This document shows positions 1-64,000 of a DNA stretch of 64,000 bases, piece after piece. This stretch comes from Armatimonadota bacterium (lineage in GTDB: Bacteria; Armatimonadota; Armatimonadia; Armatimonadales; Armatimonadaceae): positions 1 to 64,000 of the forward strand of contig JAPLCP010000145.1 in assembly GCA_026392155.1 (NCBI GenBank), in the 5' to 3' direction. The notes under the pieces are model-generated. The model had not been told where the DNA came from. It searched no databases and saw nothing but the letters and a program-made list of their open reading frames with translations. Numbering within the stretch: position 1 is the first letter of the stretch; each line of letters starts with the position of its first letter. The translations under genes were made by a program, and so were the position numbers.

Positions 1-1526
1 AAAACTAGCCATGCTTTATCATCTCTAGGAGAGAGTAAAACTACTTTTTCAGCAAGTTTTATTGCTTTTTCAAGACGATTATCAAGCTCACGACGATCCA
101 TATAGATATCAATAAGCTGTTGCATCAGCTCTGTTCTACCTTGCGCTTTCTCATCAAGGACAGATAGAGCAGTCTCAAGCTGCAATTCAGCCTCATCTTT
201 TCGTCCCATACGATGCAACTGTTCAGCAAGCTGAAGGCTAAAGACACCGTGATTCTTGGGAGTTTTCTTAATCGCTTCCTGAAGACATATCAATCGTTTT
301 TGGAGCGTCTCTTGAGTTTCAACTATATTGTAGGCATGAATCAGCAGTATTAGATCTTCCACACGTCGCTCAAAGGTAAGCGCTTCAATGAGTTGTAGAT
401 ACTCGGCGTTGCGCTTCTGTCCTCGATACGCTTCGGCAACAGCAAGCTTGGCACGCCGTAGCTTACGTGGCTCTGATGTTTTGGTCGCACGTTGAGCCTG
501 CCGTAACGCACTGGTAAAGTCTCCTTGAAAACCTGCTGCGACTGCATACCAATACGCGCTGTCTGCACTTTCTCCACTTTTCTCAAGGGCTATTGCCGCA
601 AGTAGTGCCGTCGAAAACTGCTGATCAGATGCTGCTATTCGCTCAAATGCATACGCTGCTTTTTTGTAGTCTCCACGACGCATGTACTCATGTCCAATTT
701 TCTCATAGACATCAAGCGCCGACGGATTGATTTTATTGGCTTCCTGCCAAACTCTCAGAGCCTCATCATATTTTTTTTGCTGATTCAGGATCATACCGTA
801 CAGGTAGCGCGCCCCTACAGGATCAGGAGCATTTGGTATAAGTTTCTCCATACAGAGACGAGCACGATCTAAATTTCCCAGCGCAAAATCACATCGTGCA
901 GACAAGCTTAAAGCCCCGACATCGTTAGGGTGCAACTTGATAAATCGTTGAGCTAACTTTTGAGCTTCTTTTTCTTCACCACTTGATAGTAAGGCAAGTA
1001 TAAAACGCTCAAATACAGGTATTTCTTTAATATCGGGATGTGCAGACAGCCAGCTTTTTAAAAGCGAGATAGCCTCATCTGGACGCTCAGCCTCAGTGTA
1101 ACTACCCGCCAGATTCAGTATAGCCTCAGGGTTATGGGGAGCGAGTTCGAGTGCTTTTTTTAACTCAGTAATTGCCTCATCTTCTTGAGCGAGATGACTA
1201 AGAGCCCTGCCTAACGATGGACAGACTTGTTGATCAGAAGCGCCCAGCAGTCGGGCGGACTTGAGATAGCGCTCAGCAGAGAGATAAAAACCATTCTGCT
1301 CTTCTAGGGTTCCTAATTTTAGATACGCCTCGGTATCGGAAACATCCGATTTTATCCGACTCAGCCAGTAGCGTTTCTGAGCTTCTACAGAAGCGGAAAC
1401 AGGAAGAGGAGCAGGCTTACGATGAAGCAAAAAATTGCTCACCGGAAGCACTGCTCCACTCACAACAAGTATCCCCAACAAAAAATACAGACGTGGTTGT
1501 CTCGTTTTAGCTGAGGATTTTTTCAT
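1..1526 (-). CDS. TPR-repeat protein, membrane-anchored (partial, 3' end off the window)
   Basis: The minus-strand frame is open from the ATG at 1526 to the left edge, about 508 codons, so the C terminus is missing. The N terminus (MKKSSAKTRQPRLYFLLGIL...) gives one hydrophobic segment near residues 13-30, suggesting a signal anchor. The rest is helical repeat sequence of TPR type, with recurring patterns such as 'EDEAITELKKALELAPHNPEA' split over several units. It starts 6 nt after the pseudopilin stop, so the two are probably co-transcribed, and no strong Shine-Dalgarno is visible. Base composition is clearly AT-richer than most of the window. The role is unknown; TPR proteins usually scaffold protein contacts. 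Confidence 0.8.
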   Translation of the reverse strand, partial: MKKSSAKTRQPRLYFLLGILVVSGAVLPVSNFLLHRKPAPLPVSASVEAQKRYWLSRIKSDVSDTEAYLKLGTLEEQNGFYLSAERYLKSARLLGASDQQVCPSLGRALSHLAQEDEAITELKKALELAPHNPEAILNLAGSYTEAERPDEAISLLKSWLSAHPDIKEIPVFERFILALLSSGEEKEAQKLAQRFIKLHPNDVGALSLSARCDFALGNLDRARLCMEKLIPNAPDPVGARYLYGMILNQQKKYDEALRVWQEANKINPSALDVYEKIGHEYMRRGDYKKAAYAFERIAASDQQFSTALLAAIALEKSGESADSAYWYAVAAGFQGDFTSALRQAQRATKTSEPRKLRRAKLAVAEAYRGQKRNAEYLQLIEALTFERRVEDLILLIHAYNIVETQETLQKRLICLQEAIKKTPKNHGVFSLQLAEQLHRMGRKDEAELQLETALSVLDEKAQGRTELMQQLIDIYMDRRELDNRLEKAIKLAEKVVLLSPRDDKAWLV

Positions 1527-1532
1527 CGAGAT

Positions 1533-2462
1533 CTACGGAGAGGGCGTGTTGTCGCCACCACGGACACCCGCTTGACCAAAGATATCAAACTCTCCACCCC
1601 AGTCAAGGCGAGTGTCAAAAGCATTTCCTGGACGCCGGGCGATCCGAGTCGCTCCAGGACGAATCCAGAACTGACTGAGTTTAATGGCTTTAGCATGCCC
1701 ATCAAAGTAGATAACGTTACAAAGGCCATTATGGCGTGGAACTGGAACCTTAGTGGGGTTGTCTGCACCTTCCCAACTTAACCGGTTCGGATTCAAGAAG
1801 ATCCCAGCACCTTGCGCACGCTCATACCCTCCAGGTTGCTTATAGCTGTCCGGGTTATTCAAAAAGGCCGTTCTACCCGCACGGGAACCCGCGTTCCAGG
1901 CATCGCCTCCCGTTGAGATAGCCCCCGAGTCTGCGAAGATAACGAGCTCAGCAGGTTTATTGAGCTGAGGCAAAGTCGCGACCGCAGCACCTTCGTTCCC
2001 CGCAGGGCCGCCACCACCCCAAGTAGCCATCGTATCGTTAATACCATAACCCATAACACGGTTGATGCGCTCAGGCGTCTCTAGATCATGACACCAGTCT
2101 GGCCCTTGCGCTTCACTCTGATCAGGGCAAGTCATCACCGCATGGTTCTTGATATAGGGCATGATGATATAGTGCCAGAAACGACGCCAGTCTCGAACCT
2201 GACCATTTTGCGATCCTACTTGTGCATCGGAGTAGTTCATCCAGATAGGAAGCACCGTTTCGTCATAATCCTGCATGTACATCATTAAAGCCGTGCCAAG
2301 CTGCTTGGTATTTGACAGACAAGCAATTGCACGCGCTTTTGCACGGGCTTGAGCAAAAACGGGAAAGAGAATCGCAGCAAGAATCGCGATGATCGCGATC
2401 ACGACAAGAAGTTCGATCAGGGTGAAGCCTGCCTTCTTAGCAAGCTTTGGAGTCATACTCAT
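1533..2462 (-). CDS. Type II secretion/type IV pilin-like protein with DUF1559-type body
   Basis: The product is a 309-aa prepilin. It has a short basic leader ([12 protein letters not shown]) followed by the cleavage/methylation motif [20 protein letters not shown]. The globular part ends with the H-x-G-x-x-N/F-x-D-G-H pattern ('[17 protein letters not shown]') seen in DUF1559 pseudopilins. The start at 2462 is chosen because GGAGG lies 8 nt upstream; a longer reading frame to 2504 has no such site. DUF1559 pilins are greatly expanded in Planctomycetota and Armatimonadota. The gene is divergent from an AraC regulator and followed by a TPR gene. Whether it forms a pilus or a secretion pseudopilus cannot be told. 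Confidence 0.9.
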
Positions 2463-2548
2463 TAAAAAAACCTCCGTGTTCAAAGTTTCAACGGTGATAA
2501 TCAACTGAAGAAAAACCGGTTTATCAGACCAGTTCGACCAAGTATATC

Positions 2549-2578
2549 ACACCCTGTCTTCAGGTGTAGTGGTAGAAT
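2549..2578 (+). promoter_or_regulatory. Candidate operator and -10 for the AraC gene
   Basis: An imperfect dyad (ACACCCTG, tctt, CAGGTGT) lies just before a TAGAAT hexamer at 2573-2578, about 26 nt before the AraC ATG. It sits in the 142-bp divergent spacer shared with the pseudopilin gene, so it could serve autoregulation or control of both genes. No -35 is obvious. This is a visual call only. Confidence 0.3.
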
Positions 2579-2604
2579 AGTACACTCTCATTTTCTTTTT
2601 TACC

Positions 2605-3441
2605 ATGAGCGAAAACCAACAAGCCCTTCGTGAAGTGCAACAAATCGGTGAAGATACCCAAGAGCGCTTGGTGACGATGCAACAGCTCCCTCTGCTCGCA
2701 TTGCATAAGCTGGGGATGGTAGGTCACTCGGATGCCCGGGCGGGTTTTCATTTCGTACGCTCCTGTCCCCACTTCGCTCAGGTGCTTGTCACTTTGGAGG
2801 GTTGTGGTATCGTCCGTGTCAAAGAAAGCTGGCAGGAGCTTAAGCCAGGCATGGCCTATCTGATGCCTACTAGAGCGTTCAGTGCCTACTACGCCCGAGG
2901 AGGCGAGATATGGAGCGTGATCTGGGTGCATATCAATGCGGACACACTGAGCTTTCCCTCACCTGATGCCCAGATTCTGCACCGCGATACTCGCGCACTT
3001 CAATACAGTGTCGAGGGGCTTTTGTACGAAGCGCATGGCCTCGCAGAGCCCGAGCCCCTGGCTGACTGGGTGCGTCTGGTTGCCTGTGAGGTTCGTCGGC
3101 TGGTTAGTGGGACACCGGGAAACGCCATGCGTCTTGCGCCTCTCTGGAGTGATGTCCAGACAAACCTGACGTATCCCTGGACGTGTGAGGAACTGGCAGC
3201 GCGGCTCAATCTCAGCGGGGAGCGCCTGCGAAAGCTCTGCCAGGAGACCGTGGGTACCAGCCCGATGGCCCATGTCACGCAGCTTCGGATGCGCCATGCA
3301 GCCGCGCTCTTGGCCTCGGGAGGCTACAGTGTGACAGAAGTCTCATGTCGCGTCGGCTACGACAACACCCTGGCTTTCTCTACCGCCTTCAAGCGCGTGA
3401 TGGGCACCACGCCCTCGTCGTGTCTGCCCCGGCATCGTTAA
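2605..3441 (+). CDS. AraC-family transcriptional regulator
   Basis: The protein has 278 aa. Residues about 30-150 form an AraC-type N-terminal cupin-like sensor ('LVTLEGCGIVRVKESWQELKPGMAYLMP'). The C-terminal about 100 residues hold two helix-turn-helix motifs, the first at 'WTCEELAARLNLSGERLRKL' and the second ending in 'VTEVSCRVGYDNTLAFSTAFKRVMGTTPSS'. This matches the AraC signature. It is divergent from the DUF1559 pseudopilin, an arrangement that suggests regulation of that gene or of a nearby sugar-responsive function. The inducer is unknown. The start at 2605 has no good Shine-Dalgarno, but the reading frame begins with typical N-terminal sequence. Confidence 0.9.
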   Translation: MSENQQALREVQQIGEDTQERLVTMQQLPLLALHKLGMVGHSDARAGFHFVRSCPHFAQVLVTLEGCGIVRVKESWQELKPGMAYLMPTRAFSAYYARGGEIWSVIWVHINADTLSFPSPDAQILHRDTRALQYSVEGLLYEAHGLAEPEPLADWVRLVACEVRRLVSGTPGNAMRLAPLWSDVQTNLTYPWTCEELAARLNLSGERLRKLCQETVGTSPMAHVTQLRMRHAAALLASGGYSVTEVSCRVGYDNTLAFSTAFKRVMGTTPSSCLPRHR

Positions 3442-3609
3442 CCATCTAGCACCAGCCGCACCTAGCATCAAAACGGCAGAAGCTGTGAGGGCTTTTTTCT
3501 GCGCCCAAATTGCGTTTTCGGAGATGGACAGCTCGTGAAGGAGTGGCGGCGATACGCTGAGGCCCGGTTTCTTGCTCCGGCCCTGCAAACTTGGTTTGGG
3601 TTGCAGGCT

Positions 3610-4359
3610 TTACGCGGCGTAGATCGTGTCGCGGTTTTGGAGGTGGCCTTTGAGGATTTTTCGTGAGACAGGCAGCTTGCCGTCTACCACACCAAGCGCT
3701 TTGTCCATGGCGATAAACTTCTCGGCGTTCTGTGGGCTTTTCTCCCCGATAACCACGCCCTGTGTGTAGAGCACGTGATCGAAGTCCTCGCGCGGGTGCA
3801 CCACGCCGTCGTGGATGTGCAGAGTCGGGAAGAAGAGGGAGCGGCCCATACGGTTATCGAACTCAAAGGCCATCGGGTGCACACTGGCGCCGTTTTTTGC
3901 CGCCGCCTTGAGCTGAAAGACCGCAAAGCCGTAGCGCCGGTAGCTGGGCACCTGATCCCAGGTCTCCATGGGCAGGACAAAGCGTGGATCGAGCCGGGCA
4001 AAATCGGCGATCGTCGGCACAAAGCTCGCCACAAAGTCCCCCACTTCGGCAACGGGCAGAGGCTCAGGCAGCGCCGACGTTGGAACGGGGAGATTGCCTG
4101 CCCCAAAGCCACCACGGCTTGCTTTTGGAGCCGGGAAGCCTTTCTTGAGATCGTCGAAGAAGCTAGCGTACTCTTTGAGATTGACAAAGCGCACCGCATC
4201 GGGCTTGCCTTGCACTACGGGAATCGGCAAGATCATCGCGACAGGCTTTGGCGCCTTCCAGTTCATCTGATAGACCACAAACTGGCTTCCCTTGCCCGTC
4301 AGTCGCGCAAAAATCCGCGTATTGGTCACGCTCTCCACCGCACCAGAAAAACAACACAT
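3610..4359 (-). CDS. Conserved hypothetical protein (249 aa)
   Basis: The start at 4359 is set by a GGAGG site 9 nt upstream; the frame stays open further but that part is just antisense to hisI. The N terminus 'MCCFSGAVESVTNTRIFARLTGKGSQFVVYQM' and the later 'HPMAFEFDNRMGRSLFFPTLHIHDG' resemble a widely scattered uncharacterised family that I recall only as hypothetical proteins. There is no signal peptide or membrane segment. Two His-rich strings (HPMAFEF, FPTLHIHDG) could be ligand or metal sites, but that is guesswork. It lies 46 nt after hisI on the same strand. Confidence 0.8.
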   Translation of the reverse strand: MCCFSGAVESVTNTRIFARLTGKGSQFVVYQMNWKAPKPVAMILPIPVVQGKPDAVRFVNLKEYASFFDDLKKGFPAPKASRGGFGAGNLPVPTSALPEPLPVAEVGDFVASFVPTIADFARLDPRFVLPMETWDQVPSYRRYGFAVFQLKAAAKNGASVHPMAFEFDNRMGRSLFFPTLHIHDGVVHPREDFDHVLYTQGVVIGEKSPQNAEKFIAMDKALGVVDGKLPVSRKILKGHLQNRDTIYAA

Positions 4360-4405
4360 AAGATAAGTCCTCCAGTGCGTTGGACTCACCATGAGGCGGG
4401 AGGCT

Positions 4406-4813
4406 TCACTTCTTGCCGTAGAGGGCTTCGGGGTCGGTGAGGACGGGCGCGATCTCGACCCACTCGCCACTTTCACCCCTTTCACCACTTTCTTGGGCTT
4501 CGCGGTAGTAGCAGGACTCATGGCCGGTATGGCAGGTGGGACCGATAGGCTCTGCGAGGATGAGTAGCGAGTTATTCTCACAGTTGACGCGCACGGAGCG
4601 CACTTGCAGAAACATCCCGCTGGTCTCGCCCTTGAGCCAGAACTTCTGGCGGGAGCGGCTCCAGAAACACACCTTGCCCTCGCTCACGGTGCGCAGGAGC
4701 GAGTCGCGGTTCATAAAGCCCAGCATCAGGACGGTCTGGTTGTTCACATCTTGGACAATCGCCGGGATCAGCCCGTTTTCGTCGAACTTGAGGGTGTCAA
4801 TGGGAAAGCTCAT
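4406..4813 (-). CDS. hisI: Phosphoribosyl-AMP cyclohydrolase
   Basis: The 135-aa protein opens the adenine ring of PR-AMP in histidine synthesis and is cytoplasmic. The family signatures are clear: 'VLMLGFMNRDSLLRTVSEGKVCFWSRSRQKFWLKGETSG' and the metal-binding 'PTCHTGHESCYY' near residues 90-101. It is the stand-alone cyclohydrolase, without the HisE pyrophosphatase domain. The ATG overlaps the stop of the preceding gene by 4 nt (ATGA), so translation is probably coupled. hisF is 1.8 kb upstream and hisG is at 41 kb, so the pathway is scattered in this genome. Confidence 0.96.
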   Translation of the reverse strand: MSFPIDTLKFDENGLIPAIVQDVNNQTVLMLGFMNRDSLLRTVSEGKVCFWSRSRQKFWLKGETSGMFLQVRSVRVNCENNSLLILAEPIGPTCHTGHESCYYREAQESGERGESGEWVEIAPVLTDPEALYGKK

Positions 4814-5379
4814 GCGTTTTTCTTACGTTCCGGGAGGTTGCGGGGCTGGCGGCGTGCGACCAGCCAGAGTGCTTCGTCGTAGCCATCGCCAAAGTCGACG
4901 CGGGTGATGTCGCGGCAGGAGAATTTCTGAATCTCTCCCCACTCTGCCCCACGTGAGACCGCCTGAAAGTGTACCTTCTTTTTACCAAAGCCCACCACAC
5001 GCCCAATGTGAAACGAGCTGCTGTTTTTCTCTTGAAACACTTCTAGTAGGGGAAAGTGCGCCCCCACCGATGAGAGCAGGCCAGGGATGTCAAGAAGTAG
5101 TAAGTCTGGCTGAGGCTTGGGACGCTCCCTGAGCAGCTTGAGCGCAACGGGAGCGAAGGTCTCGTCTTCCACACACTCCTCGATATCTTTGATGCGAATG
5201 GCCGTGTAGCCGTTGAGCCGCATCGTGCCCGCGTTCAGCACATGGAGCAGCACTAGGGTCTCCGAGGCTCCCACCACAAAACCACGCCAAGGCCGCGTGT
5301 CACAGCCACGCCGGAGCCAGATCAGGCTCTCAGTGGTATAGGCCAGCTCTAGCGAACGAATGATCTCACTGCGTTTCAT
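4810..5379 (-). CDS. Hypothetical protein upstream of hisI
   Basis: The protein has 189 aa and begins at an ATG with a strong AGGAGG 8 nt upstream. It is soluble. The N-terminal half holds a beta-rich stretch ('WRGFVVGASETLVLLHVLNAGTMRLNGYTAIRIKDIEECV') reminiscent of an Sm/WYL-like small barrel, repeated loosely near residues 120-165 ('FHIGRVVGFGKKKVHFQAVS...FSCRDITRVDFGDGY'). That suggests two related beta domains. I do not recognise the family. It overlaps hisI by 4 nt, so the two form one transcription unit. Confidence 0.8.
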   Translation of the reverse strand: MKRSEIIRSLELAYTTESLIWLRRGCDTRPWRGFVVGASETLVLLHVLNAGTMRLNGYTAIRIKDIEECVEDETFAPVALKLLRERPKPQPDLLLLDIPGLLSSVGAHFPLLEVFQEKNSSSFHIGRVVGFGKKKVHFQAVSRGAEWGEIQKFSCRDITRVDFGDGYDEALWLVARRQPRNLPERKKNA

Positions 5380-5414
5380 GATACGAACCTCCTACTCTCT
5401 TTATCGCACACAGA

Positions 5415-6623
5415 CTAGGGCAAATTAAAACACGCCGCCTGATTGCCACCCATCCACCGCGCGGCAATAGAAATCGCCTGCTTCTCGGTGAGGAGCGCTT
5501 CGTCCACTTCGGCTTGCAGCGCCCGTGTCAGCCACGTTCGCGCCTGGAACGCGTAGCTCACGCTGGCATTGGGCCAGAACGAGTCGCCGCCAAAGGCAAA
5601 GAGCTTGTTGGCCGGAACCGCATGAACCGCGTGGCGGACAAAATCACGCGTGGCGTACGGGTCAATACTCCAGGCCCAGCACAAATCCAGGAAAACATTG
5701 GGAAAGTGCTTGGCCAGTGCAATCTGCTCATGGCCGTAGGGGTAGCTGGTATGCATCAGGACAAATCGCGCCTTTGGGTAGGCCCGCAGAAGCCCCGTCA
5801 GCAACCCCGAGGGGACGCGCTCAATCGGCATGTAGCTGTGGCCTGCGTAGTAGCCCGTGTGGATTTTTACGGGAAGCTCGTGGCGAGTCGCCTCCTCGAT
5901 ACACCGCGCAAACATCCAGTCGCCCAGCGCGAGTTTTTCTGCCTCTGTTGGTTCGGGCTTGCCCAAAAGCGGCGCAATCTCGCTGTCGGTACGCTCCTGC
6001 CAGAGTAGAGTCCGGTTGTAAGCGTGCTGGCTCTTGATCGCGATCGCCTTGGGTGCCCACTGCGCGAAGCCCTTTCCGATATGCTCCCGAACAGCCTCAG
6101 GAGTGGTGCAACACTCGGGGATATTACCCTGTACTAGCCCGACCACGCTGATATCGTACTGGAAGAACCCATCGGCGCTGGGCGCGCACTCCCAGCGAAA
6201 ATCATCTATCTGAACATAGGAAAGATTGGCAACATCTCTCAGAAGCCGCAGTCGCTCGCCGGGTTTGCGAAAGCCTTCGGTAATCTTCTGCGCCGCCTCC
6301 AGCGCTTCGGGGACAAGCTCCTCCAGCCCATAGACCCGCTTTGCCGTCAGCCGCACCGCCTCGCCGTAGCCCGTGTGCTGGATCGCCTCCCAGGCATCAC
6401 GAACGCCTAAGAAGCGCCCTGGCAGATCGGGGTCATTGAGATCAATCAGGCGTTTGAGTGCTTCTGGACTTGCGCCCGCGACGGCAAGATCGGCCCGCGT
6501 GTAGTGGTCGAAGAGATCCTCTAAAACATCGGGGCCACCGGCGAGAAACTTTTCCTCGGGGTAGAGATGCTCGTGCGTATCCGCCAGCGTCGTCGTGGCT
6601 ATAAAAGCAGCTAGATCAGTCAT
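5415..6623 (-). CDS. Amidohydrolase-superfamily protein
   Basis: The protein has 402 aa with the metal-dependent TIM-barrel hydrolase layout. It has a D-T-H-E-H motif near residues 16-20 ('LADTHEHLYPEE'), a strand-end 'VKIHTGYY' His, 'VLMHTSYP' and a late Asp in 'FAFGGDSFW'. This pattern fits the amidohydrolase_2 branch, which includes decarboxylases and uronate isomerase-like enzymes. The substrate cannot be inferred. A GAGGAAAA site lies about 8 nt before the start. It stands between the hisI group and hisF without overlap. Confidence 0.85.
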   Translation of the reverse strand: MTDLAAFIATTTLADTHEHLYPEEKFLAGGPDVLEDLFDHYTRADLAVAGASPEALKRLIDLNDPDLPGRFLGVRDAWEAIQHTGYGEAVRLTAKRVYGLEELVPEALEAAQKITEGFRKPGERLRLLRDVANLSYVQIDDFRWECAPSADGFFQYDISVVGLVQGNIPECCTTPEAVREHIGKGFAQWAPKAIAIKSQHAYNRTLLWQERTDSEIAPLLGKPEPTEAEKLALGDWMFARCIEEATRHELPVKIHTGYYAGHSYMPIERVPSGLLTGLLRAYPKARFVLMHTSYPYGHEQIALAKHFPNVFLDLCWAWSIDPYATRDFVRHAVHAVPANKLFAFGGDSFWPNASVSYAFQARTWLTRALQAEVDEALLTEKQAISIAARWMGGNQAACFNLP

Positions 6624-6659
6624 GGGATTTTCCTCGTTTCAGCCGGCGAAAAAAATATT

Positions 6660-7427
6660 TTACAGCTTTCGAACAGCGACGCCATTTTCGGCGAGATAGT
6701 CCTTGAGCTGCCCGACGGTGTACTCGCCGTAGTGGAGCATGGAGGCCAGTAAGACCGCGTCGGCGCGGCCTTCGGTGACGGCTTCGACGAGGTGCTGCGG
6801 GGTTCCGGCTCCGCCTGAGGCGATGATGGGAATGGAGACGAGCTCAGAGACGGCGCGGGTGAGGGGAAGGTCGTAGCCCGTCTTCATGCCATCGGCGTCC
6901 ATTGAGGTGAGTAATATCTCGCCCGCACCGAGCTTTGCGACTTTTTCGGCCCACTCTAGCGCGTCTATGCCGGTCGGGGTGCGCCCACCGTGGGAGTGCA
7001 CCTCCCAGCCGGACTTCGTGTTGCCGGTCTTTTTCGGGTCAATGGCAACCACGATGCACTGGCTCCCGAAGCGCTCGCTGGCTTCTCGGATCAAGTCAGG
7101 GTTCTTGAGCGCGGCAGAGTTGATCGAGACCTTATCGGCCCCCGTGGCGACCATGCGCCGTACATCCTCCACGCACGTAATCCCACCCCCGACCGTGAAG
7201 GGGATAAAGACCTGCTCGGCGACGCGGCTGGCCAGCTCAAAAATTAAGCTACGCTTGTCCGACGAGGCCGTAATATCCAAAAACACCAGCTCGTCAGCTC
7301 CTTGGGCATCGTAGCGTGCAGCCAGCTCCACCGGGTCACCCGCATCGCGCAGGCCTAAGAAGTTCACGCCTTTTACAACGCGGCCCTCTTTAATATCAAG
7401 ACAGGGAATGATCCGGCGGGTAAGCAT
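6660..7427 (-). CDS. hisF: Imidazole glycerol phosphate synthase cyclase subunit
   Basis: The 255-aa (beta/alpha)8 enzyme uses ammonia from HisH to make imidazole glycerol phosphate and AICAR. The start at 7427 ([23 protein letters not shown]) matches the usual HisF N terminus; a longer frame upstream is not conserved. Catalytic Asp residues are present in 'IIPCLDI' and '[15 protein letters not shown]', as are the phosphate loops 'VGGGI' and 'IASGGAG'. A TAGAAT hexamer ends 7 nt before the ATG and no Shine-Dalgarno is seen, so a leaderless mRNA is likely. hisH is not in the window. Confidence 0.96.
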
Positions 7428-7434
7428 GACTTTT

Positions 7435-7440
7435 ATTCTA
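7435..7440 (-). promoter_or_regulatory. TAGAAT -10 of hisF, 7 nt before ATG
   Basis: The hexamer lies at a distance that would place the transcription start at or next to the A of the start codon. No Shine-Dalgarno is present. Confidence 0.45.
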
Positions 7441-7556
7441 TCGCGCACCAATTCATACTTTACTAATCTTTCCATGTGAGACTGTTTTTGAGATGCTCGT
7501 CCCCGCATAGATGGCAATAAGAGCGTTGCAACCTTTTTAAGGAGACTCAAAATCAG

Positions 7557-7760
7557 ATGAAGAGAAACTTACTGCAAATCACGATCCTGGCACTTGTTGT
7601 CTGGGACTTGACCGCTCGTCCCGCCCATGCCTATCTCGATCCTGGAATCGGAAGCCATGCATTTCAAGTCGCGCTGGCAGGCTTATTTGGCGGACTGTTT
7701 GCTCTAAAAGCCTTGGCTCAGGGACTCTTGCTGCGACTACGAGCCTGGCGGCGAAAGTAA
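7557..7760 (+). CDS. Small YLDPG-motif membrane protein
   Basis: The 67-aa protein has a signal peptide or first membrane helix ([18 protein letters not shown]...HA), then the motif '[13 protein letters not shown]', a second hydrophobic helix (residues about 38-57) and a basic tail. Small proteins with A-Y-L/I-D-P-G-x-G-S are, from memory, recurrent neighbours of sulfatase-fold membrane enzymes, as here: the next gene starts 3 nt later. AAGGAGA lies upstream of the ATG. It is probably a partner or chaperone of the enzyme in the membrane, but this is inference from the pairing. Confidence 0.85.
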
Positions 7761-7763
7761 CGG

Positions 7764-9365
7764 ATGCGGCGGCGACTCTGGCGAGGCACCACTCTCGTCT
7801 TTGGACCGCTCTGTGCACTGCTCTACCCGGTATTGGGGACGTGGAGTCAAAATGGGACAGAGCTTGCGGGCAACAGCCTCCTGCGACCTTTACTGGTAGG
7901 ACTACTCCTAACACTGGGTCTTGGGGGCTTTTTTTGGGTCACGACAAGGCGCAATCCAGAGCGAGCCGCTACTTTAACCGCTACGATTCTTCTCCTCTTC
8001 TTTAGCCACGATCTTGTGCTTGCCTGGGTTGCCCCTGAAGTTCGGGACTTTCTCAAGTTACTTTTCCCCCATCAAACACCCGCTATCGAAGCCCCTTGGG
8101 TGGACATTAGCCTCTTGTTGACTCTCTCTCTGGTAGTGCTTGGTGTCTTTTATCGGGTTCGTGATGCTGCAAAACTCTTGACGCGCGCGACGTTTTTCAG
8201 CGGTGTCTTACTAGGCTCGCTCGTGCCCAGCCTGGTTCGACTGGCGAAAGTTCCTCGCGCTTCCCTTCCCACAGCAAGCAGCTCCGTGACCGCCATGCCG
8301 ACGCAGCCCCTTCCCTCTAGCACACTCCCTGACCTCATCTGTATCGTTCTAGATGGCTACGGTCGTCAGGACGTGCTCCAGAGGCTCTATGGTCTCGATA
8401 ATGCGCCTTTTTTACAGGAGCTAGAGAAGCGCGGCTTCTTTATCGCCCGAAAGAGCCGTGCTAACTATATCCAGACTCCCCTAGCGCTCTCGTCGGCCTT
8501 TAACCTTGACTACATCACCCCTCCTGCAAGATCTTATGAACATGACACGTTTTTCAGCCAGGAGTCGCTTGATAAAAATCGGATTCGCGCTCTTTTGAAG
8601 CCAAAAGGATTCTTGTTTATCTCTGTCCCAACCGGCGTTGTCCAGACCCAAACTCCCACCGCGGATCGTCTTTTTGAGCAAGTCACACCGCGGGGCTTTC
8701 GCCTGACGGACACAGAGCGAATGCTACTTTTACGCACGCCACTGGGCTTCTTACTCCGGTTTGAGCGCACCGCCTTCGACGATCACCGGAGCCGCTTGCT
8801 CAGTGCACTAGACACCAACCTGCCTGCCGCTGCCGCGCTCGCGCAGCCGAAGTTCATCTTCGCCCATATCCTGGCTCCCCATCCGCCGTTTGTCTTTGGC
8901 CCAAAAGGCGAGCCCCGCTACCCAGCCGGCGAGAGTTTTACCATCGGCGATGCCACTGACTATACGCACCGTGGGCCAGAGAAAAACTACCGCCAAGGCT
9001 ACGCCGACCAGCTCGTCTATCTCAATCAAAAAGTCTTGGAGGCTCTGGATACGATCCAGAAAAACGCCACGCGCCCCACAGTGATTGTTCTGATGGGCGA
9101 CCACGGACCGCGCATGAAGACCGACTGGCAGTCGCTGGCCAACACCGATATTAACGAAGTATTCTATAACCTGATGGCTGTTGCCACGCCCGACGGGAAA
9201 GCCAAGGAGCTACTGGGCGAGTCGGTGACCCCCATCAATATTTTTCGTCTTGTGCTCACGCGCTACTTCGGTCAAAATCTTCCCCGCCTGTCCGATCAGA
9301 GCTACTACTCCACCCTCGAAAAACCCTATGCCTTCACCGGTGTCACGCCACAACTAGGAAATTAG
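7764..9365 (+). CDS. Membrane-anchored sulfatase-fold hydrolase/transferase
   Basis: The protein has 533 aa. The N-terminal about 170 residues form four or five membrane helices. The rest is an alkaline phosphatase/sulfatase-superfamily domain: 'PDLICIVLDGYGR' (metal Asp), 'NYIQTPLALSSAFNLDYI' (candidate Thr/Ser nucleophile), 'LAPHPPFVFG' and 'IVLMGDHGPR' (metal Asp-His). This layout is shared by LTA-synthase-like and phosphoethanolamine-transferase-like enzymes. There is no classical C-x-P-x-R formylglycine motif, so it is probably not a true sulfatase. It follows the YLDPG protein by 3 nt and precedes a DUF3472 gene, which suggests envelope or polysaccharide modification. Confidence 0.85.
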   Translation: MRRRLWRGTTLVFGPLCALLYPVLGTWSQNGTELAGNSLLRPLLVGLLLTLGLGGFFWVTTRRNPERAATLTATILLLFFSHDLVLAWVAPEVRDFLKLLFPHQTPAIEAPWVDISLLLTLSLVVLGVFYRVRDAAKLLTRATFFSGVLLGSLVPSLVRLAKVPRASLPTASSSVTAMPTQPLPSSTLPDLICIVLDGYGRQDVLQRLYGLDNAPFLQELEKRGFFIARKSRANYIQTPLALSSAFNLDYITPPARSYEHDTFFSQESLDKNRIRALLKPKGFLFISVPTGVVQTQTPTADRLFEQVTPRGFRLTDTERMLLLRTPLGFLLRFERTAFDDHRSRLLSALDTNLPAAAALAQPKFIFAHILAPHPPFVFGPKGEPRYPAGESFTIGDATDYTHRGPEKNYRQGYADQLVYLNQKVLEALDTIQKNATRPTVIVLMGDHGPRMKTDWQSLANTDINEVFYNLMAVATPDGKAKELLGESVTPINIFRLVLTRYFGQNLPRLSDQSYYSTLEKPYAFTGVTPQLGN

Positions 9366-9389
9366 CCCCTGGGTGGTGAAAAAGAAGGC

Positions 9390-10505
9390 ATGCACCAAGA
9401 AACACTTCGCATCCCTGCCTTTACCGCCTATGAGGAAAATGGGGCTCTGGTCTGGTACGGCGAGCTCAAGCATGCGGGGCCCCTCACGCTCGATTTGGAG
9501 GGCAGACAAGGCGAGCTATTTGTCGAAAAAGTGCCCGCAGGGGGCATCCTCAAGCCAGGTGGTGCCCGCAAGCGCCTTGTCGAAAAGAAAGAAACCATCA
9601 CCGTCACGCCCGGCTACTGGCGCTTCGCACTGAAGGCTCCCGGGAAAGCGGAGGCGCTCCTGCTCTCCGGGCCTGCCAGTAAAGAGGCACATTTTAATCT
9701 TAAAGAGCGCAAGAACGCGGCATCGGTGCATCTGAGCTACGCGCTGGACAAAGAAATCAAGGCCGAGTGGTTCTACAACGAAGTGACGGTTCGTACGACG
9801 CCGCTTTACTCGTACTACATGGCCTGCGGGTTTGCACGGGGCTACTTTGGCATCCAGGTGAATAGTCCCACAGAGCGCCGGATTATCTTCTCGATCTGGG
9901 ACAGTGGCAACGAGGGGATAGACCGCAGCAAAGTCGCCGATGAAGACCAAGTCAAGCTCTTAGCCAAAGGCGAGGGGGTAGTCGCGAGTGGCTTTGGCAA
10001 CGAAGGCACGGGCGGGCACAGCCATCTCGTCTATCCCTGGCAAAAAGACACGACCTACAAATTTCTCGTTCATGCCGAGCCCGTCCCTATGGGCAGCGGC
10101 CAGCAGACCATCTACTCCGGCTACTTCTGGTTCCCTGAGAAAAAGAGCTGGGGCCTGATCGCCCGCTTCCGTGCGCCCAAAGACGGCAACTATCTCCGTG
10201 GCCTCTACTCCTTCAACGAGAACTTCGGCGGCGACAATGGGCAGCTACTACGCCTGGCAGAGTTTGGCCCAAGCTGGATCCGCACAAATAACAATAAATG
10301 GCAAGAGCTAGAGTCGGCAAGCTTTAGTTGTGATGCCACAGGACGAGCAAAAGATAGATTAGACTTTGCAGCGGGTGTTGCAAAGAGTGGTCGCTGGTAT
10401 CTCTCCAATGGCGGCTTTGTCAAAAACGGGATCGCCTATAAAGATCCGCTTCCCCCGCGCAAGCTGCACGGCAAGCCCCCTGAGCCACTCCCTAAAGAGC
10501 GCTAG
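9390..10505 (+). CDS. DUF3472 domain protein
   Basis: The 371-aa protein has an N-terminal beta-rich domain (residues about 1-105, DUF5077-like: 'WYGELKHAGPLTLDLEG'). A DUF3472 domain follows, marked by 'ASVHLSYAL', 'WFYNEVTVRTTPLYSYYMACGFARGYFGIQVNSPTERRIIFSIWD' (given in part) and 'GGHSHLVYPWQ'. Homologues are usually secreted and associated with carbohydrate metabolism, but no signal peptide is visible here. It begins 24 nt after the sulfatase-fold gene and is probably co-transcribed. The biochemical role is unknown. Confidence 0.85.
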   Translation: MHQETLRIPAFTAYEENGALVWYGELKHAGPLTLDLEGRQGELFVEKVPAGGILKPGGARKRLVEKKETITVTPGYWRFALKAPGKAEALLLSGPASKEAHFNLKERKNAASVHLSYALDKEIKAEWFYNEVTVRTTPLYSYYMACGFARGYFGIQVNSPTERRIIFSIWDSGNEGIDRSKVADEDQVKLLAKGEGVVASGFGNEGTGGHSHLVYPWQKDTTYKFLVHAEPVPMGSGQQTIYSGYFWFPEKKSWGLIARFRAPKDGNYLRGLYSFNENFGGDNGQLLRLAEFGPSWIRTNNNKWQELESASFSCDATGRAKDRLDFAAGVAKSGRWYLSNGGFVKNGIAYKDPLPPRKLHGKPPEPLPKER

Positions 10506-10515
10506 GTTATGGGCT

Positions 10516-10758
10516 CTAGCCGCGTAGGATACGCCGCGTCAGAGCGAGGGAGATACTGCCGAGCACCAGCGCTCCCAGGCTCCCCACTCCTGGCTGCGAG
10601 GAGACATGCAGAGTCGTGAGAGTTGATGTCGCTGTCTGTTTGGCGAGGGCACGCTGCGCCCCCAGTACTACCTGGGCACTAAATGCCCCCAGAAGTCCCA
10701 CGGTCGAGAGCGCCATTACTGAAGCAACAACTTTGTCTTTTTGGCTCAAATAGTTCAC
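10516..10758 (-). CDS. Small two-helix membrane protein, hypothetical
   Basis: The frame encodes 80 aa from a GTG. It has a hydrophobic helix at residues about 12-32 and a C-terminal 'QPGVGSLGALVLGSISLALTRRILRG' region (18-residue helix then RR), loosely like a C-terminal sorting tail of PEP-CTERM type but without the exact PEP motif. No Shine-Dalgarno or -10 fits the GTG well, so the start is uncertain. It converges on the DUF3472 gene with a 10-nt gap. Confidence 0.5.
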   Translation of the reverse strand: MNYLSQKDKVVASVMALSTVGLLGAFSAQVVLGAQRALAKQTATSTLTTLHVSSQPGVGSLGALVLGSISLALTRRILRG

Positions 10759-10842
10759 GGTTGAGCCATCGTACTTTAATTTTTACTATAAAGCATTATT
10801 TCCCACAAAAACCAGCATATCTACGGATAAGGATCTATTTCC

Positions 10843-12135
10843 CTAGGGCTTTCCCAGTATTTTCATCTGGGTTGCTAGCGTGAAAGGCTTACCTGGCTCT
10901 AGCTCATAGGTCAGCTCCGCATAGATAGCAGCGAAGCCCGTTTCTGGAGCCTGGTAGCGGCCTGTAGCTTGCTTTCCCATGACCGAGATCTCTTCTGACG
11001 TCCACTTGGCGTCCCGAAAATCGGTGGTTGCGGCCGTGCAACGGAAGATTCGGGCAGACTTCAGTGCGACATCGCTCTGGACAATCAGTTCCGCCGTGCG
11101 ACTACTGCCCCCTCTGTTCCATTTCCAGCGCGGCTCGGGCCACTTTTTCTTTGCCGCCAGCGTTCGTGCAAAGGCAGAGAGCGTGGTAAGCAAGCGCCCT
11201 CGGTCTTCCATTCCATGGCCAGAGTTAGGTAAGTAGAGCACCCACTTGGGACCTTTCAGATCGTCCCAGTAGAGATTCAGCGCATCTTGCGACCAGTATC
11301 TATCGTTAGTGCCCAGTAAGATTAACTTGGGAAGCGTGAGCTGGTTTCGGTAGGAGTAGGGGTCTTCTAGTCGCATCAGCTCTTTGCCGCGCGGAGCGAG
11401 CAGGAGCTTATCAAAGCCCACAGCGGTGTAGTCGCCGACTTGCTCGCTGGGCTTACCGAGCATCTCCAGCTGGTGCCCAATCTGCTTCTCGACATTGAGA
11501 ATATCAATGACCATCGGGGCGATCCCGACCACGCGCGGATCGCCACTTGCGCCCACCAGCCAGGTCGTCCAGCCGCGCTTGCTCGCCCCGGTGATCAGAA
11601 AGCGCTTGAGCTCCGGGCGAAAGCTCTGGAGCGCGTCCATGGCTTTGATCACCGCCTTGGCCATCGGAAAGTGCAGTGGCCAGGTGTCATCGCCGGTTTC
11701 TAAGAATTTCTGCCAGGTATAGACAATTAATGCATCTTCAGTAAGCCCACCGTAGAGCGGCTGCTTAGGGATATGATACAGAATCGCAAAGACATTTCCT
11801 GTGTTGGTTGCCGCAAACATCCCGATAAGCTCTTCAGCGCTACTACCTCCACCGCCCGTATTCAGAAGTGTACAAAAATCTGGCGAGGTGATCTTATCGG
11901 GCACAAAGAGCTGGAGCCGGTGCTCCCAGATATGCTCGTGCCAGGTCTGGGAGACGAGCCAGAGCTCATGGAGCACTCCGCCTGCGATCTTTTTTTCACT
12001 ACGCTTTTCCCACTTATACACAGGTTCAGGACGGGCAATATAGCCCTTTAGACCGCCCTCGGCCATGGCGACTGACGGCAGTGTGCCCGTAAGAGTAGCG
12101 CCGGTAATACTTGAAAGAAAACATCGTCGGTTCAT
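10843..12135 (-). CDS. PhoPQ-activated pathogenicity-related (PqaA-like) hydrolase
   Basis: The protein has 430 aa with an N-terminal export signal (MNRRCFLSSITGATLTGTLPSVAMA). The alpha/beta-hydrolase body has the nucleophile elbow G-A-S-K-R-G ('FLITGASKRGWTTWL'), 'IAPMVIDILN', an acid in 'LLGTNDRYWS' and the catalytic His in 'YLPNSGHGM'. This is the layout of the PhoPQ_related family; the physiological substrate is not known. TATCAT ends 7 nt before the ATG with no Shine-Dalgarno. It is divergent from zwf across only 27 bp. Confidence 0.88.
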   Translation of the reverse strand: MNRRCFLSSITGATLTGTLPSVAMAEGGLKGYIARPEPVYKWEKRSEKKIAGGVLHELWLVSQTWHEHIWEHRLQLFVPDKITSPDFCTLLNTGGGGSSAEELIGMFAATNTGNVFAILYHIPKQPLYGGLTEDALIVYTWQKFLETGDDTWPLHFPMAKAVIKAMDALQSFRPELKRFLITGASKRGWTTWLVGASGDPRVVGIAPMVIDILNVEKQIGHQLEMLGKPSEQVGDYTAVGFDKLLLAPRGKELMRLEDPYSYRNQLTLPKLILLGTNDRYWSQDALNLYWDDLKGPKWVLYLPNSGHGMEDRGRLLTTLSAFARTLAAKKKWPEPRWKWNRGGSSRTAELIVQSDVALKSARIFRCTAATTDFRDAKWTSEEISVMGKQATGRYQAPETGFAAIYAELTYELEPGKPFTLATQMKILGKP

Positions 12136-12158
12136 GGGTATTATGATACCCTGATAAT
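12136..12158. promoter_or_regulatory. Divergent promoter region of the PqaA-like gene and zwf
   Basis: The 27-bp gap contains GGGTAT/ATACCC arms (12136-12141 and 12146-12151) around TATG. On the minus strand TATCAT (12143-12148) is a -10 ending 7 nt from the PqaA-like ATG. On the plus strand GATAAT (12153-12158) ends 4 nt before the zwf ATG. The dyad could also bind a regulator. Confidence 0.4.
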
Positions 12159-12162
12159 CGGA

Positions 12163-13623
12163 ATGAACGATCTTGATCCCTGCGTATTTGTTCTCTTCGG
12201 CGCTACGGGCGACCTAACCCGCCGCAAACTGACCCCTGCTCTCTATGCACTTCACTGCGAGGGACTGCTTCCTGAAGACTTTGTCATCCTCGCCTACGCC
12301 CGACGTGATAAAGACGATGCGATTTTCCGAGACGATCTCAAAGCATCTATGGCGGAGTTTGCTCCGAAAGTTCCTCTGGATAAGTGGGACTCCTTTGCCG
12401 AGCACTGCTTCTATGTTCGTGGTGAGTTTGACTCCGCTGAGGGTTTTACTGCCTTACATGATAAACTACAAACACTTGACATTGAGCACAATGTCAAACA
12501 TAACTGGCTTTTCTATCTGGCAATTCCCCCAGAGCAGTACGAAGGAGTGGTGGGGCATCTAGGAGCCTCGGGGCTCTCGCGCAAAGGGATGACCGACCAT
12601 GGCTGGGCACGGGTGATCGTCGAGAAGCCTTTTGGGTACGATTTAGAGACCAGTCGACACCTGAACGAGGCACTCCTGGGACACTTTACCGAAGATCAGG
12701 TCTACCGGATTGACCACTATCTCGGCAAAGAGACGGTTCAGAATATTCTCTTCTTCCGGTTCGCCAATGAGATCTTTGAGCCACTCTGGAACCATAAGTA
12801 CGTGGATCATGTGCAGATCACCGTGGCGGAAAAAATTGGCGTAGAGGGGCGTGGCAACTTCTTCGACGCGACTGGGATGACGCGCGATGTGCTGCAAAAC
12901 CACGCGCTCCAGATTCTTTCTCTCGTGGCGATGGAGGCTCCCGTGCGCCTCGATGCCAACGCAGTGCGCGATGAGAAAGTGAAAGCCATTCGGGGAATTC
13001 GGCCCATTCCCCGCGAGGAAGTCCACTACATGACGGTTCGTGGGCAGTACGATAGCTACCGCCACGAAGAGGGCGTTCCTCCGGGATCGGACACGGAGAC
13101 CTTTGTGGCCATGAAACTACACATGGACAACTGGCGCTGGGCGGGGACACCCTTTTATGTTCGCTGCGCCAAGGCGATGCCCAAGCGCATGACCGAGGTG
13201 GCGGTGCAGTTTAAGACGATCCCCCAAGTGCTCTTTGCCCGAACCAACCGTGATGAAGTACATTCCAATGTCCTGGTGCTGCGCATCCAGCCCGATGAAG
13301 GGATTTTCCTTCAGATGGGAGCCAAGAAACCCGGCCCAGACATGGCACTCCATCCCGTCAACCTAGGATTTCTCTATCGGGATGAGTTCAAAGACATTCC
13401 TATCGCCGATGCCTATGAACGCCTGATCCTAGACACGATTCGTGGGGATGCAAGCCTCTTTGCCCGTGGTGATGAAGTCGAGGCTGCCTGGAAGCTACTG
13501 ACTCCCGTGATGGAGGCGTGGAAAGAGCGTCCTCATGACGTTCAGCCCTACTTTTCTAACACCTGGGGGCCTGAGAAGGCAAGCACGCTGCTAGATCCCG
13601 GCCAGAGCTGGAGAGAGCCCTAG
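12163..13623 (+). CDS. zwf: Glucose-6-phosphate 1-dehydrogenase
   Basis: The 486-aa enzyme oxidises glucose 6-phosphate to 6-phosphogluconolactone, the first step of the oxidative pentose phosphate pathway. The NADP-binding 'LFGATGDLTRRKLTPALYAL' begins near residue 11. The active-site motif 'RIDHYLGKETVQN' lies near residues 182-194, with 'VEKPFGYD' before it. Length is normal. The downstream plsY start overlaps its TAG by one base. gnd and pgl are not in the window. Confidence 0.97.
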   Translation: MNDLDPCVFVLFGATGDLTRRKLTPALYALHCEGLLPEDFVILAYARRDKDDAIFRDDLKASMAEFAPKVPLDKWDSFAEHCFYVRGEFDSAEGFTALHDKLQTLDIEHNVKHNWLFYLAIPPEQYEGVVGHLGASGLSRKGMTDHGWARVIVEKPFGYDLETSRHLNEALLGHFTEDQVYRIDHYLGKETVQNILFFRFANEIFEPLWNHKYVDHVQITVAEKIGVEGRGNFFDATGMTRDVLQNHALQILSLVAMEAPVRLDANAVRDEKVKAIRGIRPIPREEVHYMTVRGQYDSYRHEEGVPPGSDTETFVAMKLHMDNWRWAGTPFYVRCAKAMPKRMTEVAVQFKTIPQVLFARTNRDEVHSNVLVLRIQPDEGIFLQMGAKKPGPDMALHPVNLGFLYRDEFKDIPIADAYERLILDTIRGDASLFARGDEVEAAWKLLTPVMEAWKERPHDVQPYFSNTWGPEKASTLLDPGQSWREP

Positions 13624-14222
13624 TGCGTCCGGAGATGGTCTGCCTGCTGGCGTTTCTGTTTGGGGCAATTCCCTTTGGTTTAGTGATTGGCAAGCTCAAG
13701 GGAGTGGACCTTAGAACGAAGGGCTCTGGCAATATCGGGGCGTCCAATGCGATGCGGGAGCTAGGCAAGCCACTAGGGGCGCTGGTCTTTATTTTGGACA
13801 CGCTCAAGGGCTGGATCCCCGTTTTCGCCGCGCAGAGGCTAGGATTCTCGCCGGAGTGGCTGGTCGGGGTAGGACTCGCGGGGGTCTTTGGGCATATCTA
13901 CTCGCCGTTTGTGCGCTTTAAAGGCGGCAAGGGGGTCGCGACAACTTTGGGGGTACTGCTAGGCCTCGACGGGCGCGTGGCCTTGATCGCCTTCGGGATT
14001 TTCATTGTGGTCGTCGCCGTCACGGACTATATCTCAGTGGGCTCTATCGCTGCCGCTGTGGCTCAGGCTACGCTCTTTTGGGTCTTTTGCGACCCACTGC
14101 CCATGAAGCTCTTTGGAGCCGTTGTGGGACTGTTTGTGATCATTCGCCACCGGAGCAACATCCAGCGCCTGCGAAAAGGCGAAGAGAATCGGCTACGAAA
14201 GAAAGCTACGCCGCCCGCTTAA
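13623..14222 (+). CDS. plsY: Glycerol-3-phosphate acyltransferase
   Basis: The 199-aa membrane enzyme transfers acyl from acyl-phosphate to glycerol 3-phosphate, starting phospholipid synthesis. Three conserved loops are seen: 'GSGNIGASNAMRELG', 'GHIYSPFVRFKGGKGVATTLG' and 'IRHRSNIQRL'. Five or so membrane helices are present. The GTG start shares one base with the zwf stop; an ATG four codons later (13635) is an alternative. Its 3' end overlaps the convergent Crp/Fnr gene by 17 nt. Confidence 0.95.
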   Translation: MRPEMVCLLAFLFGAIPFGLVIGKLKGVDLRTKGSGNIGASNAMRELGKPLGALVFILDTLKGWIPVFAAQRLGFSPEWLVGVGLAGVFGHIYSPFVRFKGGKGVATTLGVLLGLDGRVALIAFGIFIVVVAVTDYISVGSIAAAVAQATLFWVFCDPLPMKLFGAVVGLFVIIRHRSNIQRLRKGEENRLRKKATPPA

Positions 14223-14892
14223 CCAGGGCATCGTGGTCGTAGACCGTGATGTGATAGGTGGTATCCACAGCGATAAAGCCTTTTTGCTTAAAATAGCCCA
14301 TCGCCTTGTTCACTGACTCACGCGATGCTCCGACAAGGCTCGCCATGTCGTTCTGGGTGAGTCTCAGCTCAATCCGACGACCCGCACCATTTTCCACATC
14401 CACACCGTGGGTTTTGGACAGGTGCAAGAGCTGGCTGGCGATGCGGCCATAGACATCCTGGCTGGAGAGCGAGCGAATCCAGCTCGTGGCGCGGCGTAGG
14501 CGGCCTGCAAGCTGCTTGAGAAGCTCGACGGCAATTCCAGGGACGGCATGGAGACAGGCATGGAAGTCTTCGGCAGGGAGTGCCAGAACTTCGGTGGGCT
14601 CTAGCGCGACGACATCAGCGGAGCGCTCCTCCCCATCCAGAACGGAGAACTCTCCAAAGAAGTCGCCCGGACGATAGATCGCAATAATAGTCTCGTCCTC
14701 AGAGTCTAGATAGACACACTTTGCTTTCCCCGATGTTAGGATAAACAGTGCATCTCCCGGTGTGCCTCGCCGGACAATCACATCACGCTCTGCATAGCTC
14801 CGGCGCTTCAGGTACTTTGCCACGTACTCCAGCTGCTCTTCCGTGAGCCCCGAGAAAAGAGGGATGGCCCCTAGTGCCTTCGATAGAATCAT
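14206..14892 (-). CDS. Crp/Fnr-family transcriptional regulator
   Basis: The protein has 228 aa. The cyclic-nucleotide-binding fold spans residues about 10-125 ('GTPGDALFILTSGKAKCVY...PGDFFGEFSVLDGEERSADVVAL'). The winged helix HTH is near residues 175-200 ('LTQNDMASLVGASRESVNKAMGYF'). The R-S-A-x-V motif suggests cAMP-type binding, but the ligand is unproven; there is no Fnr cysteine cluster. Just upstream, TATAAC ends 6 nt before the ATG and contains the purQ stop codon TAA, so it may be transcribed separately from purSQ. Confidence 0.93.
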   Translation of the reverse strand: MILSKALGAIPLFSGLTEEQLEYVAKYLKRRSYAERDVIVRRGTPGDALFILTSGKAKCVYLDSEDETIIAIYRPGDFFGEFSVLDGEERSADVVALEPTEVLALPAEDFHACLHAVPGIAVELLKQLAGRLRRATSWIRSLSSQDVYGRIASQLLHLSKTHGVDVENGAGRRIELRLTQNDMASLVGASRESVNKAMGYFKQKGFIAVDTTYHITVYDHDALVKRAA

Positions 14893-14899
14893 GTCTCTG

Positions 14900-15589
14900 T
14901 TATACCTGAGCCTGAGTCAACGTCGCAAGAATGCTCTGAAACACGCAGGCCCCATCTGCGGAGCCAAGCCCCGCTCGGATCGCACGCTCAGGGTGGGGCA
15001 TCATCCCCATCACATTGCGCCTCGGCCCCCCCAGCACCCCCGCAATGTCGTCCTGAGAGCCATTGGGATTGCCACCTGTGTAGCGAAAAAGAATCCGATC
15101 TTCGTCCACAAGCTGGGCATGCGTCTCTGGGGCACAGATATAGCGCCCTTCGCCGTGGGCAATGGGAATCGAGAGAGTCGCAGCTTTCTCACAGGTGCTC
15201 GTGAACGGAGAGTTGGTTGTCTCGACTCTGAGGTCTACGTGCTTGCAGACAAACTTCAGGCCCTCGTTGCGTGCCAGCGCTCCTGGAAGCAGGCCCGCCT
15301 CACAGAGAATCTGAAAGCCGTTGCAGATTCCCATCACCAAGCCGCCCCCTGCCGCAAACTTCGCCACCTCGTCCATGATCGGGGCAAACCGCGCAATGGC
15401 TCCGGCTCGCAGTGCATCCCCGTAGGAAAAGCCTCCGGGCACAATGACGATATCCACGTTCTGGAGCTCGGTACTCTGGTGCCAGAGGAGCTTCGCTTCC
15501 CCACAGCCCAGCTCTTTCCAGGCATTGGCGGCATCCCGATCGCAGTTAGAGCCAGGAAAGACAATCACCCCTGCCGTAAAACCGCTCAC
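14900..15589 (-). CDS. purQ: Phosphoribosylformylglycinamidine synthase, glutaminase subunit
   Basis: The 229-aa class I glutamine amidotransferase supplies ammonia to PurL. The nucleophile is the Cys in 'MGICNGFQILCEAGLLPGAL', and the His/Glu pair is in 'MMPHPERAI'. The N terminus 'AGVIVFPGSNCDRDA' is diagnostic. Its start overlaps purS by 4 nt. purL does not follow; the next gene is a Crp/Fnr regulator. Confidence 0.96.
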   Translation of the reverse strand: MSGFTAGVIVFPGSNCDRDAANAWKELGCGEAKLLWHQSTELQNVDIVIVPGGFSYGDALRAGAIARFAPIMDEVAKFAAGGGLVMGICNGFQILCEAGLLPGALARNEGLKFVCKHVDLRVETTNSPFTSTCEKAATLSIPIAHGEGRYICAPETHAQLVDEDRILFRYTGGNPNGSQDDIAGVLGGPRRNVMGMMPHPERAIRAGLGSADGACVFQSILATLTQAQV

Positions 15590-15828
15590 TCCGCCACTCC
15601 ATTAGCGTCCACTTCGATGTGATACGACTCCATCACGGGGTTGGCAAGAAGCTTCTCGCACATCGCCTTAGCCTCTTCGGGGTTTGCGGTTTCAAGCTCA
15701 ATCACTTTCCCGACACGGACATTTTTGACATCGGTGTAGCCTAGGCTATGCAGCGCTTCCTGGATAGTGCGCCCCTGAGCGTCCAAGAGAGCAGGCTTGA
15801 GCGTAACGGTGACAGTGACTTTAGACAA
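15586..15828 (-). CDS. purS: Phosphoribosylformylglycinamidine synthase subunit PurS
   Basis: The 80-aa small subunit bridges PurL and PurQ. The sequence 'VTVTLKPALLDAQGRTIQEALHSLGY' and 'NVRVGKVIELE' is typical. The start is TTG at 15828 with AAGGA about 8 nt upstream. It forms an overlapping pair with purQ. The region upstream is the replication origin. Confidence 0.94.
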   Translation of the reverse strand: MSKVTVTVTLKPALLDAQGRTIQEALHSLGYTDVKNVRVGKVIELETANPEEAKAMCEKLLANPVMESYHIEVDANGVAE

Positions 15829-15994
15829 GAGAGATTCCTTTCGGGAGTTTCGGATAGGGGAGATGGATTCTGGTGGGTGTGGACGATCTCCAGTATGCCA
15901 TGTCTTCTTTCTTCCGTCAAGGCTTGGAAAGGCGCTTCGCTTTCCGCCAAGCGTCTCTTTCTTAGTTTCTACTATCTCTTTTTTTTATTACTCT

Positions 15995-16009
15995 TAGTAG
16001 TAGTAGTAG
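15995..16009 (+). repeat. TAG x5 run, DnaA-trio-like
   Basis: Five consecutive TAG triplets lie 16 nt from the outermost DnaA box and next to a pyrimidine/AT-rich tract. DnaA-trio elements that promote strand opening are TAG-like repeats beside a DnaA box, so this is the likely unwinding side. The orientation of the nearest box relative to the trios needs checking against characterised origins. Confidence 0.5.
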
Positions 16010-16345
16010 GTGAAAGCCCTAGCCTGTGGATAACTCGTAAAATCACTCAAACACTTTGTAAGGCAAAGTTAAATTATTACCAAAAAAAGCAAACTAAATA
16101 CAAACAAAAGAAAGCCTCAAGCTCTGAGTGTACCAAAATTTTAGGCAAACAAAGTTATCCACAGGCCTGTGGATAACTCGATTTTGCCTGTGGATAACTG
16201 CCGAGTTATCCACAGGCAGCCCAAAGTTATCCACAGGTTATCCACAGGCAAACGCTTAGAGAACAGAAGTTATCCACAGGCAAGCCCGAGTTATCCACAG
16301 GTTATCCACAAGTTATCCACAGGTTATCCACAGGCCTGTGGATAA
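15995..16345. other. Chromosomal replication origin (oriC)
   Basis: The region holds 13 exact copies of the DnaA box TTATCCACA or its complement. Forward copies start at 16155, 16206, 16227, 16238, 16270, 16291, 16302, 16313 and 16324. Inverted copies start at 16025, 16168, 16189 and 16337. Several neighbours are spaced exactly 11 bp apart, about one helical turn. AT-rich stretches flank both ends (15965-15995 and 16346-16400). It lies in the 678-bp gap between the 3' end of dnaA and purS, which contains no credible gene. Confidence 0.95.
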
Positions 16346-16506
16346 CTATTTTTTTAAGATCGGTATAAATTAAGCCGTTCTTTAGAGGATTTTATTTGAG
16401 ACAAATTTGAGACACTTCAAGGCAATGAAGTACTAAGACATGCGAAGTGGAGACGTGCAGAAATGAACCGAGCGCAAGAGCGCTGGTTCGTGCTAAGGGA
16501 GAGGGC

Positions 16507-18270
16507 TTACGGAGCTACGGGATCGGTTGAGGGGTTAGATTCCTGGCGAATCTGGTTGCTAAGCTCACTGAGAAGCTCACGGAGCGTGTCGTCGCCGGTG
16601 AGCTGGTCGCGGAGGCTGGTGCAGGCGTGCATGACCGTGGTGTGGTCGCGGCCCCCGAAGAACTGGCCGATCCCTGGCAGGCTGGTCTCGGTGAGCTCAC
16701 GCATGAGTAGCATCGCCACTTGCCGGGCACGGGCGGTCTCTTTATCGCGCTTCTTGCCCTTGAGTGCCTCAGGATCCAGGCCGTAGCGCCGCGCGACGAC
16801 AGCTTGGATAATATCGGCGGTAATACGGCCTCGGGGTGCGCCGGAGATGGCTTGTGCGGCCTCCAGAAGCCCCACAGGGCCATTGGGGTCGGCAGGAAGG
16901 CTCCCAAGCCCCGCCGACGCAAAATACCGCGCTAGGATGTCCGAGGCTAGCTCTTCCGTGACGGGGGAGTTGACCAGCGACGCATAGGCGACCAGCTTGA
17001 CAAGGGCACCCTCTAGCGTTCGGATATTGCTCTGCACGAGGCGCGCCATGTACATCAGCACATCATCGGGGATGCGCATGCGCTCCACCTCGGCTTTTTT
17101 CTGCAAGATGGCCAGGCGCGTCTCCAGATCCGGCGGCGCGATATCGGCGATCAGGCCGGACTCAAAGCGCGAGCGCAGGCGCTCGTCCATCATCTTTAGC
17201 TCACGCGGGCTCCGGTCCGACGAGATCACGATCTGCTTGCCGGTCTGGTAGAGCGCGTTAAACGTGTGGAAAAACTCTTCGTTGGTCTTATCCTTGCCCG
17301 CAATGAACTGAATGTCATCAAGCAGGAAGACATCAATGTTGCGCCAGCGCCGACGGAACTCTTCCATCTTGTTCTCGCGGCTGGCTTTAACAAAGGCGGT
17401 AGTGAAAGCCTCACCCGAGACATAGCAGACATGCTCCGGGCCACGCTGCGCCACGACGTGGTGGCCGATGGCGTGCATCAGGTGTGTCTTGCCGATTCCG
17501 GGAGGGCCGTAGAGAAACAGCGGGTTGTAGACCTCGCCAGGTGCCTGCGCGACGGCATGGGCACCACCCTCTGCCAAGCGATTGCTGCGCCCGGTCACGA
17601 AGGCATCAAAAGTGTAGCGTGGGTTTAGCGGGGGGGCATCGGGGTGAGACGCTGTCGAGCCCGAAGAGCTTGAGCCACTGACAGATTGGGGGCGCGCGAC
17701 AGCCACGGTGTTCTGCCTGGCTTTCGGGGGCGCGAGCGGAATGCGAGGCGAGGGGACAACCACGATCTCGGCTTCAAGAGTGAGGGGCTCCCCTTGAGGC
17801 TCTGGCAGTGCGGCTACCAGGGCCTCGTCGGGTGCGGAGACCTGCTCGATGCGACTCAGCGCGTCGGTCGGAGCGAGGAAATGACCGTTGGTCGGTGCCT
17901 CGAACAGGCTTGGTGTAATCGCCTTTGGTTGCCCTGGCTGCTCGGCAGAGGTGCGGCTCTGATCTTGCAGCAAGGCAAACTGAAGTCTAACTTCCCGGTC
18001 CAGAACTTCTTCGAGAAGCCCTTGGATAAGTGGGGTATGTCGCTTCTCTACCCACTCTCTCGTAAACGCCGAAGGAACGCCCAGTGTGATATCGCAGAGA
18101 ATCCGTCCCTCATTCATCCGTTCGCTGAGAGAGAGCGGCTTCAAGGTTCGAATATGCGTCTCAAACGTGGGCTTGTTCACCCGTGTGGCGAGCATGCGCA
18201 GCGTGCGATCCCAGGCACGCCTTAGGACGATGGGTATGTCCTCGTCCTCAAATTGTAGTTGCTCACTCAC
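16507..18270 (-). CDS. dnaA: Chromosomal replication initiator protein DnaA
   Basis: The protein has 587 aa with the proposed GTG start at 18270 (VSEQLQFEDEDIP...); the frame is open 30 codons further but that part is not DnaA-like. Domain I is near residues 1-95, followed by a long Pro/Ser-rich linker (residues about 105-220). The AAA+ domain has Walker A 'GPPGIGKTH' (about 255-263) and Walker B 'VFLLDDIQF'. The C-terminal DNA-binding signature is 'GGRDHTTVMHACTSLRDQL'. The linker makes it longer than the common 450 aa. oriC lies directly downstream; dnaN is not adjacent. Confidence 0.97.
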   Translation of the reverse strand: MSEQLQFEDEDIPIVLRRAWDRTLRMLATRVNKPTFETHIRTLKPLSLSERMNEGRILCDITLGVPSAFTREWVEKRHTPLIQGLLEEVLDREVRLQFALLQDQSRTSAEQPGQPKAITPSLFEAPTNGHFLAPTDALSRIEQVSAPDEALVAALPEPQGEPLTLEAEIVVVPSPRIPLAPPKARQNTVAVARPQSVSGSSSSGSTASHPDAPPLNPRYTFDAFVTGRSNRLAEGGAHAVAQAPGEVYNPLFLYGPPGIGKTHLMHAIGHHVVAQRGPEHVCYVSGEAFTTAFVKASRENKMEEFRRRWRNIDVFLLDDIQFIAGKDKTNEEFFHTFNALYQTGKQIVISSDRSPRELKMMDERLRSRFESGLIADIAPPDLETRLAILQKKAEVERMRIPDDVLMYMARLVQSNIRTLEGALVKLVAYASLVNSPVTEELASDILARYFASAGLGSLPADPNGPVGLLEAAQAISGAPRGRITADIIQAVVARRYGLDPEALKGKKRDKETARARQVAMLLMRELTETSLPGIGQFFGGRDHTTVMHACTSLRDQLTGDDTLRELLSELSNQIRQESNPSTDPVAP

Positions 18271-18537
18271 GACCGTCTTGTGCTCCCCGTCCCGATACCA
18301 CCAGACAAAATCCAGCGGGGAGACAGGGGGGATTCTAGCCCACATACAGGCGCTCTGCAAGGCAGCTGAAACCGTCGTTTGCTGTGTTTAGCCAGCGTCA
18401 GAAGTGTTAAATTCGAGCGAATAGAGGCAATAGAATTTTTTGCTTGCAATACCTATCAAACCTGTACACATTGGCAGAGGAGAGGGTATCCTGGTCTTGT
18501 TGAGTGTCAGGTAAACAAGTGTTTAATTTTATATCTA

Positions 18538-19254
18538 ATGATAGCTAATAGTAATAAAAAAGAATTAAATAGACAGTATTTTGTCTGGGGGATGGTTCTT
18601 ATCTCCGTTGGCTTTTCGTTTGCTTGTTCGCGCATGGCAAACTCGAATGGTCGGAGTGCGGTGGCTCTGAATCTCTTAATATTTATTTCGTGTGTATTTT
18701 ACATATTTAAAACCCGCGATAAGGCACTCGCTTGTTTGCTTTTTTCCGCGATGATGTTTGGAGTCGTGGAGCTGCTGGCGGACTTTTTGTGTGTTCGTAG
18801 CACCCGGACACTGGACTATTCTATGGCTCACTCGGCCTTGCTTTTGGAGTCGCCGTGGTGGATGCCGCTTTCGTGGGCGCTGGTCGCGCTTCAAGTGGGA
18901 ACTCTGGGAAATCGGGCCATTGAGCGCTTTGGTTTCATCCGTGGCGCACTACTGACCGGGGTGTTGGGAGCGTCTCTGATTCCGTTTTACGAGGAGATGG
19001 CCTGGGGGGCGCACTGGTGGCGCTACAAGAACTGCCTGATGCTGGGGCACACGCCGGTCTATATCATTGTCGCGGAGTTTGTGATCGGGGCGGGCCTGGC
19101 GCTCTGGGGGCACTTTACTCTCCGCACCGAGTGCTACCGCCGCGCCGCCCAGCTCGGGGCTATGGCAGGGCTGGTGACGGTGATCGGTGGTTTGGTTGGC
19201 TGGGGGCTGGTGGAGTTTATAGGGCGCGGGGCGAGGCCGGTGTGGCCCCCCTAA
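18538..19254 (+). CDS. Integral membrane protein of unknown function
   Basis: The 238-aa protein has about seven hydrophobic helices. Conserved-looking positions include 'SPWWMPLSWALVALQ', 'GASLIPFYEEMAWGAHWWRY' and 'HTPVYIIVAEFVIG'. I do not recognise a characterised family. The ATG at 18538 is preferred over an upstream frame that encodes soluble, unlikely sequence. The first third is AT-rich and the rest GC-rich. Its TAA stop lies inside a C/G-rich palindromic repeat. The 267 bp between it and the divergent dnaA start hold no gene I can support. Confidence 0.75.
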   Translation: MIANSNKKELNRQYFVWGMVLISVGFSFACSRMANSNGRSAVALNLLIFISCVFYIFKTRDKALACLLFSAMMFGVVELLADFLCVRSTRTLDYSMAHSALLLESPWWMPLSWALVALQVGTLGNRAIERFGFIRGALLTGVLGASLIPFYEEMAWGAHWWRYKNCLMLGHTPVYIIVAEFVIGAGLALWGHFTLRTECYRRAAQLGAMAGLVTVIGGLVGWGLVEFIGRGARPVWPP

Positions 19255-19273
19255 CCCCCGCCGGGCGGGGGAA
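19246..19273. repeat. C/G-rich palindromic repeat, copy 1
   Basis: CCCCCCTAACCCCCG is followed by a complementary GGGCGGGGG arm. It lies exactly between two convergent genes and supplies the TAA stop of the upstream one. The hairpin may act as a bidirectional terminator. Related copies lie at 22089, 22141 and 63494. Confidence 0.7.
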
Positions 19274-19274
19274 A

Positions 19275-20099
19275 TTAAAGGTAGGTGTTGATCTCGTCGG
19301 GGTTGATGCGGCGCGGTAGAACGAGGACTTTGACTTGGTAGGTGAAGGTCTCGCCGTTTTTGAGGACGATCGGCTCGTGGAAAAGCGGCGCGGGGCCGAA
19401 GAAGTTGTAGTCGGTCTTGGCGGCGCCATAGAAGGGCTCGGGGTAGCGCGTGTTCTCGGGCGAGGGCAGAAAGACCACGGCGCAGTCCTTGCCATCGGGT
19501 GTGGTGCCTTCAATTCCGCCCCACTTGTAGCGCTCGCCGGTGCAGCGCGTGGTGACCGTCCCATCGTCGAAGACCAGACGCGGGTTCTCTAGGTCGTTTT
19601 TGAGGCGCACGAACAGCCCGCCATAGCCGCCCCAAGTGGTGAAGGGCGTTCGGTCAAGAGTGATGTCTTGCGGGTCGTCGCCGCCTAGAGTAAACCGCCA
19701 TTTTAGGAGCGTAGCGCCGTCTTCAAGAAAGCCACAGCGCCAGTCTCTGTGCTCACCGATCCGTTCTTCTCCTCGGTCTTCCCAGGAGACATGGCTATAG
19801 GTTTGGATAAATCTGTCTGCTCGGAGAATCGCGTGGGGGACGTGAAGGGTTTTCTGGTACCCAAAGATCTCGTCGCGCTCTTCCCAGTAGTTGATGCCAT
19901 TGACGAACTTAAAGGCAAACCAGAGGCCGCGGTGCCAGGTGTGGTCGGCGGGCTCGTGCTCGGTGATGGTGGTGCCGTCGGGGAGGCGGAGCGGGTGGAT
20001 GAAGGGCTTGGGGGCCGAGGCGTAGTCGTAGCACAGGCGCTCGATGCCGTTGTCGTCGGTGAGGCCGATCCACTGGCCGATTTCGTGGGTGATTCTCAT
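19275..20099 (-). CDS. DUF6807 (PmoA-like) family protein
   Basis: The 274-aa protein has 'HPLRLPDGTTITEHEPADHTWHRGLWFAF' near residues 36-63 and 'GGYGGLFVRLKND', the hallmarks of a family once mislabelled methane oxygenase PmoA and now DUF6807. Members accompany sugar-catabolic genes and may act on carbohydrates; the activity is unknown. There is no signal peptide. The ATG overlaps the stop of the enolase-superfamily gene (ATGA), so the two work from one mRNA, possibly in the same catabolic route. Confidence 0.85.
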   Translation of the reverse strand: MRITHEIGQWIGLTDDNGIERLCYDYASAPKPFIHPLRLPDGTTITEHEPADHTWHRGLWFAFKFVNGINYWEERDEIFGYQKTLHVPHAILRADRFIQTYSHVSWEDRGEERIGEHRDWRCGFLEDGATLLKWRFTLGGDDPQDITLDRTPFTTWGGYGGLFVRLKNDLENPRLVFDDGTVTTRCTGERYKWGGIEGTTPDGKDCAVVFLPSPENTRYPEPFYGAAKTDYNFFGPAPLFHEPIVLKNGETFTYQVKVLVLPRRINPDEINTYL

Positions 20100-21391
20100 G
20101 GTGTGATCTTGCCATCGGTGATGGTGAGGGTGGGCCAGCCCGCGGACGATCTATGGTAGAGCGTCGGGTGGGCGGCGAGGGCGGCGTCCTGGGTGGCTCT
20201 GTCGAACATGGAGAGCCCGGCGAAGTAATGATGCCCGTTGCGCTCGACACTCTCGATGCCCAGTGCGGCCATGACAGCTAAATCCTGCTCCAGACAGACC
20301 GGGCCGACACAGGTGAGGTCCTCGCCGGAGAGCAGTGCGCCGCGTTTTTTCGCAAGGCAGGCGTTGGCGACTCCCTTGAAGACCCCTTTGCAGCCCTTAT
20401 GGCTCGTCCCCGCGTAGCCCAACGCCAGCGCACGCGGAAAGTCGCCGATTGCGCCGTCGGACTCATCAATGATAATGGGCGGGTGGCCGTCCCACGCTGC
20501 GAGTCCTACTCCCGCCGCCTCAGTAAGGGCTTGGTCACGGTGGAGGGGCTGCTCGATAAACAAACAGCGGGTTTTGTAGGTGCTCGGCAAGCCCTCCCAG
20601 ACGGCGCGGACACTTGCGAAATCGGTGTAGGACTCGTTGGCATCGAGTGTGAAAGCCCAGTCGTGGGGGGCGTGGCTGGCGCAGACTTCTAAAACGGCGC
20701 GGGTGCGGGCGATGTCCGCCTCGACATTGCCGCCAAGCTTGAGCTTGAAGTGCTTCAGGCCGTAGGTGGCGATGTTATCTTCGAGAGTTTTGGGCAAAGC
20801 ATCATCGCGTTCGGTTCCCTCCAGTGGATCGGCCATCCCGACCGTGTGCCGGAGCGTGAGTTGCGTGCGGGGCGCATCGGGGAGCCAGTCCGAAGGCTGT
20901 GTGCCTGCCAGCTCAGGATGAATGGCTCCTAGTTCGATCCCGAAGGCATTGGTCTTGAGAAGTGTGTGAAAGGGCTGGCCGATGGCATTGCAGAGCGCAT
21001 CTATCACCGCCCGCTCCACCAGCGTCACCGGAAAGTGTGTCCAGAGGGTTGGCAAGCCTGTCTCTTGGGCATACGCCGCTTGCTTTGCGTAAAGCACCTG
21101 CCAGAGCCCAAAGGCTGTTTGCGCCTCCAAGCCCATCGCCCAGCCCAGCGTTTTCTCTATGAGCGCGATCAGCTCGGCGTTGTCGTCCTCCGGTGAGGTG
21201 TCCGGGCGCTTGTAGAGCCACTTGGGCGAGAGATGCTCAGCGGCGATTCCCGTGACCCGCTTGCCGTCGATCTCGACATCTGCCTCCACAAAGGCGTGCG
21301 TGAGATCGGTGACCGTGGCGATCCCGTAGCGAAAGGGCAGGCGCAGGTGCAGGTCTTGCAGGCGCAGGCGGCAGGCGAGAATGCGAATCAT
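20096..21391 (-). CDS. Enolase-superfamily (mandelate racemase/muconate lactonizing type) enzyme
   Basis: The 431-aa protein has the superfamily layout: an N-terminal capping domain, then a barrel with K-x-K ('HFKLKLGG'), 'AFTLDANESY' (metal Asp), 'CLFIEQPLHRD' (metal Glu), 'IIIDESDGAIGD' and 'GYAGTSHKGCKG'. Such enzymes abstract a proton alpha to a carboxylate in sugar acids or related substrates. The exact substrate is not deducible. TATAAT ends 6 nt before the ATG, with no Shine-Dalgarno. It is divergent from queE over 27 bp. Confidence 0.88.
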   Translation of the reverse strand: MIRILACRLRLQDLHLRLPFRYGIATVTDLTHAFVEADVEIDGKRVTGIAAEHLSPKWLYKRPDTSPEDDNAELIALIEKTLGWAMGLEAQTAFGLWQVLYAKQAAYAQETGLPTLWTHFPVTLVERAVIDALCNAIGQPFHTLLKTNAFGIELGAIHPELAGTQPSDWLPDAPRTQLTLRHTVGMADPLEGTERDDALPKTLEDNIATYGLKHFKLKLGGNVEADIARTRAVLEVCASHAPHDWAFTLDANESYTDFASVRAVWEGLPSTYKTRCLFIEQPLHRDQALTEAAGVGLAAWDGHPPIIIDESDGAIGDFPRALALGYAGTSHKGCKGVFKGVANACLAKKRGALLSGEDLTCVGPVCLEQDLAVMAALGIESVERNGHHYFAGLSMFDRATQDAALAAHPTLYHRSSAGWPTLTITDGKITP

Positions 21392-21397
21392 GGGGAG

Positions 21398-21413
21398 ATT
21401 ATAGCGGTAAAAT
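21398..21413. promoter_or_regulatory. Back-to-back -10 elements for the enolase-family gene and queE
   Basis: On the minus strand TATAAT (21398-21403) ends 6 nt before the enolase-family ATG. On the plus strand TAAAAT (21408-21413) ends 5 nt before the queE GTG. The two hexamers are 4 bp apart in a 27-bp gap. Any -35 contacts must fall inside the opposite gene. Confidence 0.5.
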
Positions 21414-21418
21414 ACCCC

Positions 21419-22084
21419 GTGAGCTTTCCTCTTCCTACCTACCAGGGCCAGACTCCCGATCCCGCCGCCGCCACTAAAGAGGCCGTCGCGATCTGGAAGA
21501 CCAGCAAGATTCCCCTCGTCGAGATCTTCTACTCGTTGCAGGGCGAAGGCGGGCGCGTGGGCCAGGCGACGGTCTTTGTACGGCTGGCGGGCTGCTCGCT
21601 GGCCTGCTCGTTCTGCGACACGGACTTTCGGGTCAGGCGGGTGCTAACGGTTGAGGAGATCGTCGCGGAAGTTCTAGAGTTTGGCTGCGAGTGGGTCTGC
21701 CTCACCGGCGGGGAGCCGACGCTTTTTGACCTCAAGCTGCTCTGTGATGCTCTTCATGTGGCAGGCTTGAAGCTCCAGATCGAGACCAATGGCATGCACC
21801 CACGCCCTGAGTGGGGGCTGGAGCACATCACGGTCTCGCCGAAAGAGACCGAGGGTGGCCACATCAAGCCCTGGTACTTTGAGCACGCCACGGAGTTCAA
21901 GTACGTTGTGGACGACGACGCGGATATCCAGCGTGCTCAAAGCTCGCTTTTTCCGGGCACGATCTATCTCCAGCCCAACGCCCTCAACCCCGCCGCAACC
22001 CCGCTCTGTATCGAGGCTGTGAAGGCGCATCCTCAGCGCTTCCGACTGAGCCTCCAAACCCACAAGCTGCTGGAGATTCCGTGA
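21419..22084 (+). CDS. queE: 7-carboxy-7-deazaguanine synthase
   Basis: The 221-aa radical SAM enzyme forms the deazaguanine ring in queuosine/preQ0 synthesis. The cluster motif C-x3-C-x2-C is seen in 'GCSLACSFCDTDF' near residues 60-72. 'EIFYSLQGEGGRVGQATVFVRL' and 'CLTGGEPTLF' are diagnostic. The GTG start at 21419 is favoured by the -10 5 nt upstream and by homologue length; the frame upstream is antisense to the neighbouring gene. Other que genes are not in the window. Confidence 0.93.
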   Translation: MSFPLPTYQGQTPDPAAATKEAVAIWKTSKIPLVEIFYSLQGEGGRVGQATVFVRLAGCSLACSFCDTDFRVRRVLTVEEIVAEVLEFGCEWVCLTGGEPTLFDLKLLCDALHVAGLKLQIETNGMHPRPEWGLEHITVSPKETEGGHIKPWYFEHATEFKYVVDDDADIQRAQSSLFPGTIYLQPNALNPAATPLCIEAVKAHPQRFRLSLQTHKLLEIP

Positions 22085-22088
22085 TGGC

Positions 22089-22119
22089 TTCCCCCCTAAC
22101 CCCCGTTGCACGGGGGGAC
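22089..22119. repeat. C/G-rich palindromic repeat, copy 2
   Basis: This copy begins 4 nt after the queE stop and shares the core CCCCCCTAACCCCCG with copies 1 and 4. The right arm is CGGGGGGAC. Confidence 0.65.
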
Positions 22120-22140
22120 AAAACTGTATTTCCTTGTATC

Positions 22141-22173
22141 TCCCCCGCCGGGCGGGGGGTGGGGGGTGGGGAA
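22141..22173. repeat. C/G-rich palindromic repeat, copy 3 (inverted)
   Basis: TCCCCCGCCGGGCGGGGGG followed by GGGGGGT resembles the reverse complement of the other copies, so copies 2 and 3 face each other across 21 bp. It ends directly at the start of the RecB-type nuclease gene. Confidence 0.55.
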
Positions 22174-22174
22174 T

Positions 22175-22948
22175 ATGCGTAAGTTCACGGTGAGCCCGAC
22201 CAAGCTCCGGACGTTTCACCAGTGCCCGGCCAAGTACAAGCTGGAGTACATCGAGAAGCTCGGGCGGTTTTATAGAAAGCCACGGGCAGGGTTCTCGTTT
22301 GGGGCTTCGCTGCACAATGTCTTGGAGCAGTTTCATACCCAAGGCGGGGCCGAAGCCGTGACCGTCGAGGCGCTCACGGAGACTTTGGCGAGCAAGTGGC
22401 AGTCGCAGGGCTATCAAAGCGCAGAGCAGGAGCAAGCCTACAAGGCGGAGGCGGTGAAGATTCTGGAGGCGTACCATCAGCGAGCCATAGAAATCCCCGT
22501 CACCGAAGCGCCGGTGACGCTCTACTCCGAAAAGACCCTGAATGCGCCGCTCTCGCCGGAGATTGTTCTCTCTGGGCGGGTAGATCGCGTGGATCAGCAC
22601 CTGGACGCCTCGCTGGAGATCGTGGACTATAAAAGTGGGCGAGAAGTGGTCGAGCCCGAGCACGTCGCGGGGGCGCTGGCGATGAGTATCTACCAGTCGC
22701 TCCTCAAGCACCACCATCCCGAGCAGCGGGTTTTTGCGACGATTATCGCCCTGCGCACCGGCTCGCAAGCCTCCCACGAGCAGACCGACGAAGAGCGCGA
22801 GTGGCTCCTCGCGGACTGTTTAGAGACCGCTGAGACTCTGCGCAACAAAGACTGGGACGGCGTCCTGCCCGTCGTCAATACCCACTGCCCAGACTGCGAC
22901 TATCTCCCCCACTGCGAGCGCTACTGGAAACGCCACAACTACGGGTAG
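22175..22948 (+). CDS. PD-(D/E)XK nuclease of the RecB/Cas4-like family
   Basis: The 257-aa protein begins 'VSPTKLRTFHQCPAKYKLEYIEKL'. It continues with the nuclease core 'VLSGRVDRVDQ...LEIVDYKSGRE' (D-x-K of the PD-(D/E)XK fold) and ends with a C-x2-C-x6-C cysteine group ('THCPDCDYLPHCERYW') that, with the first Cys, could hold an Fe-S cluster. This is PF12705-like. It is probably involved in DNA repair or processing; no Cas genes are nearby. The ATG is preferred over an upstream frame running through repeat DNA. Confidence 0.88.
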   Translation: MRKFTVSPTKLRTFHQCPAKYKLEYIEKLGRFYRKPRAGFSFGASLHNVLEQFHTQGGAEAVTVEALTETLASKWQSQGYQSAEQEQAYKAEAVKILEAYHQRAIEIPVTEAPVTLYSEKTLNAPLSPEIVLSGRVDRVDQHLDASLEIVDYKSGREVVEPEHVAGALAMSIYQSLLKHHHPEQRVFATIIALRTGSQASHEQTDEEREWLLADCLETAETLRNKDWDGVLPVVNTHCPDCDYLPHCERYWKRHNYG

Positions 22949-22957
22949 AGAACGCGG

Positions 22958-22963
22958 TATCAT
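22958..22963 (+). promoter_or_regulatory. TATCAT -10 of trpB, 6 nt before ATG
   Basis: The sequence CGGTATCATAGCCATATG places a -10 immediately before the start codon and leaves no room for a Shine-Dalgarno, so a leaderless mRNA is predicted. Confidence 0.5.
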
Positions 22964-22969
22964 AGCCAT

Positions 22970-24175
22970 ATGGAAACGTTTGTCTCTGCCGCCGATAAGC
23001 TTGGGCACTTTGGGCCATTTGGGGGGCGCTACGTCCCGGAAACTCTCATCCCTGCGCTGGAAGAGCTGGAGCGGGCGTGGCAAGATGCGCTGGCCGATCC
23101 GGAGTTCACCCAGGAGTTCCACTACCACCTGAAGAACTTCGTGGGCCGCGAGACGCCTCTGACGTTTGCCGAGGGCCTGACCCGCGAGCTGGGCGGGGCG
23201 AAGATTTATTTAAAGCGCGAGGACTTGTGCCACACGGGGGCGCACAAGATCAACAACACGATTGGGCAGATTCTCCTGGCGCGGCGCATGGGCAAGCCGC
23301 GCATTATCGCGGAGACGGGGGCGGGGCAGCATGGGGTTGCCACGGCGACGGTCTGTGCGAAGTTTGGCTTTCCGTGTATTGTCTACATGGGCGCGGTGGA
23401 TGTCGAGCGGCAGGCGCTCAATGTCTTTCGTATGAAGCTACTTGGGGCCGAAGTGCGGCCTGTGACCAGCGGCACGGCGACCCTCAAAGACGCGGGCAAC
23501 GAGGCCATGCGCGACTGGATCGCCAATGTCCGCGACACGCACTATATTTTAGGCTCCGCCGTCGGGCCGCACCCGTTTCCCTCGCTCGTGCGGGACTTTC
23601 AGAGTGTGATCGGAAAAGAAACCCGCGCCCAAGTGCTCGAAGTCGAGGGACGCCTCCCCGATGTGGTGGTGGCGTGCGTCGGTGGCGGCAGCAATGCGAT
23701 GGGCATGTTCCATCCGTTCTCGGGCGACGAATCGGTGCGCCTTGTCGGGGTTGAGGCGGCGGGCGCGGGCGTGAACACGGACAGGCACGCGGCGACTATC
23801 ACGATGGGCCGTCCGGGGGTTTTCCAGGGCGCGAATACCTATCTCCTCCAAGACGAGTGGGGCCAGATTCAAGAGGCGCACTCCATTAGCGCCGGGCTCG
23901 ACTACCCCGGAATCGGCCCCGAGCACTCGTCGTTTAAGCTAAGAGGCCGCGCCGAGTACGCCGCCGTCACCGACACCGAGGCGCTTGATGCCCTCGGCTG
24001 GGTCTCCCGCGTCGAGGGGATCTTGCCCGCGCTGGAAACCGCCCACGCCTTCGCCCACGTCAAAAAGCTCGCCCCAACACTCTCCAAAGACACCATTCTT
24101 GTCGTCTGCCTCTCCGGTCGCGGCGATAAAGATGTCAACACCGTCATGAAAGCAATGGAAACTGTCGAGCGGTAA
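22970..24175 (+). CDS. trpB: Tryptophan synthase beta chain
   Basis: The 401-aa PLP enzyme condenses indole with serine. The PLP lysine is in '[13 protein letters not shown]'; also present are '[14 protein letters not shown]', the glycine-rich '[11 protein letters not shown]' and '[14 protein letters not shown]'. It is a TrpB1-type chain of normal length. trpA and other trp genes are not adjacent; two small orphan genes follow. The TAA stop is part of the -10 hexamer of the next gene. Confidence 0.97.
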
Positions 24176-24178
24176 AAT
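24173..24178 (+). promoter_or_regulatory. TAAAAT -10 overlapping the trpB stop
   Basis: The trpB stop TAA forms the first half of TAAAAT. The hexamer ends 6 nt before the ATG of the next gene, and no Shine-Dalgarno is seen. Confidence 0.5.
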
Positions 24179-24184
24179 ACGCAT

Positions 24185-24571
24185 ATGGCACTCACTATTC
24201 CATCAGAAACCGAGTCCCTTTTGCGAGCGGAAGAAGCCCGGACGGGTGTTCCTGCAGTGGAGCTTCTCAGCCAAGCCGTTAAAGCCAAGTTCGCCACATC
24301 TCCAAATCCCCCTAGTGACGAGGAGCTTCTGCGTCGGGCCACACAAAAACTTTCTGAGAGCTTTTGGGAGCGCTATCGCGCCCTCGTCGCAAAGCAAAAG
24401 TCCGAAACGATTACCGAGCTGGAGCGGGGTGAGCTAATAGCTGTGGTGCGTCAAGCAAATGAATGGCACAACGAGCGCCTAGAGGCTGCGATTGCTCTTG
24501 CAAAGTGGCGCGAGATTCCGTTCGCACAGCTCAAGAGAGAGCTTGATCTTGCGCCGGTAGTCGTGGAATGA
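24185..24571 (+). CDS. Hypothetical helical protein (128 aa)
   Basis: The protein is predicted almost wholly helical: 'TESLLRAEEARTGVPAVELLSQAVKAKF' then 'ERYRALVAKQKSETITELERGELIAVVRQANEWHNERLEAAIALAKWREIPFAQLKREL' (in parts). This resembles a small family that, from memory, often precedes an HNH endonuclease gene. No HNH gene follows here. An antitoxin- or adaptor-like role is possible but unsupported. It has its own leaderless-type promoter. Confidence 0.75.
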   Translation: MALTIPSETESLLRAEEARTGVPAVELLSQAVKAKFATSPNPPSDEELLRRATQKLSESFWERYRALVAKQKSETITELERGELIAVVRQANEWHNERLEAAIALAKWREIPFAQLKRELDLAPVVVE

Positions 24572-24593
24572 CCGAGCGCCATCCGCCAGTGCT

Positions 24594-24809
24594 ATGAAAC
24601 TGCCCAAGCGTCGCAAACTCAAATCTCGCATAGTAACAGTCGAAGAAGTCGAGGCGTTTCTCTTTGCGAACGGGAAAACTCTTGGGGATTGGCAGCTCTA
24701 TGACAGTATCCCTCGCAGTGGCACTTTGGATTGGATGATTGATGACGACGATTTTGCGGAGGCTGTACTGACTTACATGCGGCAGCATGGAGTTCGGGAA
24801 TGTGGGTAA
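24594..24809 (+). CDS. Small hypothetical protein (71 aa)
   Basis: The protein starts with a basic N terminus (MKLPKRRKLKSRIVTVEEVEAFL) and ends acidic ('DWMIDDDDFAEAVLTYMRQHG'). I recognise no family. It lies 22 nt after the 128-aa gene, likely in the same unit, and has no clear ribosome binding site. Its TAA stop is inside the -10 of the next gene, which supports it being a real gene boundary. Confidence 0.6.
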   Translation: MKLPKRRKLKSRIVTVEEVEAFLFANGKTLGDWQLYDSIPRSGTLDWMIDDDDFAEAVLTYMRQHGVRECG

Positions 24810-24812
24810 ACT
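24807..24812 (+). promoter_or_regulatory. TAAACT -10 overlapping the upstream stop
   Basis: The TAA of the 71-aa gene starts TAAACT, which ends 6 nt before the methyltransferase ATG. No Shine-Dalgarno is seen. Confidence 0.45.
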
Positions 24813-24818
24813 ATCCAC

Positions 24819-25364
24819 ATGTCTAACCTAGATTCTCTCCTCGTCGAGCTGGAGGCCACTGCGGAGGCGTTTTGGAATATCAGCCGCGAGAACGCTGTGT
24901 TTCTATCGTCGCTGCTGAAGGCGATGGGGGCAAAGCGCGTGCTGGAGGTGGGGACGTCGAATGGCTACTCGACGCTCTGGTTTGCGGAGGCTGTGCAGCA
25001 AAGCGGCGGTGAAGTCGTGACACTGGAGTTCGATGCGGGCCGCGCAGCCATCGCGCGGGAGAATTTTTCTAAGGCGGGCTTTTCAGAGACCATCACGCTG
25101 ATCGAGGGCGATGCGTGCCAGACGCTAAAAACGCTCACCGGCCCGTTTGACTTTGTCTTTCTGGATGCCGAGAAGCCCGAGTACGCCACGTATCTACGAC
25201 TCGCCGTCCCCCTCACGCGCACCAATGGACTGATTATCGGCGACGACACGATCTCCATGGCCGACCAGATGCCCGAGTATCTCACGCTCGCCTTCGCCCA
25301 CCCCGAGCTAGAGTCCGTCGCCGTGCCCATTGACGACGGCATCGTGCTCTCGCGTAAACGCTAA
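24819..25364 (+). CDS. Class I SAM-dependent O-methyltransferase-like protein
   Basis: The protein has 181 aa. The SAM motif 'VLEVGTSNGYSTLWFAEA' is near residues 40-57, 'VVTLEFDAGRAAIARENF' follows, and 'FDFVFLDAEKPEYATYL' carries the metal-type Asp of the caffeoyl-CoA O-methyltransferase branch. The protein is slightly short for that family. The substrate is unknown. The 3' end overlaps the convergent gene by 4 nt. Confidence 0.88.
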   Translation: MSNLDSLLVELEATAEAFWNISRENAVFLSSLLKAMGAKRVLEVGTSNGYSTLWFAEAVQQSGGEVVTLEFDAGRAAIARENFSKAGFSETITLIEGDACQTLKTLTGPFDFVFLDAEKPEYATYLRLAVPLTRTNGLIIGDDTISMADQMPEYLTLAFAHPELESVAVPIDDGIVLSRKR

Positions 25365-25795
25365 AACCGCACTCCCCGGAGCAGCTCCGTAACAACAGGC
25401 TCCATAGACTTTCGATGCTTGGCAGGATACGCACAAAAGAGAATAGCCATCCCCACTTCATAGAATGGGTACAGTTCAAGTCCATCGTCAATGACCTCCG
25501 TCACCGAGAGCCAGCGGGTGCAAATCTTTCCCTGTTTCAGTCTTAGCCGTGACTCATGAACCCACTTACGTGTCTGCGCACGATGCCCACTGGTTTCAAG
25601 CATGAGAGTCACTTCAAGCCCAAGATTTCGGTGCTTGAAGTTATAGGTGTAGCCATGCCGCATCAGCGACGCATGAGGCTCAGGTGCCTCAAATTTTACC
25701 TTTTTCCAGTGAGCAGGCAATGAAAATTGGATGGGATGATTGTAGGGAGGCTCAGAGTCGAGTAGCGGAAAGCGATAGGTATTTTGCATGGACAT
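25361..25795 (-). CDS. Hypothetical protein (144 aa)
   Basis: The start at 25795 (MSMQNTYRFPLLDSEPPYNHPIQFSLPAHWKKV) is proposed; the frame upstream encodes low-quality sequence. It is a soluble, basic, mixed alpha/beta protein with no recognised motif. One base separates its ATG from a TGA that ends a degraded reading frame on the same strand. An alternative ATG lies two codons later. Confidence 0.6.
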   Translation of the reverse strand: MSMQNTYRFPLLDSEPPYNHPIQFSLPAHWKKVKFEAPEPHASLMRHGYTYNFKHRNLGLEVTLMLETSGHRAQTRKWVHESRLRLKQGKICTRWLSVTEVIDDGLELYPFYEVGMAILFCAYPAKHRKSMEPVVTELLRGVRF

Positions 25796-25796
25796 A

Positions 25797-25948
25797 TCAC
25801 ACCGTGAGATTGAAAAGCATACGGGCATTGAGGACGAAGCCGGGAAGCTCGGGGGAGCAGTCGATGGTTTCAGGGGCATTGAGGATAAGTGGCTCGGTGT
25901 TGGGGTGGAAGAGGGCAACTGGTATCGGAGTCAGGGGGGCAGTGGGCT
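25797..25948 (-). pseudogene. Possible 3' remnant of a Uma2-like gene
   Basis: Between the FAH gene stop and the 144-aa gene, a third minus-strand frame reads 'LTPIPVALFHPNTEPLILN' and then 'IDCSPELPGFVLNARMLF' before TGA. This looks like the C-terminal tail of Uma2/DUF820 proteins (x-S-x-x-LPGF-x-L...LF). No start codon or N-terminal part exists; going upstream the frame runs into FAH coding sequence. It is most simply a truncated relic. Confidence 0.35.
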
Positions 25949-26830
25949 CTAGCTCTCGGCAGAGACGGCGCTTCGTAAAATCCCGACGCCTTCCACCTCG
26001 ACTTCAACCAGATCGCCCACGACCAGCGGGCCGACTCCCGGCGGCGTTCCCGTGGCGATCACATCGCCTTTCTCCAGGGCGAACCAGCGCGAGAGATAGG
26101 CGATGAGCTTGGGGATAGAGTGGATCATCTGGTTGGTGCGTCCCTCTTGCCGCATCTCGCCATTGACCCGTAGCGATACGCCAATATTTGTGGGGTCAGG
26201 AAGGGCATCTACGGTTACCAAGTGCGGCCCGAGCGGCCCGAAGGTGTCGAGGTTCTTGGCCAGAAACCACGGGTGGCCCTTGCCTTGGAGTATCTTGGAC
26301 CTCTCCCGAGCCGTGATATCGTTGAAGCAGGTGTAGCCCACGACGCAGGACATGGCATCGTCTTCGGAGATATTCTTGCCGCCACTCCCCAGCACCACGA
26401 GGAGCTCGCCCTCATAGTCCACGCGGCCTACCCAGTCCGGGAGAAAGACCTCTTGATCGGGCCCAATGACGCTCTGGGACGCTTTGAGGAAGACCACGGG
26501 CTCATCGGGGACGGCGTTGCCGAGCTCTTTGGCGTGCTCGGCGTAGTTGCGGCCAATGGCCAGAATCCGATTGGGTCTCGGAATCGGGGCGAGGCGCGGG
26601 GCAAAGGGCGGAAGTAGCAAGTCCTCCAGCTTCCCCGTCTCCAGAAGAATCGCCGTGGCCCGATCCAGGCGCTTTGAGAGCATTTCTGCCTCACAAGCGG
26701 CGTCCAGTGGGGTAGTAGGAGCCGGAGCCATATCCCCTGCCGCCGCGAGAGCTGCCGCCACGGGGAGAAGCTGCTCTTCCTCCCCAAAAGTCACGGCCAG
26801 TTGTCCATCCACAAGTAAAGCCAGTTTCAT
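25949..26830 (-). CDS. Fumarylacetoacetate hydrolase-family protein
   Basis: The protein has 293 aa. The C-terminal catalytic fold has 'ILAIGRNYAEHAKELGN', 'VDYEGELLVVLG' (metal Glu pair), 'GYTCFNDITARE', 'KNLDTFGPLGPHLVT' and 'GDVIATGTPPGVGP'. Members hydrolyse or decarboxylate 2,4-dioxo acids or act as hydratases in aromatic or sugar-acid catabolism. The substrate is not specified by the sequence. The DsbA-like gene ends 8 nt upstream, so co-transcription is likely. Confidence 0.92.
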   Translation of the reverse strand: MKLALLVDGQLAVTFGEEEQLLPVAAALAAAGDMAPAPTTPLDAACEAEMLSKRLDRATAILLETGKLEDLLLPPFAPRLAPIPRPNRILAIGRNYAEHAKELGNAVPDEPVVFLKASQSVIGPDQEVFLPDWVGRVDYEGELLVVLGSGGKNISEDDAMSCVVGYTCFNDITARERSKILQGKGHPWFLAKNLDTFGPLGPHLVTVDALPDPTNIGVSLRVNGEMRQEGRTNQMIHSIPKLIAYLSRWFALEKGDVIATGTPPGVGPLVVGDLVEVEVEGVGILRSAVSAES

Positions 26831-26837
26831 TTTTTGT

Positions 26838-27494
26838 TTATTCCTTGGGTTTTCTTACTAAAAATCGCTGCGTTGCATACGCAAGCTCCACATAGTGCGC
26901 CTCGGCGAGGATCTCTTCGGTGCCAAAGATAAAAGTCGGGACGTGTCGGATGCCCTTGGCATAGGCTCCGTCATCGAAGGCGAGAATATTCTCCGCGCCC
27001 TGCTCAGACGCAATCGCGACTGTCAGTGCCGCGACATCCAGCCCCAGCGGTGCGCCGAGCTGCCCGAGAACCTCCAGCGACTCGATATCTTCGCAGCGCT
27101 CCCAGTAGGCGCGGTAGATCGCCTCATGCCAGGCGAGCTCGGTGGCATAGTCGGTGGTGGCCTTGACGAACTCGGCCCCAAGAAGCGCTCGGTGGGTTCG
27201 CACAAAGCCGGGGCGCGGCTCAGGCACCAAGATCTGCTCGCTCTCACAGAATAGATCAAAACGCGTTTTTTTACGATCCGGATGACGTGGGGCACTGGGG
27301 CCGGGCTTGGAGAGCATCTGTGGCTCTAGCTCGGGGGGATACAGCTCGGCTCCGCGCCAGTCAAAGACCACGCTAAACTCAGCGGCGAGACGCTGGGCAT
27401 GGAAGAAACCAACCCAGCACCAGGGGCAGAGATAGTCGTGAAAAAGGACAATGTTGCTGCGGGTTGCGTAGGGGCGAAACTCGAAAATAGTCAC
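26838..27494 (-). CDS. DsbA/FrnE-family thioredoxin-fold oxidoreductase
   Basis: The 218-aa protein is cytoplasmic (no signal). The active-site C-P-W-C is in 'FHDYLCPWCWVGFFHAQRL', and the thioredoxin cis-Pro is in 'GIRHVPTFIFG'. This is the FrnE/2-hydroxychromene-2-carboxylate isomerase-like branch. The GTG start at 27494 is chosen because TATAAT ends 7 nt upstream; the frame extends 12 codons further into the neighbour. It is followed by the FAH gene. Confidence 0.88.
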   Translation of the reverse strand: MTIFEFRPYATRSNIVLFHDYLCPWCWVGFFHAQRLAAEFSVVFDWRGAELYPPELEPQMLSKPGPSAPRHPDRKKTRFDLFCESEQILVPEPRPGFVRTHRALLGAEFVKATTDYATELAWHEAIYRAYWERCEDIESLEVLGQLGAPLGLDVAALTVAIASEQGAENILAFDDGAYAKGIRHVPTFIFGTEEILAEAHYVELAYATQRFLVRKPKE

Positions 27495-27501
27495 GGCTCG
27501 A

Positions 27502-27507
27502 ATTATA
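27502..27507 (-). promoter_or_regulatory. TATAAT -10 overlapping the SpoIIE-gene stop
   Basis: A consensus -10 contains the TAA stop of the preceding phosphatase gene and ends 7 nt before the GTG of the DsbA-like gene. Confidence 0.55.
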
Positions 27508-28792
27508 CCGTTAGGGTGTTTCGCTGGCACAGAAGTAGCGTGAGATCGTCGCTTGGCTCGCCGCCTTCGTGGAGCGCAGTAAAGATCGCATCGGCAAGGG
27601 CTTCTGGGCCGTGGGGGGCGTGGGCACGGATGATCTCTAAGAGCCTTGCTTCGTCGAAGTAGCTCTGGCCACGCTGGGTTCGTGCCTCGGTGATACCATC
27701 GGAGTGGAGGATCAGCAGATCGCCGGGAGCGAGGGTCAGCTCTTGCTCAGGAGCCCGCCAGATCGCAAAAAGCCCTAGGGGCGGGGCCTGTCCGCAGGAG
27801 GCGGACTCCACGTGACCATCCCGCGCTCGCCAGATCAGCGCCGGAGGGTGTCCCGCGTTCCAGAGGCGTAGCGTCCCAGCGCTGGCCTCAATCTCGGCGT
27901 AGAGTAGCGTTGCAAATGTCGTGGCGGGCAAGCGCCCACAGAGGTCTTTATTGAGGCGAACCAGAGCGTGATGGGCTCCCCGAAGCGGGTCTAAGTAAGG
28001 CAGCAGGGAGCCAATACTAGTGGCTACCAGTGCCGCAGCAATTCCCTTTCCCGCCACATCGCCCACGGCTAGCCCTAGCCGCTCTGTGGCACTGTCGGTG
28101 ATAAAGGCATGGAAGTCTCCTCCCACCTCTAGCGACGGCTCTGAGCGCAGTACCAGAGAGAGCCCAGGTACCTGTGGCACCTCCCGAGGCAGTGATGAGA
28201 GCTGGATCTCTCGGGCTAGCTCTAGCTCATGCTGATGGTTTTGTTCGGTATGTTTTTGCTGTAGCTCACGCGCGAGGCCCTCTTGGTAGCGCGTGAAGTA
28301 AGTCTTCATCTGGGTCACTAAGTAGCCTGTGAAGCCACCGACGATCAAAAAATAGGGGGCGGTATCACGCACAATTTCCCAGTGATTGGTGTTGTCCATG
28401 ACCCCTAGAGCAACCGTCATCAGCCCCGCTAGCAGTCCCACTCCCAGCCCGCCCTTGAGGTCGCCAAAGAGTGCCGCGACAAAGACGATTAGATAACACA
28501 GACCTAAATAGGGACTCGTCGCCGCTCCTGTGTAGTAGGCGGCATTGCCTAAAAACAACAAATCCAGCACCACGAGTAGGCGAATCGGAATGCGCAAGAT
28601 CGAGAGGCGATAGAGCTGCGCCAAGACGACCATGTTGTAGGCGAGCAGCAGGCCCATCGCGACCCAAGCCGCAGGCGGACGCTCGCGGTACCAGAGCGCC
28701 AGAAAGAGCGAGATCGCCGACTCTGTGAGAGCGAGTGCCCAGCGTCCTCGGCGCAAAAGTAGGGGGAACTCCTCTGTCTCTAACAGATTCAT
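27503..28792 (-). CDS. Membrane-bound PP2C/SpoIIE-type serine phosphatase
   Basis: The protein has 429 aa. Residues about 20-180 form about six membrane helices, and a short coiled-coil linker follows ('YQEGLARELQQKHTEQNHQHELELA'). The RsbU/SpoIIE domain has 'GGDFHAFI', 'GLAVGDVAGKGIAAALVA', 'LWNAGHPPALIW' and 'LLILHSDGITEAR'. It probably dephosphorylates an anti-sigma-factor antagonist or similar. The ATG at 28792 overlaps the ROK kinase stop as ATGA; a GTG four codons upstream is less likely. Confidence 0.9.
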   Translation of the reverse strand: MNLLETEEFPLLLRRGRWALALTESAISLFLALWYRERPPAAWVAMGLLLAYNMVVLAQLYRLSILRIPIRLLVVLDLLFLGNAAYYTGAATSPYLGLCYLIVFVAALFGDLKGGLGVGLLAGLMTVALGVMDNTNHWEIVRDTAPYFLIVGGFTGYLVTQMKTYFTRYQEGLARELQQKHTEQNHQHELELAREIQLSSLPREVPQVPGLSLVLRSEPSLEVGGDFHAFITDSATERLGLAVGDVAGKGIAAALVATSIGSLLPYLDPLRGAHHALVRLNKDLCGRLPATTFATLLYAEIEASAGTLRLWNAGHPPALIWRARDGHVESASCGQAPPLGLFAIWRAPEQELTLAPGDLLILHSDGITEARTQRGQSYFDEARLLEIIRAHAPHGPEALADAIFTALHEGGEPSDDLTLLLCQRNTLTV

Positions 28793-29688
28793 GAAGTACC
28801 CCACGCACAGAGCGCTGCTAGATCCTGCGCTCTATCGCCTAGTGCTGCTGGGACGACATTAAGGCCTTCTGTGAGCCGTGGCCAGGCATGGTCATGAAGT
28901 GTGGTGCGTATTTTGGGCAAGAGCAAGTCGGCGGCGTGGACGGCGAGGGTTCCTAAGACAACGCGCTCTAGGTCCAGCAGCATCGCGAGCGTCGCCAGCG
29001 CCTGTCCCAGAAGCTCGGCAGCTTGGTTGAGAGCGGCAAGACAGGCGGCATCGCCCACCCGCGCGGCTTCGACCACGGCGCGGCCACTGGCCTCGCCTTG
29101 CCAGCCATTTTCTTGGGCGATCTTGGTCACGGAAGGGCCACTGGCATAGGCCTCTAGGCAGCCGTGTAGGCCACACGAGCAAGGGCGACCGTTCGGCACG
29201 ACCGCGATATGCCCAATTTCTCCGCCTGCCCCGCGCCGTCCTCGGTGTAGTCTGCCGTCCATGATAAGCCCCGAGCCGATCCCTGTGCCCACGGTGAGAA
29301 ACGCCATGTTTTGTGTTCCCTTGCCTGCTCCAAAGCGCCACTCGGCGAGCGCGGTAGCATCGGCATCGTTTTCGATTTTCACGGGAAGCGCGAGTGCCTC
29401 AGAAAGCCGGGCCGCGAGCGGGAAGCCTGTGCTCCCCCAGCCTGGCAGATTGGGCGCGGCAAAGACGAGGCCATGGGCCGCATCGGCGGGAGCCCCTGCG
29501 GAGACTCCTACGCCAATCAGAGCTTCAGAGCCACGGACTTGCTGTGCAAGATCTACGAGAAAAGCGAAAAGCCCCTCGGCATCGGCATCCGCAGGCGTGG
29601 GAGCGGCGACCCGGCGACCCACGGTTCCGTCTTCGTGCAGCAGCAGTGCCGCCGATTTTGTTCCTCCTAAGTCAATTCCCAGAATCAC
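28789..29688 (-). CDS. ROK-family sugar kinase
   Basis: The protein has 299 aa. The ATP motif is 'ILGIDLGGTKSAALLL', and the catalytic Asp is in 'IENDADATALAEW'. The zinc motif is 'GHIAVVPNGRPCSCGLHGCLEAYASG', with its C-x-C-G-x-x-G-C-x-E. It is probably a glucokinase, though ROK specificity varies. The GTG start at 29688 matches the conserved N terminus. TACAAT lies 9 nt upstream, giving a very short leader. It is divergent from a sugar isomerase-like gene and translationally coupled to the SpoIIE gene. Confidence 0.92.
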   Translation of the reverse strand: MILGIDLGGTKSAALLLHEDGTVGRRVAAPTPADADAEGLFAFLVDLAQQVRGSEALIGVGVSAGAPADAAHGLVFAAPNLPGWGSTGFPLAARLSEALALPVKIENDADATALAEWRFGAGKGTQNMAFLTVGTGIGSGLIMDGRLHRGRRGAGGEIGHIAVVPNGRPCSCGLHGCLEAYASGPSVTKIAQENGWQGEASGRAVVEAARVGDAACLAALNQAAELLGQALATLAMLLDLERVVLGTLAVHAADLLLPKIRTTLHDHAWPRLTEGLNVVPAALGDRAQDLAALCAWGTS

Positions 29689-29697
29689 GCCGCTCGT

Positions 29698-29722
29698 ATT
29701 GTATCCGCTTGCCGGGTAAAAT
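29698..29722. promoter_or_regulatory. Divergent -10 pair for the ROK kinase and isomerase-like gene
   Basis: On the minus strand TACAAT (29698-29703) ends 9 nt before the ROK GTG. On the plus strand TAAAAT (29717-29722) ends 6 nt before the isomerase-like ATG. The whole gap is 40 bp. Confidence 0.45.
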
Positions 29723-29728
29723 AGCCGC

Positions 29729-30508
29729 ATGAAGAAGCTCGCTGTTCAGCTTTACACACTCCGCGACCACCTGACGACGACCGCCGATGTCGCGATGTCG
29801 CTCAAACGTGTCTCCGAGATCGGCTACCGCGCCGTGCAGGTCTCGGCGGTGAAGGCATTTGAGACGGAGTTCGACGCTCCCACGCTGCGCAAGATGCTCG
29901 ATGACAACGAGCTCAGGTGCATCGCGACCCACCGCTCGTGGGAGAGGCTCTCGCAAAACACCGACGACGAGATCGCGCTGCACCACGCGCTCGGGTGTGA
30001 CTATGTCGCGATTGGAGGAATCCCGCAGAGCTACGGAGCCGATCACGCCGATGGCTACCGACGCTTTATCGCCGACTCCGCTCCCGTCATTGCCAAGCTC
30101 AAAGCCGCGGGGATTCGCTTTGGGCACCACAACCACAGCCACGAGTTTGTGCGCGTCACCCCCGAGAAGCCGCAGACGCTCTGGGACATTCTGATCGAAG
30201 AGGGCGGCCCGGACTACTACTTGGAGGCCGATCTCTACTGGATCTGGCACGCGGGCGTGGACCCGGCGGCGATGATGCGCCGCTGCAAAGGCCGTGTCCC
30301 CGTGATCCACTTAAAAGACAAAGAAGTCGTGCCCAAAGATGGCCCCGTGATCGCGGCCATTGGCGAGGGCAATCTCCCCTGGGAAACCATCCTGCCCGCT
30401 TGCGAGGAGAGCGGTGTGGACTGGTACGCCATCGAGCAAGACACCTGCCGCCGCGACCCCTTCGACTGCCTGCGCTCGTCGTTCGAGTATCTGAGCACAC
30501 GCCTCTGA
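29729..30508 (+). CDS. Sugar phosphate isomerase/epimerase (AP-endonuclease-2 fold)
   Basis: The 259-aa TIM-barrel protein starts 'KKLAVQLYTLRDHL'. It has metal-ligand-like strands 'CIATHRSW', 'RFGHHNHSHEF' and 'YYLEADLYWIWHAG', with 'VIHLKDKE' and 'WYAIEQD' toward the C terminus. This is the xylose isomerase-like TIM-barrel family, which includes inosose dehydratase and hydroxypyruvate isomerase. The substrate is unknown. Divergence from a ROK kinase fits sugar metabolism. Confidence 0.9.
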   Translation: MKKLAVQLYTLRDHLTTTADVAMSLKRVSEIGYRAVQVSAVKAFETEFDAPTLRKMLDDNELRCIATHRSWERLSQNTDDEIALHHALGCDYVAIGGIPQSYGADHADGYRRFIADSAPVIAKLKAAGIRFGHHNHSHEFVRVTPEKPQTLWDILIEEGGPDYYLEADLYWIWHAGVDPAAMMRRCKGRVPVIHLKDKEVVPKDGPVIAAIGEGNLPWETILPACEESGVDWYAIEQDTCRRDPFDCLRSSFEYLSTRL

Positions 30509-30636
30509 ACCCACCCGGCTACTCGCACCGCTCGCATCCACCCTCCCTCTACGAAGGAGGCGCAGTAGGGATGTTTTATGAAGAGGGAAGCTCGTACTGC
30601 GATTGTATATCTTATCAAGAGCAACGATAATCTCTG

Positions 30637-31239
30637 TTAGGCGCTTCGCATAGAACGAGCCAAAGCAGGCACATCGGTGATCAGCCCGTCCACGCCTAGC
30701 GCGGCAAGGCGGCGCATTTCGTCGGGGTTGTTCACGGTCCAGACATTGACTTGTTTTCCCACGCTCCTCCAGAGCGTCATGGTCTCTTCCGTGACCAGGG
30801 CGAAGTGCGGGTGAAGCACCGGCCAGTTATCCCAGTCGTCGGGGAGGGTTTGAGAAAAGAGCCGGGCGCAGAGCAGGCCAGCGCAGTTGTGAAGTGCCTC
30901 GGGCAGAAACGACGAGATCAAGACGCGCTCGGCGATGCCATGCCGGGCGATGCACTCTAGCACCAGCGGCTCCAGGCCGTTGCCGCTCTCTTTCAGCTCC
31001 ACATTGATGCAGGCAAAGCGTTTCCCGACCGTGGCAAAGACGTCGTCAAGAGTTGGCTGGCTGGGATAGTCGGCGCGGGTGCCGGAGATCGGGTCATGGG
31101 CAACGAGAAGCTGCAGGTCTGTCGTGAGCCGAACATCAAGCTCGATGCCATCGGCTCCTTGCTCCGCCGCAAGCAAAAACGCGGCGAGGGTATTTTCGGG
31201 GGCATCTGCCGACGCGCCCCGGTGGGCAAAGATTTGCAT
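30637..31239 (-). CDS. Glycerophosphodiester phosphodiesterase
   Basis: The protein has 200 aa. The N-terminal 'FAHRGASADAPENTLAAFLLAAEQGADGIELDVRLTTD' carries the catalytic His-Arg and the metal Glu/Asp. 'LLVAHDP' and 'NVWTVNNPDEM' are also conserved. It is compact and cytosolic (no signal), and cleaves glycerophosphodiesters to glycerol 3-phosphate. Its -10 (TAGAAT) contains the stop of the upstream GGDEF/EAL gene. The 128-bp gap to the previous gene shows nothing convincing. Confidence 0.93.
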   Translation of the reverse strand: MQIFAHRGASADAPENTLAAFLLAAEQGADGIELDVRLTTDLQLLVAHDPISGTRADYPSQPTLDDVFATVGKRFACINVELKESGNGLEPLVLECIARHGIAERVLISSFLPEALHNCAGLLCARLFSQTLPDDWDNWPVLHPHFALVTEETMTLWRSVGKQVNVWTVNNPDEMRRLAALGVDGLITDVPALARSMRSA

Positions 31240-31245
31240 ACCTCT

Positions 31246-31251
31246 ATTCTA
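31246..31251 (-). promoter_or_regulatory. TAGAAT -10 overlapping the GGDEF/EAL stop
   Basis: The TAG stop of the preceding gene opens TAGAAT, which ends 6 nt before the GDPD ATG. Confidence 0.5.
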
Positions 31252-33399
31252 CGCCGCTTTACGTGCCATCGTGGGGTTTAGGAAGCGGCTCTCCAGCTCC
31301 TCAGGAGAAATGGGGGGACTGAAGAGATAGCCCTGAAAGTGACGGCAGCCAAGACGGTGGAGAATATCGCACTGGGCTGCTGTCTCGATTCCTTCCGCCA
31401 CGACGGTCATACCAAGGTCGTGCGCGAGCTGAACGAGGTGCTTGACCAGCATCTGATCCCGCACGCTCCCAACAATCGAGCTCACAAACGAGCGGTCAAT
31501 CTTTACCACATCAAACGGACAGTGTCTTAAATGCGAGAGTGACGAGTACCCTGCGCCGAAGTCGTCGAGCGAGAGCGCAACCCCCATCTGCTTCAGGGCG
31601 TTCATGATCACGAGTGCCCCTGGAATATCGTCCAAGAGCGCGGTCTCGGTCAGCTCCAGCTCGAGAAAACCGGCGGCTAGCTTGGTGCTGGCAAGGACAT
31701 CGGCGACTTTCTGAGGGAGATCCCGGTTGCGGAGCTGCTGTGCGGAGAGGTTCACGGCAACGCGCAGGGGGTACCCGTTCTTTCCCCAGACAGCAGCCTG
31801 AATACAGGCTGCATTGAGGACAAATTCACCCAGAGGCTGGATCAGTCCGGTCTCTTCGGCGATAGGGATAAACTTAGCGGGGGAGACGAGCCCGCGCTTG
31901 GCATGCTGCCAGCGAATCAGGCTCTCTACCCCGATCATGCGTCCCGTGCTGACATCCACTTGGGGCTGGAAGTAGAGCAAGAAGTTATCGCTAGGTGTGG
32001 CGCGGGTTAGATCATGGCGTAAGTCCGCCTCCAGCTCAAAGCGCTCTTTGGTGGTACGGTTCATCTGCGGCGTGAAGAAACGGAAGTCGCCCCGGCCATC
32101 TTCTTTTGCCTTATACATCGCCACATCGGCATTTTTGAGCAGCGAGTCGGCGTCCTGGGCATCCGTGGGGAAGCGGCTAATTCCAATACTGACGGAGATA
32201 ACCAGCTCTTGGCCTTCCATAAGAATCGGTTCTGTAAGCGCCTTCAGGAGCGCCTCGGCCATCTTAGCGGCTCCGTTGACAATATCAGGGTGGTGCTCCT
32301 CACTCATGATTAAGACGAACTCATCGCCTCCCACACGGGCAAGTAGGTCTCGCTGGCCAATCGTGGGCAAGAGCCGTCGCCGAACCACGTACTGTAGAAA
32401 TCTATCGCCGAAGGCATGCCCCAGCGTGTCGTTGATCTGCTTGAAGCGGTCCAGATCCATGTAGACCGCGATCACGGACGAGTGTTGTTTCTGTGCTCGC
32501 TCAATGGTCAGCTCTAGCTGCTCACACAGGCGGCGACGGTTAGAGAGGCCTGTAAGAGGGTCATGAAGCGCTTGCTGAAGGGTCTTCTGCTCGCTATTGC
32601 GGCGTGACTGTGCTCCGGTGATAGCTTCGGCGGCAATGATGAGATACTTCTGCTCCTCGTTTTCCCACTGGCGCGGCTCCCGTTTGCTCTCCAGCCCTAA
32701 ATAGCCCCAAAGATCCCCCTCAATGATAATGGGAAGAGCAAAGACAGAAAAAATTCCTTGTGTTTCTAAAATGCGGCGCTCTTCGTCGGGGAAAGCGCTT
32801 ACTTGCCCGATAATGTTGCCTTCATCTCCCAGGACCTGTACCCAGCGCGGGAAACTCTTCGAGAGAGCGACATCTTGGCGCACCGGGTTATTGATCTGCC
32901 CCGTGACTCCTGGAGCACACCACTCCGCCAGTAGTGTGGCGTAGAACTCGCTCTGATCGGAGTAGCACTGGCTAAGATAGATTCGGTCGGCCTGCGTGGC
33001 GTGGCCCAGTAGAGGCAGGACATCTTCGAGTGCCTTCCCACGCTGGTCTGCGAGCAGGAGGCGCTCGATCTCGATAAGGGCCGCTAGATAGCGCTCTCTC
33101 TTTTTGTAGCTTTCTTGCTCGTGGAGGCTCTTTATACGGCTTGCCTCCAGGGAGCGATAGCGCTGAAGGTTGAGTCGTTGCCAGGCTGCTAGGCCAATTC
33201 CTAGAGCCAGTGCGAGCCCTGCTGTTCCGGCAATGGTCTGGAGCACGGGGAGTCGCCACAGGAGAAAAAGAAGAAAAAGGCCAAGCGCGGTGGCCGGTCC
33301 CAAAACGAAGGGTGAGGCGGCCGTGAGCCTCTCCGCAGTGCTATTTTGCGGAGCTACCTGCTTCGTGCTGGTTCGCGTCTTCTTTTGAGTTACGAGCAT
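31249..33399 (-). CDS. GAF-GGDEF-EAL cyclic-di-GMP enzyme
   Basis: The protein has 716 aa. Two membrane helices lie near residues 30-72, a GAF-like domain about 85-270, then GGDEF with an intact 'RVGGDEFVL' and a D-x-D-R-F-K strand, then EAL with 'IGVESLIRWQH' (E-S-L instead of E-A-L), 'LDDFGAGYSSL', 'KIDRSFV' and 'VAEGIET'. Both activities may be retained: the Glu is kept and Ala to Ser is mild. It overlaps lpxK by 59 nt, so the start could be further in, though no other good Met exists before the membrane helices. Confidence 0.9.
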   Translation of the reverse strand: MLVTQKKTRTSTKQVAPQNSTAERLTAASPFVLGPATALGLFLLFLLWRLPVLQTIAGTAGLALALGIGLAAWQRLNLQRYRSLEASRIKSLHEQESYKKRERYLAALIEIERLLLADQRGKALEDVLPLLGHATQADRIYLSQCYSDQSEFYATLLAEWCAPGVTGQINNPVRQDVALSKSFPRWVQVLGDEGNIIGQVSAFPDEERRILETQGIFSVFALPIIIEGDLWGYLGLESKREPRQWENEEQKYLIIAAEAITGAQSRRNSEQKTLQQALHDPLTGLSNRRRLCEQLELTIERAQKQHSSVIAVYMDLDRFKQINDTLGHAFGDRFLQYVVRRRLLPTIGQRDLLARVGGDEFVLIMSEEHHPDIVNGAAKMAEALLKALTEPILMEGQELVISVSIGISRFPTDAQDADSLLKNADVAMYKAKEDGRGDFRFFTPQMNRTTKERFELEADLRHDLTRATPSDNFLLYFQPQVDVSTGRMIGVESLIRWQHAKRGLVSPAKFIPIAEETGLIQPLGEFVLNAACIQAAVWGKNGYPLRVAVNLSAQQLRNRDLPQKVADVLASTKLAAGFLELELTETALLDDIPGALVIMNALKQMGVALSLDDFGAGYSSLSHLRHCPFDVVKIDRSFVSSIVGSVRDQMLVKHLVQLAHDLGMTVVAEGIETAAQCDILHRLGCRHFQGYLFSPPISPEELESRFLNPTMARKAA

Positions 33400-34474
33400 A
33401 GAACCTGGTCAATATAGATCGGAAGCGCTCGATTTCTTTCACTGCCAGCTGGATACGTAGCGCCCAGAGAGGCGTTTCCTCAGTGGGCCACAGATCGCGT
33501 AGCTTGGTGAGATCTTTCTCGGTCGTGAGAAAAAGACCACCGGGTAGCTGTGCGACGAGATCAAGTGCTTCTTCTTTATTGTAGGTATGATGATCAGTAA
33601 ACTCGCGGAAAAATTTTAGGGGAAGAGAGAGTAATTCCAGAGTTTTTTGAAAAGCTTTTCCATCGGCAATCCCAGCGAAGGCGGCGATACTCTGTCCTGA
33701 GAGCGCTTCCAGAGGTTCTTGGGTACCGTCAAGCGCGATCCAGCTGTGCGGTGCATGCGTCGCTGTAAAGAGAGCGGCACGGGGTGCAAGGCGCTGTACA
33801 ACGTGCTTGCGCCGCTCTAGCTCATCGGGGGAGATCGCATCAGAGCGGGTTAACACAATAATGCTCGCCCGGCTCAGATGAAACGGTGGCTCCCGCAAGA
33901 GCCCACGGGGAAGCATCCAGCCATTATCAAACGGAGAGCGTGCATCTAAGAGAACAATATCGAGGTCGCGGTGGAGCTGCCAGAACTGAAGGGCATCGTC
34001 GAGCAGAATCACCTCGGGGGCGAACTCCGCACAGGCTAGCTTGCCCGAGACTCGCCGATCCCGCCCGACAATCACGGGAATATCTGGCAGGAGCTGGGCA
34101 AGCAGTGTTGGCTCATCGCCCGCAACATCTGCTCCTAGTAAGAGCTTCCCGTCGCCCCGACTGACGATCTTGGCACCGCCGTCTTTCTCGTGACTGCCGC
34201 CGTGCCCGCGCGAGAGCAGCGCCACCTTGAGCCCTTCCTCGCGCAGAATCTTGCCTACCAGCGCTGCCATGGGGGTCTTGCCTGTCCCCCCCGACGAAAT
34301 ATTCCCAATGGCGATCACCGGCACAGGCAGGCGAAAGCGCTTGCGAACCCCGAGGCGATACGGCAGTAAATACAGCTCCAGCCCCACAAAGTGCAAGCCC
34401 GCGAGTGGGGCCATCATAAGGCGCAACAAAGCGCCACGAACGCTCTTCTCCTCCAGGAGCGCCTTAGCGTCCAA
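33341..34474 (-). CDS. lpxK: Tetraacyldisaccharide 4'-kinase
   Basis: The 377-aa enzyme phosphorylates the lipid A precursor at the 4' position on the inner membrane. The P-loop 'ISSGGTGKTP' is near residue 60, with 'LSRGHGG', 'GDEPTLLAQ', 'VGRDRR' and 'ILLDDALQFW', where D-D-A replaces the common D-D-G-F-Q-H; this is a small deviation. It overlaps waaA by 11 nt. This and waaA show a lipopolysaccharide-bearing, diderm cell. Confidence 0.93.
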   Translation of the reverse strand: MDAKALLEEKSVRGALLRLMMAPLAGLHFVGLELYLLPYRLGVRKRFRLPVPVIAIGNISSGGTGKTPMAALVGKILREEGLKVALLSRGHGGSHEKDGGAKIVSRGDGKLLLGADVAGDEPTLLAQLLPDIPVIVGRDRRVSGKLACAEFAPEVILLDDALQFWQLHRDLDIVLLDARSPFDNGWMLPRGLLREPPFHLSRASIIVLTRSDAISPDELERRKHVVQRLAPRAALFTATHAPHSWIALDGTQEPLEALSGQSIAAFAGIADGKAFQKTLELLSLPLKFFREFTDHHTYNKEEALDLVAQLPGGLFLTTEKDLTKLRDLWPTEETPLWALRIQLAVKEIERFRSILTRFYARNSKEDANQHEAGSSAK

Positions 34475-35726
34475 GCAGAGCCTCCACTGCGTCCAGACAC
34501 TTTACCGACACGCCCTGGTTGCGCTCGATCAGGCCACGGGCTTTTTGGGCATTCTGTGCTTTTTCCTCCGGCGAGAGCGTGAGCCAGCGACACACGGCCT
34601 CCGCAAGCCCCACCGCATCCGTGACTTGCTCCCCCGCGCCTTCACTGATGGCAAGCGCGGCAATATCGCGCTGGTTGTTCATATTGGGGCCAAAGAGCGC
34701 TGGGACGCCCTGTGCCAGCGGCTGAAAGACGCTCTGACCGCCCCAGGGAGCCAGAGAGCCGCCAATAAAAGCGACATCGGCGATGGCATAAGCGCGGCCC
34801 AGCTCACCAAACGTATCGAGAATAAGAGTCGCGCCATGCTCACCTTTGCTTCGCTGCACAGAGCCAGGCAAGTGCGCCTTTACGGCTTCCACGCGCTCTA
34901 AGTGCCGAGGCGCTACGATCAGCCTTAGCTCGGGGAAGCGCTCTCGCACGCGCTTTGCGGCCTCAATAATCAGCACTTCTTCGTCGGGAATGCCATCTTT
35001 TCCATCGCGAGTCGAGCCACAGATCCAGACCAGACCGCCCTCAGGAATGCCCAGCTCCGCCCGAAGTTTTACGCGCTCCTCAATGCTGAGCATCGTCGCC
35101 GACTCATCGAACTTCGTGTTTCCAAAAGTCCGTGTGCGCTCTGGAGGCGCTCCCACTAAGCCCGCCCGGCGCGTGTCTTCGTCAGACTGCATCGCAAAGA
35201 GATCCACGCACGCGAGGCCACTCGCCATCATCCACTGCGCCTTGAGCCCACGCCGCAGGCCTTTATCGGAGATGCGCCCATTGAGCACGGCGACCTTGGC
35301 TCCCTGCCGCTTGGCAGCCTGAAGAAAGTTCGGCCAGATCTCCCACTCCATCAGCAAGACCGCATCGGGGCGCACCGCCTTCAGTGCCTGCGCCACTGCC
35401 CAGGGAAAGTCCAGCGGAAAGTAGGCCACCGCCGACGCACTGGCAATGCCTTGCGCCACCTCACGCCCACCTCGGGTAGTCGTGGTCAGGAGCAAGAACG
35501 CCTCTGGGTGCCGCTTGCGCAGCTCACGCAAGATTGGCTTGGCTGCCATCACCTCACCCACAGAGACCGCATGCACCCAGAAACGCAGCGAGCCCTCGCC
35601 TGCTTTTGTATAGCTCCCCCAGCGCTCGCGCCAATGTGCAGGGTCTTCCTTTCCCGTCGCCAGCCGGAAGGCGTAGTAGAGGAGCAACAGTGGCGAGAGA
35701 AGAAACAGCAGCAAGTTATAGATCAC
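34464..35726 (-). CDS. waaA: 3-deoxy-D-manno-octulosonic acid transferase
   Basis: The 420-aa protein has a membrane-anchoring N terminus (VIYNLLLFLLSPLLLLYYAF). GT30 motifs follow: 'WVHAVSVGEVMAAKPILREL', 'FPLDFPWAV', 'LMEWEIWPNFL' and 'FIGGSLAPWGGQSVFQPLAQGVPALFGPNM' (in part). It attaches Kdo to lipid A. The GTG at 35726 overlaps the stop of the TOPRIM-like gene (GTGA); a start 4 codons earlier is possible. Co-translation with the ATPase/TOPRIM pair is unexpected. Confidence 0.94.
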   Translation of the reverse strand: MIYNLLLFLLSPLLLLYYAFRLATGKEDPAHWRERWGSYTKAGEGSLRFWVHAVSVGEVMAAKPILRELRKRHPEAFLLLTTTTRGGREVAQGIASASAVAYFPLDFPWAVAQALKAVRPDAVLLMEWEIWPNFLQAAKRQGAKVAVLNGRISDKGLRRGLKAQWMMASGLACVDLFAMQSDEDTRRAGLVGAPPERTRTFGNTKFDESATMLSIEERVKLRAELGIPEGGLVWICGSTRDGKDGIPDEEVLIIEAAKRVRERFPELRLIVAPRHLERVEAVKAHLPGSVQRSKGEHGATLILDTFGELGRAYAIADVAFIGGSLAPWGGQSVFQPLAQGVPALFGPNMNNQRDIAALAISEGAGEQVTDAVGLAEAVCRWLTLSPEEKAQNAQKARGLIERNQGVSVKCLDAVEALLGR

Positions 35727-36346
35727 TCGTTGCCCCACCCCTGTGCTTCAAGAGTTAAGCGGACATCTTCCTGGAGACGCTGAAAAGCACTGAGGCGTAA
35801 GAGAGGGCTAAAGTCATCCGTGAGCTGTGTGATGCGCCGCATCGCCGCAGGAATTTGTTTATTGAACTCGTCAAGCCTTCGCCCTCTCTGGCCACTAGCT
35901 GTACGCAGTGCCTCACGCAACACGGTTTTAGGATCGGCCAGATTTTCGAGCTGTGCAAGCGTTGGTAGATTTAATGCCGCTCGACTATTTCGGTTTCCTG
36001 CTGCCTGTCGTAAAACGCCTATATCAAAGAGAAGCCAAGCTTCCATCATGCGTACAGGGACAACATAAATACTAGGCACTTCGACTTTTGCATCTGTGAG
36101 AGCAACCTGAATTTCTTCGTAGCGCCGAATGGGTTCTTCGCGGTCGGAGTCGCGATGAATAAAAAGTAAATCACAAGGAGCATCTTCCATAGCATTACTA
36201 ATTTTCTCTGCTAAGCCTTGCCCTCTACGATAGGCAAACTCCCCTGTAAAAATGTGCTTCGTGTGCCTTTGAATAGTCCAGTCAAGAATTGGCAGTAGTG
36301 CCGCATCCGTTGAGCCTTCCGTTAAAAAGGTGTAGCGTAGCATCAT
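35723..36346 (-). CDS. DUF4276-like (TOPRIM-related) protein, putative defence effector
   Basis: The protein has 207 aa. The opening 'LRYTFLTEGSTDAALLPIL' (E-G-x-x-D) and 'CDLLFIHRDSDREEP' (D-x-D) are the TOPRIM-style acidic pattern of DUF4276 and related nuclease domains. 'YVVPVRMMEAWLLFD' is also typical. The start at 36346 gives a 4-nt ATGA overlap with the ATPase gene, so the two proteins are co-made. ATPase plus TOPRIM pairs (OLD-like, PARIS AriA/AriB with DUF4435) act in phage defence; membership here is inference. Composition is AT-richer than the flanks. Confidence 0.8.
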   Translation of the reverse strand: MMLRYTFLTEGSTDAALLPILDWTIQRHTKHIFTGEFAYRRGQGLAEKISNAMEDAPCDLLFIHRDSDREEPIRRYEEIQVALTDAKVEVPSIYVVPVRMMEAWLLFDIGVLRQAAGNRNSRAALNLPTLAQLENLADPKTVLREALRTASGQRGRRLDEFNKQIPAAMRRITQLTDDFSPLLRLSAFQRLQEDVRLTLEAQGWGNE

Positions 36347-37770
36347 CCTAGAGTAGGGCTCCAAACAAGTTGCCCGACAGCATTGGGTTCTAAATAGGCT
36401 TGTTCTAAGGGGCGCAGATACCGCATTAACTTCCCTTTACTAATACTAGGGGTTTGTGGTTCGGCACTTGCTCGCCAGGTTCCTTCAATACAAGAGAGAC
36501 TTAGATGCTGGTAGCGCTGTCCTTCTTGCTGGCTTGAGATTAGCTCAGCAGCGAGAAGGCAATCGCTGGGAACTAGTCCAACTACTGTAGGAGAATGAGT
36601 ATTAATAATCACTTGACGTAGCGGATTGTGTTCATCAATGGGACGCGAAGTGTCCACAGCAATAGCCCGCAGCAAGTTTAGCATAGCCTCGATTCGTTCA
36701 GGATGAATACCATTCTCAGGCTCTTCCAAGCAAAGTACACCATGAAACTCAGGATCAGCCTCTAAAACGGCTAGGGCTAAAAAACGCAAAGTTCCATCCG
36801 AGAGTGCACGCGCCGAGTGCTGTGTGCCATCAGCGCCTGCTGCCCACAGAGTGAGAATATCTCGCTTGTCGTCGCGCTCGATTCCTACCTCACGAATCTC
36901 ACGTACAAGCTCGCTCACTCGCAGAGCAATACGATCATACACGGAAGTCTCATCACGCTCTCCTTCAGGCGTACGATAGCTCTGTGCAAGCCGATAGAGA
37001 GTCGCCGCGAGATGCTCACCACTTGGCGTCAAATGCCCAGGTGTATTGATCTCATCTACTTCACGCAAAGCTGTAGGCTCTAACTGCAAAAGGGACCAAG
37101 AAGACATCTCATTTCTAGCAAGAACTGCCGTTCTGTACTCCGCAGCATTTGCCAGATGAATCAGAGTTCGGGGCAACGTTCGCGCAGGACGAGGCGTTGG
37201 ACGACCACCACCAATACCGCCGCGATCTTGATGAAGACGGATCTCAATTTCCCCGTTTGCATTCTCAAGTGTAGAAATCAAGGGATCAGTACGTCGACCA
37301 TTAATTACCGAATCACGCCAGCTTTTTGAAGGCTTAAAGGGCAAATTTACTCTAGCATCACTTTTATTGATATGAACTAAAGACTCGTACTTCACCTCAA
37401 GGCTACTGTCTATTTCGCGGTAACCCAGCTCTAACGTGTAACGCAAAAAAGTCATGCTGGCAACGGCACGCTGTCCCAAATCATCGTCTCCCTCTTTAGG
37501 GACGATCATTTCTGCCTCAAAGTACATTGTTTGTGCATATTGGTTTCCGAATCGATGGAAGAGCGAGCGTGCATCTGGCCTTCGATTGTCTCGTACAGAC
37601 TTAGCAGCCCCAAGCAAAGTGTCGCTTGCCAAAGCACTTAAGAATCGTATGGCATCGAAGAGGTTCGACTTTCCTACTCCATTTGCTCCCGCGATACAGG
37701 TGAAAGCCCCAAAGCGTACATCCACGTCCACAAGATTTTTAAAACCACGTACCTTTAGCCTTGTTAGCAT
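36343..37770 (-). CDS. AAA_15/AAA_21-type ATPase, putative defence sensor
   Basis: The protein has 475 aa with an OLD/RecF-like ABC ATPase core. The N-terminal 'LTRLKVRGFKNLVDVDVRFG' and Walker A 'GANGVGKSN' lie near residues 28-36. The signature is 'ALSDGTLRFLAL', Walker B is 'VLCLEEPENGIHP', and the switch His is in 'IINTHSPTVV'. There is no TOPRIM in the same chain; it is the next gene, overlapping by 4 nt. Sampled lines are near 45% GC against about 70% in the neighbouring tsaD, hinting at transfer. TACAAT ends 6 nt before the ATG. Confidence 0.88.
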   Translation of the reverse strand: MLTRLKVRGFKNLVDVDVRFGAFTCIAGANGVGKSNLFDAIRFLSALASDTLLGAAKSVRDNRRPDARSLFHRFGNQYAQTMYFEAEMIVPKEGDDDLGQRAVASMTFLRYTLELGYREIDSSLEVKYESLVHINKSDARVNLPFKPSKSWRDSVINGRRTDPLISTLENANGEIEIRLHQDRGGIGGGRPTPRPARTLPRTLIHLANAAEYRTAVLARNEMSSWSLLQLEPTALREVDEINTPGHLTPSGEHLAATLYRLAQSYRTPEGERDETSVYDRIALRVSELVREIREVGIERDDKRDILTLWAAGADGTQHSARALSDGTLRFLALAVLEADPEFHGVLCLEEPENGIHPERIEAMLNLLRAIAVDTSRPIDEHNPLRQVIINTHSPTVVGLVPSDCLLAAELISSQQEGQRYQHLSLSCIEGTWRASAEPQTPSISKGKLMRYLRPLEQAYLEPNAVGQLVWSPTLG

Positions 37771-37774
37771 AGAC

Positions 37775-38824
37775 CTATTGTACTCCTGCCAGTGGTTCGG
37801 AGGCGCGTGTCTCGAAGTCTAAGTTGGCGGTACGGCCATTTTGTAGGTGCCAGTAGCCTGCGCAGGCGATCATGGCGGCGTTGTCGGTGCACAGGGCGAC
37901 GGGAGGATAGAACAGCGCGAGCCCCGCCTTGTCGCAGCGCTCCTGCATGACGTCCCGCAGGCGCGTGTTGGCGGAGACGCCGCCCGCCAGCAAGACGCGC
38001 TCCACACCCAGCTCTTTTGCGGCCAGAATAGTCTTCTTGCTGAGCACATCCACCACGGCCTCTTGGAAGCTCGCAGCAATGTCGGAGATGCTCGGCAGAT
38101 TCTCACCTTGTAGGGCGTAGCGCACCGAGGTCTTGAGGCCCGAGAAGCTAAACTCATGGGTGCCTTGGAGCAGGGCTCGGGGAAACGTGATGGCTTTGGG
38201 GTTGCCGCCTTCTGCTGCTTTCTGCACGGCTGGCCCGCCGGGATAGCCAAGGCCCATCAGTCGGGCACACTTATCAAACGCCTCGCCCGCCGCGTCGTCG
38301 CGCGTGCGGCCTAGTAGCACATAGTCGCTATGCCCACGCAGGTGAAACAAGTCCGTATGCCCGCCACTCACGACTAAGGCGACGGCTGGGTAATCTACCT
38401 GTACACTGGCTCCCCCCCCCGCCCCCGCACCCAGAGGGTACCCGGGGGGAGCCAGTGTATGCAGCCAGTTGGCGTAGAGATGCGCCTCGATATGGTGCAC
38501 GGGCACGACGGGCTTTTTCAGCGCCATTCCGAGCGCTTTGGCCGCCGATGTTCCGACCAGAAGTGCGCCGAGTAGTCCCGGACGGTTGGTCACGGCGATG
38601 GCGTCAATGTCAGCCCAAGTGCATCCTGCCTCGGTAAGTGCCTGACGAAAGACGGGAATCAGCACTTCGACATGGCGGCGGCTCGCCAGCTCAGGGACAA
38701 CGCCACCGTAGAGCGCGTGCTCTTCCATCTGCGAGGCCACGATATTGGAGAGCAGCACCCGCCCGTCTTTTACCACTGCCGCGCTCGTTTCGTCGCAGCT
38801 TGTCTCGATTCCAAAAACAATCAC
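37775..38824 (-). CDS. tsaD: tRNA N6-threonylcarbamoyladenosine transferase
   Basis: The 349-aa protein is the catalytic subunit for t6A37 on ANN-decoding tRNAs. It has 'IETSCDETSAAVV', the metal motif 'VPVHHIEAHLYANW', 'LVVSGGHTDL', 'GEAFDKCARLMGLGYPGG' and 'LAGGVSANTRLR'. The GTG start at 38824 is supported by TACAAT 7 nt upstream; the longer frame has no homology. About 20 extra Gly/Ala/Pro-rich residues sit between 'ANWLHT' and 'VALVVSGGHT', encoded by an inserted palindrome. It forms part of a long minus-strand gene run. Confidence 0.95.
   Translation of the reverse strand: MIVFGIETSCDETSAAVVKDGRVLLSNIVASQMEEHALYGGVVPELASRRHVEVLIPVFRQALTEAGCTWADIDAIAVTNRPGLLGALLVGTSAAKALGMALKKPVVPVHHIEAHLYANWLHTLAPPGYPLGAGAGGGASVQVDYPAVALVVSGGHTDLFHLRGHSDYVLLGRTRDDAAGEAFDKCARLMGLGYPGGPAVQKAAEGGNPKAITFPRALLQGTHEFSFSGLKTSVRYALQGENLPSISDIAASFQEAVVDVLSKKTILAAKELGVERVLLAGGVSANTRLRDVMQERCDKAGLALFYPPVALCTDNAAMIACAGYWHLQNGRTANLDFETRASEPLAGVQ
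37777..37782 (-). promoter_or_regulatory. TACAAT -10 of the ATPase gene, touching the tsaD stop
   Basis: The sequence reads GTACAATAG: the tsaD stop TAG shares its T with the last base of the hexamer. Spacing to the ATG is 6 nt. The cassette therefore has its own promoter inside the tsaD end. Confidence 0.5.
38402..38459. repeat. Perfect-arm palindromic element inside tsaD
   Basis: Arms of 16 bp (TACACTGGCTCCCCCC at 38402-38417 and its exact complement at 38444-38459) flank a 26-bp C/G-rich loop. It is translated as a flexible loop of TsaD. It looks like a small palindromic mobile element tolerated in frame. Confidence 0.75.
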
Positions 38825-38829
38825 AAGCT

Positions 38830-39459
38830 CTATTGTAGCCGACGACGTGCCAGAAGTGTCCCGCCGACGATCAGGCTGGGGGCGAGAAAGAGCCCAACAA
38901 AGGGGACGAGGGAGAGAAGCCCTGCGGCGAAAGCGAAAGTGAGGGTGTGGGCATCGGGCTTTTTGAGGAGCAGCCTCGCCTGTGGCCCCAGAGTCGTGCC
39001 ACGTCGCAGAAACGCGGGCGAGGTGTAGTCCAGCAAGCTCACCAGTCCCGCTCCAAGAACCCCCGCGATTGGCCCCAGAGCGGCTCCTAAAGCGAAGGCA
39101 AGGAGACAGATCGCGCCATTGAGTAGCAACCGCTTGCACGTATCGCCAAAGAGCTGCCAGAAATTTAGGGGGCAGACGGGAACTTCTCCCCCCAGCAAGC
39201 ACTCCGTCTCCCGGCTCAGCGGATCGAAGACCAGCCCGAGAAAGCTGCTGCTCAGCAGGTAGAACGCAAAGGGGAAGAGCACCAGATAGAGAAGAAAAGC
39301 GGCAACGCGGGCTCCTTCTTCTAGTCCCGCTCCGTAGCGCTGCCAGCCGATCCAGCCTAGGATGACATAGAGCACCGAGGCGACGAGCCCTGGAACCATC
39401 GCGAGAGGCCAGAGGCGCGGGTGCTTGAGGAGAAATCCAATTCCTTTTAGGGCGTCCAT
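38830..39459 (-). CDS. EI24/CysZ-like membrane protein
   Basis: The 209-aa protein has four to five membrane helices. The start 'MDALKGIGFLLKHPRLWPLAMVPGLV', the central 'LGLVFDPLSRETECLLGG' and the late 'LLKKPDAHTLTFAFAAGLLSLVPFVGLFLAP' region fit the EI24 domain, shared with the sulfate transporter CysZ. No cysteine-synthesis genes are near, so sulfate transport is not established. It starts just after the terminator of the sigma-factor operon. Confidence 0.85.
   Translation of the reverse strand: MDALKGIGFLLKHPRLWPLAMVPGLVASVLYVILGWIGWQRYGAGLEEGARVAAFLLYLVLFPFAFYLLSSSFLGLVFDPLSRETECLLGGEVPVCPLNFWQLFGDTCKRLLLNGAICLLAFALGAALGPIAGVLGAGLVSLLDYTSPAFLRRGTTLGPQARLLLKKPDAHTLTFAFAAGLLSLVPFVGLFLAPSLIVGGTLLARRRLQ
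38832..38837 (-). promoter_or_regulatory. TACAAT -10 of tsaD
   Basis: The hexamer ends 7 nt before the tsaD GTG and shares a base with the TAG stop of the upstream EI24 gene. Confidence 0.5.
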
Positions 39460-39462
39460 TAC

Positions 39463-39502
39463 AAAATAAGACAGCCGCGCCCCCTTGCGGTTGCGCGGCT
39501 GT
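39463..39502 (-). terminator. Intrinsic terminator after the sigma-factor gene
   Basis: On the minus strand a perfect 10-bp stem (ACAGCCGCGC/GCGCGGCTGT, loop 12 nt) is followed by CTTATTTTG. It lies about 20 nt after the sigma-factor stop and marks the operon end. Confidence 0.8.
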
Positions 39503-39522
39503 TGAAGGATTCACTCTCTTCG

Positions 39523-40224
39523 TTAAGCGAAGGCGAAGCGGCCTGCGTCGGCATGCTCTTTGAGGCGCTTGAGGCCACGCTCGGCCTGCTTGCGCACACA
39601 CGCGGCATTGGTGCCCAGCTCCTCGGCGATCTCATCGTGGCTGGCTCCCTCGGCACGGCGAAGAACGACCAGTGCCTCGTTGGGCTTGAGTAGCTTGAGG
39701 AGCGCCTCGCGGATCGCTCGCTGCTGAATCCGCGCGATTACGCAGTCCTCGACGCGGGTCTCTAGGTCTACGATATCGCGGGTCTCCCCCTCTTCGGTAT
39801 CATCGAGTGAGAGCGCCTGCTTGTCTTGGCCACGGCGAATTAAGTGGCGCTGGCGGTCGATGAGCAGGTTGGTCGCGATCCGGGCGATGTAGGCTCCGGT
39901 GGGCTCTGTGCTGGCTGGGCTCTGGAGCAGACGGATCACCACTTCCTGGGTGAGATCTTCTAGCTCGTTGGCCAGAAGCGTCCGTGCCTGTCGCGCGAGC
40001 GTCGCCGCGCAGAGTGTCTTAACCTGGCGGCGTAGCTGCTCACCTGCAAGATCACGCTCGCGCTTGGTGCTTTCGGTGCTACGGACGACCGCAAGTAGCT
40101 CTTTATTGGTCTGCCGCTTCGGTGCGGCTGGGGCTGTCGCTGTGATGGCGGGGGCAGGTTTAGGGCTGACCTCGTCGTGCCATGCTTTTAGTCCCTGGAG
40201 TGCATTTAGCGCCTGTACATTCAT
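39523..40224 (-). CDS. Sigma-70-family (ECF-like) RNA polymerase sigma factor
   Basis: The protein has 233 aa. A Pro/Ala-rich N-terminal extension of about 40 residues precedes region 2 ('ANELEDLTQEVVIRLL...YIARIATNLLIDRQRH') and region 4 ('LKPNEALVVLRRAEGASHDEIAEELGTNAACVRKQAERGLKRLK', in part). There is no sigma region 1.1 or 3. AGAAGG lies upstream of the ATG. It is the last gene of an operon with a TPR protein and a tiny exported peptide; no classical anti-sigma factor adjoins. Confidence 0.92.
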   Translation of the reverse strand: MNVQALNALQGLKAWHDEVSPKPAPAITATAPAAPKRQTNKELLAVVRSTESTKRERDLAGEQLRRQVKTLCAATLARQARTLLANELEDLTQEVVIRLLQSPASTEPTGAYIARIATNLLIDRQRHLIRRGQDKQALSLDDTEEGETRDIVDLETRVEDCVIARIQQRAIREALLKLLKPNEALVVLRRAEGASHDEIAEELGTNAACVRKQAERGLKRLKEHADAGRFAFA

Positions 40225-40276
40225 TGTATTTAGCCTTCTCTCTGGATCTTAGAATCTTTAGCTACAAAAGAAACGA

Positions 40277-40390
40277 CTACCCGCCACCCTTGGTTGGTGG
40301 AGGGGGGGAGGTCACATCGGCATGAGCAGACGGAATCATAGTGATAGCCAGCAACAGTGCGGCAGCGATCAGACTTGCAACTTTTTTCAT
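40277..40390 (-). CDS. 37-aa exported micro-peptide
   Basis: The frame begins with an ATG that overlaps the stop of the TPR gene (ATGA) and has GGGAGA upstream. The product starts MKKVASLIAAALLLAITM and ends the signal region at 'PSAHA', giving a textbook signal peptide with an A-x-A site after residue 24. The predicted mature part is only DVTSPPPPTKGGG (13 residues). The sigma-factor gene begins 52 nt later. The size, export signal and place between a TPR protein and a sigma factor suggest an extracellular signal, but function is unproven. Confidence 0.7.
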   Translation of the reverse strand: MKKVASLIAAALLLAITMIPSAHADVTSPPPPTKGGG

Positions 40391-41094
40391 TTATTTTCTC
40401 CCAAAAACAGACGTAGTGAAGAATACTTCGCCACATACTCTGCTAAAACCTCCTGCGACGGTGCGGCTTTTTCCACACGTCGCCAGAGGCGTTGCGCGCT
40501 CTCTTTTTCTCCCAGCTCCAGCTTCACATAGGTCCAAGGGCAGAGCAGCTCAAGTCGCTCGTGCTCCGCTAGCGCGTTGGCTAGCTCATACTCTCCCTCT
40601 GCCAGTTTTAGGTAGGCCCGATCTCCTGTGCGACGGTAGCGCACCAAACGGGTGTAGCCCAGGTTCTGCCGCAAGATGCTTGCCACCTCACGGGTCAGCC
40701 ACTCCCCATCGGGCTCGATCGCACAGAGCCGAACGAAGATTCCCTCGGCCTTCTCAATGCTCTCTGCGGTATTGTCCATTAAACAAACAATCGCCAGCTC
40801 CACCCAGACCCGGAAGTAGAGCGGATCGTGCTCCAGAGCCTCTTCGTAGAACCGCATCGCCGCAACGGCGTCTTTGTCCTCGTGGAGCGCTCGGTAGCCC
40901 TCACGGTAGCACTCCAGAGCCGCTACATTGTCCGAGTGATCGGGCCAGATCGTCCCCTGGGTTCGCTGCCCAATCAGTAAAACGGGAAAGCGCTCGTGAA
41001 AAGCCGCCGAGAGGGGCTCCTCCTCTGCCTGCCCTTCCGGGAACAGGCGGGGAAGGGCGGTTAGGTTTTCGTCCACACTCACAGCGCTCTTCAT
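40387..41094 (-). CDS. TPR-like protein upstream of the micro-peptide and sigma factor
   Basis: The 235-aa soluble helical protein has TPR-like units ('AALECYREGYRALHEDKDAVAAMRFYEEALEHDP', 'VWVELAIVCLMDNT', 'YLKLAEGEYELANALAEHERLEL', in parts). CAGGA lies about 6 nt before the ATG. It overlaps the micro-peptide by 4 nt. TPR proteins can bind peptides, as in RRNPP-type receptors, but no DNA-binding domain is visible, so a receptor role is only a hypothesis. Upstream is a 91-bp gap to the divergent hisG. Confidence 0.8.
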   Translation of the reverse strand: MKSAVSVDENLTALPRLFPEGQAEEEPLSAAFHERFPVLLIGQRTQGTIWPDHSDNVAALECYREGYRALHEDKDAVAAMRFYEEALEHDPLYFRVWVELAIVCLMDNTAESIEKAEGIFVRLCAIEPDGEWLTREVASILRQNLGYTRLVRYRRTGDRAYLKLAEGEYELANALAEHERLELLCPWTYVKLELGEKESAQRLWRRVEKAAPSQEVLAEYVAKYSSLRLFLGENK

Positions 41095-41185
41095 TGCTTT
41101 CCTGATTGGTTAGACGTCAGGCGAGTAGGAAATGTGACAGAACTTAAAAATTATTTTTTCAGGCCGCGATATACTGACCGACGAT

Positions 41186-42058
41186 ATGAAATTGAAGCTT
41201 GGCTTGCCTAAAGGCAGCCTACAAGAAGCCACTTTTAAGCTCTTCGCGCAGGCCGGTTGGAGCGTGCGTGTGGACTCCCGCTCCTACCATCCCGTGATAG
41301 ATGACCCAGAGATCGAGGCGATTCTGATGCGTCCTCAGGAGATCCCGCGCTACCTAGAGGACGGTGTGATTGATGCGGGCCTCACGGGCTGGGACTGGAT
41401 CAAGGACAACGGCGTAGACGTAAAAGAGGTCTGTGAGCTGACGTACTCGAAGGCGACGCGCAACGCGATGCGCATTGTCCTAGCCGTTGCCGCCGACTCG
41501 GAGATTCACTCCGTCAAAGATCTAGAGGGTAAGCGCCTCGCCACCGAGTACGTGCGTCTGACGAATAAGTGGCTGGAAGAAAACGGTGTCGCGGCCCATG
41601 TGGAGTTTAGCTGGGGCGCGGACGAGATGAAAGTCCCGCAGCTCGTGGACGCGATTGTCGTCAACACCGAGACCGGCTCTAGCCTCAAGGCCCATAAGCT
41701 GCGCATCGTCGGCGACCCGATCCTCACGTCCACCACGCGCTTTGTTGCCAATCATGCCGCCTGGACAGACCCTGAGAAGCGTGCCAAGATCGAGAGCATG
41801 GCGATGCTGCTCACCGGCGCTCTGAATGCCGGAGCCCTGGTCGGACTCAAGCTCAATGTCGCCAAAGACGACTTCGATGCCGTGATCGCCCAGCTTCCTG
41901 CCCTCAAGAAGCCCACCGTCAGCCCCCTCTGGGGCGATGAGGGTTTTGCCGTGGAGATCATCATTGAGGAGCACCTAGCCCGCGAGCTTATCCCACGCCT
42001 CAAGCGCGCCGGTGCCAGCGGCCTCGTCGAGTACCCTCTCAATAAAGTCGTCTACTAA
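41186..42058 (+). CDS. hisG: ATP phosphoribosyltransferase (long form)
   Basis: The 290-aa protein catalyses the first step of histidine synthesis. 'MKLKLGLPKGSLQEATFKLFAQAGW', 'AGLTGWDWI', 'ATEYVRLTNKWLEENG' and 'LVDAIVVNTETGSSLKAHKLRIV' are conserved. The C-terminal about 75 residues form the ACT-like regulatory domain of the HisG_L type, so it should be inhibited by histidine and not need HisZ. TATACT lies 10 nt before the ATG, predicting a leader of only a few bases. The 3' end overlaps the SDR gene by 4 nt. Confidence 0.96.
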   Translation: MKLKLGLPKGSLQEATFKLFAQAGWSVRVDSRSYHPVIDDPEIEAILMRPQEIPRYLEDGVIDAGLTGWDWIKDNGVDVKEVCELTYSKATRNAMRIVLAVAADSEIHSVKDLEGKRLATEYVRLTNKWLEENGVAAHVEFSWGADEMKVPQLVDAIVVNTETGSSLKAHKLRIVGDPILTSTTRFVANHAAWTDPEKRAKIESMAMLLTGALNAGALVGLKLNVAKDDFDAVIAQLPALKKPTVSPLWGDEGFAVEIIIEEHLARELIPRLKRAGASGLVEYPLNKVVY

Positions 42059-42786
42059 AGTACGGCTAAACCGCCATCGGGGGCCAGATTGGCCCCCGTG
42101 ATAAAGTCCGAGAGCGGCGAGCAGAAGAACAAGACGGCGCGGGCGACATCTTCGGGGGTGGCAAGACGGCGCAGGGGCGTGCGCTCGGCGACGGCGGCTT
42201 TGAGTGCCTCGGGCAGGCTCTCTGAAAACTCCGTGAGGGCCATGCCGGGCGAGACGGCGTTGACCGTGACTCCCTCCGGGCCGACCTCGCGGGCCAGTGA
42301 GCGGGTGTAGGCGAGCACGGCGGCCTTGGCCATGGCGTGGGCTCCCTGCCCTGGCGCGGGGCGCTGTAAAAGTGTCGCGGAGAGATTGACGATCTTGCCA
42401 GATTTTTGCGCCTGAAAGTGCGGCAGCGCGGCTCGCGTCACGGTGATCACGGGCTTGACCACGGCCCGCCACTCCGTATCTATCTCGTCCCAGGTGTACT
42501 CGGCGAGAGGCTTGAGTGGCCCAAAGCCCGCCGCATTGTTCACCAGAATATCCAGCCCTCCCAGCTTCGCAAAAGCTTCGGCAACCAAACTTTCCGCCTG
42601 CGCGGTGTCCGTCAGATCGGCTTGGAGCGCCATGCCCCCGATCTCTTCCGCAAGCTTTTCGGCACTCTCTTTCGAGGCACGATAGGCAACGGCGACCGTT
42701 GCCCCCTCCGCGGCCAGCAAACGCGCAATTGCGACTCCAACGCCGCGGCCAGCCCCTGTCACCAGCGCTTTTTTTCCTTGTAGCAT
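42055..42786 (-). CDS. Short-chain dehydrogenase/reductase with atypical active site
   Basis: The protein has 243 aa. The Rossmann motif 'ALVTGAGRGVGVAIARLL' and 'DILVNNAAG' are intact. The usual Y-x-x-x-K reads H-A-M-A-K ('GQGAHAMAKAAVLAYTRSLA'), with His at the Tyr position, while the Ser in 'VNLSAT' is kept. Some SDR subfamilies share this His, from memory, so it may be a specialised reductase. The C-terminal 'PLSDFITGANLAPDGGLAVL' is normal. TACCAT ends 7 nt before the ATG. Confidence 0.9.
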   Translation of the reverse strand: MLQGKKALVTGAGRGVGVAIARLLAAEGATVAVAYRASKESAEKLAEEIGGMALQADLTDTAQAESLVAEAFAKLGGLDILVNNAAGFGPLKPLAEYTWDEIDTEWRAVVKPVITVTRAALPHFQAQKSGKIVNLSATLLQRPAPGQGAHAMAKAAVLAYTRSLAREVGPEGVTVNAVSPGMALTEFSESLPEALKAAVAERTPLRRLATPEDVARAVLFFCSPLSDFITGANLAPDGGLAVL

Positions 42787-42793
42787 GGCTCGT

Positions 42794-42799
42794 ATGGTA
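42794..42799 (-). promoter_or_regulatory. TACCAT -10 of the SDR gene, 7 nt before ATG
   Basis: No Shine-Dalgarno is present. On the other strand the overlapping TATCAT (42798-42803) could serve the divergent small gene with a leader of about 25 nt. Confidence 0.4.
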
Positions 42800-42833
42800 T
42801 CATGAGCAAACAGAAATCAAACTTTAATTTACC

Positions 42834-43112
42834 ATGTTGATTCTTGAAGACTGGATTGTGGACAGGCAGCGGCGCGAGGCGATTCACTTGCCCTCGGGAG
42901 ACTGGGTTCCGCTCGCCCTGCTCTACCGACAGGCGCGGATTGACGGCGAGATTATCCCGGAGTGTTTGTTTCGTGTCCCCGAGCCCAGCGACGACGAAGT
43001 ACGGCAGAAAGAGCCCGACGCTTGGGAGAGCTATGCTTGCGAGGAGTGGGACTTCTCTCAGGTCGAGAGAGAAGAAAGAGAAGAATGGTCGGTACTGGAT
43101 TCGAACCAGTGA
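42834..43112 (+). CDS. Small acidic hypothetical protein overlapping tRNA-Val antisense
   Basis: The frame encodes 92 aa: 'MLILEDWIVDRQRREAIHLPSGDWVPLALLYRQARIDGE' then a Glu/Asp-rich tail. The first about 80 residues look like a genuine small protein. The last residues (VLDSNQ) are read from the strand opposite the tRNA-Val gene, an overlap of 27 nt. No family is recognised and the ribosome site is weak. Confidence 0.5.
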   Translation: MLILEDWIVDRQRREAIHLPSGDWVPLALLYRQARIDGEIIPECLFRVPEPSDDEVRQKEPDAWESYACEEWDFSQVEREEREEWSVLDSNQ

Positions 43113-43157
43113 CCCCCGCCGTGTGAAGGCGGTGCTCTACCACTGAGCCAACCGACC
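43086..43157 (-). tRNA. tRNA-Val (CAC)
   Basis: The 72-nt cloverleaf has acceptor GGTCGGT/ACCGACC, D arm GCTC/GAGC, anticodon stem CCGCC/GGCGG with loop TTCACAC (anticodon CAC), a short variable loop, and T arm ACTGG-TTCGAAT-CCAGT. The discriminator is A, and CCA is not encoded. Confidence 0.95.
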
Positions 43158-43205
43158 CGAGCGAGAGAGAGTATATCACCTCACCGAATAGCCGTCAAAC
43201 CTACC

Positions 43206-43235
43206 TTGCTATTGGGAAGGAATTTACGATATACT
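43206..43235 (+). promoter_or_regulatory. Candidate gpmI promoter
   Basis: TTGCTA (43206-43211) and TATACT (43230-43235) are separated by 18 bp. The expected transcript start near 43242 gives a leader of about 84 nt before gpmI, unlike the leaderless-type genes around it. Confidence 0.55.
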
Positions 43236-43272
43236 ATTTATGTAATCGAATCGACTCTATGTGAGAAGAGAA

Positions 43273-43310
43273 AGCGACTGTGCCGTGCGGCAGGTCGCTG
43301 TTTTTGTTTG
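43273..43310 (+). terminator. Terminator-like hairpin in the gpmI leader (possible attenuator)
   Basis: AGCGAC pairs with GTCGCT (43294-43299), and an inner TGCC/GGCA stem makes it longer. GTTTTTGTTTG follows directly. It sits between the promoter and the AAGGAT ribosome site of gpmI, so it may end transcription early or end read-through from upstream. Confidence 0.6.
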
Positions 43311-43325
43311 TAAGGATCAGAATCT

Positions 43326-44852
43326 ATGTTCAATCGCGTCGCCTTGTTAATTCTGGATGGCTGGGGAATCCGTGAGAAAGAGTCTGGGAACTCCACTCAG
43401 CTAGCAAAGACTCCCAATGTCTCTCGATGGCTAAGAGAGTACGAGCGCTCGATTCTTGTCGCCTCTGGTGAGGCGGTGGGGCTGCCTGAGAATCAGATGG
43501 GCAACTCAGAGGTGGGACATCTTAATTTAGGGGCGGGGCGCATTGTCTACCAGGACATTCTCCGTATTGATCGTGACTTTAAGTCGGGGGCGATTGAGAG
43601 CAACCAAGCGCTCGTGGAGCTTCTCGCCCACCTGAAGCCCGGTGCGAAAGTGCATCTGGTTGGCCTACTGAGCTCGGGAGGAGTGCATAGCCATGAGCGC
43701 CATCTTCACGCTCTGATTGAGATTTTAGATAAAAAAGGCGTCACCGTGGTCATCCATGCCTTCTCCGACGGGCGCGACACGGGGCCGCAAGAGTCGATTT
43801 CCTCCGTGGAGAAGCTCTTAACCCAGATTAAAGAGAAGAAAAATTGCCATCTTGCCAGCATCACCGGCAGGTACTTTGGGATGGACCGAGACCATCGCTG
43901 GGAGCGCACGAAGCTTGCCTACGATGCCCTAGTCTCTGGTATTGGAAAGCCAACAGCGGACTTCAAAGCAAGCATTGAGGAGTGCCATGCCCAGGGTGAG
44001 TTCGATGAGTTTCTCAAGCCACTCGTGAATCAGACTGTAAGCGTCGAAGAAAATAGTATTTGTGATGGCGATGGGATTATCTTTTTTAACTATCGCTCCG
44101 ATCGAATGCGGCAGATCACGGAAGTTTTTATCAATAAGAGCTTCAATAAATTCCCTACCAAGGACTTTAAGAATCTAAAGCTCGTCTCGTTTACCGAGTA
44201 CAGTGACAACGATGCGATTGCAGTCATGTTTCCCTTGGAGAAGATCAAAAACTCTCTGGCAGAGACGCTGAGTGCCCATGGGAAAAAACAATTTCACGCC
44301 GCAGAGACAGAGAAATATCCCCATGTGACGTACTTCTTCAATGGCCGCGAGGAGACGATCTTTGAGAACGAGGAGCGTCTGCTGGTTCCCTCACCCTCGG
44401 TTGCCACGTACGATCTCCAGCCGGAGATGAGCGCCTACAAGCTCATGGAGGGCGTTCTGGCGCGGCTCGACGAGCACGACGATGCCTTTCTCTTAGTGAA
44501 CTTCGCCAACCCCGACATGGTCGGCCATACCGGCGTTCTGGAAGCGGCAATTAAGGCAGTCGAGGTCACGGACGAGTGTGCGGGCAAGGTTGTCCAGAAG
44601 ATCTTAGAGACGGGCGGTGTCTGCCTCGTCACGGCAGATCATGGGAATGTGGAGTGCATGATAGATGAGATCACCGGCCAGCCCCATACCTATCACACCA
44701 CCAATCCCGTCTCGTTCTTTGTGATCGCCAAGGACTATATTCCGCTGCATCCCTTGGGCATTCTGGCCGATGTCGCGCCGACAGTGCTCCACTTGCTGGG
44801 AATTGACAAGCCTGTGGAGATGACCGGAAAGTCGCTGATCAATGTCGTTTGA
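43326..44852 (+). CDS. gpmI: 2,3-bisphosphoglycerate-independent phosphoglycerate mutase
   Basis: The 508-aa two-metal enzyme of the alkaline phosphatase superfamily interconverts 3- and 2-phosphoglycerate in glycolysis. 'LLILDGWGIREKESGN' and the nucleophile Ser in 'QMGNSEVGHLNLGAGRIVYQD' are near residues 7 and 58. 'HAFSDGRDTGPQ', 'RYFGMDRD', 'NFANPDMVGHTG' and 'ADHGNVECM' supply metal ligands. AAGGA lies about 9 nt upstream. It overlaps the GHMP kinase gene by 11 nt. Confidence 0.96.
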   Translation: MFNRVALLILDGWGIREKESGNSTQLAKTPNVSRWLREYERSILVASGEAVGLPENQMGNSEVGHLNLGAGRIVYQDILRIDRDFKSGAIESNQALVELLAHLKPGAKVHLVGLLSSGGVHSHERHLHALIEILDKKGVTVVIHAFSDGRDTGPQESISSVEKLLTQIKEKKNCHLASITGRYFGMDRDHRWERTKLAYDALVSGIGKPTADFKASIEECHAQGEFDEFLKPLVNQTVSVEENSICDGDGIIFFNYRSDRMRQITEVFINKSFNKFPTKDFKNLKLVSFTEYSDNDAIAVMFPLEKIKNSLAETLSAHGKKQFHAAETEKYPHVTYFFNGREETIFENEERLLVPSPSVATYDLQPEMSAYKLMEGVLARLDEHDDAFLLVNFANPDMVGHTGVLEAAIKAVEVTDECAGKVVQKILETGGVCLVTADHGNVECMIDEITGQPHTYHTTNPVSFFVIAKDYIPLHPLGILADVAPTVLHLLGIDKPVEMTGKSLINVV

Positions 44853-46098
44853 GTTCCCCGATCACGAAGGCTTTTTTACCCAAGGCTCGCCGGTTTTCGT
44901 GGCGCGGGCTCCGGGCCGCCTCGACGTGATGGGGGGTATCGCGGACTACTCGGGCTCACTGGTGGCGGAGCTGCCCATTGGCCAAGCCGCTCTGTGTGCC
45001 GCGCAGGCAGACTCTTCAGGCAAGCTGACGATCCGCTCGCTCAATATCGGTCGGACAGTGAGTGTGGCGACGGGCGGTGAGAAAAGCACCGAGCGCTGGG
45101 CGGTCTATCTGGCGGGCTGCGTGGCACTTCTCAAAGCCGAGGGCTTGCTTGCGAAAGACGCGGGTGTGCGGCTCTTGCTCACCTCCGATGTTCCCTTGGG
45201 AGCGGGCGTGTCGTCGTCGGCGGCGATCGAAGTGGCAACCATGCGGGCGATTGCCGCCGCGTTTGCCATCGAGCTAGACGGCCTGACTCTGGCGCGGCTC
45301 TGTCAGCGCGTGGAGAACGAGTGGGTCGGGGCTCCGTGCGGCGTGATGGACCAGGTGACGAGCGCGTGTGGCGCAGAGGGCAAGCTGCTCTTGCTACGCT
45401 GTCAGCCCCACACCATCGAAGGCTACACCCAAGTTCCTACCGGCTGGACGGTCTTTGGAATAGACTCCTGTGTGAAGCACAGTGTGGGGGGCACCGGCTA
45501 CACGGGGGTGCGCTGTGCGGCGTTTATGGGGGCAAAGCTTCTTGGCCTCGCGCCCACCGACTATCTCTGCAACCTCACCCCGGAGAGCTACAGAGCCCTC
45601 GGCATCACCCTGCCTGACTCACTCTCAGGCGCGGTATTTTTAGAGCAGCACGGCCCCACTTGGGACCGTGTCACCACAGTAGATCCCAAGCAGCACTACC
45701 CCGTTCTGGCGGCCACCGAGCACCCGATCTTTGAGAACCAGCGTGTCGAGACTTTCTTAAAAGCCCTCGATGCGGGGGACTTCGCGCTTGCAGGCAAGCA
45801 GATGCTCGCGGCGCACGCCAGCTACAGCCGCTGTGGTTTGGGAACCAAAGAGACCGATCTTCTGGTCGAGCTTGCCATGGAGCAGAGCGGGGTCGCGGGA
45901 GCCAAGATCACGGGCGGTGGCTCCGGCGGAACGGTCTGTATTCTCTGCCCTTCCGACCGAGAAGCCGCTATCGCTGAGAGCGTGGCGGGCTCGTATGAAA
46001 AACACACCAGCACCGAGCCGCGCGTGATCCAGGGGACATCACCCGGCGCTCTGAGCACTCCGGTAGGCCTGCTTCAGGTGCGTCAGCGCCGTTTCTAG
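44842..46098 (+). CDS. GHMP kinase resembling L-arabinokinase/galactokinase
   Basis: The protein has 418 aa. The sugar-binding motif reads 'VARAPGRLDVMGGIADYSGSLVAELPI', which fits the plant-type arabinokinase signature better than galactokinase (R-x-N-L-I-G-E-H-x-D-Y). The ATP loop is 'SDVPLGAGVSSSAAIEVA', 'CGVMDQVTSACG' carries the catalytic Asp, and 'GAKITGGGSGGTVCIL' is motif 3. There is no glycosyltransferase domain, unlike plant ARA1. It is translated from the gpmI mRNA. The 3' end overlaps the convergent gene by 60 nt. Confidence 0.85.
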   Translation: MSFEFPDHEGFFTQGSPVFVARAPGRLDVMGGIADYSGSLVAELPIGQAALCAAQADSSGKLTIRSLNIGRTVSVATGGEKSTERWAVYLAGCVALLKAEGLLAKDAGVRLLLTSDVPLGAGVSSSAAIEVATMRAIAAAFAIELDGLTLARLCQRVENEWVGAPCGVMDQVTSACGAEGKLLLLRCQPHTIEGYTQVPTGWTVFGIDSCVKHSVGGTGYTGVRCAAFMGAKLLGLAPTDYLCNLTPESYRALGITLPDSLSGAVFLEQHGPTWDRVTTVDPKQHYPVLAATEHPIFENQRVETFLKALDAGDFALAGKQMLAAHASYSRCGLGTKETDLLVELAMEQSGVAGAKITGGGSGGTVCILCPSDREAAIAESVAGSYEKHTSTEPRVIQGTSPGALSTPVGLLQVRQRRF

Positions 46099-46836
46099 CT
46101 CCGCCTCAAGCTGCCCTTCGGTGAAGTTGCACTCAATAGAGATGCGGGCATCGTAGCCTGCGTCTTTGAGTGTTGCGAAGAGCGCAGCGTGATCGTAGCT
46201 ACCCGTGCCAGGCGCTTTTCGTCCGGTATCCGCTGTGTGCACATGGGCGAGGCAGTCGGCGCTGGCGATAATATCGGCCAGAGATTCGTCGCCGTTTCGC
46301 TCCATATGGTAGGTATCCGCAAGATTTCGCACGCCGGGCCGTCCCACTTCGCGTGCCAGCGCCGCCCCCTCGGCCACGGTGTGCAGTAAGTTGCACTCGT
46401 GGCGATTCAGCGGCTCTATGGCGACCACGACTCCCGTTTTCTCGTAGGCATCGGCGCACTGATTCAGAAACCAGAGAAGCTGCGCGTGCGCCTGCTCCAC
46501 GCTCCAGCCCTCCACAAGCTGCCGCGCACCGCCGCTCCCAAAGACGATTATTTTTCCGCCTACTTCGGCGGCGCGTGTGAGCGCCGTGTGCACATAGCGG
46601 GTGAGCACCACTTGGCTGACTTCAGGCCCCGTAATCTTCAGCTTGCCGGGCACAAAGAGATTAAACGTCTCGCACGGTAGGGGCAGGGCAAGAAGCGTGG
46701 CTTTTCTCTCCGCCCACACTGCTGAATCTTCCCGCTCAGGAACCAGCTCGCTGGACATGCCCATTTCGAGATAGTCCCAGCCTGCCGCCGCGACTGCCGC
46801 CGCTTTGCTCAGCCCCGCACAGACACCAAAACGCAT
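46039..46836 (-). CDS. Sugar phosphate isomerase/epimerase family protein
   Basis: The 265-aa TIM-barrel protein has 'GWDYLEMGMSS', 'PCETFNLFVPGKLKITG', 'VVVAIEPLNRHECNLLHTVAEGAAL', 'NLADTYHMERNGD', 'LAHVHTAD' and 'ISIECNF', the metal Glu/Asp/His pattern of the AP-endonuclease-2 fold. Its substrate is unknown. The start codon shares the TAATG junction with the terC stop. The last 60 nt are antisense to the GHMP kinase gene, a long convergent overlap. Confidence 0.9.
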   Translation of the reverse strand: MRFGVCAGLSKAAAVAAAGWDYLEMGMSSELVPEREDSAVWAERKATLLALPLPCETFNLFVPGKLKITGPEVSQVVLTRYVHTALTRAAEVGGKIIVFGSGGARQLVEGWSVEQAHAQLLWFLNQCADAYEKTGVVVAIEPLNRHECNLLHTVAEGAALAREVGRPGVRNLADTYHMERNGDESLADIIASADCLAHVHTADTGRKAPGTGSYDHAALFATLKDAGYDARISIECNFTEGQLEAELETALTHLKQAYRSAQSAG

Positions 46837-47627
46837 TAGAGCTTACTCTCCTCGATCACTTTTTCCATCTTTTCAAGGCAGTCCTCAGTGAGCTCCTCGC
46901 CCGGAGTGAGTTGGTGTGAGCGTGCACTGCGCACCGCCCACCAGGCCCCAATCATAATAATCAGCGCAAAGCCTACCCAGAACGTGGCATCTTTCATCTC
47001 GCCGTAGTGAACACTATGTGTTTTCCCATAGAGATGCCGCGAGGAGAACCCAAGCTTCACGCCCGCCCAAGCCACCAGTGCATAGGCCGTACTATCGAGT
47101 GCGGGATAGGTGCGCAGGAGCCGCAGAAATGCCGCCGCTCCCAGCCGCAGCAAGACCATCCCTAGTAGCCCTCCCAGATAGACGATCCAGAGCTTCTCAG
47201 GCTTATTGACCAGCGAGACCGCAACGAGGATCGAGTCCACGGCAAAGACCACATCCGTAAAGCCGACCAGCGCCACCGTGCGCCCAAACGAGAGCTGCTT
47301 CTTCCCCGATGCCAGAGCATCTTCGTCGTCTTCGTCGTGCGACTTGCTGATAAAGTGCTTCACGGCAAGAAAGATCAAGTACGCCGCCCCGAGGCCACAG
47401 AGCCACCAGAGCTTGATCAGAAAGCCCGCTAGCAGAATCCCCACACCACGGAGGGCAAATGCCATGACCAGCCCCAGCGAGAGCGCTTTTTGCTGCTCTT
47501 TATCTGAGAGATGGCGCACCAGTAAGGCAAGCACGAGCGCGTTGTCCGCTGAGAGCAGACCCTCTAAAAGAACCAGAGTTCCTACAATCAGAAGATCGGG
47601 ATTTGCAAAAGTTTGACCGAAGGGCAT
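46836..47627 (-). CDS. terC: TerC-family membrane protein
   Basis: The 263-aa protein has seven or so membrane helices. The acidic membrane motifs 'LLEGLLSADNALVLALL' and 'LVGFTDVVFAVDSILVAVSLV' are diagnostic. Homologues handle metals (manganese efflux in the Alx/YceF/TerC group) and help exoenzyme metalation. There is no CBS or transporter-associated tail. TAGAAT ends 7 nt before the ATG. Confidence 0.93.
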   Translation of the reverse strand: MPFGQTFANPDLLIVGTLVLLEGLLSADNALVLALLVRHLSDKEQQKALSLGLVMAFALRGVGILLAGFLIKLWWLCGLGAAYLIFLAVKHFISKSHDEDDEDALASGKKQLSFGRTVALVGFTDVVFAVDSILVAVSLVNKPEKLWIVYLGGLLGMVLLRLGAAAFLRLLRTYPALDSTAYALVAWAGVKLGFSSRHLYGKTHSVHYGEMKDATFWVGFALIIMIGAWWAVRSARSHQLTPGEELTEDCLEKMEKVIEESKL

Positions 47628-47634
47628 TATGCCT

Positions 47635-47640
47635 ATTCTA
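47635..47640 (-). promoter_or_regulatory. TAGAAT -10 of terC, 7 nt before ATG
   Basis: No Shine-Dalgarno is present. The divergent dut gene has TAAGAT at 47664-47669, 9 nt before its ATG, in the same 51-bp gap. Confidence 0.5.
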
Positions 47641-47678
47641 CCCGCTCCTAAGGAGCATTAGGGTAAGATGGATCTCTG

Positions 47679-48131
47679 ATGAATACCGTCTCTGTTTCTC
47701 TTCGACGTCTGCCCGGCAACGACGATCTGCCCTTGCCCGCCTACGAAACACCCCAAGCGGCGGGCATGGACCTGCGAGCCGCACTCACCCAGCCACAAAC
47801 CCTCCAGCCCGGCGAGCGCCAGGCCATTCCTACTGGCATTGCCATTGCGCTTCCCGCAGGCTATGAGGCGCAGGTGCGCCCCCGCTCCGGACTGGCGCGT
47901 AAGTCGGGAATCTCGATGGTGAACTCGCCAGGCACCATAGATGCGGACTATCGTGGGGAGCTCATGGTACTGCTGATCAACCTTGGTCAAGAACCCTTTA
48001 CGGTCAACCGAGGCGATCGTATCGCGCAGCTTGTCATCGCTCCCGTTGTCCAGGCGCTCTGGCAGGAAGTGGACAGCCTGGAAGAGACCGAGCGTGGCTC
48101 GGGCGGCTTTGGCCACACGGGCGTACAATAG
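47679..48131 (+). CDS. dut: Deoxyuridine 5'-triphosphate nucleotidohydrolase
   Basis: The 150-aa trimeric dUTPase removes dUTP and supplies dUMP. The five motifs are present: '[10 protein letters not shown]', '[13 protein letters not shown]', '[17 protein letters not shown]', '[13 protein letters not shown]' and the C-terminal '[12 protein letters not shown]'. Length is normal. Its TAG stop overlaps the -10 of the next gene. Confidence 0.96.
48124..48129 (+). promoter_or_regulatory. TACAAT -10 overlapping the dut stop
   Basis: The dut end reads GTACAATAG: the stop TAG shares the last T of TACAAT. The hexamer ends 7 nt before the next ATG. Confidence 0.5.
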
Positions 48132-48136
48132 CGGCT

Positions 48137-48640
48137 ATGGAAGAAGAGATCAGTGCCCTGCTCTCTCGGGCGAACCTCGCGCGAGTGCGTGGCAACCTGG
48201 AAGAAGCTCAGGCGATCTGTCACACCGCGCTGGAGCTCTCCCCGATGGCCGCCGATGCCCATAGCTTGCTCGGCGATCTTTTTCTCGCCCAAGACAAGCA
48301 CGATGAGGCGCTGCACTGCTACAGTGTCGCGTCGGATCTCAAGCCCCAGAGTGCCTCGTTTCGGGAGAAGCGTGATAAAGAGCTTCAGGTACGCCACAGC
48401 CGCCTGCTTACCCAGCAGCAGAAGGCACAGAAGCCCACTCTTCCCAAGCCCGAGGCACAGGCCACGGGCTCGGACGTTCCTCAGAAAACTCCTTCCAAGC
48501 CCCGTCCGCGCTGGCTGACTTACACGCTCATCGGCGTGGGGGGCGTGGTGATGATTCTTTTGGGGGTTTGGTTGGGCACCTTCCTGTCGCATCGCAACGA
48601 TCTGGTGCCCCTCAAAGAACCCCCTGTGGTGGGGCGCTAA
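48137..48640 (+). CDS. TPR protein with a C-terminal membrane anchor
   Basis: The protein has 167 aa. Two TPR units ('ALLSRANLARVRGNLEEAQAICHTALELSP' and 'DAHSLLGDLFLAQDKHDEALHCYSVASDLKP', in parts) are followed by a charged linker. One membrane helix lies near residues 127-149 ('LIGVGGVVMILLGVWLGTFL'), with a short tail after it. It is likely a tail-anchored scaffold facing the cytoplasm. The function is unknown. Confidence 0.82.
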   Translation: MEEEISALLSRANLARVRGNLEEAQAICHTALELSPMAADAHSLLGDLFLAQDKHDEALHCYSVASDLKPQSASFREKRDKELQVRHSRLLTQQQKAQKPTLPKPEAQATGSDVPQKTPSKPRPRWLTYTLIGVGGVVMILLGVWLGTFLSHRNDLVPLKEPPVVGR

Positions 48641-48649
48641 ATGCCGGGC

Positions 48650-49042
48650 TTACTCTAGCGTGAGGTGCGGGCGGAGCTGGGCCAGCTTCTTCTCCCCGAT
48701 TCCCTTGACCTCCATGAGCTCGCTAATCTCGCTGAACTTTCCCTGCTCGGTGCGGTAGGCGACAATGCGCTCGGCGATGGCGGGGCCGACTCCGGGGAGG
48801 CTCTCTAGCTCCTTGGCTGTGGCTTTGTTGAGCGAGACCACTCCGACTTCGGCCTTAGTAGCTTTAGGAGCCTTCGGGGCTTTCTCGGACTTCTTCGTGT
48901 CGGATTTCTTGGTCGCCATGGGAGTGGCCTTGGGAGCCGCTTTTTCCGTGGTCTTGGTCTGGGCAAAGCCCGTGGTCGTCATGGTCGTGGTCAGGGTCAG
49001 GCTCAGAAGCGCGATGGTTGTTGCAAAAAACTTGGTAAACAT
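48650..49042 (-). CDS. ComEA-like secreted helix-hairpin-helix protein
   Basis: The protein has 130 aa. A signal peptide (to about residue 28, '...GFAQ') is followed by a Lys/Ala/Pro-rich linker. The C-terminal double HhH is 'VVSLNKATAKELESLPGVGPAIAERIVAYR...LMEVKGIGEKKLAQLRPHL'. This is the DNA-binding module of ComEA, which pulls DNA through the envelope during transformation. GAGGA precedes the ATG. No other competence genes adjoin, so uptake is plausible but unproven. Confidence 0.88.
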   Translation of the reverse strand: MFTKFFATTIALLSLTLTTTMTTTGFAQTKTTEKAAPKATPMATKKSDTKKSEKAPKAPKATKAEVGVVSLNKATAKELESLPGVGPAIAERIVAYRTEQGKFSEISELMEVKGIGEKKLAQLRPHLTLE

Positions 49043-49239
49043 TGTCTTGGTTTCCTCTTGTTTGCGGGAGTATCTCCCCCGCTTTCATCCCTAGAACGGG
49101 TGAGAACCCCTGATTCTGATAAAAAACGAAAAATTTATTTTTTGGCAAGGTGCCAGAGCAGGCCAGCCAGCGCAAAGCTAGCCGCTCCCAGTCGCACCGC
49201 CCTCTCAAGCCCAAAGACTTGTTCTTAGGGCTTTATGGC

Positions 49240-50391
49240 TTAGTTTACGGGGTCGCAGACGATCCCTAGCCAGCTTTTGCCTTGTGCGACAATGACCAGA
49301 GTGGCCTCTGCGCCCTTGCCGCCCCACTTTAAACCCAGCTCTTTATGCACGGCTTCGGGCTCTTTGGGATAGTGGCGCTTCTTGACAACGAGTCTTCCGA
49401 TTCCCTGCTCACGTAGCCAGCGCCCCAGGGTGCGGTCGCGGTAGGGAAGTGCCACGCGGATTTTATAAGAGCGCACAGCGGCTCGCAAGGACGGCTCTGC
49501 GGCGGTGAGGTACATATCTGTCGGGGCGATGAGAGCCGCTTGACAGGCATCGGCGAGCGCTCCTAGTGCCCCCGCACGGATCACGCCGGGGTCAGGGTCG
49601 AGCAGATACTCCCCCAGCTCGTCTGCGATAAAGGGCTCTTCACCACGCTCGTAGCTCTCGCCACTGGGCAGGAGCAAGGCACGCGCAGGCCCCGCTTCCC
49701 CTCCGAGCACAATGCAGGCTTCTTTACAAGTCCGCTCCTCCGAGAGAAAGAGAAGCTGGCCCCCGAGGCTCGTCAGCGTGTCCTCATGAAGGGCGGGGGA
49801 GAGCTTGGCGACGACGATCTTATGGCGTTCTTGGAGCGATTCGAGAAAGCTTAAGGGCGGCTGGTAGCGCTCAGAGTCGGCGGAAAAGCGCGTGTGGCCG
49901 TCGCGGCGGGCGGGATCGAAGAAGGCTCCCTCGCAGTGCCCGCTCTCCCCCTCTAAGGCGGTCACATCGGCGCAGACAAAGCGGATTTTTTCCTCCAGCC
50001 CCAGAACATGGGCGTTGGCGCGAGCAAAGACCAGCCGTGCCGGGTCGGTGTCTACGGCGACCACGCGCTTTCCCGCCGCCGCCAGCGCCAGCGCGTCCCG
50101 TCCCACGCCACAGCAGGCATCTAGGACGCTCTCGCACTCGGAGAAGCACTTGGCATGGAAGGCCGCGATCTCGGTGGAGCTGGCCTGTGCAAGGGCATCG
50201 GCGGTGAGAAAGAGCTGGCCTGCCTCCTCCCAGCCGCGCTTGTGAGCACGCTCCCGCCCATCGAGGATTGTCAGTGCACCTGCCCGCAGCTCCGGGGGCA
50301 GATCCTGGGCATTGGTGAGCGCCTTCGCGCCGCGTCCTAGTACTGCCGCCCCGGGCTCTGAGACAAGAAACTCCGCAATCGCTTCGGTCAC
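49240..50391 (-). CDS. SAM-dependent methyltransferase with THUMP-like C-terminal domain
   Basis: The protein has 383 aa. The SAM fold is at residues about 80-230 ('VLDACCGVGRDALALAAAGKRVVAVDTDP', 'GAFFDPARRDGHTRFS'). The C-terminal 'IRVALPYRDRTLGRWLREQGIGRLVVKKRHYPKEPEAV' fits the THUMP_like domain. Such proteins are probable RNA methyltransferases, but the target is unknown. The GTG start overlaps the stop of a 46-codon frame (GTGA), placing it in an operon after the Hfq-like gene. Confidence 0.88.
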   Translation of the reverse strand: MTEAIAEFLVSEPGAAVLGRGAKALTNAQDLPPELRAGALTILDGRERAHKRGWEEAGQLFLTADALAQASSTEIAAFHAKCFSECESVLDACCGVGRDALALAAAGKRVVAVDTDPARLVFARANAHVLGLEEKIRFVCADVTALEGESGHCEGAFFDPARRDGHTRFSADSERYQPPLSFLESLQERHKIVVAKLSPALHEDTLTSLGGQLLFLSEERTCKEACIVLGGEAGPARALLLPSGESYERGEEPFIADELGEYLLDPDPGVIRAGALGALADACQAALIAPTDMYLTAAEPSLRAAVRSYKIRVALPYRDRTLGRWLREQGIGRLVVKKRHYPKEPEAVHKELGLKWGGKGAEATLVIVAQGKSWLGIVCDPVN

Positions 50392-50528
50392 GAGCCGCCC
50401 GTGAGGATCTTGACTCCCCAGGTTTGCAGAAAAACCCCCATTGCAGGTCTTGGCTTCGTGGCTGCCTCGGGTCCTGTGGGGTTTTGGGTCGCCGTCAGGG
50501 GCTGACCTTGAGCGTCGACGATTAACAC
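50388..50528 (-). CDS. Small ORF between the Hfq-like and methyltransferase genes
   Basis: The frame encodes 46 aa from a GTG: it begins MLIVDAQGQPLTATQNPTGP and continues 'PAMGVFLQTWGVKILTGGS'. It starts 7 nt after the Hfq-like stop, ends in a GTGA overlap with the methyltransferase, and fills the gap exactly, which argues for a real gene. No family or good ribosome site is recognised. Confidence 0.5.
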   Translation of the reverse strand: MLIVDAQGQPLTATQNPTGPEAATKPRPAMGVFLQTWGVKILTGGS

Positions 50529-50535
50529 GGCTGCA

Positions 50536-50763
50536 TCAGCCTTGCTTGTAGTAGACGATCGCGTGCTTGAACAGAGTCAGCTCACCGCCGTCGTCTGCGA
50601 GGACGTGGATCGTGGTCTCATCAAACCACTTGACCTGGCCGTTTAGGCTCTGGCCATTTGCCAGAAGGAAGGTCAATTTTGTCTGCTCATCGCGCAATCG
50701 AATCATTGCGGCGGAGCTTAGCTGAATGGTGGGCAGGCGGTCCCGGCTAGGGCCAAAATCCAT
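50536..50763 (-). CDS. hfq: Hfq-like RNA-binding protein
   Basis: The protein has 75 aa. After a short N-terminal extension the Sm1 motif reads 'FLLANGQSLNGQVKWFDETTIHVL' and Sm2 reads 'TLFKHAIVYY', matching the Hfq pattern NG-x-x-L-x-G ... FD ... YKHAI with Phe for Tyr. It would form a hexameric ring for sRNA/mRNA pairing in the cytoplasm. GAGGA lies 7 nt before the ATG. miaA and hflX, frequent hfq neighbours, are absent. Confidence 0.8.
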   Translation of the reverse strand: MDFGPSRDRLPTIQLSSAAMIRLRDEQTKLTFLLANGQSLNGQVKWFDETTIHVLADDGGELTLFKHAIVYYKQG

Positions 50764-50842
50764 AATCTATTCCTCATTCTCTCAGTACGGTGAAAGTGTG
50801 GCTATTCTACCTCAACTTGCCATCGGAGTGCCCACTTTGTGT

Positions 50843-50848
50843 TACTAT
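50843..50848 (+). promoter_or_regulatory. TACTAT -10 of the DUF1549 operon
   Basis: TACTATAG ends, counting from the hexamer, 7 nt before the GTG at 50856. The GTG begins a clean signal peptide, supporting this start. Confidence 0.5.
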
Positions 50849-50855
50849 AGAAGCT

Positions 50856-52808
50856 GTGTTGAGGTGTCCTCGTTTTTTTGCTTTTGCTATCGTCTTTTTC
50901 GCTTGGCTCCACTCAGGCGCGGCGCAGGCGCGTCAGTCGGAGAGTGCAGAAGCGTACTGGTACCGCCGTGTCGAGCCGGTGCTGGATAAATCCTGCCTCA
51001 AGTGCCACGCGGGGGTGCGTCAGCAAGGCGGGCTGGACCTGCGCTCGCTCCAGACAATTCTTCGGGGCGGCGACCAGGGGCCTGCGGTTGTCCCTGGCAA
51101 GCCCGATGAGAGCCGCCTTGTCGAGTATGTCGTCCCCAAGGCAGGTGTCGCCCACATGCCGCCTGATCCCAAAAAGCAGCTCAGTGCGGAGGCCGTCAAG
51201 ACTCTCAAGACCTGGATCGCGATGTTGCCCCCGCGTGGCACGAAGTCGGTGCCAGAGTACATCGAGGCCTACCAGCGCACCCTGCCATCGCTGGGCACGC
51301 CACCGCTCACTCTAAAGCTCAGTGCGACCGCAACCATAGACTGGTTTCTACAAGCGAGCTGGAAAAAAGACAAGCTCGAACCCGCCCGTCTTGCCAGCGA
51401 CTCTGTGTTTGCGCGGCGTGTCTATCTGGATCTAGCCGGGCGCATTCCGACCCAGAGTGAGCTGAGGCAGTTTGTTGGAGACTACCATGGGGACAAGCGC
51501 GAGCTCTTGGTCACCAAGCTCCTCGCTTCCGAGGACTACCCGCGCCACTTCCGCGAGGTCTTTGACACCCTGCTGATGGGGCGAGGCTCTGGCAAGAACG
51601 CCGCGTGGAGCGCCTATCTTGAGGAGGCCTTGCGCACCAACCGCCCCTGGAATGCGATTGTCCGCGAGATTCTCGTTGCCCGACCCACAGAGAGATCCCA
51701 GCAGGGTGCGACTTGGTTTCTGGCGGCGCGGAAAAACAACTACCAGGCCATCGCCGAAGCCGTCGCGCCAGTGGCCTTTGGGGTGAAGATCGGCTGCGCA
51801 CAGTGCCACAATCACCCGCTCGCCTGGGAGATTGAGCAGCGACACTACTGGGGCTTGGTCGCGGCCTTCAATCGTGGCAAGAATGTCGACACGGACTCGG
51901 GCACCGGAATCTCCGAGAGCGCGATTGGCGGCTTTGTCAACTTTGCCAACCTCAAAAAAGAGTCCCAGCCTGCCGCGCTGGCTTTTCTCAACGGCAAGAG
52001 TGTCTCGGAGCGCATCCCGAGCGCCGACGAAAAAGAAGTGGACAAGCCTGAGCTCTATACCGTGCCCGCTGGGGCACGCACAGCAGCCGTCCCGAAGTTC
52101 TCGCGGCGCGAAGCCCTCGCCGACTCCGTGACTCGTGAGAATCCGCTCTTGGCTCGCGCTTTTGTGAATCGCCTCTGGGCCAAGCTAATGGGCCGTGGTT
52201 TTGTCCAGCCCGCTGATCAGCTAGACTCTAAGCACCGCGCCAGCCACCCCGAGCTTCTGGACTGGCTCGCCAAAGACTTTGAGGCAAGCGGCTACAATAT
52301 CCAGCGCCTGGTGAAAAACATCGTCCTGACCCGTGCCTACCAGCTCGATGCCAAGATGGCAAGTAAAACTCTACCCCCGCCGGAGTCGTTCGCCCGAGCG
52401 CTGGAGAAACCGCTCTCTGCGGAGCAGCTCTTGCTCTCTCTACAGGTTGCGACAGGCAGTAAGGGCGATAGTGGCGAGCTGGAGCGTGGGTTTGTCAAGG
52501 CTTTCCCGGACCTGATGCCCGACACCTATAACCCGTCGCTCCAGCAGGCGCTCTTTCTGACCAACTCGCCTTTGGTAGAGAAGCTCCTCAAGCCCGCGCC
52601 TGGTAATACGACGGCAGCTCTTGCCATCCTCCCCACTCCCGAGGCACGCGTCCGAGGCGCGTTTCAAGCCGCGTTTGGCCGAGCACCCGACGCCACTGAG
52701 CTGGCACAGTGTCAGGCAGTTCTAAAAACGGCTTCGTCGCCCGAGCGCGGTGTCCAGAATCTCCTCTGGGCGCTCCTCACCAGCGCCGAGTTTCAGGTGA
52801 ACCACTAA
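50856..52808 (+). CDS. Exported DUF1549/DUF1553 protein with planctomycete-type cytochrome c domain
   Basis: The protein has 650 aa from the GTG at 50856, which opens a signal peptide (MLRCPRFFAFAIVFFAWLHS...AQA). A heme motif C-x2-C-H ('SCLKCHAG') follows in a PSCyt1-type domain. DUF1549 comes next ('FARRVYLDLAGRIPTQSELRQF', 'CAQCHNHPLAWE' with a second C-x2-C-H), then DUF1553 ('RENPLLARAFVNRLWAKLMGRGFV'). These periplasmic proteins abound in Planctomycetota; their chemistry is unresolved. It starts an operon with DUF1501 and WD40 genes. Confidence 0.93.
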   Translation: MLRCPRFFAFAIVFFAWLHSGAAQARQSESAEAYWYRRVEPVLDKSCLKCHAGVRQQGGLDLRSLQTILRGGDQGPAVVPGKPDESRLVEYVVPKAGVAHMPPDPKKQLSAEAVKTLKTWIAMLPPRGTKSVPEYIEAYQRTLPSLGTPPLTLKLSATATIDWFLQASWKKDKLEPARLASDSVFARRVYLDLAGRIPTQSELRQFVGDYHGDKRELLVTKLLASEDYPRHFREVFDTLLMGRGSGKNAAWSAYLEEALRTNRPWNAIVREILVARPTERSQQGATWFLAARKNNYQAIAEAVAPVAFGVKIGCAQCHNHPLAWEIEQRHYWGLVAAFNRGKNVDTDSGTGISESAIGGFVNFANLKKESQPAALAFLNGKSVSERIPSADEKEVDKPELYTVPAGARTAAVPKFSRREALADSVTRENPLLARAFVNRLWAKLMGRGFVQPADQLDSKHRASHPELLDWLAKDFEASGYNIQRLVKNIVLTRAYQLDAKMASKTLPPPESFARALEKPLSAEQLLLSLQVATGSKGDSGELERGFVKAFPDLMPDTYNPSLQQALFLTNSPLVEKLLKPAPGNTTAALAILPTPEARVRGAFQAAFGRAPDATELAQCQAVLKTASSPERGVQNLLWALLTSAEFQVNH

Positions 52809-54130
52809 TGACCGAAAAAGACGAAAAAGGCTGTACGCCCCCTGAGCATACGCTCCACCGACGGCTGTTTCTGCAAGGACTGGTCGGGGCGGGGGCAGCA
52901 TCGGCGCTGAGCTGGACGGGGCTGTTCTCGCCCGCCGCGATTGCCGCTGAGGCCAAGCGCCAGGAGAAGCACTGCATCTTGCTCTGGCTCTGCGGGGCAC
53001 CAAGCCAGTTCGAGACCTGGGATCCCAAGCCGGGGAGCATCTACGGCGGGCCGTTTCGCGCGATCCCGACCAAGCTTCCGGGAGTGCAGTTCAGCGAGCT
53101 GATGCCCAACTGCGCTAAGATCGCCGATAAGCTTGCCGTGGTGCGCTCGATGAAGACCAAGCCCAACGAGCACTTCCAGGCCATTGATTTACTGACACGC
53201 GGTGCGGCTCCCCGCGAGCCGTTTGTGCGTCCTATCTTGGGCTCGGTGCTCGCGCAGCAGCTTGGGCACTTAGATAGCCCGATTCCCAACTTCGTCTTTC
53301 TCGATCCCAATCCCAAGGGCAACGAGTTCGAGTCGTTTAAGGCAGGCAACTGGGCGGGCTGGCTTGGGGCGCAGTACGGCCCGGTGCGCGCGGGCGGCGA
53401 GTACAAGCTGGAGAATGTCAAGCGCCTCGCCGACAGCACCACGCAGGACTTCGAGCAGCGCGAGGCATTAAGAAAGTTCCTCACGAAAAAATACGAGAAC
53501 GACCGAACCAGCGCCGCGGCAAGCTCCCAGAACGCGACATTCTCACGCGTCAAGGGTCTGATGAGCTGTGCGGATCTCTTTGATCTGGAGAAAGTCAAGC
53601 CCAAAGACCGCGAGCGCTACGGCCCCGGTACGTTTGGCCTGCACACGCTGCTTGCGCGAAACTTGGTGGAGAATGGCGCGCCGTTTGTGATGGTCGCCAA
53701 CGGCATGCCCTGGGACTGCCATGTCTTCCAGCACGAGATCTACCAGATGCTGGTGCCGGAGACGGATCGTATTGTCGCCAACCTCATCAATGATTTAGAC
53801 GAGCGTGGCCTTCTCGACAAAACCTTGGTGGTGGTGATGGGTGAGTTTGGCCGGACGCCGTGGCTCAATGCCGCCCGTGGTCGTGACCACTACCCGGATG
53901 CCTGGAGCCTGGCGATGGCGGGAGCAGGGATCAAGCGCGGCGTGGTTGTGGGCGCAACCGACGCTGATGGGGTGGACGTAGCCGAAAAGCCCTTTGATGA
54001 GAAGAATCTCTTCGCCACGATCTTCACGGCGCTGGGCCTCGATCCGTATGCCGAGTACGAAGCCGAGGACATCCCGACGTTTTATCGCGTTGAGGACAAG
54101 GCCGCCCCGATCCGGGAGATCCTGAAATGA
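52808..54130 (+). CDS. Exported DUF1501 protein (sulfatase-like fold)
   Basis: The protein has 440 aa with an export signal that looks twin-arginine-like ('HRRLFLQGLVGAGAASALSW'). The body has 'CILLWLCGAPSQFETWDPKPG', 'FSELMPNCAKIADKLAVVRSM' and the metal-site-like 'MGEFGRTPWLNAARGRDHYP'. This is the DUF1501 pattern, related to alkaline phosphatase-fold enzymes. TAATG couples it to the preceding gene, and ATGA to the next. It is probably an extracytoplasmic partner of the DUF1549 protein. Confidence 0.93.
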   Translation: MTEKDEKGCTPPEHTLHRRLFLQGLVGAGAASALSWTGLFSPAAIAAEAKRQEKHCILLWLCGAPSQFETWDPKPGSIYGGPFRAIPTKLPGVQFSELMPNCAKIADKLAVVRSMKTKPNEHFQAIDLLTRGAAPREPFVRPILGSVLAQQLGHLDSPIPNFVFLDPNPKGNEFESFKAGNWAGWLGAQYGPVRAGGEYKLENVKRLADSTTQDFEQREALRKFLTKKYENDRTSAAASSQNATFSRVKGLMSCADLFDLEKVKPKDRERYGPGTFGLHTLLARNLVENGAPFVMVANGMPWDCHVFQHEIYQMLVPETDRIVANLINDLDERGLLDKTLVVVMGEFGRTPWLNAARGRDHYPDAWSLAMAGAGIKRGVVVGATDADGVDVAEKPFDEKNLFATIFTALGLDPYAEYEAEDIPTFYRVEDKAAPIREILK

Positions 54131-55212
54131 GCGAGCTGAAATTAACGTCGCTAAAAGATATTAAGCTACCGACCGCCGTGCTTGCGCTTGCAGCCACGCC
54201 CGAGGGCAAGCAGCTCTTTGCTGCGTGTCTGGACGGCGGCGTCTACGCAGTGCCCGTAGACTCGGGCGTGCCCCAAAAGCTCGGTAAGCATGAAAGCTAT
54301 GCCAGCGGCGTGCAGTTTCTCACCAAGACCAACCAGCTCATCTCGGCGGGCTACGATGGCACGCTCCGCTGGCTCTCGCTCACGGAGGGCAAGGAAACGC
54401 GCGTTGTCAAAGCCCATAGCTTCTGGTCGTGGAAGCTGCGCCTCTCCCCCGATGAGCGCTTTGTGGCCAGCGCAACCGGGCAGTATCTTGCAGGCGGCGA
54501 AAAGTACGAGCCCGCCAAAGAGCGCGAGCCTAGCATAAAAGTTTTCGACACAGAAACGGGCAAGCAAGTCGCGGCACTTGCGCACACGCCCCCCGTGCTT
54601 TCTGTGGCGTTTAGTCCGGATAGCAAACATATTGCGGCAGCGAATCTCATGGGGGAGGTTCGGGTCTGGGAGCTGGCGACCGGCAAGCAAGTCGCCGCTT
54701 GGACGACGCCAGACTTTACGTGCTGGGGGATTATCAAGAGCCACCATTATGTGGGCGGTATTTTTGATCTGGCGTTTAGCCCCGATGGTAAAGAGCTGCT
54801 GGCCTGTGGCATGGGCCCGATGGTAGATCCGATGGCGGGCAATGGCAAGCAGACCTGGCAGCGCTTTGCCTGGGCCGAAAATCCGCCGCGAAAAGTCTCG
54901 CAGATCCAAGATGCCGATGCCGGGGCGGGCCTGATGGAGGCGCTTCGCTTCCACCCTGAGGGCAGGCACTTTGTGATGGCCGGAAAGCTCGCACAGGGCA
55001 AGTGGAATGCCGCGCTCTTTGAGAGTAGCACTGGGGCCATGGCGCACTCGCTCGACTGCAAGATGCGTGTCACCGATGCCGCCTGGCTCACAGGTGGCAC
55101 GCAGCTCGCACTCTCGGGCGCGACAGCGCAGGAGAAAAAGAACAAGGAGGGCCGCTACACGGACTTCGGCCGTATTAAGCTCTTTACGGTAGTCCCAGGC
55201 CTGGTGTCTTGA
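54127..55212 (+). CDS. WD40-repeat protein
   Basis: The 361-aa protein is a probable seven-bladed propeller. Repeated blades read like 'AVLALAATPEGKQLFAACLDGGVYAVPVD', 'VLSVAFSPDSKHIAAANLMGEVRVWELATGKQVAAW' and 'IFDLAFSPDGKELLACGMG' (in parts). No signal peptide is seen. DUF1549-DUF1501-WD40 triplets are common in Planctomycetota and probably form one surface or periplasmic system, though the lack of a signal here is odd. The ATG overlaps the DUF1501 stop by 4 nt. Confidence 0.9.
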   Translation: MSELKLTSLKDIKLPTAVLALAATPEGKQLFAACLDGGVYAVPVDSGVPQKLGKHESYASGVQFLTKTNQLISAGYDGTLRWLSLTEGKETRVVKAHSFWSWKLRLSPDERFVASATGQYLAGGEKYEPAKEREPSIKVFDTETGKQVAALAHTPPVLSVAFSPDSKHIAAANLMGEVRVWELATGKQVAAWTTPDFTCWGIIKSHHYVGGIFDLAFSPDGKELLACGMGPMVDPMAGNGKQTWQRFAWAENPPRKVSQIQDADAGAGLMEALRFHPEGRHFVMAGKLAQGKWNAALFESSTGAMAHSLDCKMRVTDAAWLTGGTQLALSGATAQEKKNKEGRYTDFGRIKLFTVVPGLVS

Positions 55213-55266
55213 CTCTGTGTGCAATCCACGATAGAATTTGACGCCTGTTGGTTTGTCAGAGGGTTT

Positions 55267-55341
55267 CCCGTTGTAGCTCAGCCCGGATAGAGCGGTCCCG
55301 TCCTAAGGGAAAGGCCGGGGGTTCGAATCCCTCCGACGGGA
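55267..55341 (+). tRNA. tRNA-Arg (CCT)
   Basis: The 75-nt cloverleaf has acceptor CCCGTTG/CGACGGG with discriminator A, D arm GCTC/GAGC, anticodon loop GTCCTAA (anticodon CCT) on a stem with CCC/GGG, and T arm GGGGG-TTCGAAT-CCCTC. No CCA is encoded. Confidence 0.92.
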
Positions 55342-55368
55342 TTTTCTGACAGTGTCCAAACACGACCT

Positions 55369-55452
55369 GGAGAGGTCGCATAGTTGGTCTAGTGCGTCCG
55401 CCTCGAAAGCGGATGAGTGCAAGCTCCGTGGGTTCGAATCCCACCCTCTCCG
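55369..55452 (+). tRNA. tRNA-Ser (CGA)
   Basis: The 84-nt gene has acceptor GGAGAGG/CCTCTCC with discriminator G, anticodon stem CCGC/GCGG with loop CTCGAAA (anticodon CGA), a long class II variable arm and T arm GTGGG-TTCGAAT-CCCAC. T7 follows directly. It is 27 nt after tRNA-Arg and probably co-transcribed. Confidence 0.93.
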
Positions 55453-55488
55453 TTTTTTTACACTACTCGGTCATAAACACCATCTCCT

Positions 55489-55917
55489 ATGACCCGCGAA
55501 ACTGCCTATAAAACGGTAATTCCCCCCACGGCCCGAGAAAAGGTCACTGCGCGCGGACAAGCTCGCTGTCCTGTACGGGCAGAATACTAAATTGGGAAAG
55601 CGCTTGTCGGAATACGACTCTGGCATCCCAGTGGGCTTCCTGCAAACGAGTACGCCTTTCAAGATGGCAGCAAACACGGCTGGCAGTTTTTCTGGAACAC
55701 CGACGGTAATCTGATCTCTGCACAGCCCTACGAACAGGAGCGACAACATGGCACCGCCTACCAGTGGGCCAACGATGGGCGACTGCTCGGTACCTATACC
55801 ATGGACAAGGGGAACGGTCTCGATCTCTGGTGGTGTGAAGACGAAGACGGCAACGTCACCCTAGCGGAAGCCTGCACTTCACTCCTGGCTCCACAGCGAG
55901 CGTGCGCGCAAACATGA
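55489..55917 (+). pseudogene. YwqK/MORN-like repeat protein, interrupted and truncated
   Basis: From the ATG at 55489 one frame runs 33 codons to a TAA (55588-55590). It then continues uninterrupted for 108 codons with clear family repeats: 'LVGIRLWHPSGLP', 'DGSKHGWQFFWNTDGNL', 'RQHGTAYQWANDGRLLGTYTM' and 'GNGLDLWWCEDEDG'. The repeats then stop and unrelated residues lead to TGA. One nonsense codon plus loss of the C-terminal repeats indicates a pseudogene. Intact relatives usually continue for several more repeats. It fills most of the 533-bp gap after the tRNAs. Confidence 0.75.
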
Positions 55918-55973
55918 ACAGGTGGGGTGTCTTCCATTAGGGGTTTCATAAGGACATTTTACCTCCCTTCAGG

Positions 55974-55979
55974 TATTCT
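55974..55979 (+). promoter_or_regulatory. TATTCT -10 of the DUF4038 gene
   Basis: The hexamer ends 6 nt before the ATG at 55986. The earlier ATG at 55980 would lie directly after the hexamer and could not be on the transcript start expected from it. Confidence 0.45.
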
Positions 55980-55985
55980 ATGGGC

Positions 55986-57269
55986 ATGAACCTCTGCGTT
56001 ACCGACAATGGCCGCTTTCTTCAGTGGGACGACCAGACCCCGTTTTTCTACCTCGCTGACACGGCCTGGGAGCTGTTTCACCGGCTGACACTCGACGAGG
56101 CCAAGCACTACTTAGAAGTGCGGGCGGAGCAGGGCTTCACGGTGATCCAGGCGGTTCTGCTCGCCGAGTTCGATGGGCTGACGGAGCCTAATCAAAACGG
56201 TGACCTGCCCCTTCATGACCTCGACCCGACCAAGCCCAATGAGAAGTATTTTTCGCATGTGGACGCCGTGCTGGACTACGCGGACTCGCTTGGGCTGATG
56301 GTGGGGCTATTGCCGACGTGGGGCGATAAAGTGGTGAAGGCATGGGGAGTCGGGCCGGTGATCTTCAACCCAACCAATGCCTACGCCTACGGCAAGTGGC
56401 TGGGGCTGCGCTATCTCCACCGCGAGAATATTCTCTGGATCAACGGCGGGGACCGCAAGCCGCAGACGGACGACGAGAAAGAGACGTTTCGTAAGCTAGG
56501 GCAGGGGCTGTGCGACGCCGACCCGAACCATCTCATTACGTTCCATCCCCAAGGCGGCTGTCACTCTAGCGATGATTTCCATACCGAAGACTGGCTCGAC
56601 TTCAACCAGATTCAGTCCGGCCACGGAGCGCGGCGGATTGACAACGCGGCGATGGTGGACAAGGACTACGCCCTCACGCCCATCAAGCCGACGCTGGATG
56701 CGGAGCCGTGCTACGAGAACCACCCGATCAACTGGAAGCCCGACACTAGCCGCTTTCGCGATGACGATGTCCGTGCGGCGCTCTGGCGCTCCGTGCTGGC
56801 GGGAGCGTGCGGCGTGACCTATGGCTGTCAGGATGTCTGGCAGTTCTTCGACTCCAGCCGCCATCCCGCCATTGCCTTTTCCGACACGCACTGGACCGAG
56901 GCGCTGCACTTCTCCGGCGCGTGGCAGGTGCGGCACCTGCGCTCACTGATCGAGGAGCGCGACTTCACGACAGGCGTTCCCGCCCAGGAGCGCATCCTCA
57001 CCGACGACACCGGCGCACGCTGCCTCACCGGCGACGGCTGGCTGCTCTGCTACTTCCCCGAGGGCGGCGAGCTCACCCTGAGTGTGGACGAGCTGGGATT
57101 TGATGTCGCCGCCGTGAGCTGGTACGACCCGCGCACCGGGATCGCCGTGGACGACGAGGAAGTGGACTGTGAGGACGAGATTATCGTCTCCTCCCCCACG
57201 TCAGGCCGCCACAACGACTGGGTTCTCTGCCTCGAAGCCACCGAGCTCGCCGATGAGGATGAAGACTAG
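55986..57269 (+). CDS. DUF4038 (apiosidase-like, GH140-type) glycoside hydrolase
   Basis: The protein has 427 aa. The TIM-barrel DUF4038 domain opens with 'NGRFLQWDDQTPFFYLADTAWELFHRLTLDEA' and has 'VGLLPTWGDKV', 'ILWINGGDRKP', 'FHPQGGCHSS', 'LDAEPCYENHPI' and 'GVTYGCQDVWQF'. A small C-terminal beta domain fits the putative collagen-binding PF12904 module. It probably cleaves a plant-type glycoside. There is no signal peptide, so it may act inside the cell. The MFS transporter gene converges from 3 nt downstream. Confidence 0.9.
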   Translation: MNLCVTDNGRFLQWDDQTPFFYLADTAWELFHRLTLDEAKHYLEVRAEQGFTVIQAVLLAEFDGLTEPNQNGDLPLHDLDPTKPNEKYFSHVDAVLDYADSLGLMVGLLPTWGDKVVKAWGVGPVIFNPTNAYAYGKWLGLRYLHRENILWINGGDRKPQTDDEKETFRKLGQGLCDADPNHLITFHPQGGCHSSDDFHTEDWLDFNQIQSGHGARRIDNAAMVDKDYALTPIKPTLDAEPCYENHPINWKPDTSRFRDDDVRAALWRSVLAGACGVTYGCQDVWQFFDSSRHPAIAFSDTHWTEALHFSGAWQVRHLRSLIEERDFTTGVPAQERILTDDTGARCLTGDGWLLCYFPEGGELTLSVDELGFDVAAVSWYDPRTGIAVDDEEVDCEDEIIVSSPTSGRHNDWVLCLEATELADEDED

Positions 57270-57272
57270 CAC

Positions 57273-58616
57273 TTATTTTGCTTTTTCATCCAGCGCTTCC
57301 AGCGAGCGGCCTTTCGTCTCGACAATAAAGGGGAGCAGAAACAGCCCGACAATCGGGACGCAGCCGACAATTACCAAGGCCTTGAAGGCGGCATCGAGCC
57401 CTTGCTGGGCGATCAGTCCGACCAGAAACGGCCCTGCGGCGGCGATGATGCGCCCAATGTTATACGTAAAGCCCGCTCCGGTGCCACGCAGGCGGGTCGG
57501 GAAGAGCTCGGGGAGGTAGTAGGTAAAGCTGCCAAAGACACCAAAGACCGTCAGGCCAATCGGGAAGTAGCCGTAGAGCCGGGTCGCGCCTGCCCAGGGG
57601 AAGGCAAAGGTTCCGATAATGCTGGCCGCGCCCAGCACAAAGTAGATCGCAAACATCGCCCGGCGGCCCATGAGCTTGGCAACGGGAACCGTGAGAAGCG
57701 TCCCGATCAGCCCCCCGAGGCAGAAGCTCACCAAGGCAATAGACTTCCAGCTCTCGACCAGCGCTTGCGTTTGTGGCTTATCCAGCCCTTGGAGCTTGGC
57801 CTGCGCTCCCGCCATCTGCGAGGCAATCACCGACGCGAACGTGTTGCAGCTCCACCAGGTGATTAGCGCGATGAGCGCCATCGCCATCCCACCGAGAGTG
57901 GCACGGCGCAGCTCGGGTGTGAAGAGCTCGGCAATAGTGGGGCTCTTCTTCTCGCTGGCCGCCTCCTGCCACTTCTCCGGTTCTTTGATAAAGAAGCGGA
58001 TCACAAAAGCAACAATCGCGGGCAACAAACCGCAGGCAAAGACCCAGCGCCAGCTTGTCTCCGGGCTGTCTTTGAGCAGACCACCGACAATATAAAAACG
58101 CATGGCATCGGCGGCGAGCAGCCCCAGTGGTGCCGACGTGTAGAGAAGCGCCCCCGCCTCGACACGGCGCTTCTCCGGAACCACTTCCGCCACCATCGCC
58201 GCGCCCGCCGCCCACTCGCCGCCGATCCCAAAGGCCACAAAGACGCGGCAGAGCAGCAGCACCCAGATATTGGGTGCCAGCGCACACATCGCCGTCCCAG
58301 CCGAGTAGAGCAGCATCGTCAGGAGCAGCGTCTTGGTGCGCCCGAGCTTGTCGGTGATGCGCCCAAAGAGCACGCCGCCAATCGCCCAGAAGATCAGCAG
58401 CAGCGAGCCCATGATCCCGTTCCAGTACGGCACCGACGCCTTGGCCTCGGGGCTCCCAATCGCTTGCCCAAGAAGCACCGGGATCGCCTTATCCGCCACT
58501 AAGGCATAGAGAAGCCCGTCGAAGATATCAAAGCCCCACCCCAGCCACGCGGCAAAGAGCACGGTCCACTGATAGCCGTTCATGTCCAAAAAACGCCGTT
58601 GTCCACTTCCACTCAT
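57273..58616 (-). CDS. MFS transporter, sugar/organic-acid type
   Basis: The protein has 447 aa with 12 predicted helices. The family motif G-R-x-x-D-x-x-G-R is seen in 'GVLFGRITDKLGRTKTLL', and 'GIGGEWAAGAAMVAEVVPEKRR' is typical of the sialate/benzoate/metabolite:H+ symporter branch. The start at 58616 (MSGSGQRRFLDMNGYQW) is preferred because TATAAT ends 7 nt upstream; an ATG three codons earlier lies inside that spacing. The substrate is unknown. Convergence on the DUF4038 gene suggests a carbohydrate link. Confidence 0.92.
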   Translation of the reverse strand: MSGSGQRRFLDMNGYQWTVLFAAWLGWGFDIFDGLLYALVADKAIPVLLGQAIGSPEAKASVPYWNGIMGSLLLIFWAIGGVLFGRITDKLGRTKTLLLTMLLYSAGTAMCALAPNIWVLLLCRVFVAFGIGGEWAAGAAMVAEVVPEKRRVEAGALLYTSAPLGLLAADAMRFYIVGGLLKDSPETSWRWVFACGLLPAIVAFVIRFFIKEPEKWQEAASEKKSPTIAELFTPELRRATLGGMAMALIALITWWSCNTFASVIASQMAGAQAKLQGLDKPQTQALVESWKSIALVSFCLGGLIGTLLTVPVAKLMGRRAMFAIYFVLGAASIIGTFAFPWAGATRLYGYFPIGLTVFGVFGSFTYYLPELFPTRLRGTGAGFTYNIGRIIAAAGPFLVGLIAQQGLDAAFKALVIVGCVPIVGLFLLPFIVETKGRSLEALDEKAK

Positions 58617-58623
58617 GCTGGGC

Positions 58624-58629
58624 ATTATA
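58624..58629 (-). promoter_or_regulatory. TATAAT -10 of the MFS gene, 7 nt before ATG
   Basis: A consensus hexamer with TTATCA about 17 bp upstream (4 of 6 matches to TTGACA). The divergent small gene has TAAAAT at 58650-58655, 10 nt before its ATG. Confidence 0.55.
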
Positions 58630-58665
58630 GCGGAAAGTCAGACCCATGATAAAATCCTGTCCAAT

Positions 58666-59040
58666 ATGGGCTATGAACTTCACATTACCCGCGCTCCTTT
58701 TTGGATGCGATCTCAAGAAACTCCAATTACTCATGCCGAGTGGCAAGCCTATGTAGATGGCAATCCTGAACTCATCTGGGAAGGCTGGACGGATTGGAAG
58801 ACTCTAGGACGAATACCAACAGCCGTTTGGCGGTCGGGTTCTTTGGAGGTGCATTTTCACTGGTACGAGGGTGAAGTTACTGCCAGACCTGCAAGTCGTG
58901 AAGGTATTCAGAAAATGGTGGCCCTCGCTGAAGCACTAGGTGCACAAGTTTTTGGTGATGAGAATGAGCGCTATGGCCCCGATGGTGAGGCTGTTTTTGA
59001 AGAATGGCCTGAGATGTCAGACGACCCAACCACAAGCTAG
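58666..59040 (+). CDS. 'MGYELHITRA' family hypothetical protein
   Basis: The 124-aa soluble protein begins with the memorable family opening MGYELHITRAPFW, then 'EWQAYVDGNPEL' and 'EVHFHWYEGEVTARPASREGIQKMVALAEALGAQVFGDENE' (in part). Proteins with this N terminus are scattered among bacteria without known function. The start at 58666 is clear from that motif. The 3' end overlaps the convergent phosphoesterase gene by 4 nt. Confidence 0.85.
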   Translation: MGYELHITRAPFWMRSQETPITHAEWQAYVDGNPELIWEGWTDWKTLGRIPTAVWRSGSLEVHFHWYEGEVTARPASREGIQKMVALAEALGAQVFGDENERYGPDGEAVFEEWPEMSDDPTTS

Positions 59041-59765
59041 TTGTCGTAGCGCACGAGCGGAAAATCTCGGGTGGTCTGTCCGGGGAGGGCTTGCCAGATG
59101 TGGCGCTCGGGCATTTGCAGGGCAGTGAGGGGGCCGCTACGGCACGCGCCGGTGTCTATTCCTATCTGCCACGCTGAGACATCTGGTTCTGTTGTGGGCG
59201 TGTGGCCGTGGATCGTGAGCCGTCCCGAACGATCAGCGTACTCCAAAAACTCCCAGCGAATCCAGAGGAGAGTATCAGGCGATGTGTCTTCGACGGGCTT
59301 GCCGCGCTCTGTCCCGGCGTGTACCCAGACACAGTGGGCCAGCTCGGGGAAGCGTTCGGTGGGGGCTTTCCAGTAGGTTTTGAGCAGGGAGAAGTAGCGG
59401 GCTAGGTCAGCGGGGCACTCGCGCTTGAAGCACTCAGGGGGATCGCGCTCCCAGCTGTGCATCGTCTCGATCCCGCCGTTGCGAAACCAGTCAAAGTCGT
59501 CGTAGACAATCCGGCAGGGATGCTTTCCCGTGAGATAGGCCGCCGCCATGTCCTCGTGGTTGCCCCAGAGCAGCACGGTTCTGTCAGGAGCCGCGTCGTG
59601 CTCGGCGAGCAGGCGATTCACCACCCCGCGTGAGTCCGGGCCACGGTCAATCGCATCGCCCAGAAAGACCGTGATGTCCTCTGGCCCACGAGGAAGTGCC
59701 ACCAGCAGTGTCTCCAGACGCGCGTCCATCCCATGAATATCGCCGATTGCCCAGACAGATGCCAT
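59037..59765 (-). CDS. Calcineurin-like metallophosphoesterase (Ser/Thr phosphatase type)
   Basis: The 242-aa protein has all metal motifs: 'AIGDIHGM', 'VFLGDAIDRGPDSRGV', 'LLWGNHEDM', 'CVWVHAGTE' and 'LTIHGHTPT'. It resembles the PrpA/ApaH-like bacterial PPP phosphatases. The target may be phosphoproteins or dinucleotides. TATAAT ends 5 nt before the ATG and no Shine-Dalgarno is seen. Confidence 0.93.
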   Translation of the reverse strand: MASVWAIGDIHGMDARLETLLVALPRGPEDITVFLGDAIDRGPDSRGVVNRLLAEHDAAPDRTVLLWGNHEDMAAAYLTGKHPCRIVYDDFDWFRNGGIETMHSWERDPPECFKRECPADLARYFSLLKTYWKAPTERFPELAHCVWVHAGTERGKPVEDTSPDTLLWIRWEFLEYADRSGRLTIHGHTPTTEPDVSAWQIGIDTGACRSGPLTALQMPERHIWQALPGQTTRDFPLVRYDN

Positions 59766-59770
59766 GTCTC

Positions 59771-59776
59771 ATTATA
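59771..59776 (-). promoter_or_regulatory. TATAAT -10 of the phosphoesterase gene, 5 nt before ATG
   Basis: It lies in the 14-nt gap after the CHAD gene, leaving no space for an untranslated leader. Confidence 0.5.
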
Positions 59777-59779
59777 CGG

Positions 59780-60598
59780 TTACGTCAGCTGTTGGAGAGT
59801 GGGCAGGGCGAGCTCCCACTGCTGGCGGAAGTTGTCGTAGTGCTGAGCGCGCTCGGTCTGAAGGCGACGGCGCAGAACCGCGAGGCTCTCTCGCTCGCGC
59901 CGACGGGGGCGAAGGCGACGCTTTTTCTCAGACTCCAGCCCGCGTAGCCAGAGGCGGAGAATATCCAGGTCGTGAATCGTCCCCAGCACGGTTTGCAGCG
60001 CCGCGACGGACTTCTTAAGCGCCTTCTCCGTCTCGGGGAACCGGCTGAGGGTGAAGCGCAGGCGCTTGACGGCGATCCGCAGCTCATGCAGCTCGGTGAT
60101 GTTTTTCGGGTCGCGGATGAGCGTGTCAAAGCGCAGCGCATTCTCGGCGGCGAGGCTCACCTCCGCCCGAGTCGCGGAGGGCTCTTCGTTTGCCACGGTC
60201 AGCAGCGCTTTCTGCGCCTGACGGGCTTGCTCTAGCCACTTGCCCCCCACTTTGCCGCGTCGAACTCCCTTCATGGCCTGCGTGCGCCGCTTCTCCAGAA
60301 CCCGCAGCGCGAAGGCAAAACCTCGGTGCTCATCTTGGGTCGCTGTGGCCTCTGCTGCCTTCAGGAGCTCTTGCTGGGCATCTAGATCGCGCACCACACC
60401 GAGCGAACGGGTGAGAGTTTGGGTACTGTCGAGCAGGCGCTGGCGGAGCTTTTGGGGAAGCATCGCCGTGGCAAGGGGAAGTGCTACCCGCAAGCGCCGC
60501 CCGGTCGTCCGCGCTGTCTTCACCGACACCGAATCGCCTTTCTGTGCCAAGGGAAGCGCCGTGCTCAGCCGCTCTAAAAGTACTGCGATAGGTTCCAT
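59780..60598 (-). CDS. CHAD-domain protein
   Basis: The 272-aa helical protein is rich in Arg and His. 'ARTTGRRLRVALPL' and 'ITELHELRIAVKRLRFTLSRF' are the two CHAD core repeats, with 'LGTIHDLDILRLWL' after the second. CHAD domains bind inorganic polyphosphate granules. There is no CYTH domain. The start at 60598 (MEPIAVLLERL) is chosen because TACACT ends 5 nt upstream; the longer frame adds 20 unlikely residues. Confidence 0.88.
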   Translation of the reverse strand: MEPIAVLLERLSTALPLAQKGDSVSVKTARTTGRRLRVALPLATAMLPQKLRQRLLDSTQTLTRSLGVVRDLDAQQELLKAAEATATQDEHRGFAFALRVLEKRRTQAMKGVRRGKVGGKWLEQARQAQKALLTVANEEPSATRAEVSLAAENALRFDTLIRDPKNITELHELRIAVKRLRFTLSRFPETEKALKKSVAALQTVLGTIHDLDILRLWLRGLESEKKRRLRPRRRERESLAVLRRRLQTERAQHYDNFRQQWELALPTLQQLT

Positions 60599-60603
60599 AG
60601 AGC

Positions 60604-60609
60604 AGTGTA
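60604..60609 (-). promoter_or_regulatory. TACACT -10 of the CHAD gene, 5 nt before ATG
   Basis: The sequence reads CGGTACACTGCTCTATG. No Shine-Dalgarno is present. Confidence 0.4.
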
Positions 60610-60667
60610 CCGTTTCTGGAAATACAAAGGCACTGCTCATGGGTAAGGAAATAGCCATCTCCCCCTG

Positions 60668-60710
60668 CCCCCTCTTCCCCGACTTGCTCCTTCGTCGCGG
60701 GAAGAGGGGG
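60668..60710. repeat. 12-bp perfect-stem palindrome
   Basis: CCCCCTCTTCCC (60668-60679) pairs with GGGAAGAGGGGG (60699-60710) around a 19-nt loop. It begins 4 nt past the end of the 71-aa gene and may end its transcript, although no T-run follows. Confidence 0.6.
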
Positions 60711-60713
60711 GAG

Positions 60714-60929
60714 TCAGTCCTTGACTTCTTTGCTCCGGAGGCGCTTTTTAAGGCGCTCTACCGCTTCTGCTTTTTCAGGGCTGAGTGAGGGGAATGGCTT
60801 TCGGGTGGGAGCCACCTGTAGTCGCCAAAGCTCTCGATCTAGTTCGTCATCGGTGACGTAGTCAAGGCCCGCCTGCTTACGCTCGGCGAGCCATTGCTTT
60901 AGCTCGTGGGCGACTCCACTTACATCCAC
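60714..60929 (-). CDS. Small hypothetical protein (71 aa) after guaB3
   Basis: The product is charged and helical from a GTG: 'MDVSGVAHELKQWLAERKQAGLDYVTDDELDRELWRLQVAP' then a Lys/Glu-rich end. It starts 8 nt after the guaB3 stop, so the two are likely co-transcribed. No family is recognised. An end-to-end fit between guaB3 and a hairpin supports it being a gene. Confidence 0.6.
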   Translation of the reverse strand: MDVSGVAHELKQWLAERKQAGLDYVTDDELDRELWRLQVAPTRKPFPSLSPEKAEAVERLKKRLRSKEVKD

Positions 60930-60937
60930 GGCACGAT

Positions 60938-62092
60938 TTATCCGACGCCTTGGGCTCTTTGGAGTGACTTGCCTTCGTTGGGGAGGCTGGGCGCGACGAA
61001 CATCTCGACGTGCTGCATCTCCTTGAGGTTGTGCGCTCCGAGCGAGCCCATGGAGAGCTTGAGCGCCCCGACAAGGTTCATCGTGCCGTCGTCTTTGTGC
61101 GCTGGGCCGTGGAGAATCTCTTTCAGCGAACCGGAGATACCCACCTTGATGCGTGTGCCACGGGGCAGGTCAGGGCTCATGGCGGCCATGCCCCAGGAGT
61201 AGCCCGGTGCGGGCGCTTCGGCGGCGGCGGCAATCGTGGAGCCGAGCATCACGGCATCGGCACCCGACGCAATGGCCTTGGCGATATCACCCCCGTTGCG
61301 GATTCCGCCGTCGGTGATGATCGGGACATAGCGGCCCGTTTTCTCGAAGAAGTCATCGCGGGCGGCGGCGCAGTCGGCGGTGGCGGTGATCTGTGGCACG
61401 CCGATCCCGAGCACTTTCCGGCTGGTGCAGATATGCCCCGGCCCCACGCCCACCAAGATTGCAGCAGCGCCGGCCTCCATCAGCTCCATGGTCGCCTGAT
61501 AACCGACCGTGTTGCCCACGATCACCGGAATCGGGCAGTTTTTGCAGAACTCTGCGACGGGAAACTCGGGCACGACCGAAGACTCAAAGCTCACACTGCC
61601 AACCGTGCTCTGGATAAAGAAGAAGTCCGCTCCGGCGGGAATGGCGGCCTCGGCGGCTTTCTGCGCGGAGTGCGGCGCGGCAGCCACGGCAGCAATTCCC
61701 CCCGCGTCCTTGATCTCCTTGATACGCTTTGCGATCAGGTCGGGACGCACAGGGGCGGCATTGTAGAGGCTCTGAATATAGGCAATCACGCCCTCACCAT
61801 CGTGGTCGGCGATGCTCTGGAGGATCTCTTCGGCGTTCTCGTAGCGGGTCTGGATGCCGTCCAGGTTGAGCACGGCGATCCCACCCTGCTTGCTGAACTC
61901 TGCCGCAAGTCGTGGGTTGACCGCACCATCGAGCGCCGATGCCAGGATCGGAACCGCGATCTTACGACCCGCCAGCTCCCAGGAAACGTCCACGTCCCGT
62001 GCATCAATCACCAGCGGCCCTGGTGCCAGTGCCACCTCATCGAACCCGTATGCCCGTCGCGCTTTCCGACGCCCGCCCAGAACAATCTCCAA
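60938..62092 (-). CDS. guaB3: GuaB3-family IMP dehydrogenase-related protein
   Basis: The 384-aa barrel without CBS domains is the GuaB3 layout. The catalytic-loop Cys is in '[24 protein letters not shown]'. The phosphate-binding '[28 protein letters not shown]' is present, and the start has '[15 protein letters not shown]'. It may oxidise IMP or act on another purine nucleotide. The start is TTG at 62092 with GGGAGG 7 nt upstream, so this gene uses a normal leader. Confidence 0.92.
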
Positions 62093-62154
62093 AATATCGC
62101 CTCCCGAATAATTAGGACTATCCTATCACACCGAACCCATCCCGCCGATCAGAA

Positions 62155-62261
62155 CGGCGGGACTGGAGAGCGTCGCAGGCTCCGCTACGAAGGCCGTTCC
62201 GGCCATACAGAATTCTTATGGCCGGAACGGCCTTCGTAGCTTTAGCTCGCGAGTCCCGCCG
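62155..62261. repeat. Nested palindromic element between pgk and guaB3
   Basis: Inner arms of 23 bp (62184-62206 and 62218-62240) match perfectly around an 11-nt loop. Outer arms CGGCGGGACT (62155-62164) and AGTCCCGCCG (62252-62261) also match. Small CCCGCCG/CGGCGGG hairpins flank each side (62141-62161 and 62254-62275). It fills nearly the whole gap and may form a cruciform or terminate pgk. Confidence 0.75.
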
Positions 62262-62276
62262 CTCCAACCGGCGGGA

Positions 62277-63470
62277 TTACTTGTCGTCGAGCGCCTCGAC
62301 GCCGGGGAGCTTCTTGCCCTCTAAAAACTCCAGGCTCGCGCCGCCGCCGGTGGAGATATGGCTCATCTTGTCGGCAAAGCCCAGTAGCTCGACAGCGGCT
62401 GCGGAGTCGCCGCCCCCGACGATGGTGATCGCACCGTTTGCCGTTGCGGCGGCCATGGCCTCCGCGACAGCTTTGGTACCTGCGGCGAAGTTGGGGAACT
62501 CAAAGACCCCCATTGGGCCGTTCCAGATCACGGTCTTGGCCGTGGCGATGATCTTGGCGAAGGCCGCAGCGCTCTCCGGGCCAATATCCAGCCCCTCACG
62601 CTCGGCAGGAATCGCTTCGACACTCACGGTGATGCGCTCGGCATCGTTGGAGAACTCGGTGACGGTGACGCAGTCCGTCGGCAGGGCGATCTTCTCGTTG
62701 CCCAGAAGTGTCTTGCAGAACTCCAGCGAGTCGGCATCTAGAAGGCTCTTGCCGATCTCAAAGCCCGCCGCCTTCACAAACGTGTAGCCCATGCCGCCCC
62801 CAATGATCAGAGAGTCCACCTGGGGAAGCAGGTTCTCGATCACCGGAATCTTATCGGCGACTTTCTTGCCACCCAGAATCGCGACAAACGGGCGGGCAGG
62901 ATTGACCACCGCGCCCCCGAGATAGTCCAGCTCTTTTTGCATCAGCAGGCCACTGACACAGGGCTTGCCTTGGCTTTTGCAGACCGTCGCCACGCCTTCG
63001 GTGGAGGCGTGCGCGCGGTGTGCGGCTCCAAAGGCATCGTTGACATAGATATCAGCCAGCGCGGCCAGCTTTGCGCTGAGCTCGGGATCGTTGCCCTCTT
63101 CCGCATCGGTGAAGCGCGTGTTCTCTAGCAGCGCAATGGCTCCTGCAGCAGGCGTCACGGTTGTGATTCCCAGCGGGTCGCTCTCGGAGGCCGTCGCGAG
63201 ATTTACCGTCACGCCGGTGAGCTGTGCCAGGCGCTCTGCCACGGGCTTCAGGCTATACTTCGCGCTGATCTTGCCCTTGGGCCGCCCCAGATGGCTCATC
63301 ACGGTCAGCGCCGCGCCCGCTTCTAAGAGCGCCTTGAGGGTCGGAAGCGCCGCCTCGATCCGCCGGTCGTCGGTAATGACCCCAGAGTCATCCTGAGGCA
63401 CGTTGAAGTCCACACGAACCAGTACCCGCTTGCCCGCCACATCCACATCCGAAATCGTCTTCTTATTCAT
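62277..63470 (-). CDS. pgk: Phosphoglycerate kinase
   Basis: The 397-aa glycolytic enzyme makes ATP from 1,3-bisphosphoglycerate. 'VLVRVDFNVPQDD', 'LTVMSHLGRPKG', 'FVAILGGKKVADKIPVIENLL', 'LIIGGGMGYTF', 'VIWNGPMGVFE' and 'IVGGGDSAAAV' are conserved. Two-domain length is normal. TACAAT lies 9 nt before the ATG, suggesting a very short leader. gap is not adjacent in the window. Confidence 0.97.
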   Translation of the reverse strand: MNKKTISDVDVAGKRVLVRVDFNVPQDDSGVITDDRRIEAALPTLKALLEAGAALTVMSHLGRPKGKISAKYSLKPVAERLAQLTGVTVNLATASESDPLGITTVTPAAGAIALLENTRFTDAEEGNDPELSAKLAALADIYVNDAFGAAHRAHASTEGVATVCKSQGKPCVSGLLMQKELDYLGGAVVNPARPFVAILGGKKVADKIPVIENLLPQVDSLIIGGGMGYTFVKAAGFEIGKSLLDADSLEFCKTLLGNEKIALPTDCVTVTEFSNDAERITVSVEAIPAEREGLDIGPESAAAFAKIIATAKTVIWNGPMGVFEFPNFAAGTKAVAEAMAAATANGAITIVGGGDSAAAVELLGFADKMSHISTGGGASLEFLEGKKLPGVEALDDK

Positions 63471-63493
63471 AGCGACATTATTGTACAGCCTTC

Positions 63494-63523
63494 TTCCCCC
63501 CTAACCCCCGCCCGGCGGGGGGA
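63494..63523. repeat. C/G-rich palindromic repeat, copy 4
   Basis: TTCCCCCCTAACCCCCG followed by CCCGGCGGGGGGAC has the same core as copies 1 and 2. It lies between the pgk start and the 3' end of the SUMF1-type gene. Confidence 0.65.
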
Positions 63524-63577
63524 CAATAAAGAAAAACCATGAGCGCCCGGGAGAGGAGGGTTGGGGCGGTGAGGTTT

Positions 63578-64000
63578 TTACTCTCGGACGATACGAAAGC
63601 CGACATAGGGGCTCTTGAAGCTGGGGAGGTTGCCGCCGCGCTGGCCGACGCGCTGCTTGGCGGGATCGAGGGCGAAACTACCGCCGCGTAAAACACGCTC
63701 GGTGGCGCTAGGGTCACGGGCAACGGGGTCGAGGAGTGAGCTGGTGGCGTAGAAGCTCTTGATGTAGCTATCCTCGCACCACTCCCAGACATTGCCGCAG
63801 ACATCAAAAAGCCCCCAAGCATTGGGCGCTTTCTGCCCGACTTTATGGGTTTTCTGCCCAGAGTTGGCAAAGACCCAGGCGAGCTTGGGCAGGGTCTCCA
63901 GAGTGATCTCGCCCGTTTCGCCCATTTTCGTGGCGGGAAAGAGACCCGTACTTCCAGCCCGCGCCGCGTACTCCCACTCGGCCTCGGTGGGCAGGCGAAA
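63578..64000 (-). CDS. SUMF1/formylglycine-generating-enzyme-fold protein (partial, 5' end off the window)
   Basis: The frame is open to the right edge. The visible 140 residues include 'FRLPTEAEWEYAARAG', 'WGLFDVCGNVWEWCEDSY', 'RVLRGGSF' and the final 'YVGFRIVRE', a typical FGE-sulfatase domain end. Such domains include true formylglycine-generating enzymes, EgtB-like proteins and many of unknown role. The start lies beyond 64000. The 100 nt between it and pgk hold repeat copy 4. Confidence 0.9.
   Translation of the reverse strand, partial: FRLPTEAEWEYAARAGSTGLFPATKMGETGEITLETLPKLAWVFANSGQKTHKVGQKAPNAWGLFDVCGNVWEWCEDSYIKSFYATSSLLDPVARDPSATERVLRGGSFALDPAKQRVGQRGGNLPSFKSPYVGFRIVRE

Follow-up and report, generated by a model that had tools for sequence, protein, structure and literature searches.

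A conserved TPR protein, exported peptide and ECF-like sigma factor cassette in Armatimonadota: a candidate signalling module

A cassette of three genes, which encode a TPR-like helical repeat protein, a small exported peptide and an ECF-like sigma factor, is real and is conserved within a family of Armatimonadota, and it seems to be a signalling module that has not been described before. No earlier description of an operon of the order TPR, exported peptide and sigma factor was found in the open-access literature. It is plausible, if somewhat short of probable, that the operon works as an autoregulated ECF module without a classical membrane anti-sigma factor, in which the TPR protein would be the cytoplasmic partner and the peptide the signal or feedback arm. 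The cassette lies in a window of 64,000 nucleotides, the whole stretch of DNA that was analysed, on contig C213 of the draft genome (4.77 Mb) of an Armatimonadota bacterium (GCA_026392155.1, JAPLCP010000145.1; G000 hereafter).

The cassette is encoded on the minus strand, and in the order of transcription it consists of a promoter, the TPR gene, the exported-peptide gene, the ECF-like sigma gene and a terminator (Table 1). A first, sequence-only reading of the window had claimed this order of TPR gene, 37-codon exported-peptide gene, ECF-like sigma gene and terminator, and all of these were found. The claimed overlap of the TPR and peptide genes is seen as an ATGA at 40387-40390, which is common to the TPR stop and the peptide start. 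Likewise, the terminator deserves to be called strong, as it is a G+C-rich hairpin of 10 bp with a U-rich tail behind it, and its fold (71 nt) reaches -30.8 kcal/mol against -18.2 +/- 3.0 for shuffled sequences (z = -4.2). The interval first noted, 39523-41094, excludes both the terminator, which lies below 39523, and the promoter at 41113-41139, and a consensus scan for terminators and promoters listed neither of the two. The order from promoter to sigma gene, together with translational coupling, suggests that the three products would be made together.

The upstream neighbour is a divergent hisG (recognised by eye) on the plus strand, which begins at 41186, and the downstream neighbour of the sigma gene is an EI24/CysZ-like gene; hence, no membrane anti-sigma gene adjoins the locus. 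In the relatives, the neighbours of the cassette are different genes, none of which was recognised as an anti-sigma gene. The statement that an anti-sigma gene is missing is thus correct for the neighbours seen, but the TPR protein itself could be a soluble anti-sigma or co-sigma factor. Elsewhere in the window (35723-37770, minus strand), a gene for an AAA_21/AAA_15 ATPase (475 aa) overlaps a DUF4276-like gene (213 aa), and the pair matches the PADLOC candidate defence system HEC-01 (HEC-01A, 6e-93; HEC-01B, 4e-24).

Table 1. Features of the cassette in the window, and predicted target pairs of this genome (G000) and its sister species.
Feature	Position	Strand	Remarks
ECF-type promoter, TGTCACA-N16-CGTC (predicted)	41113..41139	-	18 nt 5' of the TPR start codon
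TPR-like helical repeat gene, 235 aa	40387..41094	-	Product cytoplasmic; proposed sigma partner
Exported-peptide gene, 37 aa (37 codons), MKKVASLIAAALLLAITMIPSAHA followed by DVTSPPPPTKGGG	40277..40390	-	From ORF list and conservation
Sec signal peptide MKKVASLIAAALLLAITMIPSAHA, AHA cleavage motif	40319..40390	-	From sequence inspection
Predicted mature peptide DVTSPPPPTKGGG, 13 residues	40280..40318	-	From sequence
ECF-like sigma gene, 233 aa	39523..40224	-	Regions 2 and 4
Intrinsic terminator	39461..39502	-	Hairpin at about 39471-39502, then U-rich tail
Predicted target: exported low-complexity protein, 433 aa	L137:1823-3176 (G000:C139); L138 (G001:C4)		Promoter closest to that of the cassette
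Predicted target: exported protein, 158 aa			
Predicted target: exported protein, 210 aa			
Predicted targets: two PD40 beta-propeller lipoproteins			Internal start 12-26 nt 3' of the site assumed, as the longest ORF begins further upstream
Predicted target: 275/282-aa protein			Sites within the upstream ORF, at a distance of 114/87 nt
Predicted target: second ECF-like sigma gene	L098 (G000:C151, about 475-1154); L129 (G001:C3)		TGTCACA-N16-CGTT, 11 nt 5' of the start

Orthologues of the TPR and sigma genes were sought by whole-genome searches, and the sister species and most of the family have them. The exported peptide sits between the two in all nine intact loci of the family, which belong to five genera, and in G004 the locus is divided over two contigs with the peptide present. 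The three-gene order, whose search in relatives had been proposed as a check, therefore occurs in nine family loci and in three distant families. In the latter (G063, G190 and G215), the TPR gene likewise precedes a small exported ORF, behind which a sigma gene stands, and the peptides are unrelated; the sigma domains were confirmed in G063 and G215, and G190 matches the general sigma model below the cut-off. True members of the TPR family were found in 13 of 291 Armatimonadota genomes, and an enlarged TPR profile retrieved beyond these 13 only generic TPR proteins. The ATGA overlap recurs in six of the eleven loci measured, distant G215 included, and the distance from peptide to sigma gene ranges from 5 to 107 nt (5-8 nt within one genus). 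The genes that flank the cassette vary from genus to genus, and the conservation of the order amid differing neighbours indicates that the cassette is self-contained and not an accident of one genome.

Two variations in the surroundings of the cassette were also observed. In the Chthonomonas-like G063 (L067/L074), two related sigma genes flank the pair of TPR gene and small exported ORF. Three species of one genus carry a large regulator-like gene, with weak similarity to AAA, TPR and BTAD, directly 3' of the cassette (L075:6551-8800, L076:1669-4578 and L078).

The peptide had been claimed to have a complete signal peptide and a predicted mature part of 13 residues, and inspection agrees with this, as a charged start, a hydrophobic core and an AHA cleavage motif are present. 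A charged start, a hydrophobic core and a cleavage motif are likewise visible in all relatives, whose peptides in the family measure 37-66 aa, and inspection along with a crude rule-based test recognised a signal peptide in nine of nine family loci. The chance of a signal-peptide-like ORF is small, since it arose in 0.2-2.8% of dinucleotide-shuffled TPR-sigma gaps per locus, against nine of the nine real loci. A conserved C terminus had been expected, but the conserved part of the peptide is its mature start (D-L-T-G-P). In the family this start is recognisable as D-[L/V]-[T/S]-G-P behind the alanine of the cleavage site, followed by prolines. The mature starts are DVTSPPPPTKGGG, QVQGPPPGKEKGGG, DLTGPKAPPPPPSQSK, DLTGPKPPPSNAGGR, DLTGPKPPKLSS..., DLTGPKDTPPPPPPP... 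and DLSGPGAPPPPPPGSKG (three species), and over the cleavage site relatives read, for example, (A)DLTGPKPPP..., (A)DLSGPGAPPPPPPGSKG and (A)QVQGPPPGKEKGGG.

With a leave-genus-out profile, each held-out peptide scored above 8742 background ORFs. The peptides of G005 and G010 differ by one replacement and ten silent changes, and pN/pS is 0.27 between G005 and G009, with a weaker value of 0.50 between this genome and G001. Judged from such substitutions, the peptide frame is under purifying selection in close pairs. Loss of the frame in relatives that keep the flanking genes had been named as the finding that would speak against the peptide, and the frame is kept in all nine intact family loci. 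The motif peptide occurs once per genome and always at the cassette locus; in a search of the phylum with the peptide profile, matches beyond the nine loci were weak and resembled ordinary signal peptides.

The sigma protein matches Sigma70_r2 and Sigma70_r4_2 of Pfam and TIGR02937, a general ECF/sigma-70 model, all above their cut-offs. It has regions 2 and 4 only, as befits an ECF-like member of the sigma-70 family, and it carries no regulatory C-terminal domain, the chain ending soon after region 4. Its predicted structure has two helical parts, with stretches of low confidence in the linker and close to the N terminus. There are 18 sigma-like matches in the genome.

The naming of the TPR protein stands on its fold, and the family call is weak: the match to Pfam TPR_14 is just below the cut-off (22.8 bits against 23.5), and there is no NCBIfam match. 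An AlphaFold2 model shows a helical solenoid over residues 57-231 with good confidence, and its best fold matches in the PDB belong to TPR proteins of a generic kind, with RapI and RapH further down among many such matches. An N-terminal motif, FHER..LIG.RT..G.WPD (residues 28-52), lies outside the solenoid. Its conservation equals that of the repeats, but the model assigns a confident structure to little of it, which suggests that this segment is a candidate for partner binding. A single-sequence search of the genome contigs with the TPR protein gave no match, and the relatives named by an alignment-based search were all from Armatimonadota.

The promoter of the operon is conserved along with its genes. 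The pattern TGTCAC[A/G]-N16-CG[T/A] precedes the TPR gene, with the spacing exact, in all but one of the 12 loci where the upstream DNA could be read, and these 11 include the distant G063 and G215. The variants are a C for the first T in G002 and G010 and a CGA in the -10 element of G063, and in G190 the motif is absent within 200 nt. In shuffled upstream regions, the strict motif arose in 1-16 of 4000 per locus (0.03-0.4%). A conserved ECF-type promoter 5' of the TPR gene implies autoregulation, and we infer that the sigma factor of the cassette itself would read this promoter, which would amount to positive autoregulation.

The same pattern points to a wider predicted regulon. It was counted 27 times in this genome and 40 times in the sister species, against 11 in each for the reversed pattern, although reversal makes a less than perfect control. 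In addition to the cassette, the two genomes have at least seven orthologous gene pairs that share the motif near their gene starts, and most of them encode exported proteins or lipoproteins (Table 1). The 433-aa protein is of an unknown family and has a tail rich in Gly, Ser, Pro and Arg; homologues are present in 8 of the 10 family genomes that bear the cassette and in neither of the 2 family genomes without it. The promoter motif is absent from its homologues in other genera, hence the gene is not a target throughout the family. Further predicted targets in relatives include two homologues of the 158-aa protein in G004 and a Pro/Arg-rich exported protein in G005, G009 and G010, all with the motif 5' of the gene. 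The second ECF-like sigma factor may be either a regulator that acts downstream or one more reader of the motif. Since these promoters may be read by it or by further factors, the assignment of the regulon to the sigma factor of the cassette is provisional. In three species, exported Pro/Arg/Ser-rich low-complexity proteins (L163, L165 and L166; about 525 aa if complete) have the conserved promoter TGTCAC-N17-CGTA.

As far as genomic patterns can tell, the conserved promoter and the predicted export-related regulon are stronger evidence of function than the analogy with Gram-positive signalling that the sequence-only reading, which had noticed neither of the two, drew. In the mechanism that we favour, the sigma factor would read TGTCAC-N16-CGT promoters at its own operon and at genes for exported proteins, and the TPR protein would bind it in the cytoplasm, in trans, as an anti-sigma or co-sigma partner. 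The peptide would be co-translated, pass through the Sec pathway and be cleaved behind AxA, and the mature D-L-T-G-P... peptide may then act as the extracytoplasmic signal or feedback arm and so provide the input. The parts of this mechanism that the sequences support are the gene order, the conservation of the peptide, the terminator, the conservation of the promoter and its occurrence at orthologous export genes, and it is further favoured by the nine family loci that keep the order at changing genomic addresses. Against it, other ECF factors of the genome may read the same promoter, the motif is absent in G190 and at the homologues of the 433-aa protein in other genera, and the peptide may serve as a product and not as a signal. 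A fuller version, in which a diderm bacterium uses a Sec-exported peptide that is sensed by the TPR protein in trans and thereby controls the ECF sigma factor, its own operon and an envelope or secretome regulon, is possible and is put forward tentatively. Of the possible peptide signalling unit first suggested, the unit, its order and the peptide frame have stood, and a role of the peptide as signal, its binding to the TPR protein and its re-import are hypothetical.

The composition of the predicted regulon bears on what else the peptide might be. The mature peptide is short, nearly uncharged, proline-rich and free of cysteines, and exported proteins of low complexity with much Pro, Arg, Gly and Ser abound in the predicted regulon. 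Hence, the peptide may be a plain exported product, such as a small proline-rich component of the envelope or matrix, which belongs to the regulon while the TPR protein controls the sigma factor independently. The lack of sequence conservation between distant families agrees with such a generic small exported protein, and it fits the rapid divergence of a signal as well. However, a structural product would not usually overlap the TPR gene in translation and keep a fixed position between regulator and sigma gene across twelve genomes, and the single copy per genome and the very short mature part also speak against it; on balance, this explanation is on the unlikely side. It is unlikely, too, that the cassette senses export itself, with the TPR protein binding the unexported precursor, so that a jam of Sec would let the pre-peptide accumulate, free or activate the sigma factor and adjust the envelope genes. 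The signal peptide is indeed the feature common to all cassettes, the three distant ones included, exported proteins make up most of the predicted regulon, and a diderm cell would need no re-import, but the conserved D-L-T-G-P behind the cleavage site would then be superfluous.

Prolines also raise the question of a leader or arrest peptide, whose polyproline would stall ribosomes and control the translation of the sigma gene. The peptide of this genome has PPPP, those of G004, G005, G009 and G010 have longer runs, and the coupling to the sigma gene is tight in the genus with 5-8 nt. Nevertheless, G008 has only PP and G190 no proline run, the variation of the peptide-sigma distance over 5-107 nt argues against a common RNA switch, arrest would require neither the conserved signal-peptidase site nor the hydrophobic core, and almost all of a 37-codon chain would still sit within the ribosome, which together make arrest very unlikely. 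A small secreted antimicrobial or toxin peptide accompanied by its regulators would be small, exported and divergent between families as observed, but the mature part is short and nearly uncharged, it has neither cysteines nor a leader of the type of known bacteriocins, and no transporter or immunity gene is apparent at the locus, so this idea is hardly credible.

For many ECF factors no anti-sigma partner can be recognised, and their control is often only proposed. For the autoregulated module favoured here, the cassette offers the TPR protein in trans as a conserved candidate partner and an exported micropeptide, whose mature start is defined, as a candidate signal. It adds a predicted promoter and a few predicted targets, and hence the mechanism is directly testable. 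Like the canonical operons of ECF and anti-sigma factors, the module would be autoregulated and would pass information from outside the cytoplasm on to an ECF factor, and it differs from them in that no membrane anti-sigma gene is present at the locus.

The operon promoter matches the published target motif of ECF41 (SigJ type), TGTCACA, 16+/-1, CGTC (PMC3426412), and stands before the operon of the cassette with a spacer of 16 nt. Ownership of the promoter by ECF41 is nevertheless unlikely, as the sigma factor of the cassette is without the C-terminal SnoaL_2 extension, the cassette has no COE gene, and no full SigJ-type protein over the cut-off was found in this genome. In ECF42, a TPR extension is essential for sigma activity (PMC8999054), and by analogy the TPR protein may be a soluble sigma partner; in both, an ECF sigma factor that lacks an anti-sigma factor is linked with a TPR module (about 200 residues in ECF42). 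The TPR module of the cassette is, however, a separate upstream gene in all relatives and not a C-terminal fusion, and the exported-peptide gene separates it from the sigma gene. If the fuller version with the sensed peptide is true, it would be a further route to ECF control beside anti-sigma factors and fused domains.

The RRNPP systems (Rap, Rgg, NprR, PlcR and PrgX, with ComRS) are quorum sensing systems of Bacillota. The cassette resembles them in that a cytoplasmic protein of TPR fold adjoins a gene for a small Sec-exported peptide, and it resembles ComRS in that the output is a sigma factor as well (ComX). On the other hand, the cassette occurs in a diderm phylum with the ECF-like sigma gene inside the operon, its TPR protein is short and showed neither an HTH nor an effector domain of the Rap type nor a family match, its peptide is conserved at the mature start, and peptide binding and re-import are hypothetical here. 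One SBP_bac_5 protein in the genome might belong to an oligopeptide permease of the kind that re-import would need. RRNPP_detector looks for a propeptide of 10-100 aa beside the receptor gene, for Sec export and for a receptor of 250-500 aa (PMC10075063), and also for receptor matches to TPR models of the peptide-binding type, for which the TPR protein is borderline. The overlapping propeptide and its signal peptide agree with the former two, but the TPR protein of 235 aa is below the receptor range (233-290 aa for the ORFs of relatives, whose starts are uncertain), and membership in RRNPP was rejected on this length. The analogy with Gram-positive signalling thus survives as a logic of TPR protein and exported peptide and not as membership, and if the peptide is the signal, an RRNPP-like logic would operate outside the Gram-positive bacteria with a sigma factor as its output.
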